NCBI RefSeq assembly: GCF_014648275.1
Contig: NZ_BMQU01000026.1
Location: 1 to 47,978 of the forward strand
Direction of reading: 5' to 3'
Length of the DNA: 47,978 nucleotides
Source of the DNA: Pseudomonas laurentiana
GTDB taxonomy: Bacteria > Pseudomonadota > Gammaproteobacteria > Pseudomonadales > Pseudomonadaceae
Positions 1-47,978 of the stretch are shown one piece after another. Below the pieces are notes generated by a model. That model searched no databases. It saw nothing but the letters and a program-made list of their open reading frames with translations, and was not told where the DNA came from. The translations under genes and the position numbers were made by a program. Position 1 is the stretch's first letter. Each line of letters begins with the position of its first letter.

Positions 1-63
1 CATTCAGCCACCACAGCCAAACGGGTTGCGCTAACGCGCAACGCGCCATGCCTGGCGCACAAC

Positions 64-97
64 GAAAAAGCCCGCTCCTTTGCAGGAAGCGGGCTTC
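64..97 (-). terminator. Terminator of the tRNA-Lys transcript
   Basis: Read on the minus strand, a GC-rich stem (AAGCCCGCT pairing with AGCGGGCTT) is followed by a run of T. It lies about 110 bases downstream of the tRNA-Lys 3' end and is the first intrinsic terminator after queC and the tRNA, so it probably ends both. Confidence 0.8.
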
Positions 98-203
98 TCG
101 TGCCTGAAATATCAAACCCTAAAATGGGTTACATATCTGTGTTATTGATTAGAGTGCTTGCAACTTCATGCCGCTTTCTAAACTTCACACATCAGGCTGT
201 ATG

Positions 204-279
204 TGGTGGGTCGTGTAGGATTCGAACCTACGACCAATTGGTTAAAAGCCAACTGCTCTACCAACTGAGCTAACGACCC
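204..279 (-). tRNA. tRNA-Lys (anticodon TTT)
   Basis: The minus strand folds as a complete 76-base tRNA including an encoded 3' CCA. The acceptor arms are GGGTCGT and ACGACCC, the D loop contains AGCTCAGTTGGTAGAGC, the anticodon loop reads CTTTTAA, and the T arm contains GGTTCGAATCC. It lies 60 bases past the queC stop and has its own likely promoter just upstream. Confidence 0.97.
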
Positions 280-293
280 GTTGGATGAGGCGT

Positions 294-321
294 ATAATAC
301 TGATTTCTAACGAGAAATCAA
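294..321 (-). promoter_or_regulatory. Likely sigma70 promoter of tRNA-Lys
   Basis: On the minus strand a TTGATT -35 element (316-321) is followed by a 16-base spacer and a TATTAT -10 element (294-299). Predicted transcription starts a few bases before the tRNA 5' end. It sits between the queC stop and the tRNA. Confidence 0.6.
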
Positions 322-339
322 CACCTCATGTTAAAAAAA

Positions 340-1014
340 TCAAAAATAATGCGTTGGATCCGCCACACCGGCAGCCTTGAAGCCTTCAGCACGCAAACGG
401 CAGCTGTCACACTTGCCACAAGCCCGCCCCTGCTCATCCGCTTGATAGCAGGAGACGGTAAGGCTGTAGTCGACACCCCGGGCAATGCCCGCCTGGACGA
501 TCTGCGCCTTGCTCATATTCTGTAGCGGTGCCTGAATTCGGAAACCCTGACCTTCTACGCCGGCCTTGGTCGCCAGGTTAGCCATGCGCTCGAATGCCTC
601 GATAAACTCGGGCCGGCAATCCGGGTAGCCGGAGTAATCCACCGCGTTGACGCCAATGAAGATATCCCGCGCCTCCAACACCTCGGCCCAACCCAGCGCA
701 AGCGACAAGAATACGGTATTGCGCGCCGGCACATAGGTCACCGGAATACCTTCACTCGGCGCCTCAGGCACGTCGATAGTGCTGTCGGTCAGCGCCGAGC
801 CACCAATGCCGTTGAGGTTCAGGCCGATCACCTTGTGCTCGACCACTCCCAGGTCACGGGCAACCCGTGCCGCTGCATCCAGCTCGGCGCGATGGCGCTG
901 GCCGTAGTCGAAACTCATGGTGTAGCAGCTGTAACCTTCGGCCTTGGCCATCGCGACCACCGTTGCAGAGTCCAGGCCGCCGGACAATAGAATTACCGCA
1001 CGCTTCTCAGTCAT
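340..1014 (-). CDS. queC: 7-cyano-7-deazaguanine synthase QueC
   Basis: QueC converts 7-carboxy-7-deazaguanine to preQ0 using ATP and ammonia, in the cytoplasmic pathway to queuosine in tRNA. The 224-residue protein has the normal family length. The PP-loop nucleotide-binding motif LLSGGLDS is near residues 9-16. A zinc-binding cysteine cluster (C-x8-C-x2-C-x2-C) is near the C-terminus, around CGKCDSC. The start is supported by an AGGGGA Shine-Dalgarno about nine bases before the ATG. It lies 15 bases after queE, which makes its substrate, so the two form an operon. No preQ1 riboswitch was seen upstream of the pair. Confidence 0.96.
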
Positions 1015-1029
1015 TGCATTGTTCCCCTA

Positions 1030-1677
1030 TCAGCGTCCCGGCTCGTCATTCCAGAGCAGTTTGTGCAACTGCAACTGAAGGCGCACCGGTAGATTGTCAG
1101 CCACGATCCAGTCGGCCAGATCAGTTGCTCGTACCTGGTGATGGCTTGGCGAAAACAGCACCTCACCCGCCCGCTGATCGAGGCCGTACTGAATCAGCTT
1201 GGAGACCGCCCAGTCGTAATCTTCGCGAGAGCAGATCACAAACTTGACCTGATCATTGGCCGTCAGCAATTCGATGTTCTCGTAGCGGTTGCGCGCCACC
1301 TCCATTGAGCCTGGCGTTTTCAGGTCAAGGACGCGACTCACCCGCGGATCGACAGCCGAAATATCCAACGCACCACTGGTCTCCAGCGAGACCTCATAGC
1401 CAGCGTCACACAGCTGTTGAAGCAACGGAATGGCGTTAGGCTGAGCCAATGGCTCACCGCCGGTAACGCAGACGTAACGCGGGCGAAAGCTGGCAACCTG
1501 CTCCAGAATGGAGTCCAGGGTACGCAAAGTACCGCCGCTGAAAGCATAGGCGCTGTCACAGTACTGACAGCGCAGAGGGCAGCCGGTGAGGCGCACAAAT
1601 ACCGTGGGCAAGCCAGCGGTTCGCGTTTCACCCTGCAACGAGTAAAAAACTTCGGTAATACGTAATGTGTCTTGCAT
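1030..1677 (-). CDS. queE: 7-carboxy-7-deazaguanine synthase QueE
   Basis: QueE is a radical SAM enzyme that contracts 6-carboxy-tetrahydropterin to 7-carboxy-7-deazaguanine, the step before QueC. The motif CPLRCQYC gives the CxxxCxxC site for the 4Fe-4S cluster, close to the N-terminus as in this family. The SAM-binding glycine stretch VTGGEP follows. I chose the ATG at 1677 (MQDTLRITEVFYSLQGE), giving 215 residues; a GTG three codons upstream (1686) is possible, and neither has a strong Shine-Dalgarno. The gene is separated from cpoB by about 150 bases with a terminator, so queEC probably has its own promoter. Confidence 0.95.
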   Translation of the reverse strand: MQDTLRITEVFYSLQGETRTAGLPTVFVRLTGCPLRCQYCDSAYAFSGGTLRTLDSILEQVASFRPRYVCVTGGEPLAQPNAIPLLQQLCDAGYEVSLETSGALDISAVDPRVSRVLDLKTPGSMEVARNRYENIELLTANDQVKFVICSREDYDWAVSKLIQYGLDQRAGEVLFSPSHHQVRATDLADWIVADNLPVRLQLQLHKLLWNDEPGR

Positions 1678-1791
1678 AGTCGCCACGGGCGTAACAGCTA
1701 AACAGGCTGTCCGCCTCCGTCAGGCACCGCAACGAACCCGGCATCGCGTAGTTCGCAGCAGCGTATTCAAATAAAGGGCGCAAATTCTAAC

Positions 1792-1822
1792 GAAAAAACC
1801 CGCGACAAGCGCGGGTTTTCTT
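1792..1822 (-). terminator. Terminator of the tol-pal-cpoB operon
   Basis: The stem AACCCGCG/CGCGGGTT with a five-base loop is followed on the minus strand by TTTTTT. It lies 14 bases after the cpoB stop and separates the Tol-Pal operon from queEC. The opposite strand has a shorter T-run, so it may act weakly in both directions. Confidence 0.85.
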
Positions 1823-1835
1823 TTGAGCCGTTAAC

Positions 1836-2651
1836 TTAGAGCTTCTGCAGGTCACGCTGGGCCAGCTGTGCGGCCGAGGTACCAGGGTATTGGTTAACCA
1901 CTTGCTGCAGAATACCCTTGACGCGATCAGTATGCCCCAGGCGACGCTCTACGTCGGCCAGTTTATACAGTGAGTCCGGCACCTTGTTGTGCTTCGGATA
2001 CAGCTGGCTGACCTTGGCAAAGGCTTGGCCTGCGCCCTGCAGGTCACCCTTGGCCAGGTTGACTTCACCCAACCAGTACTGGGCATTGCCAGCATACTGG
2101 CTATTCGGGTACTTGCGCAGGAAGGCATTGAATGCCTGGCTGGCCTTGTCGAAGTCCTTGGCCTTGATCAGGTCAAAGGCGGCATCGTAGTACAGCTTCT
2201 CTTTCGCCGGATCACCCGGCTCGGAGCTCGCAGCAGGCTGAGTGGCCGGCGCTGCGCTATTGTCGACGGCGGCGCTGGCGCCACCGGCGGCAGAATTCTC
2301 AGGAGTGGCGGCAGGTGCAGCACTGCTTCCAATACGTCGATCCAGGTCCTGATAACGCTCCAGGCCTTCCTGTTTCAAACGCGCAACTTCGTTTTGCAGA
2401 ATCTCGATACTGTTCTGCTGACGCTCTATCTGCTCCTGCATCTGCTGCAGTTGCATGAAGAGCTGACCCTGTGCCGAGGCAGGGGCCGAAACCCCTCCCC
2501 CGGCATAGGCGCCGTTCGTACCATAACCCGCGGGCGGATAACTGCTTGCGCCGTTATAGCCAGCGTTGTCATCAACAACAGGAACCTCACCCCAGGCCAA
2601 CAAAGGCAGGGAGAGAGCCAGGACGGTTACAGCACGACGGCACGTACGCAT
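1836..2651 (-). CDS. cpoB: Cell division coordinator CpoB (YbgF), Tol-Pal associated
   Basis: CpoB is a periplasmic protein that links TolA and outer-membrane constriction to septal peptidoglycan synthesis. The 271-residue protein begins with a Sec signal peptide (MRTCRRAVTVLALSLPLLAWG). A Gln-rich trimerising coiled coil follows at about residues 62-105 (QLQQMQEQIERQQNSIEIL), then an Ala/Pro-rich linker. The C-terminal half is a TPR domain (YYDAAFDLIKAKDFDKASQA, YWLGEVNLAKGD, LYKLADVERRLG). It starts six bases after the pal stop, so it is the last gene of the tol-pal operon, and a terminator follows. Confidence 0.95.
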   Translation of the reverse strand: MRTCRRAVTVLALSLPLLAWGEVPVVDDNAGYNGASSYPPAGYGTNGAYAGGGVSAPASAQGQLFMQLQQMQEQIERQQNSIEILQNEVARLKQEGLERYQDLDRRIGSSAAPAATPENSAAGGASAAVDNSAAPATQPAASSEPGDPAKEKLYYDAAFDLIKAKDFDKASQAFNAFLRKYPNSQYAGNAQYWLGEVNLAKGDLQGAGQAFAKVSQLYPKHNKVPDSLYKLADVERRLGHTDRVKGILQQVVNQYPGTSAAQLAQRDLQKL

Positions 2652-2657
2652 ATCGAA

Positions 2658-3155
2658 TTACTTACGCAGTTCGACGCGACGGTTTTGAGCCCAGGACTGC
2701 TCGTCGTTGCCGGTGGCAACTGGACGCTCTTCGCCGTAGGAAACCAGTTCCAGTTGAGCTGGGGAAACGCCTTGCAGTACCAGGTAGCGCTGAACGGCTT
2801 TCGCACGACGCTCGCCCAGGGCCATGTTGTATTCGCGAGTACCACGCTCGTCGGTGTTGCCTTCCAGAACGACGCGAGCGCCGTTGCCTTTCAGGTCTTT
2901 GGCATGAACGTCCAGAGCGCGCATGGCTTCTGGCTTCAGGTCCGAGCTGTCGTATTCGAAGTAGAAGGTGGTGATTGCGCGCAGAGCAGCTTCTTCGCTC
3001 AGGCTGCCGTCAACAGCACCAGTGTTGGCACCGTAGCCAGCGTTTGGATCGACAGCGCCTTCGCCAGCGTTGTCGCCGCCTTTCGAGGAGCAACCTACAG
3101 CTACGGCCATGGCCAGAGCCAGCGCAGCAAACTTACCAAACTTCAACATTTCCAT
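2658..3155 (-). CDS. pal: Peptidoglycan-associated lipoprotein Pal (OprL)
   Basis: Pal anchors the outer membrane to peptidoglycan and is relocated to the division site by Tol. I chose the ATG at 3155 (MEMLKFGKF), seven bases after AGGAG, giving 165 residues; an upstream in-frame start lacks such support. The signal peptide ends in the lipobox AVGC, so the mature protein starts at Cys. The OmpA-like domain has [12 protein letters not shown] and the peptidoglycan-binding region [20 protein letters not shown], with NRRVEL at the end. It lies 52 bases after tolB in the operon. Confidence 0.97.
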
Positions 3156-3207
3156 CGTGAAACTCCTAATGAACCCCAATGTGTTAAGTACAACGTAAAG
3201 CGCCGCG

Positions 3208-4509
3208 TCAGTTCAGGTAAGGGGACCAGGACGGTTCTCTAACTTCGCCTTGAGCGGTAGGAAGCGGGAGCCTCACGCGGCCATTTAGCGACACGAGCAT
3301 CAAGACTCCCCGGCCCTGCTGGCGGGTGGCGTAGATTAGCATGGTGCCGTTAGGCGCGACAGTAGGAGACTCATCAAGACTGGTCTCTGAGAGGATTTTT
3401 ACGCTACCGCGCTGCAAATCCTGGGCCGCCACCTTGAAATTGGTGAAGCCGTCTTGACGATGAATCATCACCAATGTCTTTTCATCAGCCGACAACTTAG
3501 GGTTGGCGTTGTAGTTACCGATGAATGTCACACGCTCGGCGCCACCGCTGCCGATAGAGGTTTTATAGATCTGTGGCTTGCCGCCACGATCAGAGGTGAA
3601 GTACAGGGTCGAGCCGTCTTTACCGAAGAAAGGTTCGGTATCGATGGCCGGGCTGTTGGTTACACGGGTCAGCTGACGCGAACCCAGGTTCATTACATAG
3701 ATCTCCGGGTTGCCATCACGCGACAACACGAAGGCCAGGCGAGAGCCATCAGGCGACCAGGCGGGCGCACCATTGAGACCTTCGAAGTTGGTGATCTGCT
3801 CACGACGACCCGTGTCGATGTGCTGAACGAAGATGCGCGGACGCTTCTGCTCGAACGACACATAGGCAATGCGCTTGCCATCTGGCGCGAAACGCGGCGA
3901 CAGGATCGGCTCACGGGATTGCAACAGGGTCACCGCACGAGCACCGTCGTAGTCCGAACGCTGCAAGGTGTAGCGCGTGTTGTCGGTCGAGAAGCGCTCG
4001 GCAGTCACGTAGAGCATCCGCGTCGAGAAAGCACCCTTGATGCCGGTGAGTTTCTCGAACGACTGGTCTGCGATGTAGTGCGACATGTCACGCAACTGGT
4101 CGACGCTGCCCGAAACGCTGCCGGTCAGCACTTGCTGCTCGGTGGCGACGTTGAACAGCGCGTACTGCACCTGCAAACGACCACCTGACGGCACGATGCT
4201 ACCGACCATGATGTACTGGGCACCCAGCGCCTTCCAGTCACGGTAGATCACTTCACCGGCCTGAGTCGGCAGGCTGATCATGTTCTGACGCGGAATCGGC
4301 GAGTAGTAGCCGGAGTTGCGCAGGTCATTGCCAATGATGTCAGCCATGTCCTCGGGCAGCACACTGCCGCCCTGCAGACCGAACGGTACGACGGCGATTG
4401 GCGTGGCACGGTCGCTGCCACTGGTGACCATGATGTTCTTTTCCTCTGCAACGGCCATTCCCGCCGCACAGCAGAGAACGACCAGCAGTCCTCTAAGAAG
4501 GTTAATCAC
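3208..4509 (-). CDS. tolB: Tol-Pal system protein TolB
   Basis: TolB is the periplasmic beta-propeller that binds Pal and TolA. The 433-residue protein has a Sec signal peptide (cut near GMAVA). An N-terminal alpha/beta domain follows, then a six-bladed propeller with WD40-like repeats such as [29 protein letters not shown] and PSWSPYLN. The start codon is GTG, and it overlaps the tolA stop by four bases (GTGA), implying translational coupling. Length and domain order are normal for Pseudomonas. Confidence 0.97.
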
Positions 4510-5591
4510 AAGGCTAGATCCTCAGGTGTGAATGTCATCTTGAATGAACGATAGGGATTGAATTCGCTCGGTTTCAAGCCCTGCATTTCGGTTAAGCGAC
4601 CAATGTTCTTGACCGCTGCCACAGCGGAGTTATCGAAAGGCGCATCGCCACTGGAACGAGAAACGCTCACAGAGGTGATGGTACCGTCCGGCAACATGCC
4701 GATCTGCAGGACCACCGTCATGTTCTTGCGAGCAGAAGGCGGACGCGCCCATCCCTCGGCCGCGCGGGCACGGATCAGGTCATCGAAACTACCGGCTACC
4801 TGGTCACCCTGCTCATCGGCCAGCGCCTGCTGCCGCTCGGTGGTATCGGACAACAACTCGGCCAATGCCTGAGCCTTCTTGTCCTCTGCCGCCTTGCGAG
4901 CTGCTTCCACTGCTTTCTTCTTGGCCGCATCAGCTGCGGCTTTCTTTTTGGCCTCTTCAGCTGCCTTTTTCTTCGCCTCTTCGGCGGCAGCGGTTTTCTT
5001 CGCGTCTTCGGCAGCCTTTTTCTTGGCGTCCTCAGCCGCTTTTTTCTTGGCCTCTTCAGCCGCCTGTTTCTTCGCCTCTTCTTCAGCCTTTTTCTTGGCT
5101 TCTTCTTCGGCTTTCTTCTTGGCGACATCGGCCAGCTGTTTCTCTTCGGCTTTTTTCGCCTCGGCGGCCTTCTTGGCCTCATCGGCTTTCTTTGACTCGG
5201 CCGCCTTTGCAGCTTCCTCGGCTTTCTTCGCCTCGGCAGCCTCGCGGGCCGCTTCAGCCTTCTGAGCAGCTTCTTCTTTCTTTTGTTCCGCAGCCTTCAC
5301 CGCTTCCTGCTTTTGCTGCTCGACCTTTTTCTGCTCCATCTGCTCGACTTCGGTCTGGCGCGAAGCAGTCTTCTTCGCTTCCCCGGCAATCTTCTGATTG
5401 GTCTGGGTGGTCGCCTGACTCTTGGACTTCAGTTGGTACAGGGTTGCCTGGACGATAGGCTTGGCCGGCGGCAGCTCCGGGGTCATGGCAAAACTGACGA
5501 ACAGCATGCCGAACACCAGAACGTGCAGCGCGATGGCCCATACACTGGGCCAGAAATAGCTTTCCGAGGCGGATGGCTCTCGCTGTTGCAT
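4506..5591 (-). CDS. tolA: Cell envelope integrity protein TolA
   Basis: TolA spans the periplasm and passes proton-motive energy from TolQR to TolB-Pal. An N-terminal membrane anchor (about residues 15-37, [19 protein letters not shown]) is followed by a very long Ala/Lys/Glu helix, roughly residues 75-245. It is built of near-repeats of [13 protein letters not shown] and gives long shadow reading frames on both strands. The C-terminal globular domain begins around [15 protein letters not shown] and carries the TonB-like fold. The gene overlaps tolR by one base and tolB by four. Repeat number in domain II often varies between strains. Confidence 0.97.
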
Positions 5592-6043
5592 CAGGGCGCC
5601 TCGGTAATCAGGCCAACGTTACCGACACCCGCTTTCTGCAACCCGCCCATGGCGCCCATGACCGCGCCGTAGTCGACGGACTTGTCGCCACGGATGAAGA
5701 CCTGGGTCTGTTTACCCTGGTCACGCCCGGCGGCGATGATCTTGGTCACCGCGTCGGTCATTTGCGGCAAGGTCATTGCCTTGTCCATCTGCTTGTCGGT
5801 GTCGACTTCGCTGCCAAGGTTCCAGTAATAGGTCTTGTCAGCCTTGATCGATATGGTCAGGATCTGGACATTGTTGTCCTGCGGCAAGGCTTCACTGGAA
5901 ACCTTGGGCAGATCGACCTTCACGCCCTGGTTGAGCATCGGTGCGGTGACCATGAAGATGACCAACAGTACCAACATCACGTCGATGTAAGGCACCACGT
6001 TCATCTCGGCGACCGGCTTGCGTTTATGACGAACTCGGGCCAT
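5591..6043 (-). CDS. tolR: Tol-Pal system protein TolR
   Basis: TolR is the ExbD-like component of the inner-membrane proton-driven motor. The 150-residue protein has a short cytoplasmic N-terminus and one membrane helix at about residues 18-36. That helix contains the essential Asp in YIDVMLVLLVIFMVTAP, and a periplasmic dimerisation domain follows (IRGDKSVDYGAVMGAMGGLQ). It starts 14 bases after tolQ, and its TGA overlaps the tolA ATG by one base. Confidence 0.97.
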   Translation of the reverse strand: MARVRHKRKPVAEMNVVPYIDVMLVLLVIFMVTAPMLNQGVKVDLPKVSSEALPQDNNVQILTISIKADKTYYWNLGSEVDTDKQMDKAMTLPQMTDAVTKIIAAGRDQGKQTQVFIRGDKSVDYGAVMGAMGGLQKAGVGNVGLITEAP

Positions 6044-6057
6044 TGGCTTTTACCTGA

Positions 6058-6753
6058 TCACTCTTCGCTGGTATGCACTTTACGGTGCAGGATGGCCTGG
6101 AACTCGTCGGCAAATGTGTAGTAACGACCGATCAAGACTTCGCTGCGCGCAGCGAAACGGTTGTAGGCGATAACCGCCGGAATCGCAGCAAACAGGCCGA
6201 TCGCGGTTGCGATCAGCGCTTCGGCGATACCTGGCGCAACGGTTGCCAGCGTAGCTTGCTGAGCAGACGCCAGGCCGCGGAACGAGTTCATGATCCCCCA
6301 GACCGTACCAAACAGACCGACATAAGGACTGGTGGAACCTACGGTTGCAAGGAATGGCAGGCTTTGCTCAAGCTTTTCCTCTTCACGGGAGATGGCGACG
6401 CGCATGGCACGACCAACACCTTCCATGACGGCATCAGGATCGACGCCCGGCTGCTGACGCAGACGCGAGAACTCTTTGAAGCCGGCACGGAAAACCTGCT
6501 CTACGCCGGAGTCCGGATCCGGGTTGCTGCCGGCCTGGCGGTACAGTTTGGACAGGTCGATACCTGACCAGAAGCGCTCCTCGAAGTTTTCCAGCGCACG
6601 GCGACCGGCACGCAGCATGGTGCTGCGTTGAAAAATCATGATCCATGAGGTTACCGATGCGGCCACCAAAGCCAGCATGACCAGCTGTACAACGACGCTG
6701 GCATTGCTGACCAGGCTCCACATGGAGGTATGGTCGACGACGTTAGCTTCCAC
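6058..6753 (-). CDS. tolQ: Tol-Pal system protein TolQ
   Basis: TolQ is the ExbB/MotA-like proton-channel subunit that works with TolR. The 231-residue protein has one membrane helix near residues 17-40 and two more near residues 130-200. The conserved stretches VGLFGTVWGIMNSF and GIAEALIATAIGLFAAIPAV lie there. The start codon is GTG, eight bases after a strong AGGAG, and the ybgC stop is only two bases away. Confidence 0.97.
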   Translation of the reverse strand: MEANVVDHTSMWSLVSNASVVVQLVMLALVAASVTSWIMIFQRSTMLRAGRRALENFEERFWSGIDLSKLYRQAGSNPDPDSGVEQVFRAGFKEFSRLRQQPGVDPDAVMEGVGRAMRVAISREEEKLEQSLPFLATVGSTSPYVGLFGTVWGIMNSFRGLASAQQATLATVAPGIAEALIATAIGLFAAIPAVIAYNRFAARSEVLIGRYYTFADEFQAILHRKVHTSEE

Positions 6754-6755
6754 GC

Positions 6756-7211
6756 TTAATCTCCTGCATTTGAATGTGTACCCGGGCCGCCCGCTTCGAC
6801 AAATGCCGCTCGCAGCTCGGAGGGAATGGCCCTGGGTTTGAACGTATCGGCGCGCACACAGGCCACCAGGAACTGCCCTTCGCAGAGCAGCGTATTATCG
6901 TTTTCGCGCCAGACTTGCTGCACGAAGCGCAGGCTGGCTCGATTCAGCTCGAGCACCTGCGCGGTCACCCGCAGTTCGTCATCCAGACGCGCGGGCGCGT
7001 GGTAACGCGCCTCGCTGGAATGCACGACAAACAACATGTTCTGTGTCGCCAACTCCGACTGGGCAAACCCCAGGTCGCGCAACCGCTCCGTGCGGGCACG
7101 CTCCATGAACTTCAGATAATTGACGTAATACACCACGCCACCCGCATCGGTATCCTCGTAATAGACGCGACAGCGATGTGCGAATGGCTCAACCCCATTT
7201 TGCGCGCGCAT
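6756..7211 (-). CDS. ybgC: Tol-Pal associated acyl-CoA thioesterase YbgC
   Basis: YbgC is a hotdog-fold thioesterase acting on acyl-CoA or acyl-ACP, and it is the usual first gene of the tol-pal operon. The 151-residue protein shows [19 protein letters not shown], in which the Asp of the EDTDAGG segment is the family catalytic residue. This is followed by [11 protein letters not shown]. It lies two bases before tolQ. The gap to ruvB on the other side is 125 bases and probably holds the operon promoter. Confidence 0.95.
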
Positions 7212-7336
7212 ACTCTAGTGCTTACTCCTGTACTTGCCAATCCGCGCCGGCAACTGTTTTTCATCGAATATGTCGTATTGCCAGCTCAACCCTTCCATGC
7301 CTGCCAATAGGACCACGAAATCACGAGATAAATCTG

Positions 7337-8392
7337 TCATTCATCAGTCGGCCCGGAAAAACCTTCCTCACGACTCACTTCCCCCGCACGTGCTGGGATG
7401 TTGAGGCCAAAGTGAAGGTACGCATGCCGGGTTACCACCCGCCCACGCGGGGTACGCATGATATAGCCCTGCTGGATCAGGTAAGGCTCGAGGACATCCT
7501 CAATGGTATGCCGTTCTTCACTGATGGCCGCCGCAAGGCTGTCGACACCCACCGGCCCGCCGTCAAACTTTTCGATCATGGTCAGCAGTAGCCGGCGATC
7601 CTGGTGGTCAAACCCGCGCTCGTCGACATCCAGCAGGTTCAACGCCATATCTGCAACAGGTTTGGTGATATGCCCCTTGCCACGTACTTCGGCGTAATCA
7701 CGCACCCGGCGTAACAACCGGTTGGCGATCCGCGGAGTGCCGCGCGCACGGCGAGCGATCTCAAATGCGCCTTCATCCTCGATCGGTAAACCAAGAATGC
7801 CCCCGGAACGACTGACGATGGTCGCCAGATCCTCCGTACTGTAGAACTCCAGACGCTGCACAATACCGAAACGGTCACGTAACGGATTGGTCAACATGCC
7901 TGCGCGGGTGGTGGCACCGACCAGCGTGAACGGCGGCAGGTCCAGCTTGATCGAGCGCGCTGCCGGCCCCTCGCCGATCATGATATCCAACTGGAAGTCC
8001 TCCATCGCTGGATACAGCACCTCCTCTACGATCGGCGACAACCGATGAATTTCATCGATAAACAGCACATCATGCGGCTCAAGATTGGTAAGCAGCGCCG
8101 CCAGATCCCCCGGACGTTCCAGAATCGGCCCGGAGGTGCTCTTGATCGAAACCCCCATTTCCTGGGCAATGATGTTGGCCAGCGTGGTCTTGCCCAGCCC
8201 AGGCGGGCCGAATATCAGGGTATGGTCCAGCGACTCATTTCGTCCGCGAGCGGCTTGAATGAACAGGGCCATCTGCTCGCGCACAACCGGCTGACCGATG
8301 TACTCGGCCAGACGCAATGGACGGATAGCCCGATCCTGAACTTCTTCGCGGTCACGTCCGGTGGCTGCGATCAAACGGTCTGCTTCGATCAC
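7337..8392 (-). CDS. ruvB: Holliday junction branch migration helicase RuvB
   Basis: RuvB is the AAA+ motor that drives branch migration of Holliday junctions with RuvA. The 351-residue protein has Walker [10 protein letters not shown] and Walker B DEIH. The sensor region is [18 protein letters not shown], and the C-terminal winged helix includes [12 protein letters not shown]. The start codon is GTG, directly abutting the ruvA stop, so the two are co-translated. No SOS-type box was noticed just upstream of ruvC or ruvA. Confidence 0.97.
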
Positions 8393-9001
8393 TTAGATCA
8401 TTCCCTTAAGGCTGCGACGGATCAGTTCTTCGCTACTCAGCCCCTTCGCATCAACGGCAGCCACCGCTCGACTGGCTTCCTGAGGCTTGTAGCCCAAGGA
8501 AATCAGCGCACTGACGGCATCCGACTCAGCACTGGAGACTGGCGCAACAGGCAACGGCCCATTGGGTACCAAGGCGAACAGGCTTGGCGCGGTTTCCCAA
8601 GCCTTGAAACGGTCTTTCAACTCCACCAGCAATCGTTCGGCCGTTTTTTTGCCAACCCCGGGGACTTTTACCAGCGCCGAGGCATCCTGAGCCTGAACAC
8701 AGCGCACCAGGTCATCGACCTCCAACCCCGACATCAGCGCCAGCGCCAGCTTGGGGCCAACGCCGTTGAGCCGGATAAGCTCACGAAACAACTCACGCTC
8801 ACGCTTCTCGTGGAACCCATAAAGCAGGTGAGCGTCCTCCCGCACCACCAGGTGCGTGTGCAATGTCACCGCTTCACCCACCTTGGGCAGGCGATACAAG
8901 GTCGTCATCGGCACCTCCAGCTCGTAGCCAAGGCCGTTGACGTCAACAATCAAGTGCGGCGGCTGCTTTTCAGCCAGCGTCCCGCGCAAACGTCCAATCA
9001 C
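8393..9001 (-). CDS. ruvA: Holliday junction branch migration protein RuvA
   Basis: RuvA is the tetrameric Holliday-junction binding protein that loads RuvB. The 202-residue protein starts with the OB-fold [15 protein letters not shown] from a GTG codon. It has two helix-hairpin-helix motifs ([18 protein letters not shown] and [18 protein letters not shown]) and a C-terminal RuvB-binding helical domain after an acidic linker. It lies 105 bases after ruvC and touches ruvB. Confidence 0.97.
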
Positions 9002-9106
9002 GTTTCGATCCTTTCCAAGAGTGACAGCAACACGCCGCTCACCTTACCAGCAGATGCAGCAACCCCAGTCACCACACCCGCAAATCAACCTGAACAACCA
9101 AGGCAA

Positions 9107-9631
9107 TCAGAGCCGCAAGCGCCCACCACGACTTCGCGCACTACTCAACCCGTGCGGCACCAGACTGGAACGGGTATGTGCATGGCAAAGGGCAATCGCC
9201 AAGGCATCGGACGCGTCGATCTGTGGTTTCTGAGTCAGCTTGAGCAAGTGCATCACCATCATCTGCACCTGCTCCTTGTTCGCCCCGCCGGTGCCGGCAA
9301 CCGCCTGCTTGACCTGGGTCGCCGTGTACTCGGCAATCTCAAGGCCCTCCTCGGCCGCGGCAACAATGGCCGCCCCGCGCGCCTGACCCAACTTGAGCGC
9401 CGAGTCAGCATTGCGCGCCATGAACACACGCTCAATACCCATCGTCACCGGTCCATGGGCCTGGATAATCTCACGTACACCGCGATAAACAATGTGCAAG
9501 CGCTCATGCAGCTCTCCGCTGCCAGTGCGAATGCAACCCGAGGCGACATACTCGCAACCACGCCCGGTATGCCGCACCACACCATAGCCCGTAATCCGCG
9601 AGCCTGGGTCGATACCAAGAATCAGAGTCAT
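9107..9631 (-). CDS. ruvC: Crossover junction endodeoxyribonuclease RuvC
   Basis: RuvC cleaves Holliday junctions symmetrically. The ATG at 9631 gives [17 protein letters not shown], with the catalytic Asp in GIDPGS. The second acidic residue is the Glu in MGIERVF, and the last pair lies in [15 protein letters not shown]. The 174-residue length is normal; a longer in-frame extension upstream has no family similarity. It lies between yebC and ruvA in the usual order. Confidence 0.96.
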
Positions 9632-9748
9632 AACGCCCGCATGCACAATGACGCCTTGATGCGCCAGTCGAAAGACAGAAGCCGGACAGCAGCCAGTGCA
9701 AAGCATTGGCTGGCGATCCGGCTTCGAACACAGCTCGTAGCAAAAGAC

Positions 9749-10495
9749 TCAGGCGAGCTGTTCCATGATCTCATCAGGGATTTCAGCGTTGGAGTAGACG
9801 TTCTGCACGTCATCCAGGTCTTCCAGCATATCAATCAGCTTCAGCACCTTCTGCGCGCCATCCAGGTCCAGTTCGGCACTGGTGGTTGGCTGCATCACGA
9901 TTTCCGCATCTGCAGCCTTGAAGCCCGCCGCCTCAAGTGCACTGCGTACCGCATAGAAGCTGCCGAAGGAGGTAAAGACATCGAAGGAACCATCACCGTT
10001 GTCGACCACATCATCGGCGTCTGCCTCCATGGCCGCGTCCATCAGCGCATCTTCATCGACGCCGGCAGCGAAGGATATCTGCCCTTTGCGCTCAAACAGG
10101 TAGGCCACCGAACCGTCAGTACCCAGGTTGCCACCGCACTTGCTGAATGCATGACGCACCGCAGCAGCCGTACGGTTACGGTTGTCGGTCATGGCTTCGA
10201 CCATGATCGCCACGCCGCCCGGGCCATAACCTTCGTAGCTGAGCTCCTCAACGTTGTCCGCCTCAGTGGCACCAGCACCCCGCGCAATGGCGCGATCAAT
10301 GATGTCACGGCTCATGTTAGCACCCAGCGCCTTGTCCAGCGCCAGACGCAGACGCGGATTGGAAGCCGGATCACCACCACCTTGCTTGGCAGCGACCGTC
10401 AGCTCACGAATCCACTTGGTGAAAATCTTGCCTCTCTTGGCATCCTGGCGCTCTTTGCGGTGCTTGATGTTCGCCCACTTGGAATGACCTGCCAT
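9749..10495 (-). CDS. yebC: YebC/PmpR-family DNA-binding or translation regulator
   Basis: This is a YebC/PmpR-family protein. Members have been described as transcriptional regulators (PmpR acts on quorum sensing in P. aeruginosa) and more recently as helpers for ribosomes on polyproline stretches. The 248-residue protein starts at the ATG at 10495 with [20 protein letters not shown], the family hallmark. It keeps [20 protein letters not shown] in the middle domain. It lies between aspS and ruvC, with about 100 bases on each side. Confidence 0.93.
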
Positions 10496-10565
10496 AACGC
10501 AACTCCGAATTCTGCTTGAAACACTTACCGGGCATACCCGGCAGCTTTGTGACCTCTGAAACGCA

Positions 10566-10589
10566 AGGGCGCATCCGAAGATGCGCCCT
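10566..10589 (-). other. Strong hairpin with UUCG loop between aspS and yebC
   Basis: A perfect ten-base-pair stem (AGGGCGCATC/GATGCGCCCT) closes on a TTCG tetraloop when read on the minus strand. No clear T-run follows on that strand. It may be a partial attenuator, an RNA-stability element or a Rho-assisted terminator after aspS. Confidence 0.6.
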
Positions 10590-10598
10590 GTTTTCGCC

Positions 10599-12374
10599 TT
10601 ACTCAGCCTTCTGCTGTTCGCGCAGTCGGATGTGCAGTTCACGCAGGGCCTTGGCATCCACCAAGCCTGGCGCCTGAGTCATGACGCAGGCTGCACTCTG
10701 GGTTTTCGGGAAAGCGATCACTTCACGAATCGACTGGGCGCCGGTCATCAGCATCACCAGACGGTCCAGACCAAAGGCCAGACCACCGTGTGGTGGTGCA
10801 CCGAACTTCAGCGCATCGAGCAGGAAGCCAAACTTCTCTTCCTGTTCCGCCGCTTCGATACCCAGCAGACGGAATACCGCCTGCTGCATTTCTTTACGGT
10901 GGATACGAATCGAACCGCCGCCCAGCTCGGTGCCGTTAAGGACCATGTCATAGGCACGCGACAGCGCGGTCGCCGGGTTCGCTTCGAGCTCCTCAGGGGT
11001 GCATTTCGGCGCGGTGAACGGGTGGTGCAGCGCGCTGAAGCTACCGTCGTCGTTTTCCTCGAACATCGGGAAGTCGACAACCCACATAGGTGCCCACTCG
11101 CAGGTGTGCAGGCTGAAATCGTTGCCAACGCGGATCCGCAGTGCACCCAATGCTTCGCTGACGACCTTGGCCTTGTCTGCGCCGAAGAAGACGATGTCGC
11201 CGTCTACCGCACCGACGCGATCGAGGATCACGTTCAGGTTGGCCTCTGGGATGTTCTTGACGATCGGCGATTGCAGCCCCTCAACACCTTTGGCGCGCTC
11301 GTTGACCTTGATGTAGGCCAGGCCCTTGGCGCCGTAGATACCGACGAACTTGGTGTATTCGTCGATACGGCTACGCGGCATGCTTGCGCCGCCAGGAACG
11401 CGCAGTGCGGCAACACGACTCTTCGGATCGTTGGCCGGGCCACTGAACACCTTGAAGTCAACGTCCTTGAGCTGATCGGCAACATCGACCAGTTCCAGCG
11501 GAATACGCAGGTCTGGCTTGTCCGAACCATAGCGACGCATGGCTTCTTCGAAGGTCATGTGCGGGAATTCACCGAACTCCAGGTCCAGCACTTCCTTGAA
11601 CAGCTTGCGGATCATGCTTTCGGTCAGGCCCATGATCTCGGACTCATCGAGGAAGCTGGTCTCGATGTCGATCTGGGTGAATTCCGGCTGGCGATCAGCA
11701 CGCAGGTCTTCGTCACGGAAGCACTTGGCGATCTGGTAGTAGCGGTCGAAGCCGGCGACCATCAGCAGTTGCTTGAACAGCTGTGGCGATTGCGGCAGGG
11801 CAAAGAAGCTGCCCGCGTGCGTACGGCTTGGCACCAGGTAGTCACGTGCACCTTCAGGGGTGGCACGGGTCAGGATTGGCGTTTCGACATCAAGGAAACC
11901 GTTTTCATCGAGGAAACGGCGAATGCTGGACGTAATACGCGAGCGCAGACGCAGCTTGTCGGCCATTTCCGGACGACGCAGGTCGATGAAGCGATAACGC
12001 AGGCGCGTCTCTTCACCCACGTCAGAGTATTCATTGAGTGGGAACGGCGGGGTTTCCGCTTCGTTCAGCACAGTCAGCTCGTAACCCAGGACTTCGATGG
12101 CGCCGGACGCCATGTTCGGGTTGACCGCACCGGCCGGACGCGGACGCACCTTGCCGGTAATCTGCACCACGTACTCGCTGCGCACGCGATCGGCGGCAGC
12201 AAAGCTGTCTGCGCGATCCGGGTCGAACACGACCTGGGCCATGCCTTCGCGATCACGGATATCGAGGAAAATCACCCCGCCGTGGTCGCGGCGACGATGG
12301 ACCCAGCCGCAAAGGGTAATTTCCTGACCTTCCAGGCTCTCGTTCAGTTGGCCGCAATAATGGCTGCGCATCAT
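10599..12374 (-). CDS. aspS: Aspartyl-tRNA synthetase
   Basis: AspS charges tRNA-Asp with aspartate; in Pseudomonas without AsnRS it is often non-discriminating, but this window cannot show which applies here. I chose the first Met of [14 protein letters not shown] (12374), giving 591 residues, the usual length. The N-terminal OB anticodon-binding domain is followed by the class II core, with motif 2 [18 protein letters not shown] and motif 3 [15 protein letters not shown] bacterial GAD insertion lies between them. It is 94 bases downstream of the zinc-ribbon gene. Confidence 0.97.
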
Positions 12375-12468
12375 GATGGTGGTTTCGCTTCTCGTCATTC
12401 GAAAATTCAGTGGAGGTCTTGGCGCCGCAAGGGGCTAATAGTGCAAGACCCTGCCGGTGCAGTTCAAC

Positions 12469-12690
12469 TCAGTCAGCCTTGTCGCCGCCTGCAAGGTTCT
12501 TTTTTGCGCCGGTCTTGAAATCGGTTTCGTACCAACCGGTACCGCTCAGGCGAAAGCCTGGCACGGACAGCAGCTTCTTCAGCGCTGGCGCCTGGCAGGC
12601 CGGGCAGTCGGTCAGTGGCGCAGCGCTGATCTTCTGAAGCACTTCCATCTGGTGATTGCAGGAAGCGCATTGATAGTCGTACAGGGGCAT
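12469..12690 (-). CDS. FmdB-family zinc ribbon protein
   Basis: This is a small (73-residue) FmdB/CxxC-family protein of unknown exact role. Two CxxC pairs, CASC (about residues 8-11) and CPAC (about 34-37), form a zinc ribbon. The C-terminal part is basic and polar (FRLSGTGWYETDFK), as in the family. Genes of this family often sit directly before aspS in Pseudomonas, as here. Confidence 0.9.
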   Translation of the reverse strand: MPLYDYQCASCNHQMEVLQKISAAPLTDCPACQAPALKKLLSVPGFRLSGTGWYETDFKTGAKKNLAGGDKAD

Positions 12691-12801
12691 GAGGACGTCT
12701 CGCTAACTACGCTGCGGGCCTGCGCCTCGCAGTAAAAAGCGCGATTATATATGGTTAAGGAAGGCTGTGCAGCCCGCCAATACCCCACTGGGCGAATGAT
12801 T

Positions 12802-13131
12802 CTAGGTGTCGACAGCCTGGCCGAGCAGGTAGACCACACAAATGACACGCACCAAGCCACTGAAATTTTTCACGCCGCCATGGCGCAGATGCACCTCCCG
12901 GTCCACATAGGAGAGCACGCAGTTGACCGTACAGCCATTGGCAGCGGCTATGCGCTCAAGAATCTTCCAGTAAACCTCCTCCAGCCGCAGGCAGGTCGCA
13001 AAACCATTCAAGCGCACCGAACGAGACAGCGGCTGCGCCAGGTTCATATTAAAGTCCGCTTCGAACGGATCAACGGTCACGGCGTGAAAGCCAAGTGCTC
13101 CTCGAGCATCGCGATTCAACAGTCGAGACAT
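12802..13131 (-). CDS. Ribbon-helix-helix domain protein
   Basis: The 109-residue protein from the ATG at 13131 (MSRLLNRDARG) resembles the ribbon-helix-helix 4 family. That segment runs from about residue 36, RSVRLNGFATCLRLEEVYW, through the helix LERIAAANGCTVNCVLSYVD. It ends with a hydrophobic region (VRVICVVYLLGQ). It is likely a dimeric DNA-binding protein with unknown targets. A perfect ten-base inverted repeat flanks its upstream region. No toxin gene is adjacent, so an antitoxin role is unlikely. Confidence 0.75.
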   Translation of the reverse strand: MSRLLNRDARGALGFHAVTVDPFEADFNMNLAQPLSRSVRLNGFATCLRLEEVYWKILERIAAANGCTVNCVLSYVDREVHLRHGGVKNFSGLVRVICVVYLLGQAVDT

Positions 13132-13141
13132 ATCAGTACCA

Positions 13142-13199
13142 CGCTTTATAAATAAGAGAATACATAGGCGTCCAACGCCACACACCCTCTTATAAAGCG
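13142..13199. repeat. Inverted repeat upstream of the ribbon-helix-helix gene
   Basis: CGCTTTATAA at 13142-13151 is repeated in inverted orientation as TTATAAAGCG at 13190-13199, with 38 bases between them. It lies directly upstream of the RHH gene start (13131). Its two arms could be operators, or -10 elements of divergent promoters. Confidence 0.45.
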
Positions 13200-13321
13200 C
13201 TCAACATGATTTTCATTCTAGAAGAACAAAATGCTATTGCCGTAGGAGCAATCCGCCGGACACTAGATAAAAATGCTACTGACGAAATACTTCCCCGCGC
13301 ACTTATAACACCCTTACACAT

Positions 13322-13356
13322 AAAAAAGCCTGACCCCCTCGGGAATCAGGCTTTTA
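13322..13356 (-). terminator. Terminator of dps
   Basis: The stem AAGCCTGA/TCAGGCTT is followed by a T-run on the minus strand, 37 bases after the dps stop. The opposite strand also ends in TTTT, so it may work both ways. Confidence 0.85.
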
Positions 13357-13392
13357 GTCAGACAAGGAAACCTTGCCTATTTAACACCCACA

Positions 13393-13863
13393 CTATTTAT
13401 CCAATAGCACACGCAGCATCCAGGCGGTCTTTTCATGCACCTGCATGCGCTGCGTCAGCAGGTCCGCGGTCGGCTCATCACTGACCTTGTCGAGCAGCGG
13501 AAAGATGCCACGCGCGGTGCGCACGACCGCCTCTTGCCCCGCCACCAACTGACGAATCATTTCTTCAGCGGGCGGCACCCCCTCCTCTTCCTTGATAGAA
13601 GAAAGGCGCGCATAGGTGGAATACGTTCCCGGCGCAGGAAAACCCAGCGCGCGAATACGCTCGGCAATCAAGTCCACGGCCAAGGCCAATTCGTTATACT
13701 GCTCTTCAAACATCAGGTGCAACGTACGAAACATTGGCCCACTGACATTCCAATGAAAGTTATGAGTTTTTAGATACAGGACATATGTATCCGACAACAG
13801 GCGGGACAAGCCTTCCACGATAGATTTGCGGTCTTCTTCACTGATACCGATATCAATTGCCAT
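13393..13863 (-). CDS. dps: Dps-family ferritin-like DNA-binding protein
   Basis: Dps dodecamers oxidise and store iron and shield DNA in starved or peroxide-stressed cells. I chose the ATG at 13863 ([11 protein letters not shown]), preceded by GGAAGGGG, giving 156 residues. Ferroxidase-site segments are visible: [19 protein letters not shown], then [19 protein letters not shown]. It is a single-gene unit with its own terminator. Stress-type (RpoS) control is expected from the family but no specific element was identified. Confidence 0.93.
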
Positions 13864-14190
13864 GTCGTTCCCCTTCCTATGGTGTTTGCTCATCAAGCAG
13901 GTACTTTTTCCACTCTACCAAGACTTGCCCGCACCTGCAGCCTCCACGGCAGGACTGCGACATCTTGCAGCGGCAGAATCGGCCAAACCTCGCGCCATAT
14001 GAGCCGCCGCAGGCCGCCGATTTGAGAACCCCCCGGCTTTGCTGTTAAATAGGTAGCGTGTTGTCATTACCAATCATCCGGGCGATGACGCATAGGCTGC
14101 TCCTCCATGTTTTTGCGCCCTAATGTGCACCTGCGCGCCATGAAGCCAGCTCTTCCTGTGATCCTCCTTATACAATGTGAGCCAACCACC

Positions 14191-14781
14191 ATGTTCAAGA
14201 TCGTCCACATCCTGACGGGCGCAGCCGCTTTGCTGCTGTCCTTCATACCCAGCCTGAGAGCCGACGCCGCACCTTTTCTGCAGCAACCGGATGCCATCTA
14301 CCTGGCGCTCTTCGGCCTGCTTAACCTGACCCTGGCCCCTGTGGCATCCCTGCCGCGTCCTCGTCAGCACCTGCAACAACTGGCAAGCGCACTGCTGGTA
14401 CTGACAGTGGTCCTGCAGACAATCACCCTGCTTGCCCGCCAGGATATGGGCAGCCTGCCGGCCTTGGTCTGTGCAGTGCTTGCAGTCATTGCCCACCTGG
14501 TCGCAAACCTGGTGAAAACCAGTCCGACACACCATCAAGCCCCTGCTACCGGCAGCTACGACATGAGCAACCGCGACACAGGCACCGTGAAGTGGTTCAA
14601 CACCTCAAAAGGCTTCGGCTTCATTTCCCGCGACTCCGGAGATGACATTTTCGTTCACTTTCGCGCAATCCGCGGCGAGGGCCACCGCGTACTGGTCGAA
14701 GGCCAGCGCGTTGAGTTCTCGGTCATGAACCGAGACAAGGGCCTTCAGGCAGAGGACGTGATTGCCGCACCACGCCGCTGA
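14191..14781 (+). CDS. Membrane protein with C-terminal cold-shock domain
   Basis: The 196-residue protein joins an N-terminal membrane part of about 115 residues to a cytoplasmic cold-shock domain. Hydrophobic segments include [49 protein letters not shown] and [16 protein letters not shown]. The cold-shock domain spans about residues 130-196, with [17 protein letters not shown] carrying RNP1 (KGFGFI) and IFVHF as RNP2. I chose the ATG at 14191 because it begins the membrane domain; its ribosome site is weak. The domain suggests binding of single-stranded nucleic acid at the membrane. A terminator follows. Confidence 0.85.
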
Positions 14782-14790
14782 TCGCACCTC

Positions 14791-14829
14791 AAAAAAAACC
14801 GCGACAGCCAGGCTGGTCGCGGTTTTTTT
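14791..14829. terminator. Bidirectional terminator between the cold-shock gene and slyX
   Basis: AACCGCGAC pairs with GTCGCGGTT around a ten-base loop. It is flanked by a run of eight A on one side and seven T on the other. It lies between the convergent stops of the cold-shock-domain gene and slyX. Confidence 0.9.
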
Positions 14830-14849
14830 GTACCCGGTAAACGGTATTT

Positions 14850-15056
14850 TCAATAATGCGGAGGCGGCGCTTCCTCTTCGGCACTCTGGTACTGCCCCAC
14901 CATCTCCTCATAACGCTTGAGCAACGCCGACATCTGTAACTGCAGGCGTTCAACCACACGCTGCTGTTCGACCAGCACATCATTCAATGCCTGAACGGTG
15001 TCATCCTGAAATGCCAGGCGGCTCTCCAGCTCCATGATTCTTAACTCAAGGGACAT
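14850..15056 (-). CDS. slyX: SlyX family protein
   Basis: SlyX is a short coiled-coil protein of unknown function. The 68 residues match the family: [20 protein letters not shown], then a heptad-rich helix through [12 protein letters not shown], and a Pro-rich tail ending in PPPHY. Its ATG is three bases after the HIT-protein stop, so the two are co-translated. Confidence 0.92.
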
Positions 15057-15059
15057 GGC

Positions 15060-15485
15060 TTAACCCTCCAAAACTTGAAAATCATCATCCAGCGCCATCT
15101 TCAGGCGCTGGCGAATTTCGGCAAGCTGCTCTGCCGCGTACTGACTGGCAGGCGAATGCCCCCACACCGGCGAAGGCCAGGCCAGATCACTCCGACGCCG
15201 AACAATCACATGCATATGCAACTGGCTGACCACATTTCCAAGCGTTGCCACATTCATCTTGTCAGCGGCAAAGCTGTCCTTGAGGGTTTCAGCCAGCTCG
15301 GTTGTTTCCTTCCAGAGCTGCTGCTGATCACCACCATCAAGCTGAAACAACTCGCTGACATCAGCACGGCGAGGCACCAGGATAAACCAGGGGTAGTTTG
15401 CATCCTTGCTCAACAACAGACGGCAGAGCGGAAAATCCCCCAGCACATAAGTATCCTGTTCAAGGCGCGGATCCAGAACAAACAC
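15060..15485 (-). CDS. HIT-domain nucleotide hydrolase or transferase
   Basis: This is a 141-residue HIT (histidine triad) superfamily protein. The active-site segment is QLHMHVIVRR; the first triad His is Gln, while the middle (nucleophilic) and third His are kept, giving a QxHxH signature. The N-terminus FVLDPRLEQDTYVLGDFPLC is typical of the group found beside slyX in Pseudomonas. The start is GTG, seven bases after GGAG. The substrate is unknown; dinucleoside polyphosphates or AMP adducts are usual for the family. Confidence 0.9.
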   Translation of the reverse strand: MFVLDPRLEQDTYVLGDFPLCRLLLSKDANYPWFILVPRRADVSELFQLDGGDQQQLWKETTELAETLKDSFAADKMNVATLGNVVSQLHMHVIVRRRSDLAWPSPVWGHSPASQYAAEQLAEIRQRLKMALDDDFQVLEG

Positions 15486-16286
15486 GGCACATCTCCAGAC
15501 AATCGATAACCCGTCTCACTTGCACACGTGCCAAGCAGACCACTACGTGAAGAATACCGCTGTTCGTCCAACAGAGCACGACCGATCACGACGCACAAGT
15601 ATCAGCAACGCCACTAGATCAAGCCGAGGTCGCACACATAGTTACATAGCTAACAATCTAACGGTAACAGCAGCGCTACTTTTCGCACCAAAATGACGCC
15701 ACCCGCTCCAGTCGAATGCAGCGAATATCCGAAATTTACCCAATGCACGCCTCAACCACGGTAACGCTCGACCCTGAAGTTGAAAAAAGCCTTATGCCAT
15801 TCGTACAGAATCGATAAAACCAAGCGATCTTAGCCCCCCGCGTTTTCGGCACTTGCAGGCGTTATCGTAAAAAAAGGTGAAAAATTTGTGAGTCGGCCAG
15901 CGTTTTGTGCACGCTTGTTGCATTCCCTCCTGACCATAGTCGACACACCCCACGCTTGCACACGGTGAGTGCGACAAATAACAACAGCTGCACGGGTAAC
16001 CAGGGAGTTGCTGGCGCTAGGGTTAGATTATTTTTACCTATCCTTAAGCCGCCCAAAACAGCGCTGGAGTTCTACGCCCCGTAAAACCGGGACGTGATTT
16101 GCGACAGGGACAACACTGTTTGCGACATGACCGCAAAGTTACCGAAAGGTTCATTTCGCAAGTATCGCCAACAAGCGTCAGCGTGATATACATTCCGCCG
16201 ACGTAAAAAAAGAAAGAGCCGCCCTGCATAAAAAAACCAGTTGGGCTGGCAGCAACTCTTCCTAAAAACCAAAGGAGCAAGTCACG
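15486..16286. other. Long intergenic region upstream of the porin gene
   Basis: This 800-base stretch between the HIT gene and the porin gene has no convincing coding region. It contains a 21-base-period direct repeat (see the candidate ArgR site) and an extra GCGACA at 15971-15976. It also has an AATAACAA stretch at 15977-15984 resembling a Crc/Hfq catabolite motif. A small hairpin CCAG-TTGGG-CTGG lies just before the porin ribosome site. The length suggests a complex promoter region or an unannotated small RNA. Confidence 0.5.
16086..16127 (-). promoter_or_regulatory. Candidate ArgR-type direct-repeat operator of the porin gene
   Basis: TGTCGCAAA occurs twice on the minus strand, ending at 16098 and 16119, exactly 21 bases apart. 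Pseudomonas ArgR is described as binding two 21-base half-sites in direct repeat with consensus TGTCGC-N8-AA-N5, and P. aeruginosa oprD is arginine-inducible through ArgR. The TGTCGC parts and spacing fit, but the AA positions do not (TT and TC here). It lies about 160 bases upstream of the porin start. Confidence 0.45.
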
Positions 16287-17558
16287 ATGCGCGTGATGAA
16301 GTGGAGCATTATCGCCCTGGCCGTAGCCGCGGGTACCTCACAACTGGCAATGGCATCTTCCCAGGATGATTCCAAGGGTTTTGTTGAAGACAGCGCACTG
16401 AAAGTCAAGCTGCGCAACCTGTATTTCAGCCGTGACTTCCGCAATAACGACACTGGCCAGAGCCGCCGCGAAGAATGGGGCCAAGGCTTCATCGGCACCT
16501 TTGAATCGGGCTTCACCCAAGGCACCATCGGCGTGGGCGTCGACGCTATCGGCCTGCTGGGCCTGAAACTGGACAGCGGCAAGGGCACTGCAGGTACTGA
16601 CCTGTTCCCACTCGGCTCGGACGGCCGCGCACAGGATGATTACTCCAAGGGTGGCGCAGCGGTTAAATTCCGCATCTCCGATACCGTGCTGAAGGTTGGC
16701 GACCAGTTCACCGCACTGCCAGTGTTCGCCACCGATGACAGCCGCCTGCTGCCAGAGATCGCTCAAGGCGCTCTGATCACCAGCAAAGACATCAAGAACC
16801 TGACCCTGCACGCCGGCCGCTTCACCAGCCTGGTCAACCAGCAAGAAACCAACCACGACAGCGCGCACCTGACCTCAGCCGATGTGTTCGGTGGCACCTA
16901 CGCGTTTACCGATACCCTGAGCACCAGCCTGTACTACTCGAAAGTCGAAGACTACTGGCGCAAGTACTACGCCAACCTGAACTGGGCGCTGCCAATCAGC
17001 GACAATCAAGGCCTGGTGTTCGACCTCAACTTCTATGACACCAAAAGCGACGGTCGTGGTCTGCAGCGCGCAGAAAATGACGGCACCACCAAGCTCGACA
17101 ACAAGGCATACAGCCTCTCTGCTGCCTACAACCTGGGCGCCCACACCTTCACCCTGGCTTACCAGGCTGTGACTGGAGACGGCGACTACGGCTACGGCGT
17201 AGACGGCGGTGGCACCATCTTCCTGGCCAACTCCGTACAGCGTTCCGACTTCAACGCTGAAGACGAAAAATCCTGGCAGGCACGCTACGACCTGAACATG
17301 GCCACCTACGGTGTTCCAGGCCTGAGCTTCATGGCCCGTTACATCACTGGTGATGACGCCAACACTGCCACCACCAGCAACGGCAAAGAGTGGGAACGCA
17401 ACATCGAAGCCAAGTACGTCCTGCAGGAAGGCCCAGCGAAAGACCTGAGCTTCCGTATCCGTCAGGCAACTTACCGCTCCGCAGACGGCGTTTACTACGG
17501 TTCGCCATCCATCGACGAAGTACGCGTGATCGTCGAGTACCCGCTGAGCATCCTGTAA
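16287..17558 (+). CDS. oprD: OprD-family outer-membrane porin
   Basis: This is an 18-stranded OprD-type porin, a channel for basic amino acids or small carboxylates. The 423-residue precursor has a Sec signal peptide cut after about residue 24 (AVAAGTSQLAMA). The mature start is family-like (GFVEDSALKVKLRNLYFSRD), and the C-terminus ends IVEYPLSIL with repeated amphipathic strands before it. AGGAG lies eight bases before the ATG. It sits just before proS, as oprD does in P. aeruginosa, which supports the name; the substrate (probably basic amino acids such as arginine) is inferred. Confidence 0.9.
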   Translation: MRVMKWSIIALAVAAGTSQLAMASSQDDSKGFVEDSALKVKLRNLYFSRDFRNNDTGQSRREEWGQGFIGTFESGFTQGTIGVGVDAIGLLGLKLDSGKGTAGTDLFPLGSDGRAQDDYSKGGAAVKFRISDTVLKVGDQFTALPVFATDDSRLLPEIAQGALITSKDIKNLTLHAGRFTSLVNQQETNHDSAHLTSADVFGGTYAFTDTLSTSLYYSKVEDYWRKYYANLNWALPISDNQGLVFDLNFYDTKSDGRGLQRAENDGTTKLDNKAYSLSAAYNLGAHTFTLAYQAVTGDGDYGYGVDGGGTIFLANSVQRSDFNAEDEKSWQARYDLNMATYGVPGLSFMARYITGDDANTATTSNGKEWERNIEAKYVLQEGPAKDLSFRIRQATYRSADGVYYGSPSIDEVRVIVEYPLSIL

Positions 17559-17585
17559 GCCCTTCGGCTACCGGTAACCAGTACG

Positions 17586-17616
17586 AAAAAGCCCGGCATT
17601 GCCGGGCTTTTTCTTT
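17586..17616 (+). terminator. Terminator of the oprD-like porin gene
   Basis: AAAAAGCCCGGC and GCCGGGCTTTTT form a perfect stem around ATT, 27 bases after the stop codon, followed by more T. Confidence 0.93.
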
Positions 17617-17723
17617 TATTGCAAACCGATGGCAGCAGTTTCAGCCACCACCATCCTGTACGTCACCGAATCCCGCCCGTACAATGCGGGTCATTTCAGT
17701 TAAGCAACCGACAACGGCCTACC

Positions 17724-19439
<1,716 letters not shown>

Positions 19440-19459
19440 CCGCTAACGCAAGAGTAATC

Positions 19460-20413
19460 ATGTTCAAGCGAAGTACCTTTACCCTGGGGGGCACCGCACT
19501 ATGCGGTGCCCTGCTCCTCAGCGGTTGCGCCAATAAGATGTCCCAGCGCAGCGAGCACGAGGAGCGCATCGAGCGCAAACTGCTCGAACACAGCCTGCAG
19601 ATCGATGTCGGGGAGCCCAAGGTACTTGAGCTGCCGCAACGTCGCGTACGCATTCATGAGCAGAAGAACTTCGAAGTCACCGAATTCGAAGTGACGCGCC
19701 GTTACGATCGCTACACCCCCTACCAGCCCTGGCGGGAAATCTATGAGATTCCACTGGGCGCCGTCGCGGTGGTAGCGGGTGTCGGCGCGAACATCGTCAA
19801 CGTGTTCACATTGGGCAACCTTCCCGACAGCGTCACCCATGACTGGCTCAGCTATGGCTTCGCCGGCCTGAACCCGTTCATGAACACACAATCCAACGGT
19901 CGTGCCCAACAGAACCTCGCCGGTATAGATGAGGTTCAAAAGGACAAGCGCCAGGAACACACCAGCCTTCCCTGGAGCGAGCGCCCCGTATCAGTCAAGG
20001 CAGGCAAGCTAACCCACGAGTTGACCACCGACCGTGACGGCATCCTGCGCCTGAACCTGCTTGATGACCCCTTTACCGACCAGAACCTCAGCCATATCGG
20101 CACCTTGCACCTGCAAGCGACCGATGAAGAAAATAACGTCCGTGCTGACGCCAGCCTGCTGCTCAGCAGTAGCCTGCGTGGCAAATTGGTAGAAGCACAT
20201 GACCTGATTTTCGACGACCTGGAAGACGATGAGGTCAGCCAGTGGGTTCATCGGGTCAAACGCCTTTCAGAACTGGGCCTGGAAGAGGAAGCGAGCGAGC
20301 TGGAGCAAAGCCTGATCGAGTTGACCCGCAATGACCCGGAACTGCAACAGGAGTTCCTCAAGTCACTGACCACGGACGCCGGTCGCCTGGTTGCCGATCC
20401 TGGCACTCATTGA
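19460..20413 (+). CDS. Outer-membrane or periplasmic lipoprotein, unknown function
   Basis: The 317-residue protein has a signal peptide ending in the lipobox LLSGC, so Cys23 is the likely lipidated residue. The middle contains a hydrophobic, Gly-rich stretch (PLGAVAVVAGVGANIVNVFT), possibly amphipathic or membrane-associated. A charged C-terminal helical region follows (LSELGLEEEASELEQSLIEL). I do not recognise a catalytic domain. It follows proS by 20 bases and likely shares its transcript; a similar uncharacterised gene sits near proS in P. aeruginosa. Confidence 0.8.
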   Translation: MFKRSTFTLGGTALCGALLLSGCANKMSQRSEHEERIERKLLEHSLQIDVGEPKVLELPQRRVRIHEQKNFEVTEFEVTRRYDRYTPYQPWREIYEIPLGAVAVVAGVGANIVNVFTLGNLPDSVTHDWLSYGFAGLNPFMNTQSNGRAQQNLAGIDEVQKDKRQEHTSLPWSERPVSVKAGKLTHELTTDRDGILRLNLLDDPFTDQNLSHIGTLHLQATDEENNVRADASLLLSSSLRGKLVEAHDLIFDDLEDDEVSQWVHRVKRLSELGLEEEASELEQSLIELTRNDPELQQEFLKSLTTDAGRLVADPGTH

Positions 20414-20440
20414 TGGGTCCTTCCGTCTGCGCCCCTGAAT

Positions 20441-20467
20441 AGCGGGTACGTTCCAAACGTACCCTGC
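20441..20467. other. Convergent hairpin between the lipoprotein gene and dinB
   Basis: GGGTACGTT (20444-20452) pairs with AACGTACCC (20456-20464). It lies between the two convergent stop codons. T-tails are weak on both strands, so it is a possible factor-assisted or bidirectional terminator. Confidence 0.55.
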
Positions 20468-20468
20468 T

Positions 20469-21533
20469 TCAATCCTGGGCAAACAGCTCCAACTGCTCAT
20501 GCGCCCCGCGCAAATCCTGCAAGCGCACACCGACCCCCAACAGCCTGACCGGCTTGCCGCCACGGGCAAACGCCTGGCTCATCAAGTGCTGGTAGCTTTC
20601 CAGATCACGGCTTGCCCCCGCCTGCTCCAGCGTGGTCTGGGTAAAGTCATGGAACTTGACCTTGACGAACGGTTTACCTGGCCGATAGCTGCTGTCGATA
20701 CGTGCCATACGACCCGCCAGCTCATCCAGCAACGCGGGTAACTTCTCCAGACAACTTGCCAGATCAGGCAAATCGGCATCATAGGTGTTCTCAACACTGA
20801 CCGACTGACGCCGACTGTCATTCTGCACGGCGCGTTCATCAATGCCCCGCGCCAGGTTAAACAGTCGCTCCCCAAAACTGCCAAACTCGCGCACCAGCGC
20901 CAAGCGGCTCCAGTCGCGCAACTCGAGGCAATTGACAACGCCCAGCCGACCAAGCTTGTCTGCGGTCACCTTGCCGACACCATGCAGCTTGCTCACCGGC
21001 AACACCGCGACAAATTCCTCAACCTGCGCAGGCGTAATCACAAACAAACCGTTGGGCTTGCGCCAGTCACTGGCGATCTTGGCCAAAAACTTGTTGGGCG
21101 CCACTCCCGCCGAGACCGTAATGTGCAAACGCTGGGAAACCCGCCGGCGAATATCTTCAGCAATGCGCGTGGCACTACCGGAAAAATGCGGGCTGTCTGA
21201 CACATCCAGGTAGGCCTCATCCAGAGACAGGGGCTCGATGAGGTCGGTGTAGTCGCGAAAGATATTTTGTATCTCACGCGATGCTTCTTTATAGGCATCC
21301 ATGCGCGGCTTGACGATCAACAGGTCCGGGCAGAGCTTTAGGGCATGCCGCGAAGACATTGCAGAGCGCACCCCAAAGGCCCGCGCCTCATAGTTGCAGG
21401 TCGCAATGACCCCGCGTCGGTCAGCAGAGCCGCCCACCGCCATGGGCCTGCCAGCCAGGCGGGGGTCATCGCGCATTTCGATGGCGGCATAGAAGCAATC
21501 GCAGTCGATATGGATGATCTTGCGTTGAGGCAT
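20469..21533 (-). CDS. dinB: DNA polymerase IV (Y-family, DinB)
   Basis: DinB is an error-prone translesion polymerase. The 354-residue protein starts MPQRKIIHIDCDCFYAAIEM, in which the catalytic Asp of HIDCDCF is present; the second acidic pair is in SLDEAYLDVS. The thumb helix-hairpin-helix is VSKLHGVGKVTADKLGRLG, and the little-finger domain follows. The C-terminus LEQLELFAQD fits a beta-clamp binding motif (QLELF). No LexA box was seen upstream, unlike the umuDC pair in the prophage. Confidence 0.95.
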   Translation of the reverse strand: MPQRKIIHIDCDCFYAAIEMRDDPRLAGRPMAVGGSADRRGVIATCNYEARAFGVRSAMSSRHALKLCPDLLIVKPRMDAYKEASREIQNIFRDYTDLIEPLSLDEAYLDVSDSPHFSGSATRIAEDIRRRVSQRLHITVSAGVAPNKFLAKIASDWRKPNGLFVITPAQVEEFVAVLPVSKLHGVGKVTADKLGRLGVVNCLELRDWSRLALVREFGSFGERLFNLARGIDERAVQNDSRRQSVSVENTYDADLPDLASCLEKLPALLDELAGRMARIDSSYRPGKPFVKVKFHDFTQTTLEQAGASRDLESYQHLMSQAFARGGKPVRLLGVGVRLQDLRGAHEQLELFAQD

Positions 21534-21699
21534 GATTGGCCAGGCAACCGGTAAAGAGAGTACGGGCAGTATCTCACCCAGTTACCAACCCGTGCACCCG
21601 ACAAAGGGAAAACCCTGCGCAAGCCATAGCCAGCCTATCTCGCAGGGCATTACTGAAATGCTAAATAGTTGAACGAAAAGGTTTTTTTCCAGACGGCTA

Positions 21700-21727
21700 T
21701 TGACAGCATCACACAAAACTGTAGAAT
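21700..21727 (+). promoter_or_regulatory. Promoter of the first initiator tRNA
   Basis: A TTGACA -35 element (21700-21705) is followed by a 16-base spacer and a TAGAAT -10 element (21722-21727). The tRNA starts 14 bases after the -10. Confidence 0.85.
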
Positions 21728-21740
21728 CTCGTTCCACAGG

Positions 21741-21817
<77 letters not shown>

Positions 21818-21825
21818 GATTCAAG

Positions 21826-21856
21826 AAAGGCCACTCGAAAGAGTGGCCTTTTTATT
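21826..21856 (+). terminator. Terminator of initiator tRNA copy 1
   Basis: AAAGGCCACTC and GAGTGGCCTTT pair around GAAA and are followed by TTATTT, eight bases after the tRNA CCA. Confidence 0.92.
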
Positions 21857-21908
21857 TGCCCCGAAGAAAGCCCCACAGGGTTTTCCATTGAAATTCAATA
21901 ATTAAGCA

Positions 21909-21936
21909 TTGACAGCATTAGCCAACACTGTAGAAT
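21909..21936 (+). promoter_or_regulatory. Promoter of the second initiator tRNA
   Basis: A TTGACA (21909-21914) and a TAGAAT (21931-21936) are separated by 16 bases, matching the layout of copy 1. Confidence 0.85.
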
Positions 21937-21948
21937 CCGCCCCACAGA

Positions 21949-22025
<77 letters not shown>

Positions 22026-22033
22026 AACGTCTG

Positions 22034-22069
22034 AAAAAGGCCACTTTGAAAAAAGTGGCCTTTTTTTTT
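22034..22069 (+). terminator. Terminator of initiator tRNA copy 2
   Basis: AAAGGCCACTTT and AAAGTGGCCTTT form the stem around a short A-rich loop and are followed by a nine-T run. The GGCCACT core matches the copy 1 terminator. Confidence 0.93.
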
Positions 22070-22250
22070 GCCTTTGTCATACGCATCGCCTCCTCTCCGC
22101 CCTACTCTAGGGCAGCATGAAACTTCTTTAACCAACCCGGTGCAACGCATAAGCTTTGTCACAGGGTAATATTCTGTAAATCTATTCCACAGGGATTGGT
22201 AACTTGACTGGGTACTTCCATCCTGTCGCGCACAATCCAATAGGTGATTG

Positions 22251-24893
22251 ATGCGCACTCAAACCACTGACGTCGATACTTCCGTAACTGCCGCACAGCC
22301 AATTGCGCCACAGCGCCTGCGCTGGCTTGAGCTGGTCAGCAAGTACCGTCAGCCCATTGGCCTGACCGTAACCTTGCTGCTGTTCGGCATTGCGCTGGTG
22401 GCTTGCCGGCACATGCTCAACGAGCTGGATATCTATGCACTGCACGACTCACTGCTGAGCGTTCCACTGCCATCCTTGGGCGGTGCGCTGCTGGCGACCC
22501 TGGTCGGCTTTATTATCCTGCTCGGTTATGAGTGGTCGGCCAGTCGCTACGCCAATGTAACGCTTGCACCTCAGACCCTGGCGCTGGGCGGCTTCACGGC
22601 ATTCGCCATTGGCAACGCCATTGGCCTTTCACTGCTTTCCGGCGGCTCAGTGCGTTATCGCCTCTATGCCCGCCATGGTCTAGGCGCATCGGAAGTGGCG
22701 CGCATGACCCTGTTCGCAAGCCTCTCCCTGGGATGTGCTCTCCCGCCACTGGCAGCGCTCGCCACCCTTAGCGACCTGCACGCAGCGTCCGCAGCACTGC
22801 GCCTGCCAGCAGGCCTGCTGGCAGGCCTCGCAGTACTGGTTCTTGCGTTAAGCACACTTCTCGCGCTTGGCTTGTACCGTCGACGGCTGCCCGAACAACC
22901 CTTGGCAGATAACCTGCTGGTCCAGATAGGTCGACGTACCTTGCGCCTGCCAGGGGTTCGGCTGACCGTATTGCAACTGGTCATCACGGCACTGGATGTC
23001 GCCGCAGCAGCGACAGTGCTTTATCTGTTGTTACCTGAAGCGCCGCCCTTTGGTGCATTCCTGCTGGTATACCTCATCGCGCTGGCAGCAGGCGTACTGA
23101 GCCATGTTCCCGGCGGTGTTGGAGTGTTTGAAGCCATTCTGCTGGCTGCCTTCGCCAACCAATTGGGTGCCGCACCGCTGGCTGCGGCATTGCTGCTTTA
23201 CCGACTGATTTATGTCGTGCTTCCACTGCTGTTGGCGTGCGTAGCCCTGCTGGCGACTGAGGCGCGGCGCTTTCTCTTTGCCCGCCAAGCCATGCGGGCA
23301 GCCTCCGGCCTTGCAGCCCCGGTACTGGCGGTGCTGGTGTTCCTGTCCGGCGTGGTTCTGCTGTTTTCCGGAGCCACCCCCGAGATAGACACCCGCCTGG
23401 AGCACATGGGTTTTCTGGTACCGCATCGGCTAATCGATGCCTCGCACTTCGGCGCCAGCCTGGTTGGCGTACTCTGCCTGCTGCTGGCCCAAGGGTTGCG
23501 CCGGCGTCTTTCGGCGGCCTGGATGCTGACCACCATCCTGCTGCTGGTGGGCGCCTTGCTGTCGCTGCTCAAAGGCTTCGACTGGGAAGAAGCCAGCATT
23601 CTGATCTCTACCGCATGCCTGCTGGCACTGTTTAGGCGTTCGTTCTATCGCCCCAGCCGACTGCTGGAGTTACCGTTTTCACCGGTCTACGTCGTTGCCA
23701 GTGCCTGCGTACTGGGGGCCTCGATCTGGTTGCTGCTGTTTGCCTATCAGGACGTCCCCTACAGCCATCAACTGTGGTGGCAATTCACACTCGACGCTGA
23801 TGCACCACGAGGCTTGCGCTCAGCACTGGGCAGCGCAGTGCTGCTAGTGATTGTGGCGCTGACCTGGCTACTGCGCACGGCCAGGCCCGTCATTCACCTG
23901 CCAAACGACGAAGAACTGCAGCGTGCCCATCGCATCTTGCTTGCCTCGGACCAACCTGACGGTGGCCTGGCCTTGACCGGCGATAAAGCCCTGCTGTTCC
24001 ACCCCGATGACAATGCGTTCCTGATGTATGCCCGTCGCGGTCGCAGCCTGGTCGCCTTGTATGACCCCATTGGCCCAGCTCAACAACGTGCCGAGATGAT
24101 CTGGCAGTTCCGCGACCTCTGTGATGTTCACCACGCCCGTCCGGTGTTCTATCAGGTACGTGCCGAGAACCTGCCGTTCTATATGGACATCGGCCTGACC
24201 GCACTCAAGCTGGGTGAAGAAGCACGTGTCGACCTCAAGCGCTTTGACCTTGAAGCCAAGGGCAAGGAGATGAAGGACCTACGCTACACCTGGAACCGCG
24301 GTGGGCGAGACGGCCTGACCCTGGAAATTCATGAACCAGGAGAGGCACCTCTTGAAGAACTGAAGGTCATATCCGATGCCTGGCTAACCGGCAAGAACGT
24401 GCGCGAGAAAGGCTTCTCACTGGGTCGCTTCAGCGCTGACTACCTTCAGCACTTTCGCATTGCCTTGATCCGGTTCGAGGGCCGCCCAGTGGCGTTCGCA
24501 AACCTGTTGGAAACCCACAGCCATGAACTGGCCAGCCTTGACCTGATGCGCGCACACCCGGAAGCACCGAAGCTGACCATGGAATTCATGATGATCGGCC
24601 TGATCCAACACTACAAAAAACACGACTACGCTCGTTTCAGCCTGGGCATGGTGCCCTTGTCCGGGCTGCAACCACGGCGTGGTGCACCACTGACCCAACG
24701 ATTGGGCTCAATGGTTTTTCAGCGCGGCGAACAACTCTACAACTTCCAGGGACTTCGCCGCTTCAAAGACAAGTTCCAGCCCGACTGGGAACCCCGTTAC
24801 ATGGCCGTACCTGCAGGACTTGATCCGCTGGTAGCACTGGCCGACACTGCCGCCCTCATCGCAGGTGGCTTGACTGGATTGGTGAAACGCTGA
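22251..24893 (+). CDS. mprF: Aminoacyl-phosphatidylglycerol synthase/flippase MprF
   Basis: MprF transfers an aminoacyl group from aminoacyl-tRNA to phosphatidylglycerol and flips the product, which lowers sensitivity to cationic antimicrobials. The 880-residue protein has a membrane part to about residue 545 with many helices (VGFIILLGYEWSASRY, VPGGVGVFEAILLAAFANQL). A C-terminal DUF2156 GNAT-like synthase domain follows (FHPDDNAFLMYARRGRSLVA). I chose the ATG at 22251 after AGGTG. In P. aeruginosa the homolog makes alanyl-phosphatidylglycerol, the likely product here. The stop overlaps the next gene by one base. Confidence 0.95.
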   Translation: MRTQTTDVDTSVTAAQPIAPQRLRWLELVSKYRQPIGLTVTLLLFGIALVACRHMLNELDIYALHDSLLSVPLPSLGGALLATLVGFIILLGYEWSASRYANVTLAPQTLALGGFTAFAIGNAIGLSLLSGGSVRYRLYARHGLGASEVARMTLFASLSLGCALPPLAALATLSDLHAASAALRLPAGLLAGLAVLVLALSTLLALGLYRRRLPEQPLADNLLVQIGRRTLRLPGVRLTVLQLVITALDVAAAATVLYLLLPEAPPFGAFLLVYLIALAAGVLSHVPGGVGVFEAILLAAFANQLGAAPLAAALLLYRLIYVVLPLLLACVALLATEARRFLFARQAMRAASGLAAPVLAVLVFLSGVVLLFSGATPEIDTRLEHMGFLVPHRLIDASHFGASLVGVLCLLLAQGLRRRLSAAWMLTTILLLVGALLSLLKGFDWEEASILISTACLLALFRRSFYRPSRLLELPFSPVYVVASACVLGASIWLLLFAYQDVPYSHQLWWQFTLDADAPRGLRSALGSAVLLVIVALTWLLRTARPVIHLPNDEELQRAHRILLASDQPDGGLALTGDKALLFHPDDNAFLMYARRGRSLVALYDPIGPAQQRAEMIWQFRDLCDVHHARPVFYQVRAENLPFYMDIGLTALKLGEEARVDLKRFDLEAKGKEMKDLRYTWNRGGRDGLTLEIHEPGEAPLEELKVISDAWLTGKNVREKGFSLGRFSADYLQHFRIALIRFEGRPVAFANLLETHSHELASLDLMRAHPEAPKLTMEFMMIGLIQHYKKHDYARFSLGMVPLSGLQPRRGAPLTQRLGSMVFQRGEQLYNFQGLRRFKDKFQPDWEPRYMAVPAGLDPLVALADTAALIAGGLTGLVKR

Positions 24894-26188
24894 TGATTCG
24901 ACGCTATTGGCTGTACGCACTGGTAACCCTGCTGGCAGCCCTTACGGCCGCCGCACTGGGCTTCTGGCTCTGGACACGACCCGCGCCACAGGCACAACTG
25001 GAACACCTGACACTACCAAACGGCAGCCCCCTGACCCGTACGACACCTGGCACACAAGCCAAGGCCAGGGTGCTCGTAGCCGTCCCTCAGGACCAAACCC
25101 TGAGTGATAAACAACTGCTCGACCTGAGCCAAAGTGGTAGCGCCCAATTGGTTCAAGTGACCCTGCCACCCACCGACTGCACTCAACAGCAGCAGGTAGT
25201 GCAGGAGGCGCTCAAGCATCTTCAGGGCGACGCCACCCTGGTCGCAGGTATCGGCCCTGGCGCCGCACAAGCATGGCGCTGGCTGTCCGAGCAGACAAAC
25301 GACAAGGCCCAGGCGATTTCGGTCGGTTTCACCCTGGAACAGGCTGGTTGCCCTGCAGCACTGCCAAAATCTGCCGCACACGGCCACTGGAGCGTGGCCT
25401 GGAACGACAATCCGGATGACGCCAGCGCGGCCTTCGTACGTGATCAGCAAAATGCTGAAACCAGCATCAGTGACTATGACGTCCACCTGCCCCAGGTACT
25501 CAAAGCCCAACTGACCCAGGCCCTGATCGGCAAAGACGGCAATGCCATGAGCATCCCGGTTGTTGAAGTACCTGCCGGTCAGACCGCCGATACCGTCACA
25601 CTGTTCCTTTCCGGTGACGGTGGTTGGCGCGACCTGGACCGCGACGTAGCGGGTGAAATGGCCAAGCTCGGCTACCCGGTGGTGGGCATCGATACGCTGC
25701 GTTACTACTGGCAGCACAAAACACCGGAGCAAAGTGCCGTCGACCTCTCAGAGCTGATGCAGCACTATCGCCAGAAGTGGGGCACCAAGCGTTTCGTGGT
25801 GGCCGGCTATTCCTTCGGCGCAGACGTGCTGCCAGCGATCTACAACCGACTGTCCAGCGAAGATCAGAAACGCATCGATGCAGTGATTCTGCTGGCCTTT
25901 GCCCGCAGCGGCAGCTTTGAAATCGAAGTGGAAGGCTGGCTTGGCAATGCTGGCAAGGAAGCACCAACCGGCCCGGAAATGGCCAAGTTGCCAGCGGCCA
26001 AGGTGCTCTGTGTCTATGGCTTGGAGGAAACGGACGAAAGCGGCTGTACTGAAAGCACGGCGGTAGGCGAGCGCCTCAAGCTGCCGGGTGGCCATCACTT
26101 CGACGAAGACTACCCGGCCTTGGCCAAACGCCTGATCGACGGCATCGAAAGCCGCCAGGGTAAAACCAACGTCGCCGAGCAACAGTAA
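24893..26188 (+). CDS. AcvB/VirJ-family hydrolase, probable alanyl-phosphatidylglycerol hydrolase
   Basis: This is a 431-residue VirJ/AcvB-type alpha/beta hydrolase with an N-terminal membrane anchor (ALVTLLAALTAAALGFWLW), so the enzyme faces the periplasm. The VirJ domain begins near residue 237 (LFLSGDGGWRDLDRDVAGEM). The nucleophile elbow GYSFGADVLP and the late His in PGGHHFDEDYP complete a likely Ser-Asp-His set. It overlaps mprF by one base. In P. aeruginosa the downstream gene of mprF encodes an enzyme that hydrolyses alanyl-phosphatidylglycerol, so this pair likely balances synthesis and removal of the lipid. Confidence 0.85.
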   Translation: MIRRYWLYALVTLLAALTAAALGFWLWTRPAPQAQLEHLTLPNGSPLTRTTPGTQAKARVLVAVPQDQTLSDKQLLDLSQSGSAQLVQVTLPPTDCTQQQQVVQEALKHLQGDATLVAGIGPGAAQAWRWLSEQTNDKAQAISVGFTLEQAGCPAALPKSAAHGHWSVAWNDNPDDASAAFVRDQQNAETSISDYDVHLPQVLKAQLTQALIGKDGNAMSIPVVEVPAGQTADTVTLFLSGDGGWRDLDRDVAGEMAKLGYPVVGIDTLRYYWQHKTPEQSAVDLSELMQHYRQKWGTKRFVVAGYSFGADVLPAIYNRLSSEDQKRIDAVILLAFARSGSFEIEVEGWLGNAGKEAPTGPEMAKLPAAKVLCVYGLEETDESGCTESTAVGERLKLPGGHHFDEDYPALAKRLIDGIESRQGKTNVAEQQ

Positions 26189-26197
26189 GTCGGCTGC

Positions 26198-26230
26198 AAA
26201 AACGGGCTCCCAGCGGAGCCCGTTTTTTTT
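26198..26230. terminator. Bidirectional terminator between mprF operon and kup
   Basis: ACGGGCTCC and GGAGCCCGT form the stem around CAGC, with runs of A before and T after. It lies between the convergent stops of the VirJ-family gene and kup. Confidence 0.9.
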
Positions 26231-26235
26231 GCCCC

Positions 26236-28134
26236 TTACATTTCCACCTGGGTGCCCAGTTCAATCACACGATTGAGCGGCAGGTTGAAGAAGCGCAAGT
26301 TGCTATTGGCATTCTTCAGCAGAAACGCGAACACTGTTGCGCGCCACCGCGCCATGCCCACAAGACGCGAAGCAATCACGGTCTCCCGACTGAGGAAATA
26401 AGTGGTGCGCATTGGACTGAAGTCCAACTCCTCAAGGTGACACAGCTTCAGTGCTGCAGGCACATCTGGCTCATCCATGAAGCCGAAGTGCAGAATTACC
26501 CGGTAGAAACCCTCTCCGTAGGCCTCGACCTCAAATCGCTGCTGGGTAGGCACCCGCGGTGCATCCTCGTTGACAACGGTCAGCAGCACGACTTGTTTGT
26601 GCAACACCTGGTTGTGCAACATATTGTGCAGCAGCGCATGAGGCACGGCATCCGCCCGTGCAGTAAGGAACACCGCAGTACCCTCAACCCGATGGGGCGG
26701 CTGCACACGGATACTGCCAATAAAGATCGGCAGCGGCAGGCTCCCTTCGTCCAGCCGTTCGACCAGAATCTGTTTGCCACGCTTCCATGTGGTCATCAAC
26801 ATGAACAGGACAATGCCCGCCAAGACCGGAAACGCACCACCCTGGACGATTTTCGGCACGTTGGCGGCAAAGAACAGCCCATCGACCAGGAGAAAGCCAA
26901 CCAGTACCGGTACGGCCAGAACCGGTGGCCACTTCCACAAGAGCAACATGACAGCAGAAACCAGCAGCGTCGTGATCAGCATGGTCCCGGTCACGGCTAC
27001 ACCGTAGGCGGAGGCCAGGGCCCCCGACGACTCGAAGCCGAGCACCAGCAAAATCACGCCGACCATCAGCGACCAGTTGACCGCGCCGATATAGATCTGC
27101 CCCTGCTCATCACTGGACGTGTGCTGGATGTGCATTCGCGGCACGTAGCCAAGCTGGATCGCCTGGCGAGTCAGAGAGAAAGCACCCGAGATCACCGCCT
27201 GGGAGGCAATGACCGTTGCCAGCGTCGCCAAACCCACCAGAGGTATCAGTGCCCAGTCCGGGGCCAACAGGTAGAACGGATTGCGTGCGGCGTCCGGCGT
27301 CTCCAGGATCAAAGCACCCTGGCCAAAGTAGTTGAGCACCAGGGCCGGCAACACCAGGGCAAACCAGGCCCGCGCAATGGGCTTGCGGCCAAAATGGCCC
27401 ATGTCGGCATACAGCGCTTCAGCGCCAGTCAACGCCAACACCACTGCCCCAAGAATCGCTACCCCCATACCGGGATGCACAATGAAGAAGCGTACAGCCC
27501 ACAGGGGGTTGAGTGCCTGTAGCACTTCCGGCCGCTGAACAATGCCATGCACGCCCAGCGCCGCCAGCACCAGAAACCAGGCGACCATCACCGGACCGAA
27601 CAAAATACCGATCCGGGCCGTGCCATGCCGCTGAATAAGGAAAAGCCCCACCAGAACGATCAGCGCCACCGGAATGACCCAATGACCGATTCCCTCGAAG
27701 GCCAACTCCATCCCTTCGACAGCCGACAGTACCGAGATCGCTGGAGTGATCATGCTGTCGCCGTAGAACAGCGCTGCACCGAACAAGCCAAACACCACCA
27801 GTAACGTACGCAGTTTCGGATACGGAGACGCCGCTCGTCGGGCCAGCGCCGTCAGCGCCATGATGCCGCCTTCCCCCTGGTTGTCAGCCCTCAGGATGAA
27901 CAGCACATATTTGATAGAGACAACCCAAATCAGCGACCAGAAGATCAATGACAGGATACCCAGCACCCCATCATGGTTGACCGGTACCCCATAGCCACCG
28001 GAAAAGACTTCCTTGAGGGTATACAAGGGGCTGGTCCCGATATCGCCGTAGACCACCCCGACCGCTGCCACCAGCAGGCTTAGCGGTTTTGCCGCCGACT
28101 GCCCGGTATCGGCATGACTGCTTGCCTGAACCAT
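26236..28134 (-). CDS. kup: Low-affinity potassium transporter Kup
   Basis: Kup is a proton-coupled potassium uptake system of the inner membrane. I chose the ATG at 28134 ([12 protein letters not shown]), six bases after GGGAG, giving 632 residues. It starts with [20 protein letters not shown], the family signature, followed by about twelve membrane helices (for example [33 protein letters not shown]). A C-terminal soluble domain of about 190 residues follows. It ends at a terminator shared with the mprF operon and is divergent from rimO. Confidence 0.94.
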
Positions 28135-28399
28135 CAACCACTCCCGCAACCAAGACCCTAAGCCTGAGAAATTCGTGCCAGATGCTAGCATTTACACAAT
28201 CCGCGAACGCTGACCCGCAGCAGCTAACATCAACGCTGGCACAACGCCGCGAAGCATAGCGCAGCGTTCGTCGTATTTCTGCTGGTCAAGTGGGATTACG
28301 CTCGCTAGAATTGCGCACTTTTTGATCAGAGGCGCCCAAACGCCCGCCAAGGTTGCCGCGCCATTCGGCCTCGCAACCTCTTCAACACCGAGGTTAGTC

Positions 28400-29737
28400 A
28401 TGTCCACCACCCCTACGCCCACCACGCCCAAGGTTGGCTTTGTTTCCCTGGGTTGCCCAAAGGCCCTGGTCGATTCCGAGCGCATCCTGACCCAACTGCG
28501 CATGGAAGGCTACGAAGTCGTGCCCACCTATCAGGATGCCGATGTGGTAGTGGTCAACACCTGTGGTTTCATCGACTCGGCCAAGGCCGAGTCGCTGGAA
28601 GTGATCGGTGAAGCCATCGCCGAAAACGGCAAGGTCATCGTCACCGGCTGCATGGGTGTCGAAGAAGGCGCCATTCGCGACGTACACCCAAGCGTACTGG
28701 CCGTGACCGGCCCGCAGCAATATGAACAAGTGGTCAACGCCGTCCACGAGGTGATTCCACCCAAGCAGGATCACAACCCGTTGATCGACCTGGTGCCACC
28801 ACAAGGCATCAAACTGACCCCCCGTCACTATGCCTACCTGAAGATTTCCGAAGGCTGCAACCACAGCTGCAGCTTCTGCATCATCCCGTCGATGCGTGGC
28901 AAGCTGGTCAGCCGCCCGGTAGGCGAAGTGCTGAGCGAGGCCGAGCGTCTGGTCAAGGCCGGCGTCAAAGAGCTGCTGGTGATCTCCCAGGACACCAGCG
29001 CCTACGGCGTCGACGTCAAGTACAAGACCGACTTCTGGAACGGCCGCCCGGTCAAGACCCGCATGCTCGAACTGTGCGAAGCGCTGAGCAGCCTGGGTGT
29101 CTGGGTGCGTTTGCACTACGTCTACCCGTATCCAAACGTCGACGACGTGATCCCGCTGATGGCCGAGGGCAAGATCCTGCCGTACCTGGACATTCCGTTC
29201 CAGCACGCCAGCCCGAAAGTGCTCAAATCGATGAAGCGTCCCGCCTTCGAAGACAAGACCCTGGCACGCATCAAGAAATGGCGCGAGCAGTGCCCGGAAC
29301 TGATTATCCGCTCGACCTTCATCGTCGGCTTCCCTGGTGAAACCGAGGAAGACTTCCAGTACCTGCTCGACTGGCTCAGCGAGGCCCAGCTTGACCGTGT
29401 CGGCTGCTTCCAGTACTCGCCCGTCGAAGGCGCACCGGCTAATGACCTGGGCCTTGAAGTCGTACCAGACGACATCAAGCAGGAGCGCTGGGACCGCTTT
29501 ATGGCACATCAACAGCAGATCAGTGCCGCGCGCTTGCAACTGCGGGTTGGCAAGGAAATCGAGGTGCTCATCGATGAAGTCGACGAGCAAGGTGCCATTG
29601 GCCGCAGTTTCTTCGATGCGCCAGAAATCGACGGTGTGGTCTACGTCGAAAGTGACCGCGACCTCAAGCCTGGCGACAAAGTGCTGTGCCGCGTGACCGA
29701 AGCAGACGAATACGATCTGTGGGCCGAAACCCTCTGA
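28400..29737 (+). CDS. rimO: Ribosomal protein S12 methylthiotransferase RimO
   Basis: RimO is a radical SAM enzyme that methylthiolates an Asp of ribosomal protein S12. I chose the ATG at 28400 ([20 protein letters not shown]), giving 445 residues. The N-terminal UPF0004 domain supplies Cys in [23 protein letters not shown] and TGCMG. The radical SAM motif is CNHSCSFC, and a TRAM domain ends the protein ([17 protein letters not shown]). GAGG lies just before the start. A terminator follows. Confidence 0.96.
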
Positions 29738-29754
29738 TCAACCGTGTCTGAAAT

Positions 29755-29786
29755 AGCCCTGCCAGCGATGGTGGGGCTTTTTTACG
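29755..29786 (+). terminator. Terminator of rimO
   Basis: A ten-base-pair stem with two G-T pairs (AGCCCTGCCA/TGGTGGGGCT) closes on a GCGA tetraloop and is followed by a T-run, 18 bases after the rimO stop. Confidence 0.88.
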
Positions 29787-29823
29787 ACTATGGTTTCCTC
29801 ATCCCACAGAGGAGAACCTTGAA

Positions 29824-30294
29824 ATGCCGCAGCTTCATCGGGTTCAAACCCCCAGTTTCAACGACTACCCTGAACTGATCCGCGTCTGGGAAGCCTCGGT
29901 GCGCGCCACCCACGACTTTCTGCCGAATGACTATATCTGCCTGCTGCGCGAGCAGATGCGCAAACAGTATCTGGACGCCGTCATGCTGATCTGCTGCAAA
30001 GACCGCCAGCAACGTATCAGCGGCTTTGCTGGCGTGGCCGCCGGTCGAGTGGAAATGCTTTTCGTTGACCCAAGCTACCGTGGCCAGGGGGTGGGCAAGC
30101 AACTTTTGCATTACGCCATTGAACAACTGAATGCCGAACAACTGGATGTCAATGAACAGAACCCCCAAGCGCTTGGCTTCTACCTCAAGCAAGGCTTTGA
30201 AGTCATTGGCCGCTCAGAAACCGATGGCATGGGGCAACCCTACCCCCTACTCCATTTAAGGCTGATTCATACACAACCCTTAACTGCAGACTGA
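29824..30294 (+). CDS. GNAT-family N-acetyltransferase
   Basis: This 156-residue protein is a GNAT-fold acetyltransferase of unknown substrate. The acetyl-CoA binding motif is VDPSYRGQGVGKQLLHYAI, followed by the beta5/alpha4 segment ALGFYLKQGFEVIGRSETD. AGGAGAACCTTGAAATG gives a good ribosome site. It is a stand-alone gene between rimO and the pseudouridine-synthase-like gene. Confidence 0.88.
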   Translation: MPQLHRVQTPSFNDYPELIRVWEASVRATHDFLPNDYICLLREQMRKQYLDAVMLICCKDRQQRISGFAGVAAGRVEMLFVDPSYRGQGVGKQLLHYAIEQLNAEQLDVNEQNPQALGFYLKQGFEVIGRSETDGMGQPYPLLHLRLIHTQPLTAD

Positions 30295-30412
30295 CAGTCG
30301 ATGTAGTACCGCTCCGAAATAGGGCAAAACCGCGCTATCGACGAATGTTGCCGGGATTAACCCGAGCCAGCCGGGTACAATGGTTGCCTTTCCCTGTGCC
30401 ACGGCTGTCGTC

Positions 30413-31123
30413 ATGTCTGAACCCATTCGTCTTTCCAAACGCCTTATCGAAATCGTCGGCTGCTCCCGACGCGAGGCAGAGCTGTTCATCGAGGGTGGCT
30501 GGGTCACAGTGGACGGCCAGATCGTCGACGAACCACAACACAAGGTCGGCAGCGAGCAGGTTGAGCTGTTGCCCGGTGCCAAGGCCGAAGCACTGGAACC
30601 TGTCACCCTGTTGCTCAATCAACAGCCCGAAGACACCCTCGACAGTGCGTTGGCCAGTATCAATGCGCTCAGCCTGTCCGAGCTGCACCGTTATGGTAAG
30701 CGCCCACTCAAGGGCCACTTCAGCCGCCTGACGAGTGCCGCCCTGCTCCAGGACGGCGCCAGCGGGTTGCAGGTGTTCAGCCAGGATTGGCGCGTACTGC
30801 GCAAGCTCACCCAGGACATTGCCAAGCTTGAGCAGGAGTATGTCGTCGAGATCAGTGGCGAGATCATCGCCCACGGCCTTGAACGACTGAACCGCGGGGT
30901 GATCTGGCAAGGCAATGCCCTGCCACCGGTCAAGGCCAGCTGGCAGAACGAAACACGCCTGCGCATTGCACTGAAAAACCCGGCGCCCGGCGTCATCGTG
31001 CAACTGTGCAAAAGTGTCGGCCTGAGCGTTGTCAGCATGCGCAGGCTTCGCCTCGGCGGCGTCGCCATGGGCAAGCTACCTCTGGGCCAATGGCGCTATC
31101 TGGCGGCTCAGGAAAAGTTCTAG
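30413..31123 (+). CDS. RluF/RsuA-like pseudouridine synthase with divergent active-site loop
   Basis: The 236-residue protein has an N-terminal S4 RNA-binding domain (IRLSKRLIEIVGCSRREAEL) and a pseudouridine-synthase-like body (KLEQEYVVEISGEI, SVVSMRRLRLGGVAMGKL). RsuA/RluF enzymes carry the catalytic Asp in a GRLD motif; here the aligned stretch reads HFSRLTSAALLQDGASGLQV. The Asp is not in the RLD position, though a nearby Asp (QDGASG) could be shifted. It may be a catalytically altered or non-catalytic RNA-binding family member. I chose the ATG at 30413. Confidence 0.75.
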   Translation: MSEPIRLSKRLIEIVGCSRREAELFIEGGWVTVDGQIVDEPQHKVGSEQVELLPGAKAEALEPVTLLLNQQPEDTLDSALASINALSLSELHRYGKRPLKGHFSRLTSAALLQDGASGLQVFSQDWRVLRKLTQDIAKLEQEYVVEISGEIIAHGLERLNRGVIWQGNALPPVKASWQNETRLRIALKNPAPGVIVQLCKSVGLSVVSMRRLRLGGVAMGKLPLGQWRYLAAQEKF

Positions 31124-31172
31124 CACCACAGGCGCTACCACTCGGGTAGCGCCCCCGATCAGGATTGTTCTC

Positions 31173-31634
31173 ATGATTCACAACGATGTACTGCGCAGCC
31201 TGCGCTACCTGCTGGAAATCAACGACGCGAAGCTGATTGAACTCATCAAGCTGGGCGGGTTGGACGTCAGCAAGGCCGACATCGCCACCTACCTGAAAAA
31301 AGAGGATGAAGAAGGTTTCGTCCGCTGCCCGGATGAAGTCCTGGCGCATTGCCTTGACGGCCTGGTGTACTTCAAGCGCGGCAAAGACGAGAGCCGCCCG
31401 GCCCTGCCGATCGAGCTTCCGGTGACCAACAACATCGTCATGAAGAAACTGCGTGTCGCCTTTGAACTCAAGGAAGAAGACCTGCACGCGATTCTCAAGG
31501 CCGTCGATTTTCCGGTCTCCAAGCCAGAGCTCAGCGCGCTCTTCCGCAAGGTCGGGCACAGTAACTACCGCCCCTGTGGCGACCAGTTGCTGCGCAATTT
31601 CCTCAAGGGCCTGACCCTGCGGGTTCGTGGTTGA
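31173..31634 (+). CDS. yehS: YehS-family (DUF1456) protein
   Basis: This 153-residue protein belongs to the DUF1456/YehS family, with two similar halves. Each half has an IHNDVLRSLRYLLEINDAKL or MKKLRVAFELKEEDLHAILK type helix pair, followed by CxxxxxxxxL-FLKGL elements (LAHCLDGLVYFKRG, LLRNFLKGLTLRVRG). Its function is unknown. AGGAT precedes the ATG at 31173. The trmO start is seven bases after the stop, so they are likely co-transcribed. Confidence 0.88.
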   Translation: MIHNDVLRSLRYLLEINDAKLIELIKLGGLDVSKADIATYLKKEDEEGFVRCPDEVLAHCLDGLVYFKRGKDESRPALPIELPVTNNIVMKKLRVAFELKEEDLHAILKAVDFPVSKPELSALFRKVGHSNYRPCGDQLLRNFLKGLTLRVRG

Positions 31635-31641
31635 GGCGCTG

Positions 31642-32337
31642 ATGAACCATAGTGTCGCCCCAGTTGGCATCCTGCGCTCCTGCTTCAAGGAAAAGTTTGC
31701 CATCCCGCGTCAACCCCAACTGGCGCCAGCCGCGCGCGGGGTGCTCGAACTGCTGCCGCCGTTCGATCAGGGCGATGCAGTAGCCGGCCTTGAGCAGGTC
31801 AGCCACGTCTGGCTGCTGTTCCTGTTCCATCAGGCATTGGAGGACAAACCTCGACTGAAGGTGCGTCCGCCACGCCTGGGGGGCAACAAGTCCATGGGGG
31901 TGTTCGCAACGCGCGCCACTCACCGCCCCAATGGCATCGGTCAGTCGGTGGTCAGGCTGGATAAGGTTGAACCGGGCCGCTTGTTCCTCTCCGGCATCGA
32001 CCTGCTGGACGGAACCCCCGTGCTGGATATCAAGCCGTACGTCCCCTATGCCGACAGCATTGGCGATGCGGTCAATGAGATGGCCAGCGCCCCACCCGCC
32101 CCGATCCCGGTGCAGTGGGGCGAACAGGCATTGCTACAAGCCCGAGAGCACGCCTTGCGCCTCGGCGAGCCACTGGCTGAGCTGATCGAGCAATGCCTGG
32201 CACAAGACCCACGCCCGGCGTACCAGATTCCACCCGTGGAACGCATCTACGGTGTGAAGTTCTGGGATGTACAGGTGCGCTGGCACTATCCGCACCCGGA
32301 CATGATCCGGGTACTGGAAGTCGTGCACGAGCCATAG
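31642..32337 (+). CDS. trmO: tRNA (N6-threonylcarbamoyladenosine-37) methyltransferase TrmO
   Basis: TrmO (TsaA/VirR family) methylates N6 of t6A37 in tRNA-Thr using SAM. The 231-residue protein starts MNHSVAPVGILRSCFKEKFA from the ATG at 31642, five bases after GAGG. The family signature ATRATHRPNGIGQSVVRL is present, and the C-terminal domain includes PAYQIPPVERIYGVKFWDVQ. An in-frame GTG upstream overlaps yehS and is less likely. Confidence 0.92.
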   Translation: MNHSVAPVGILRSCFKEKFAIPRQPQLAPAARGVLELLPPFDQGDAVAGLEQVSHVWLLFLFHQALEDKPRLKVRPPRLGGNKSMGVFATRATHRPNGIGQSVVRLDKVEPGRLFLSGIDLLDGTPVLDIKPYVPYADSIGDAVNEMASAPPAPIPVQWGEQALLQAREHALRLGEPLAELIEQCLAQDPRPAYQIPPVERIYGVKFWDVQVRWHYPHPDMIRVLEVVHEP

Positions 32338-32360
32338 GCCCGTATCAGCACAGTGTTAAA

Positions 32361-32396
32361 ACGAAAAAAGCAGGCCGAAGCCTGCTTTTTTTCGTT
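32361..32396. terminator. Bidirectional terminator between trmO and fpr
   Basis: AGCAGGC and GCCTGCT form the stem around CGAA, flanked by six A and seven T. The whole element is nearly a perfect palindrome (ACGAAAAAAGC to GCTTTTTTTCGT) between two convergent stops. Confidence 0.93.
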
Positions 32397-32408
32397 CAAA
32401 CTGCCGGA

Positions 32409-33188
32409 TTACTTCTCGACGAATGCACGCTCAATCAGATAATCGCCAGGTTCACGCATACGTGGCGAGACCTTCAGACCAAAGCTGTCGAGCACTTCAC
32501 TGGTTTCGTCGAGCATGCTCGGGCTACCGCAGATCATTGCACGGTCATCTTCCGGATTGATCGGCGGCAGACCAATGTCGCTGAACAGCTTGCCGCTGCG
32601 CATCAGGTCAGTCAGACGCCCCTGGTTCTCGAACGGCTCACGGGTTACGGTTGGGTAATAGATCAGCTTGTCACGCAACGCCTCACCAAAGAACTCATTC
32701 TGAGGCAGGTGCTCGGTGATGAACTCGCGGTAGGCGACTTCGTTCACATAGCGCACACCATGAACCAGAATGACTTTCTCGAAGCGTTCGTAGGTTTCAG
32801 GGTCCTGGATAACGCTCATGAACGGCGCCAGACCAGTACCCGTGCTCAGCAGGTACAAGTGCTTGCCCGGCTTCAGGTCGTCAAGGACCAGCGTACCTGT
32901 AGGCTTCTTGCTGATGATGATCTCATCGCCTTCCTTGAGGTGCTGCAACTGCGAGGTCAGCGGGCCGTCCGGCACCTTGATGCTGAAGAACTCCAGATGC
33001 TCTTCCCAGTTCGGGCTGGCAATCGAGTAGGCGCGCATGAGCGGACGGCCATTAGGTTGTTGCAGGCCGATCATCACGAACTGACCGTTCTCGAAGCGCA
33101 GGCCCGGGTCGCGGGTGCACTTGAAGCTGAACAGGGTGTCGTTCCAGTGATGGACACTGAGAACACGTTCGTGGTTCATGTTGCTCAT
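32409..33188 (-). CDS. fpr: Ferredoxin-NADP+ reductase Fpr
   Basis: Fpr is an FAD enzyme moving electrons between NADPH and ferredoxin or flavodoxin, used in oxidative-stress and iron-sulfur metabolism. The 259-residue protein has RAYSIAS for FAD binding and STGTGLAPFMSV for NADPH binding. The CGSP motif (MICGSPSML) is present, and the C-terminus is RAFVEK. AGGAG lies a few bases before the ATG. It is divergent from finR, its known activator in P. putida. Confidence 0.95.
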   Translation of the reverse strand: MSNMNHERVLSVHHWNDTLFSFKCTRDPGLRFENGQFVMIGLQQPNGRPLMRAYSIASPNWEEHLEFFSIKVPDGPLTSQLQHLKEGDEIIISKKPTGTLVLDDLKPGKHLYLLSTGTGLAPFMSVIQDPETYERFEKVILVHGVRYVNEVAYREFITEHLPQNEFFGEALRDKLIYYPTVTREPFENQGRLTDLMRSGKLFSDIGLPPINPEDDRAMICGSPSMLDETSEVLDSFGLKVSPRMREPGDYLIERAFVEK

Positions 33189-33260
33189 GTATAGGGCTCC
33201 TGAAGAAAAACGCGGCGCTAACCGTGAGCGCGATTGCGCAATAGTTTAGTGGCAGCGACA

Positions 33261-33294
33261 ATATCTGTTAAATGAATTATTAAGATATGTCTTA
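33261..33294. promoter_or_regulatory. Candidate FinR operator between fpr and finR
   Basis: The intergenic region holds two palindromes. ATATCT (33261-33266) is inverted as AGATAT (33283-33288), and the second, TAAGATATGTCTTA at 33281-33294, has five-base arms. Such AT-rich dyads near a LysR-type gene are usual sites for the regulator. The finR ATG follows about 15 bases after the second dyad. Confidence 0.45.
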
Positions 33295-33308
33295 TCGGTT
33301 ATATAGAT

Positions 33309-34235
33309 ATGCGATTTACGCTTCGTCAGCTTCAAGTATTCGTCGCCGTAGCCCAGTACCAGAGCGTCTCACGCGCGGCTGGCATACTGGCGTTGTCGCA
33401 ATCCGCCGCCAGCACGTCAATCACCGAGCTTGAGCGCCAATCCAGCTGCCAACTGTTCGACCGTGCCGGCAAGCGCCTGAGCCTCAATGCGCTGGGTCAA
33501 CAGCTGCTGCCCCAGGCGGTAGCATTACTTGATCAGGCCAAGGAGATCGAAGACCTGCTCAATGGAAAGTCCGGGTTTGGCTCATTGGCTGTCGGCGCCA
33601 CGCTGACTATCGGGAACTACCTGGCAACGCTGCTGATCGGCAGCTTCATGCAGGTTCACCCTGAAAGCCAGGTCAAACTGCATGTGCAGAACACCGCGCA
33701 TATCGTGCATCAGGTAGCGCATTACGAAATTGATCTGGGTCTAATCGAAGGTGACTGCAACCACCCGGACCTGGAAGTCCAACCGTGGGTCGAGGATGAG
33801 CTGGTCGTGTTCTGCGCGCCCCAGCACCCATTGGCGCAGCGCGGTCAGGCCAGCCTTGAAGAACTGACACGGGAGGCATGGATTCTACGTGAACAAGGCT
33901 CCGGGACGCGCCTGACCTTCGATCAGGCGATGCGTCACCACCGTTCGACACTGAATATCCGTCTTGAGCTGGAGCATACCGAAGCAATCAAGCGCGCCGT
34001 GGAATCGGGGCTGGGCATCGGCTGCATTTCACGCTTGGCCCTGCGCGACGCTTTTCGCCGAGGGAGCCTGGTAGCCCTGGAAACGCCAGAGCTAGACCTC
34101 GCCCGGCAGTTCTACTTCATCTGGCATAAACAGAAATACCAGACCTCGGCAATGCGCGAATTCCTGGAGCTGTGCAGAACCTTCACGGCGGGTGTGCAGC
34201 GCAGCGATGAAATCGTACTGCCCCGCATTCCTTAA
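33309..34235 (+). CDS. finR: LysR-family regulator FinR
   Basis: FinR is the LysR-type activator of fpr described in P. putida. The 308-residue protein has the N-terminal winged helix-turn-helix (FTLRQLQVFVAVAQYQSVSR, SQSAASTSITELER). A periplasmic-binding-like effector domain follows (GATLTIGNYLATLLIGSF, VESGLGIGCISRLAL). No ribosome site is visible before the ATG, so translation may be weak or leaderless. Its stop overlaps the dgkA stop by four bases (TTAA). Confidence 0.9.
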   Translation: MRFTLRQLQVFVAVAQYQSVSRAAGILALSQSAASTSITELERQSSCQLFDRAGKRLSLNALGQQLLPQAVALLDQAKEIEDLLNGKSGFGSLAVGATLTIGNYLATLLIGSFMQVHPESQVKLHVQNTAHIVHQVAHYEIDLGLIEGDCNHPDLEVQPWVEDELVVFCAPQHPLAQRGQASLEELTREAWILREQGSGTRLTFDQAMRHHRSTLNIRLELEHTEAIKRAVESGLGIGCISRLALRDAFRRGSLVALETPELDLARQFYFIWHKQKYQTSAMREFLELCRTFTAGVQRSDEIVLPRIP

Positions 34236-34594
34236 AGCAGGATTACCGCCCAGACCAGGCCCACCATGCTCAAGGCCACCAACTGTGCAGCGCTGCCCAT
34301 GTCCTTGGCATTCTTCGACAGTGGGTGGCGCTCCAGCGAGATACGGTCAATTGCCGCTTCCACCGCCGAGTTCAGCAACTCGACGATCAGGCCAAGCAAA
34401 CAGACGGCGATCAGGATAGCCCGTTCGGCGCGACTCACATGTAGCAAGAAGGCCAATGGGATCAGTACAACGTTGAGCAGCACCAATTGGCGAAAGGCAG
34501 CTTCACCTGTGAAGGCCGCTCGCAAACCATCGAACGAATAGCCAGCAGCATTGAAAATGCGTTTGAGGCCGGTCTGGCCCTTGAATGGCGACAT
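34232..34594 (-). CDS. dgkA: Diacylglycerol kinase DgkA
   Basis: DgkA is the small trimeric membrane kinase that turns diacylglycerol into phosphatidic acid, recycling lipid from membrane-derived glucan synthesis. The 120-residue protein has three membrane helices (LVLLNVVLIPLAFLLHV, RAILIAVCLLGLIVELL, LVALSMVGLVWAVILL). The catalytic ELLNSAVEAAIDR motif (Glu and Asn) is present. It converges tail-to-tail with finR. Confidence 0.95.
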   Translation of the reverse strand: MSPFKGQTGLKRIFNAAGYSFDGLRAAFTGEAAFRQLVLLNVVLIPLAFLLHVSRAERAILIAVCLLGLIVELLNSAVEAAIDRISLERHPLSKNAKDMGSAAQLVALSMVGLVWAVILL

Positions 34595-34668
34595 AAAAAA
34601 CTACTTCATCCTTAAAAACGCCGAAGGCTAGTTCAGCGCGGGTCAAAAAAGCGTGAAGGCAGTCGGCG

Positions 34669-35319
34669 TTAACTGCCTGAAACAGATTCAAGTTGTTGCA
34701 GCAGCAAGGCAGCCTGGGTACGGGTACGGACGCCCAATTTACGGAAGATTGCCGTGACGTGAGCCTTGATGGTTGCTTCAGAAACACTCAGCTCATAGGC
34801 GATCTGCTTGTTCAGCAGGCCTTCACAGACCATGGTCAGCACCCGGAACTGCTGCGGCGTCAAGCTGGCAAGCCCTTCACTGGCAGCTTTGGCTTCAGCT
34901 GAAACATCAACCTTCTCGAACGCTTGTGGCGGCCACCAGACATCACCGTCGAGCACCTTGCGTACTGCATCCTGAATCGTTTCCAGCGGGCTGGACTTCG
35001 GAATGAATCCACTGGCACCGAACTCACGGGACTTCACTACCACCGATGCTTCTTCCTGGGCAGAGACCATCACCACGGGAATCTGCGGGTACTGACCGCG
35101 CAACAGTACCAGGCCGGAAAATCCGTAGGCGCCCGGCATATTGAGGTCAAGCAACACCAGGTCCCAGTCCGCCTTTTCAGTTAATCGGGTTTCCAGTTCA
35201 GCGATGCTCGCCACTTCCACCAACCGTACGTCCGGGCCAAGGCCCAACGTTACGGCCTGGCGCATCGCACTGCGAAAAAGTGGGTGGTCATCGGCAATCA
35301 GGATTTCGTACGTGGCCAT
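34669..35319 (-). CDS. erdR: LuxR-type response regulator, ErdR/CrbR-like
   Basis: This 216-residue two-domain response regulator has an N-terminal receiver (ILIADDHPLFRSA, phosphoacceptor Asp in LVLLDLNMPG, Lys in IPKSSPL). A C-terminal LuxR helix-turn-helix follows (LTPQQFRVLTMVCEGLLNKQ). I chose the ATG at 35319 (MATYEILIADDHP). The position beside dgkA and finR matches ErdR of P. putida, which with MxtR/CrbS controls acetate and ethanol use. The name rests on synteny and the domain set; no sensor kinase lies next to it. Confidence 0.8.
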   Translation of the reverse strand: MATYEILIADDHPLFRSAMRQAVTLGLGPDVRLVEVASIAELETRLTEKADWDLVLLDLNMPGAYGFSGLVLLRGQYPQIPVVMVSAQEEASVVVKSREFGASGFIPKSSPLETIQDAVRKVLDGDVWWPPQAFEKVDVSAEAKAASEGLASLTPQQFRVLTMVCEGLLNKQIAYELSVSEATIKAHVTAIFRKLGVRTRTQAALLLQQLESVSGS

Positions 35320-35564
35320 CGATCTAATGATCCTGTTCTGTGCAGGCGCGCTAAAGACCGGACGCCTGGCGGGGAGCAACTGAAGGCTTGGGAGGCAGTA
35401 CCACATGCCAAAATGGCGTAACGAAGCCACAAAAGTGTTTCAAGCTTCGTCACGGCCGAATCGGCGCCAAGGATGCCGAGGTCAGACCGGGTGGTCAAGT
35501 TCGGCACCTTGCGGCCCTGCCAGCGTGCTCATTATGAACCGAACACGCCATGGATGCCCTTGTA

Positions 35565-36275
35565 CTATAGGAAGGGCTGCAGCCGTTGATGCACGTCATC
35601 CTGCTCATCGACAGGGCGATGGAACTTGGCCCCCAGATAGTGGGCACTGAAGACATCCAGATAGGCATCGAGCGCCTCGGCGGCCCGCTGATCGGCGGCC
35701 AACTCCAGGCACATGGCGGCCACTTCGGCGGTACAGAAATGATCGTCGCGCTTGGACCGACGCAGACGATAGCGCGACAGCTGCTCAGGTTGCAGGCTCA
35801 GTACAGGGAAGCGATCCAGATACGGGCTCTTGCGGAACATTTTTCGCGCTTCGGTCCAGGTCGCATCCAGCAAGATGAAAAGTGGCCGCTTGCCCGGCTC
35901 GCGAACAACCTCGGTCACCACCCGTTGAGGCTCGACAAACTCGCCAGGGAATACAATGTAAGGCTGCCAGTGAGGCTGCTCCAACAGCGCCAACAACTGC
36001 TCATCCACCGAAGTACGCTGCCAGCCAAACGCTGTCGTATCGGCAATGATGTCAGCGATCAACCAGCCCGTGTTGGTCGGTTTTAGCGGCTCGGTATCAT
36101 GCATCAACAAGCACATGGCCGACTCGGCAGCCACCCGCGGCTTCCACGCACACAGGCAATGGCTATCAATGACCCGACAGCCTGGGCAACGAGGCGCACG
36201 CGAACCGCGTGCAACAAACGGTTTGACGCTGCGGGCCAAGCGATCGGCGCGCAGACGGGAGACAGCATGGGTCAT
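35565..36275 (-). CDS. DTW-domain tRNA-uridine aminocarboxypropyltransferase (TapT-like)
   Basis: DTW-domain enzymes add a 3-amino-3-carboxypropyl group to uridine in the tRNA variable loop (acp3U). The 236-residue protein from the ATG at 36275 has a zinc-like Cys set (CPGCRVIDSHCLC) and LMHDTEPLKPTNTG. The signature DATW is within FILLDATWTEARKM. E. coli TapT (YfiP) is the best-known relative, but the exact tRNA target is inferred. Confidence 0.85.
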   Translation of the reverse strand: MTHAVSRLRADRLARSVKPFVARGSRAPRCPGCRVIDSHCLCAWKPRVAAESAMCLLMHDTEPLKPTNTGWLIADIIADTTAFGWQRTSVDEQLLALLEQPHWQPYIVFPGEFVEPQRVVTEVVREPGKRPLFILLDATWTEARKMFRKSPYLDRFPVLSLQPEQLSRYRLRRSKRDDHFCTAEVAAMCLELAADQRAAEALDAYLDVFSAHYLGAKFHRPVDEQDDVHQRLQPFL

Positions 36276-36478
36276 AGAGGGCACAACGAAGGCAGGAGAC
36301 AATCGCCGCAGTTTACCAGAGGTCACCAGCCACCGAGTGTTTTGCCGTGGAGCCGGACCCCGCGCTCCCTTATAATCGCCACCCTATCGATACGCGCTGG
36401 CGTAAATAGGCCTGCCAGGGGCGGAACGCAACGCCTGAGCGCAGGTCCAACCGCCAGTTACCGAACCAGGAGAAATTC

Positions 36479-36898
36479 ATGCTGCGTTTTATCGCCCCAA
36501 CCCTCGGCCTTTTGCTGGCTCTGCCTATGGCTGCACATGCAGCCTCGCTGCAGGACTATGAGCTTGGCAAGATGCTCGACAAGGTTGCCAAGGAAAGCAG
36601 TGTCGGCACCCCTCGGGCGATCAACGAGGACATTCTCGACCAAGGTTACACCGTCGATGGCAAGGAGCTGATCAACCACCTCAGCGTACGTGAAAGCCAT
36701 GCGCAGCAAATGCGTGCCAATCCAGACATGGTTCGTGGTCAATTGGGCGCCAGCGTTTGTCGCAATACTGGCTACCGTCAGCTACTGGCCCGCGGTGCGG
36801 TTCTGCGTTACGAGTTTACCGAGTACAAAACCAATCGTCCGGTGGCAGTACAACGCTTCAACGCCGCCGACTGCGGTCTGAACCAGAAAAAGAAATAA
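36479..36898 (+). CDS. PA3611-like secreted protein (quorum-sensing-regulated virulence factor family)
   Basis: This 139-residue protein has a Sec signal peptide (LGLLLALPMAAHA). The mature domain resembles P. aeruginosa PA3611, annotated as a quorum-sensing-regulated virulence factor family. Conserved-looking stretches are GTPRAINEDILDQGYTVDG and CRNTGYRQLLARGA; Cys in VCRNT and DCG could pair in the periplasm. GGAG lies six bases before the ATG. Function is unknown, and the similarity is from memory of the family. Confidence 0.75.
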   Translation: MLRFIAPTLGLLLALPMAAHAASLQDYELGKMLDKVAKESSVGTPRAINEDILDQGYTVDGKELINHLSVRESHAQQMRANPDMVRGQLGASVCRNTGYRQLLARGAVLRYEFTEYKTNRPVAVQRFNAADCGLNQKKK

Positions 36899-37099
36899 TC
36901 AGGTTATCCCGTCACTGGCGCGCCGCTGTTCTTCATCGGCGCGCAACTCGGACACAAGTGCCTGGATGTAACGCGAATGACACTCTGACTCTTCGAGGCG
37001 TCGCAGGCACTCCTGTTCCAGGCTCAGGTTACCGGCCCGCGCTGCACGTTGTAGCGACGCGTACAGCTGTGTATCCACCTCCAGAACCAATCGTCCCAT
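36899..37099 (-). CDS. Small Arc/CopG-like protein, unknown function
   Basis: This 66-residue protein begins GRLVLEVDTQLYASLQRAAR, a strand-helix pattern like ribbon-helix-helix (Arc/MetJ) proteins. A helix with charged repeats follows (SLEQECLRRLEESECHSRYI). It starts after GGGAGGCATAGGGT and is convergent with the PA3611-like gene, with touching stops. It could bind DNA, but there is no toxin partner nearby. Confidence 0.6.
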   Translation of the reverse strand: MGRLVLEVDTQLYASLQRAARAGNLSLEQECLRRLEESECHSRYIQALVSELRADEEQRRASDGIT

Positions 37100-37517
37100 A
37101 CCCTATGCCTCCCTGCGCTCAAACACTGTGGTCGTGCTTGAAGTTAATCAGATTGTTCCATTAATTGGATCCGATCAGATGAGCGGTCGAAACGGGCACC
37201 TGAAATGGTGCGTCCACACACGCTAGAGGCAGTGAGGCACAGAGAACAGGTCAGCATGAAGACCCGGCAGGGTCTAGATTAATAAGCAACAACCATCATT
37301 GTTTCGGGCAAAACGAGGATGATCCCGCTCAGGTACACTACTGCCCTGAAGACAATAACAGCCATACCGATGATCAATGCTGCTGGCAGGCTCTGACAGC
37401 CTGTCACGGTGCCGGACATCACGCGTCGGGCACGAAGCAGCCAGCAACACATGAGTGTTGCAGCCAGGTCGAAGTACTCGCCTTGGCCAGCAGTTTTGCT
37501 GCAAAAGGAGAAGTTGA
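37100..37517. other. Structured intergenic region upstream of the LOG-family gene
   Basis: This 418-base stretch has no clear coding sequence but three hairpins. AGACCC/GGGTCT around GGCA lies at 37260-37275, CAGGCT/AGCCTG at 37387-37403, and a perfect GCAACAC/GTGTTGC around ATGA at 37444-37461. It also contains a TCCA-TTAAT-TGGA palindrome. It may hold a small RNA or a long structured 5' leader. Confidence 0.45.
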
Positions 37518-38636
37518 ATGCCTAACAAACCGAATGAGCTGCTTGCAAACTACTTCAAGAACAACGGAATCAACCTCGACAACGTCGACGAACAACTAAA
37601 GCTGGTTGCCCCCAACAGCCCAAACCTGTCGCTCTACCGGGATATGATGTTGACCGTGCTGCGAATGGCACATGACGACAGCAACCGCTGGAATGCGAAG
37701 ATTACCCTGCAGGCCCTGCGCGAACTGGATCATGCCTTCCGCGTACTGGAACAATACAAAGGCCAGCGCAAGGTAACAGTCTTCGGCTCCGCCCGAACCC
37801 CCATCGAGCACCCCATGTATGGCTTGGCAAAAGAGCTGGGGGCTACCCTTGCCCGCGCGGACATGATGGTCATCACGGGTGCAGGTGGCGGCATCATGGC
37901 TGCTGCTCATGAAGGCGCAGGCGTGGAACACAGCCTGGGTTTCAATATCACCCTGCCATTTGAGCAACATGCCAACGCAACAGTCGAGGGCACAGACAAG
38001 CTGCTGCCGTTCCACTTTTTCTTCATTCGCAAGTTGTTCTTCGTGAAGGAGGCCGACGCATTGGTGCTATGCCCTGGTGGCTTTGGCACGCTGGATGAAG
38101 CGCTGGAAGTCCTGACGTTGATCCAGACAGGCAAGAGCCCACTCGTACCAGTGGTGCTGCTGGATGCTCCAGGCGGCTCATTCTGGCAAGACGCCCTCAA
38201 GTTCATTACCCATCAGCTGGAAGAAAACCGCTATATCCTGCCGAGCGACATGAAGCTGCTGCGCCTGGTACACAGCGCAGAGGAAGCGGTCGAAGAGATC
38301 AACCAGTTCTATAGCAACTACCACTCCAGCCGCTGGATGAAGAGCCAATTCATCATTCGCATGCACCATCGCCTCAGCGACGCAGCCATGCTCGATATCG
38401 CAGAGATGTTTGCAGATCTACGCCAGCATGGTCATTTCCATCAACACGCTCAAAGCTGCGTAGAACTTGACGACCCACAGTTCAGCCACCTGCATCGACT
38501 GGCATTCGCCTTCAATGGTCGAGATTATGGTCGCCTGCGCGAACTGGTGGACTTCATCAACCATCCAGAAAACCGGGCCAAGCCCCAACCCATGCATACC
38601 ACACAGCATGCACGGGAAGCGCTAAAGGTCACTTGA
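37518..38636 (+). CDS. LOG-family nucleotide-phosphate hydrolase-like protein (TIGR00730 type)
   Basis: This 372-residue protein has the lysine decarboxylase-like/LOG fold that cleaves the N-glycosidic bond of nucleoside monophosphates. The core is VTVFGSARTPIEHPMYGLAK, then VITGAGGGIMAAAHEGA and the signature CPGGFGTLDEALEVLTLIQT (PGGxGTxxE). An N-terminal helical region of about 90 residues and a long C-terminus extend it beyond small LOG proteins. AAAGGAG precedes the ATG. The substrate is not known; cytokinin-type activation is only one option for this fold. Confidence 0.85.
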   Translation: MPNKPNELLANYFKNNGINLDNVDEQLKLVAPNSPNLSLYRDMMLTVLRMAHDDSNRWNAKITLQALRELDHAFRVLEQYKGQRKVTVFGSARTPIEHPMYGLAKELGATLARADMMVITGAGGGIMAAAHEGAGVEHSLGFNITLPFEQHANATVEGTDKLLPFHFFFIRKLFFVKEADALVLCPGGFGTLDEALEVLTLIQTGKSPLVPVVLLDAPGGSFWQDALKFITHQLEENRYILPSDMKLLRLVHSAEEAVEEINQFYSNYHSSRWMKSQFIIRMHHRLSDAAMLDIAEMFADLRQHGHFHQHAQSCVELDDPQFSHLHRLAFAFNGRDYGRLRELVDFINHPENRAKPQPMHTTQHAREALKVT

Positions 38637-38668
38637 TACCCAGTGATCGAGGCTAAATACCCAGAACG

Positions 38669-39136
38669 TCAGTCATCCAGACCTCGGCCGCTCAGCAAGC
38701 GGCCGATCAAGTCCATGGGGAAGCCTCGGTAAACCAGAAAACGGGTTTGCTGCGCACGACTGCGAGGATCACATGGCAATTGCCCTGCAAACTTGCGCTG
38801 CCATACCTCAAGCAATTGCGCCTGCCAGTCTACCCCCGACTCACGCAGAGCCTGGTCGATATCCGAACGTTGTAAACCGCGCACGCCCAGTTCCTCACGT
38901 ATGCGCGCAGGGCCATAGCCGGAGCGAGAGCGATAACTGATGAAGCTTTCAAGATAGCGGGCCTCACTGAGCAAACCCTCATCCGTCAAACGGTCGAGTT
39001 CCTGTTCGATCATCTCGGGAGAAGCACCGCGCTGACGCAACTTGCGCGTCAGCTCGACACGACCGTGCTCGCGGCGCGCGAGCAGGTCCATGGCTGTCCG
39101 CCTTACGGCGACGGGGGTATCGAGTACGACGGACAT
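38669..39136 (-). CDS. recX: Recombination regulatory protein RecX
   Basis: RecX caps RecA filaments and inhibits RecA. The 155-residue protein has three-helix repeats with [39 protein letters not shown] and [16 protein letters not shown]. Its start is eight bases after the recA stop, so it lies in the recA operon. It is intact even though recA is broken, so its usual partner may be missing. Confidence 0.95.
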
Positions 39137-39144
39137 GGGCAGGA

Positions 39145-40124
39145 TCAGAAGTCAGCGTCAGCGTCGACCAGATCGTCTTCAGGAGCAGCATCGGCGATCG
39201 CAGCCTTGCCAGCAGCCTCAACGGCACCCGGGTTCAAAAGCTTGTCGCGGATCTGCTTCTCGAGAGTGGCAGCGATCTCCGGATTGTCCTGGAGGAACTT
39301 GGCCGAGTTGGCCTTACCTTGACCAATCTTGCTGCCCTGATAGCTATACCAGGCACCCGATTTTTCCAGCAGACCGTGCTGTACACCCAGGTCGATGATT
39401 TCGCCGTTGAGGTAGATGCCCTTTCCGTAAAGGATCTGGAACTCGGCCTGACGGAATGGTGGAGCCACTTTGTTCTTGACGATCTTGACGCGGGTTTCGC
39501 TACCAACCACTTCGTCGCCTTCCTTCACCGCGCCGGTACGGCGGATATCCAGGCGAACCGAACCAGGCAGTTGGCGTTCTTGATGTTGCCAGTAATTTTA
39601 CGCAACGCCTGGGACATCAGGCGAGCCTGCAGGCCCACGTGCATGTCACCCATTTCACCTTCAATTTCAGCCTTTGGTACCAATGCAGCAACGGAGTCGA
39701 CGATGATCACGTCAACCGCATTGGAACGCACCAGCATGTCGGTGATTTCCAGTGCTTGCTCACCTGTATCTGGCTGCGAGACCAGCAGGTCGTCGACATT
39801 GACGCCCAGCTTGCCGGCGTACTCTGGGTCCAGTGCGTGTTCGGCATCGACGAAGGCGCAGGTAGCCCCCATTTTCTGGGCCTGAGCGATCACCGACAGG
39901 GTCAGTGTGGTTTTACCGGACGACTCAGGGCCGTAGATCTCGACGATACGGCCTTTTGGCAGACCGCCAATGCCCAGGGCAATGTCCAGCCCCAGCGAGC
40001 CAGTAGAAATGGCCGGGATCGCCTGGCGCTCATGGTCACCCATGCGCATGACCGCGCCTTTACCGAATTGACGTTCGATTTGACCCAGGGCCGCAGCCAA
40101 GGCACGCTTCTTGTTGTCGTCCAT
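39145..40124 (-). pseudogene. recA: recA with a frame-shifting internal deletion
   Basis: RecA normally forms the filament for recombination, repair and LexA self-cleavage. The start [20 protein letters not shown] (ATG at 40124, after GAGG) and the Walker [10 protein letters not shown] are intact to NANCLV, about residue 188. Homologs continue with about 30 residues containing INQIR and the L2 DNA-binding loop. Here the sequence jumps to the codons for [10 protein letters not shown] in another frame (junction about 39560-39563), consistent with a loss of about 91 bases. A stop is met 11 codons later at 39525. The C-terminal 138 residues follow out of frame. A protein lacking L2 would not bind DNA properly. 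Confidence 0.88.
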
Positions 40125-40164
40125 TGAAGTCCTCACGTAATCGATAGGCCCTGACGGCCAGAAC

Positions 40165-40184
40165 ACCTGTATAAGTAGCCAGTA
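40165..40184 (-). promoter_or_regulatory. LexA (SOS) box of recA
   Basis: On the minus strand the core reads CTGGCTACTTATACAG, with CTG and CAG half-sites spaced as in the LexA consensus (one mismatch, CTGG for CTGT). It lies 43 bases upstream of the recA start, within the cinA-recA gap, as expected for LexA control. Confidence 0.8.
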
Positions 40185-40227
40185 TTATTCCACAGGGTTT
40201 TGTTTCCGCCTACCCCCGAATCGCGAT

Positions 40228-40710
40228 TTACTCCGCGCCAAGCTGTAACAAGCCGTCTAGCGCGGCGATTACCGTTTGTCGGCGTACCGATTCGCGGTCT
40301 CCGTCGAAGTACCGGCGCTCGGTCGTCACGTGCTCGCCGTCAGCCCATGCCAGCCAGACAGTCCCCACTGGCTTGGCAACAGAACCTCCATCCGGCCCGG
40401 CCACACCGCTGACCGCCACGGCAAAACGCGCCCCGCTGGCAGCCTGTGCACCGCGCACCATGGCCTCGACAACCTCCTGACTGACCGCCCCTACCTGGCC
40501 GAACAACGCCTCGGGAACCCCCAGTTGACGGGTTTTCTGTGCATTGGAATACGTCACGTAACCGGCCTCGAACCACGCCGAGCTGCCAGGTATGCGGGTA
40601 ATCGCCTCGGCAATGCCGCCCCCCGTACAGGACTCGGCGGTAGCCACATGAGCATTGAAACGGCGCAGACGCTCACCCAGCCGGGCAGCAAGAACGGTAA
40701 TCGGGTCCAT
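40228..40710 (-). CDS. cinA: CinA-family nicotinamide-nucleotide amidase
   Basis: The 160-residue protein is the C-terminal-type CinA (PncC) that deamidates nicotinamide mononucleotide in NAD salvage. It has AESCTGGGIAEAITRIPGSS, the family site with Ser and Cys, then SGVAGPDGGSVAKPVGTVWL. AAGGAG precedes the ATG. It lies upstream of recA in the same direction, as in other Pseudomonas. Confidence 0.94.
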   Translation of the reverse strand: MDPITVLAARLGERLRRFNAHVATAESCTGGGIAEAITRIPGSSAWFEAGYVTYSNAQKTRQLGVPEALFGQVGAVSQEVVEAMVRGAQAASGARFAVAVSGVAGPDGGSVAKPVGTVWLAWADGEHVTTERRYFDGDRESVRRQTVIAALDGLLQLGAE

Positions 40711-40809
40711 GGCAGGCTCCTTGAAAGTCTTGCGCCCTACCCTACACCAAGCACTGCCTGGCAGAAATGCTCAAGAACAGCCGGTCACCAGTGGATCGAG
40801 GTCAGAACC

Positions 40810-40968
40810 ATGGGCCCTTATCACCCCCAACAACCCCTTACCGACCGCACGTTCGCAGAGGCTCTCTGCCTGCCTTGGACGGCGATTGAAGCGCTGCTAG
40901 TCTGTCGATTACCGGTGGTCGGAAAGGTGGCTGCCGTCGCAATGTCTCTGACGACCGTTGTGTTGTAA
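40810..40968 (+). CDS. Possible small hydrophobic-tailed protein
   Basis: A 52-codon reading frame from the ATG at 40810 has GAGG eight bases before it. The protein has a polar start (GPYHPQQPLTDRTFAEALC) and a hydrophobic C-terminal half (VVGKVAAVAMSLTTVVL) that could be a membrane segment. It is not recognised, and its only support is the ribosome site and position upstream of the glycosyltransferase; it could be chance. Confidence 0.3.
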   Translation: MGPYHPQQPLTDRTFAEALCLPWTAIEALLVCRLPVVGKVAAVAMSLTTVVL

Positions 40969-41056
40969 CCCACTGTTGTAGCTAACCGTTGTAACTGACC
41001 TGAGGTGATGAGCGGAGCCTTCACCCAGCTTACAAAATCTAATAAGAGCAACATAA

Positions 41057-41146
41057 ATGCCACTAGCGAAAGCCATCATTCGTACCCAGCGCGACACCTT
41101 CGCCCATGAGGTCCCCTCTAGCCGCAGGAGCACACCAAAGCCATGA
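41057..41146 (+). CDS. Possible 29-residue leader peptide of the arnT-like gene
   Basis: A 29-codon frame starting at 41057 (MPLAKAIIRTQRDTFAHEV) has an AAGAG sequence before it. Its TGA overlaps the ATG of the next gene (ATGA). This is a typical arrangement for translational coupling, so it may control the glycosyltransferase, although the next gene also has its own AGGAG. Confidence 0.35.
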   Translation: MPLAKAIIRTQRDTFAHEVPSSRRSTPKP

Positions 41147-42777
41147 AGATGCACGCTTCACGCCTCGGTCTGGTACTGCTCTGGGCTTTGCTGACACTGG
41201 TCTCGTTGTGGGCCCGTCCGCTGATTCCGATCGACGAAACCCGCTACGCAGCGGTCGCCTGGGAGATGTGGTTACGTGGTGACTGGCTGGTACCTCACAT
41301 CAACGGCGAACCCTATAGCCACAAGCCGCCACTGCTCTTCTGGCTGATAAATCTCGGTTGGGCTGTGCTCGGCACGGGCGATTGGGTGCCGCGCCTGGTT
41401 ACTGCGCTGGTGACCCTGGGCGACCTGTTACTCCTTGGCGCACTGGCTCGGCGCTTGTGGCCGCACGATACCCGGACATCCCTTATAGCCCCTTGGCTGT
41501 TCTACGGTTCCCTGAGTATTGCCCTGTTCAGCACGACCTTGATGTTTGACCTGCTGATGACTGCGGCGGTACTGGTCGGCCTGCTCGGTTTGACCGGCGC
41601 TTGGCAGCGCGGCAGTTGGCATGACTGGGGACTGTACGGGCTGGGCATCGGCCTCGGCATTCTCAGCAAGGGACCGGCGATCCTTGTCTACCTCCTACCT
41701 GTCGCACTGCTGGCGCCCTGGTGGATGACCACCGGCTACCCTGGTGGATGGAAGCGCTGGTACAGCAATACCGCCTTGGCACTACTCGCTGGGGCCTGCC
41801 TGGCGCTGCTATGGGCAATTCCGGCGGCCATCCAGGGAGGCGAGGCCTACCGCGAAATGATCCTGTGGGGCCAGACAACCGGGCGGATGGTCCAATCCTT
41901 CGCCCACGCGCGGCCCTGGTGGTGGTACCTGCCAATTCTGCCGATCCTTCTGCTCCCCTGGTCGTTGTGGCTACCGCTTTGGCGTGGACTCCCGGGGTTA
42001 CGAGCGCACGCTGGCGCGGCAGAGCGCTTTTGCCTGGCCTGGTTTGTGCCCGGACTGCTGGCTTTCTCCGCAATCAGCGGCAAACAGGTGCATTACCTGT
42101 TACCACTGCTCCCGGCACTGATCCTGCTGGGCGCACGAGCGCTAGAGGCTCGCGCAGATACGCCATCACCCGGTCGCCTGGCTATCGCGCTGGCGCTGGC
42201 CCCGTTTGCCTTCATTGCACTGGCCCTTACGATTGCGCCCTTCCTGGCCACGCAGCGCCAATGGCCGACCTGGGTCGCCGAGCTGTCACCGGGCTGGGGG
42301 TTGACCCTGCTCGCGTTGACGCTACTTTGGGCACTCATCCTGCATCGACTCGAGGCCAACCGCTGGCTCGCAGCGTTTCCCGTTGCCTTTCTCGCCGGAC
42401 TGCACATCGGTGTACTCCGCATCGCGGCGCCCGCCTTTGAAATGCCACAGCTCAGCGCGACCCTGGCAACGTTGCAGGCCCAGGGTACGGTCGTGGCAGC
42501 TTCAGCCCAGTATCGCGATCAGTATCCCTTCTCGCTGCGTTTGACCAAGCCCTTGCAATTGATCCCTGAAGGCGACGAGCTGGCGTGGGCACAAGCCAAT
42601 CCGACTGGCGTACTGTTGGTGAACCATAAGGCAATGAGCGCCGAACAGCGGCAAGCGGCACTGATTACCCAGACCTTCCGAGGTAGCGATGCCGCACTCT
42701 GGCCGGCGACAACACTGACCCGCCATCCAGACTACCTCAGCAACGAACGCGTGGAGGATGCCAATGCAACCGAATGA
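41143..42777 (+). CDS. ArnT-like membrane glycosyltransferase (GT83/PMT type)
   Basis: This 544-residue GT-C fold transferase has a short N-terminal membrane helix and the acidic loop PIDETRYAAVAWEMW (catalytic Asp-Glu). SHKPPLLFWLINLGW follows, then about a dozen membrane helices and a C-terminal periplasmic domain. ArnT adds aminoarabinose to lipid A, but no arn genes are nearby, so the sugar and acceptor are unknown. AGGAG precedes the ATG. It lies between cinA and the prophage and may be strain-specific cargo. Confidence 0.8.
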   Translation: MKMHASRLGLVLLWALLTLVSLWARPLIPIDETRYAAVAWEMWLRGDWLVPHINGEPYSHKPPLLFWLINLGWAVLGTGDWVPRLVTALVTLGDLLLLGALARRLWPHDTRTSLIAPWLFYGSLSIALFSTTLMFDLLMTAAVLVGLLGLTGAWQRGSWHDWGLYGLGIGLGILSKGPAILVYLLPVALLAPWWMTTGYPGGWKRWYSNTALALLAGACLALLWAIPAAIQGGEAYREMILWGQTTGRMVQSFAHARPWWWYLPILPILLLPWSLWLPLWRGLPGLRAHAGAAERFCLAWFVPGLLAFSAISGKQVHYLLPLLPALILLGARALEARADTPSPGRLAIALALAPFAFIALALTIAPFLATQRQWPTWVAELSPGWGLTLLALTLLWALILHRLEANRWLAAFPVAFLAGLHIGVLRIAAPAFEMPQLSATLATLQAQGTVVAASAQYRDQYPFSLRLTKPLQLIPEGDELAWAQANPTGVLLVNHKAMSAEQRQAALITQTFRGSDAALWPATTLTRHPDYLSNERVEDANATE

Positions 42778-42966
42778 GCCTGCGTAGGCCAGCACCACGG
42801 GGTGGGGCAACTCACTGCCCCCCTGTAATAGACATCAGCCAGCGCCAGCAATACAGAATAAATCCCTGTAGTATTAGGCCATTCGAAATTGTCTAAAAGA
42901 CTGCTCGCTGTAAGGCCTTGAATGTCTGATCTTTCCGCACACACCCCGATTGTGCTGGAGTATTAA

Positions 42967-43016
42967 CGAAAAAAGGCGCCAAAGCCCAACAACATAAGGG
43001 CTTCGGCGCCTTTTTG
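42967..43016. terminator. Strong terminator at the prophage border
   Basis: A long stem (AAAAGGCGCC-AAAGCCC paired with GGGCTT-CGGCGCCTTTTT) is flanked by A and T runs. It lies between the arnT-like gene and umuC, which converge on it, and may stop transcription from both sides. Confidence 0.88.
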
Positions 43017-43034
43017 CATATGCGCAAGCGTGCA

Positions 43035-43090
43035 TGAATTGGCGTGAATTGGCATAGTTGGGCGTTCGGTTTGCCCCATTTTTGCCCCAT
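43035..43090. repeat. Short direct repeats, possible prophage attachment-end sites
   Basis: TGAATTGGCG/TGAATTGGCA are tandem ten-base repeats (43035-43054). TTGCCCCAT occurs at 43071-43079 and 43082-43090, 11 bases apart. Such helically phased repeats just inside a phage region are like integrase arm-type sites. No integrase is present in the window. Confidence 0.4.
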
Positions 43091-43100
43091 CGATCACGTC

Positions 43101-44375
43101 TTAGGTACAGCTCACTCGCCAAAGCTGATCAAGCCGTGTCGTGTAACTCCTACTCATCATCTCTCGACGCATCCCCCAGTCAGGATCCACCGGCACGCTA
43201 GCAGATCGAAGCGTTCCCCTGCCCCATCGTTCGTTGATCTGATCAAGCACCATCATCACCCGACTCGCTTCAGCTGGCTGAGCCGCTGCGAACAGGTCGC
43301 CTGTATATTGGCCTCGCTGGCTGAGGTTCATTAGCAGGACTTCAGCCTTGCTGTAATTGAAGCCAGGACGGAACACGCGCTCAAGCGCATCGACCGCAGC
43401 CTTCGTCAGCAACCGTACATCATCAGTAGGGTACGGCAACTCGACGAGCACCCCGTTGGCGTACTTGGCTTCCTCAGGGTTGAACATGCCAGTTCGAATG
43501 CTCACCCTGATCTTCTTGCATACAGAGCCTTGCGCCCGCAGCTTTTCCGAGGCGCGCATCATGTAGGTGGCCACCGCCTCTTTTATTGGCGCCAATGCCT
43601 GCAGGCGCTTGCCGAACATCCGGCTGCAGCAGATCTCCTGCTTTGGCGGATCCGGTTCATCGAGCTCCAGGCAAGGGGTACCGGCCAGCTCGCGAGCGGT
43701 TTTCTCGACCACCACACTGAACTTTTTGCGCAGCATCCACGGATCAGCCTTGGCCAGATCCATAGCGGTCTTGATGCCCATGCCTTCAAAGTGAGTGCTC
43801 AAACGACGGCCAACACCCCACACCTCCGAAACCGCCGTGTTCCTCAGCACCCAATCGCGCTTAAAGGGATCGCAGATGTTAACCACACCACCGGTCTGAG
43901 CCTGGAGGCGCTTGGCCGTATGGTTCGCCAGCTTGGCCAGGGTCTTGGTACCAGCAATACCGACGCCGACCGGAATGCCAGTGCAACGCAGCACCTGGCT
44001 GCGAATGCGTCGGCCGAGCTGGTCCAGGTCAGCAATACCGGTCAGATCGGCAAACGCTTCATCAATGCTGTAGACCTCGACCGCTGGAACCATGGATTCG
44101 ATCAGGGTCATGACCCGCTCGCTCATGTCACCGTACAGGGCATAGTTGGACGAGAACGCCACGATGCCATGCTGCTTGAGCTTGTGCTTGATCTGAAAAT
44201 ACGGCTCCCCCATCTTCACAAAGGGCTTCGCGTCGTAGCTGCGCGCAATGACACAGCCGTCGTTATTGCTCAGTACGACGATCGGCACCTTGGCCAAGTC
44301 CGGTCGAAACACCCTCTCGCACGATGCGTAGAACGAGTTGCAATCGATCAATGCAAACACGGGCGCTTTAGACAT
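43101..44375 (-). CDS. umuC: UmuC/RulB-like Y-family DNA polymerase
   Basis: This 424-residue protein is the polymerase subunit of an SOS translesion system. It starts FALIDCNSFYASCERVFRPD with the catalytic Asp of LIDCNSF. The second acidic pair is in YSIDEAFADLTG, and the helix-hairpin-helix region is SEVWGVGRRLSTHFEGMGIK. The C-terminal domain after about residue 240 carries a UmuC-type DUF4113 region (RWGRGTLRSASV). Its start overlaps umuD by eight bases. Confidence 0.95.
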   Translation of the reverse strand: MSKAPVFALIDCNSFYASCERVFRPDLAKVPIVVLSNNDGCVIARSYDAKPFVKMGEPYFQIKHKLKQHGIVAFSSNYALYGDMSERVMTLIESMVPAVEVYSIDEAFADLTGIADLDQLGRRIRSQVLRCTGIPVGVGIAGTKTLAKLANHTAKRLQAQTGGVVNICDPFKRDWVLRNTAVSEVWGVGRRLSTHFEGMGIKTAMDLAKADPWMLRKKFSVVVEKTARELAGTPCLELDEPDPPKQEICCSRMFGKRLQALAPIKEAVATYMMRASEKLRAQGSVCKKIRVSIRTGMFNPEEAKYANGVLVELPYPTDDVRLLTKAAVDALERVFRPGFNYSKAEVLLMNLSQRGQYTGDLFAAAQPAEASRVMMVLDQINERWGRGTLRSASVPVDPDWGMRREMMSRSYTTRLDQLWRVSCT

Positions 44376-44793
44376 GGCTGCGCACGCTGCCGGTGATCAC
44401 GCCCCAAATCGACAGCTCGTCCCCTTCTAGAACGTAGCGCGGCGGGTACTTGGGGTTTTCGGACAGCAGGATCACGTCCTTGCCTCGAATGCACAGCCGC
44501 TTGCACACCGGGTCATTGTTCAGCAACGCAACAACAATATGCCCGTGCGCAGGCTCAAGCGAGCGGTCGACCACCGCAAGGTCTCCATCAAAGATCCCAG
44601 CGCCCTGCATGCTCTCACCTGTGATTGATACAAGGTACACATGAGGTGCCCGGATGTTGAGCACTTCATCCAGGGAGATGTGCGCCTCGATGTGATCAGC
44701 CGCTGGCGAGGGGAACCCAGCTGGCACTTGGAACAGGCACAGGGGCAGCTTCAGACCGCCCTCGGCGATTGGGCCTATGATGGAATAGCTCAT
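44368..44793 (-). CDS. umuD: UmuD-like LexA-family self-cleaving protein
   Basis: UmuD is cleaved to UmuD' with help from RecA filaments and activates UmuC. The 141-residue protein from the ATG at 44793 has the cleavage site Ala-Gly in QVPAGFPSPAADH. It also has the catalytic Ser in GESMQGAGI and Lys in VCKRLCI. A LexA box lies 20 bases upstream. With recA broken, neither induction nor cleavage would be expected. Confidence 0.94.
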   Translation of the reverse strand: MSYSIIGPIAEGGLKLPLCLFQVPAGFPSPAADHIEAHISLDEVLNIRAPHVYLVSITGESMQGAGIFDGDLAVVDRSLEPAHGHIVVALLNNDPVCKRLCIRGKDVILLSENPKYPPRYVLEGDELSIWGVITGSVRSHV

Positions 44794-44812
44794 GACGCAC
44801 GACTCCAAAAAA

Positions 44813-44832
44813 TACTGTACGAATATACAGTT
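44813..44832. promoter_or_regulatory. LexA (SOS) box of umuDC, shared with the SRAP gene
   Basis: TACTGTACGAATATACAGTT contains the perfect CTGT-N8-ACAG core. It lies 20 bases from the umuD start on one side and about 60 bases from the SRAP gene on the other, so it could control both divergent genes. Confidence 0.9.
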
Positions 44833-44894
44833 AACGATTTACGAGCCTTGCGGTCAATTTTTATGTGGGAGATTTCTGATAGGCGGGAGTCAAA

Positions 44895-45569
44895 ATGTGC
44901 GGACGGTTGAGCCAGTACCACGGTATCCACGACTTCGTGGACGCCCTGAGCATGCCCTACCCGCTAGTAAACAGCATTGGGGACCAACCGCTGGAGCACT
45001 ACAACGTAGCGCCAACGACGCGTGTAGCCCTGCTGCGACTGGCTGAAGAGAAGCTGCACGCGGATCTGGTGCGCTGGGGATGGCGGCCGCACTGGGCCAG
45101 GGATCGAGCAGCACCAATCAATGCCCGAGTGGAAAAAGTTGCACACAGCCCGTTCTTTCGGGCGATCTGGCCGCACAGGGCTATCGCTCCAATCGACAAC
45201 TGGTTTGAGTGGGTCGATGAAGGTGGGCCGAAAAAGCAGCCGTACCTGATCAGGCGCCGCGATGGGCGCCCAGCACTATGCGCCGCAATCGGCCAGTTCA
45301 GCGCCGAACCGAATGAGCATGACGGCTTCGTAATCATTACCGCTGACAGCGCAGGCGGAATGATAGACGTGCATGATCGCCGCCCTGTTGTTCTGGCACC
45401 AGAGTTAGCCAGGGAATGGCTCACCCCTACTACATCGAATCAGCAGGCCGAACATATGGCCCTGAATCTGGGTGAACCCTCGGAGGCATTCGAGTGGTTT
45501 CGGGTTGGAGCGTCCGTAGGCAACGCGAGGAACCAAGGTCCGAGTCTAATTGAACAGTTAGCAAAGTAG
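44895..45569 (+). CDS. SOS response-associated peptidase (SRAP, YedK/HMCES-like)
   Basis: SRAP proteins bind abasic sites in single-stranded DNA through Cys2 and form protective DNA-protein crosslinks. The 224-residue protein starts MCGRL with the catalytic Cys2. NARVEKVAHSPFFR is the DNA-binding loop with the Asn of this family. DNWFEWVDEG carries the Glu, and MIDVHDRRPVVL carries the active-site His. It is divergent from umuDC around a LexA box. Confidence 0.95.
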   Translation: MCGRLSQYHGIHDFVDALSMPYPLVNSIGDQPLEHYNVAPTTRVALLRLAEEKLHADLVRWGWRPHWARDRAAPINARVEKVAHSPFFRAIWPHRAIAPIDNWFEWVDEGGPKKQPYLIRRRDGRPALCAAIGQFSAEPNEHDGFVIITADSAGGMIDVHDRRPVVLAPELAREWLTPTTSNQQAEHMALNLGEPSEAFEWFRVGASVGNARNQGPSLIEQLAK

Positions 45570-45752
45570 TGCATCCCCAACACATAATACGTACGTAAGC
45601 ATGTAAGTACTTAGTTAAATAGCGAATTAACGAATTGACGAACACCCTCCAGACATAAAAACACAAAAGCACATATGTTCAAAAACACAAAAATGCTATT
45701 ACACAAAAAACACAATCTCACTACTGCACAAGCCAGACGGCACGGGGCCTAG

Positions 45753-45773
45753 AGGCTTTTTTGAGCCTTTTTA
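45753..45773 (+). terminator. Probable terminator of the SRAP gene
   Basis: A short stem (AGGCT/AGCCT) with a T-rich loop is followed by TTTTT, about 180 bases after the stop. The region between (45570-45750) is AT-rich with three ACACAAAA copies at 45661, 45685 and 45701 and no gene. Confidence 0.5.
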
Positions 45774-45783
45774 AAATCGGACC

Positions 45784-45813
45784 TTGACGCGCCCCTAAGT
45801 TTACTTATTTAAT
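45784..45813 (+). promoter_or_regulatory. Candidate promoter of the small hydrophobic peptide gene
   Basis: TTGACG (45784-45789) and TTTAAT (45808-45813) are separated by 18 bases (a TATTTA at 16 bases spacing is also possible). It follows the SRAP terminator and precedes the peptide gene by about 80 bases. Confidence 0.4.
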
Positions 45814-45843
45814 CTCGCACTACATCAACGCACCATCCCCCCC

Positions 45844-45883
45844 GGCGCAAAAAATTACGCCAGGGCGGCCCAACTCAGCCTGG
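45844..45883 (+). promoter_or_regulatory. Two competing hairpins before the peptide gene
   Basis: GGCG (45844-45847) pairs with CGCC (45858-45861), while CCAGG (45860-45864) pairs with CCTGG (45879-45883). They share bases and cannot form together. The second covers part of the Shine-Dalgarno region (CTGGAG), so the fold could switch translation. Confidence 0.4.
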
Positions 45884-45891
45884 AGAATTAT

Positions 45892-45963
45892 ATGACCATT
45901 AAACTTATCCTCATCTTGGCAATCGAAATCATCAGATTGATCCAGATGATGGTCATTGGTTAA
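45892..45963 (+). CDS. 23-residue hydrophobic peptide, possible type I toxin
   Basis: A 23-codon gene (ATG at 45892, TAA at 45961-45963) has GGAG six bases before the start. The peptide is almost all Ile/Leu/Met/Val with a few charged residues (MTIKLILILAIE at the start). This resembles small membrane toxins such as TisB or Ibs in size and composition. Its stop overlaps the dam stop on the other strand, so the transcripts could be antisense. It is not recognised and is inferred only from signals. Confidence 0.45.
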   Translation: MTIKLILILAIEIIRLIQMMVIG

Positions 45964-46754
45964 AACAGGCTGCCAAGTGCAGACGGCGTCCAGTTCATGA
46001 TGACTAGCTCACCCGTTACCTCAGCTTTGCCTTGCCGCTGGTTGGTCGTCGTGTACCTAATATCCACAGTCTCGAAATGGAAGCCGTCGAAAACACGCCG
46101 GATGTCCGGGTGGTCGTTGATGCTGACCATCACCTTGCCCTTACAGCACCGCATGAACGCGGCCATGCGCTCGTAATTTTCAAAGGGGAAATCGAGGCCA
46201 TACCCAGCGGTCTGCCAGTACGGCGGGTCCATGTAATGGAACGTGTGTGCCCGGTCGTAGCGCTCGGCGCATTCCAACCAGGACAGGTTCTCGACGTAGG
46301 TGCCGGCGAGGCGCTGCCAAGCGGCTGAGAGGTTTTCCTCAATGCGCAGCAGGTTGATGGCCGGGCCGGTGGTTGCGGTACCAAAGGTCTGCCCAGTGAC
46401 CTTGCCACCGAACGCATGCTGCTGCAGATAGAAGAACCGGGCGGCACGCTGGATGTCCGTCAGCGTCTCGGGCCGGGTCATCTTCTGCCACTCGAAAATT
46501 TGGCGCGAGCTTAGCGCCCATTTGAACTGGCGGACGAATTCCTCCAGGTGGTTCTGCACCACCCGATAGAGCGTAACCAGGTCACCATTGAGATCGTTGA
46601 GCACCTCCACCGGCGCGGGCTGCGGACGCATAAAGAACAGCGCAGCACCACCGGCGAAGACCTCGACGTAGCATTCATGAGGGGGAAAGAGAGGGATCAA
46701 GCGGTCGGCCAGACGGCGTTTGCCGCCCATCCAGGGAATGATTGGAGTCGTCAT
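45960..46754 (-). CDS. dam: Phage DNA adenine methylase (D12 class N6-methyltransferase)
   Basis: This 264-residue enzyme methylates adenine N6. It has PWMGGKRRLADRLIPLFP (motif I region with SAM binding), EVFAGGAALFF and the catalytic DPPY in YMDPPYWQTAG. Phage Dam proteins often protect phage DNA or affect packaging. A LexA-type box lies about 15 bases upstream of its start, unusual for this family. It overlaps the 23-residue peptide gene at its 3' end. Confidence 0.9.
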   Translation of the reverse strand: MTTPIIPWMGGKRRLADRLIPLFPPHECYVEVFAGGAALFFMRPQPAPVEVLNDLNGDLVTLYRVVQNHLEEFVRQFKWALSSRQIFEWQKMTRPETLTDIQRAARFFYLQQHAFGGKVTGQTFGTATTGPAINLLRIEENLSAAWQRLAGTYVENLSWLECAERYDRAHTFHYMDPPYWQTAGYGLDFPFENYERMAAFMRCCKGKVMVSINDHPDIRRVFDGFHFETVDIRYTTTNQRQGKAEVTGELVIMNWTPSALGSLF

Positions 46755-46769
46755 TTGAGAGCAAGTCTT

Positions 46770-46789
46770 TACTGTATGGATAAACAGGT
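46770..46789 (-). promoter_or_regulatory. LexA-type (SOS) box upstream of dam
   Basis: The core CTGTATGGATAAACAG (46772-46787) fits CTGT-N8-ACAG. It lies about 15 bases from the dam start, so the methylase would be turned on by DNA damage. Confidence 0.7.
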
Positions 46790-46860
46790 GTTAGGCTCGC
46801 CGCGCTTTGTGCACGGAGCAGGAGCCTCGGCTGGACTTGCAGGAAGGGTCTGCGGGTTCG

Positions 46861-46898
46861 GCGAGCTGAGCGGATGTTGACGCATCCACTCGGCTCGC
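46861..46898. other. Strong hairpin between Rz and dam
   Basis: GCGAGCTGAG and CTCGGCTCGC with inner GGATG/CATCC form a stem of about 15 pairs around TTGACG with one mismatch. T-rich sequence follows only on the plus strand. It probably separates the lysis transcript from dam. Confidence 0.55.
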
Positions 46899-46908
46899 TC
46901 CTTTCATT

Positions 46909-47436
46909 TCAATGCACGATCTCGCGCACATAGGCCTGACAGGCCTGCAGAGCGATCAATCCGTCGTCACCGTCACTGGTGATGGCGACAATTCGTTGAG
47001 CATGCGCTGGGTCAAGTTCGGCTCGCGTGCCTCCATGAACCACGCTGCTGGAGCCGGAGGCTTCTCGCACCCCACCGCTACCACTCGAAGCGGGGGCGGC
47101 GAGTAAGACTGACAGCCGCAAATCAGCAGTAGCGAGGCGGTCACGCAAGCGATCCTGAAGTTGTTGCGCATCGAGCAGTTCCTTGTAGTGGGTTTCGTCA
47201 TTTACCTGCAGGCGGTCTTCAAGCGCTCGGCGCTTTTCCTGTTCGTCCTCCTGCCAGTCGAGGACGGCAACAGAGGCTTGGTTGCGCTCTCGCTGGAAGT
47301 CTTCGTACTGCTTGGCCAACTGCTTGTCGTAGCTATTGGCCTGCCATTTCCACGCGGCCAAACCACCCAACGCAAGCCCCAATAACAAGGCCAGCAGAGT
47401 GATGGGCAGAACAACACGTAGCCCCAGCGACTTCAT
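46909..47436 (-). CDS. Phage inner-membrane spanin Rz
   Basis: Rz is the inner-membrane spanin that, with Rz1, breaks the outer membrane in lysis. The 175-residue protein has an N-terminal membrane anchor (LGLRVVLPITLLALLLGLAL). A periplasmic coiled coil follows (DKQLAKQYEDFQRERNQASV, DEQEKRRALEDRLQVNDETH). It overlaps the endolysin by four bases (ATGA) and contains Rz1 in another frame. Confidence 0.9.
   Translation of the reverse strand: MKSLGLRVVLPITLLALLLGLALGGLAAWKWQANSYDKQLAKQYEDFQRERNQASVAVLDWQEDEQEKRRALEDRLQVNDETHYKELLDAQQLQDRLRDRLATADLRLSVLLAAPASSGSGGVREASGSSSVVHGGTRAELDPAHAQRIVAITSDGDDGLIALQACQAYVREIVH
46956..47171 (-). CDS. Phage outer-membrane spanin Rz1, nested in Rz
   Basis: A 71-codon gene from the ATG at 47171, with AAGGA eight bases before it, lies entirely inside Rz in another frame. 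It has a lipoprotein signal (RIACVTASLLLICGC) with a lipobox Cys and a Pro-rich stretch (SPPPLRV, EKPPAPAAW), typical of Rz1. It would bridge to Rz across the periplasm. Confidence 0.8.
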   Translation of the reverse strand: MRNNFRIACVTASLLLICGCQSYSPPPLRVVAVGCEKPPAPAAWFMEAREPNLTQRMLNELSPSPVTVTTD

Positions 47437-47915
47437 GGCAGCACCTTTAGCGCAGTGGCATACAAGGCTTCGCGGTCAGCCAGACCGTTGGTACCGCCAT
47501 TGATGCGTTTGGTGATCAGCAGAAAGTCGCCCTTGTCAGCCAAGGTGTTCAGGCCTGCTCGATGCCAGAACCAGCCAGCCGACAAAGCCGCGTAAACCGG
47601 GTGTTCCAGCAGCTCCGGCGTATTAAGTAAACGGCTATCGCCAAACAACGCCTCGCTGCAGGCCCCATAATTGTCATGCCCTGTGATCTGAATCAGCCCC
47701 CTGCCCCGGTACTTTTGACCGTCACCATCAGGCGCAGGTGTGTTGCCCAAGGCCTTGGCCAGCTTGCCGGTGTCGTACTTGGCCAGGTAGCTATCGCCAC
47801 CCAGTTCGCGCACATAGCGCAGTTGCCCGGACTCGTGACCGATCTGCGCCACGAAGGCCGCGATCCGTAGCCGGGTGACGATGCCGTACTTGCCCATGGC
47901 GGCGTTGAGGGCAGG
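47433..47915 (-). CDS. GH19 endolysin, 3' exon (gene split by a group II intron)
   Basis: This is the C-terminal part of a chitinase-like GH19 phage endolysin that degrades peptidoglycan. The catalytic Glu is in FVAQIGHESGQLRYV, and KYRGRGLIQITGHDNYG is the second conserved part. An ATG at 47897 is internal. The codons for PALNAAMGKYG upstream match family members, but then the reading frame meets the intron at 47916 and is lost, so about 30 N-terminal residues lie beyond the window. It overlaps Rz by four bases. Confidence 0.85.
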   Translation of the reverse strand, partial: PALNAAMGKYGIVTRLRIAAFVAQIGHESGQLRYVRELGGDSYLAKYDTGKLAKALGNTPAPDGDGQKYRGRGLIQITGHDNYGACSEALFGDSRLLNTPELLEHPVYAALSAGWFWHRAGLNTLADKGDFLLITKRINGGTNGLADREALYATALKVLP

Positions 47916-47978
47916 ATCGAGTAGGAGGCGAGTTCACACCCGCCGTCCTCTCACACCACCGTGCGTACGGTTCCGTAC
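47916..47978 (-). mobile_element. Group II intron, 3' end (continues past the window)
   Basis: On the minus strand the window starts with GTACGGAACCGTACGCACGG, then TGGTGTGAGAGGACGGCGGG and ends CCTCCTACTCGAT directly before the endolysin exon. These are the domain V/VI and 3' splice-site features of bacterial group II introns with a 3' end in CTACTCGAT. The GGCG/CGCC stem with A residues in the loop fits domain VI. The reverse-transcriptase gene and 5' half are outside the window. Confidence 0.85.

Follow-up and report, generated by a model that had tools for sequence, protein, structure and literature searches.

As assembled, this draft Pseudomonas genome (G000) is recA-null: exactly 91 bases are absent from its recA gene and the reading frame is destroyed. 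We consider an error of draft assembly or consensus to be the leading explanation of the gap (at somewhat better than even odds), narrowly ahead of a genuine double mutant of recent origin, because a second blunt, frame-shifting deletion is present in trpB of the same draft. With such an error the organism would carry an ordinary recA, of which assembly or consensus would have omitted a short piece and left a blunt junction, the same kind of omission seeming to have occurred in trpB, and the reads would be expected to reveal the full gene. The chief alternative, a real and recent loss-of-function deletion of recA in the sequenced culture, is in our view possible at somewhat less than even odds.

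The recA locus and the search for a substitute gene

The window analysed is the entire contig C26 (47,978 bases) of G000, with recA on the minus strand and its ATG starting at 40124. Alignment to P. defluvii WCHP16 (L034) and four other Pseudomonas sets the gap at 91 bases, and blastn against P. defluvii yields two blocks that abut without overlap at window positions 39561 and 39562 and are separated by 91 bases in P. defluvii, which sharpens the original prediction of a frame-shifting internal deletion of about this size. A deletion common to relatives is ruled out, all aligned relatives having the stretch. The N-terminal frame is normal through V188; 11 foreign residues follow before it meets a stop at 39525-39527, which gives 199 aa counted from the ATG. 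The C-terminal frame restarts at 39561 with the ten residues foreseen in that prediction and continues down to the stop at 39145-39147. Thirty residues are lost together with the frame, also as predicted and true of the sequence as assembled, and they include what we take to be INQIR and the L2 region. The L2 region of RecA is DNA-binding. The junction is blunt (0 bp microhomology by alignment), and hidden microhomology of a base or so is possible since the ancestral codons are unknown. The remainder of recA, recX, cinA and the upstream LexA-box-like site were found intact as described beforehand, the site being recognised by the LexA-box consensus pattern CTG-N10-CAG. The features of the locus are:

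39562..40124, minus strand: recA 5' piece in its normal frame, comprising codons 1-187 and two bases of codon 188, by alignment
39561..39562, minus strand: recA junction, 91 bases missing that are present in five of five aligned relatives, by alignment and blastn
39525..39561, minus strand: out-of-frame end of the recA N-terminal frame, to the stop
39145..39561, minus strand: recA 3' piece in its normal C-terminal frame, which opens with [10 protein letters not shown] and closes at the stop
40167..40182, minus strand: LexA-box-like site (CTG-N10-CAG) upstream of recA, by pattern match
38669..39136, minus strand: recX, intact, 155 aa
40228..40710, minus strand: CinA C-terminal-domain gene (the cinA of the prediction), intact, 160-aa single-domain protein

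Set against L034, the 187 codons of the 5' piece carry 29 silent changes and none that alters an amino acid. For the opening 100 codons of the 3' piece the corresponding counts are 21 and zero, and the variable tail differs by a single V/I replacement. This near absence of amino-acid change indicates that full selection acted on the gene until very recently, or still does. A recA otherwise almost unchanged favours an error in the draft, and it would also fit a real deletion if the event were very recent.

Nor did a second recA, for which the original prediction had left room, come to light elsewhere in the genome. The assembly comprises 5,209,936 bases (5.21 Mb) in 223 contigs, with an estimated completeness of 99.99% and contamination of 0.37%. 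A RecA profile search of it returned the two recA pieces, no second RecA-family gene above the cut-off, and one match below the family cut-off on contig C8, whose 503-aa frame is RadA-like by inspection. Within this 99.99% complete draft the genome is without another functional RecA gene, a statement that an unassembled replicon would escape. The missing stretch itself had no match beyond chance elsewhere in G000 (74 of its 91 bases searched). We regard it as very improbable that the truncated products are still partly functional, or that frameshifting or another recombinase compensates; 187 normal codons are indeed kept in the N-terminal frame, but 30 core residues including the L2 region are gone in either frame and the only other profile match is the RadA-like one below the cut-off.

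Integrity of recA across Pseudomonas

An uninterrupted recA occurs at 78 of 80 named Pseudomonas loci, the two exceptions being that of P. brassicae MAFF 212427 with a 1-nt frameshift and one with an inserted element, and for this reason the gap is not chance variation. By conservation the missing 91 bases fall in the top 5% of 91-nt recA windows (72 of 79 Pseudomonas loci aligned over the needed length), and an assembler could confuse related sequences in so conserved a stretch, which favours an error. Strong selection on recA, which weighs against a real deletion, is reflected in a RecA profile search over 399 genomes of the genus, G000 included: among the matches listed, as read from the table, the best match reached E 2.5e-139 or better in 391 genomes, was weaker in three (G000, G097 and G154) and was lacking in five (G244, G261, G339, G361 and G387), four of which are under 90% complete. 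A strong match may also come from a genome whose host recA has been split by an element carrying a copy of its own.

Irregular recA genes were observed in a few other genomes. That of P. brassicae MAFF 212427 (L049, about 1905-2983) has a 1-nt frameshift at residue 77, representing either a lesion or a base-calling error; recA of G097 (L114) is split at residue 77 as in that locus, and the two may be one genome. Neither the RecA profile (among the matches listed) nor a recA DNA search matched G361, a draft rated 100% complete, whose lack of recA may reflect a gap in the assembly. On another contig of the P. defluvii assembly (L144, G420:C111:100000-106000) there is a second, divergent recA-like gene; judged by inspection of frames, it is broken into two frames and adjoins chemotaxis-type genes.

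An interruption near codon 64 is present in recA of G191 (L120, L116), G160 (L121, L117) and Pseudomonas sp. GD03858 (L079, 1700-3000). In G191 and G160 another recA, complete and divergent (78-79% identity to RecA of P. defluvii), is found about 110 bases past the 5' stub, and the 3' part of the host gene lies about 29 kb and about 72 kb away, respectively; L079 covers the right end of the interruption only, where its junction is identical to that of G191, and these two may be one genome. In idea the G191 and G160 elements are similar to the recA mobile element of Vibrio cholerae S24, in the available text an island with its own recA that inserts at bp 494 (PMC4405046); they resemble it in carrying a recA and differ from it in their position near codon 64. 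The gap studied here is like the V. cholerae S24 case in that the host recA is interrupted, but unlike that island, as there described, it is a deletion with no replacement gene found (PMC4405046), and the window holds no element with its own recA inside the host gene. That the gap is the relic of an element once inserted in recA, as in other Pseudomonas, has in our estimation an almost negligible chance. Elements with a replacement recA do enter recA in this genus, but those observed here enter near codon 64 rather than codon 188, and here bases were lost, none were added and no replacement recA was found.

A second deletion in trpB and the origin of the gaps

A 20-kb sample of contig C1 contains a blunt 26-base frame-shifting deletion in trpB (L154 about 2627, C1 about 42627), a gene named from a reading of its protein. 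Its junction has 0 bp microhomology by alignment, and the strain is a predicted tryptophan auxotroph if the deletion is real. The occurrence of such a lesion in a second core gene of the same assembly argues for an error, and a real deletion in recA would need this second blunt deletion to be a coincidence.

In a 142-kb alignment with P. defluvii, recA and trpB have the only in-gene frame-breaking deletions among gaps of at least 8 bases; the alignment also holds an insertion cluster in one variable C1 gene, including a 13-base insertion beside a 1-base deletion, and a 2-base insertion was seen at C3 109277. When P. defluvii gene models (G420) were matched in G000, 6 of 121 were flagged, and recA and trpB were accepted as broken while the other four were judged, as a matter of judgement only, to be wrong models; the reverse comparison flagged 4 of 119, all for stops, and none was accepted. 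For the related genome G015, 275 gene models found a match within C1, C26 or 120 kb of C3; nine were flagged, the mid-gene splits accepted being recA and trpB. The remaining seven, classed as groups and not singly, were three splits in the first 49 residues, which we took for start differences, and four stops inside matches of 71-82% identity. In the opposite direction 5 of 285 were flagged (two splits near the N terminus and three stops), and one of these splits (94% identity) is possibly a true break in G015.

A codon-usage frame tracker was applied to 994 kb with 856 predicted genes (C26, C1, 360 kb of C2, 120 kb of C3 and 20 kb each of C4 and C8) and recovered the recA and trpB breaks at their exact positions. 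Fifty-five events were called in these genes: 38 at distances above 200 nt from joined ends, and 17 near gene ends, which were set aside. Those with upstream tails of at most 24 nt (27 events) were presumed as a class to be ordinary gene overlaps, two of the 27 (C1 334988 and 357102) having no start codon listed near the stop. Nine doubtful places were rejected as broken genes, all nine pairs belonging to different Pfam families, that is, to neighbouring genes. In a control of 600 kb of G015 (5000 N read as A) the tracker found 15 such events in 524 genes, three with tails of more than 20 nt.

About 0.99 Mb of G000 thereby yielded one accepted unexplained lesion besides recA, namely trpB, and no accepted 1-nt frameshift, the commoner form of natural damage. 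Both accepted breaks are of one odd kind, clean, blunt, mid-size and in core genes, and their being the sole accepted mid-gene breaks speaks for an error. An assembly riddled with breaks is rejected on the same count, and two accepted gaps in about 1 Mb, which do not make an error-ridden assembly, weigh to that extent against an error. Natural deletions without end joining usually rely on short repeats. A Ku gene, present in 18 of 24 other genomes of the genus in that search, was not found in G000, which removes the obvious natural path to blunt joins and with it Ku end joining as the origin of the recA join. Two junctions with 0 bp microhomology by alignment in a genome with no Ku found favour an error and count against a real deletion.

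Other observations pull away from an error. The assembly is otherwise good (99.99% complete, 0.37% contamination, contigs up to 426 kb), and no other contig was found with the intact stretch (74 of the 91 missing bases searched). Were the draft built from short reads, its consensus would not readily have invented a blunt junction. Confusion among conserved k-mers is a weak idea as a common cause, because the trpB gap lies outside any unusually conserved sequence, 32% of 26-nt windows scoring as high in a comparison of two genomes only. In favour of a real deletion, the recA junction lies within a 48-kb contig of a nearly complete assembly with no intact second copy found, LexA-box-like sites are in place, and a LexA-type gene is present on C4 as an open 208-aa frame; a second LexA-type match lies on C3.

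A real deletion also has a precedent. As far as the available text of that report goes, Mycobacterium bovis BCG Russia is a natural recA mutant with a 1-nt insertion, which was sequenced after homologous recombination had failed and is backed by the absence of the protein (PMC2483709). The two cases are alike in a frame-shifting recA lesion in an otherwise normal strain, and unlike in that BCG Russia has a single-base insertion and lacks the protein whereas here a 91-base gap is known from the draft assembly alone (PMC2483709). A real deletion would be a further example of natural recA mutants, already published for BCG Russia. In the available part of a RecA survey, 20 of 2237 species were without any RecA trace, all with very small genomes, and vestiges remained in others (PMC6452273). 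Like some of those genomes G000, as assembled, has a recA vestige in the form of a pseudogene, but unlike the RecA-less species it is 5.2 Mb in size and otherwise nearly complete (PMC6452273). Our literature search found no published report of recA loss in Pseudomonas draft genomes.

Predicted consequences for SOS and prophage genes

The end of the contig is occupied by a phage-like region (prophage or tailocin) with UmuD-like, UmuC-like, SRAP, methylase, Rz-like and endolysin genes, which includes:

43101..44375, minus strand: UmuC-like polymerase
44368..44808, minus strand: UmuD-like S24 peptidase
44815..44830, no strand assigned: LexA-box-like site between the umuD-like and SRAP genes, by pattern match
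46772..46787, no strand assigned: LexA-box-like site upstream of a phage-type DNA methylase (45960-46754), by pattern match

The bare CTG-N10-CAG pattern has 32 occurrences in the window where 20.6 would be expected, and weight is therefore given only to those sites that precede a gene and have a CTGTA-type core. Since LexA-box-like sites precede them, the umuD-like/SRAP pair and the methylase should need RecA for induction. The site at 46772-46787 is directly before the gene for a phage-type DNA adenine methylase, which suggests that prophage methylation is SOS-controlled.

If the recA deletion is real, the loss of core residues means that neither product should form an active filament, judging from the known roles of RecA and LexA, and the cell would lose RecA filaments, strand exchange and SOS induction altogether. 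LexA would then remain uncleaved and SOS genes repressed, those of the adjacent phage-like region behind LexA-box-like sites would stay silent, and the trpB lesion would make the strain auxotrophic for tryptophan as well. The original prediction of a recA-null natural isolate with silent SOS genes in the nearby prophage can be retained in part: it holds for the assembled sequence, and LexA-box-like sites do precede the prophage genes, but for the isolate itself the trpB deletion makes an error slightly the more likely cause, and the silence hangs on the lesion being real. The fuller proposal is of a Pseudomonas close to P. defluvii in which blunt deletions, arising without Ku, have very recently put recA and trpB out of action and left its SOS and prophage genes locked off; it is tentative and to us somewhat less likely than not.

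If the gap is an error, as we favour, core-gene lesions in a 99.99% complete draft can be false, and finding one further lesion in the assembly gives an inexpensive warning. If it is real, a Pseudomonas of full genome size exists without recA; natural experiments of this sort are rare, and this one would show how cells live with neither an SOS response nor homologous recombination, and would also inform on prophages without inducibility, the lysogen being shielded from induction. Should the double loss prove true, the strain would provide a natural test of a 5-Mb bacterium living without homologous recombination.
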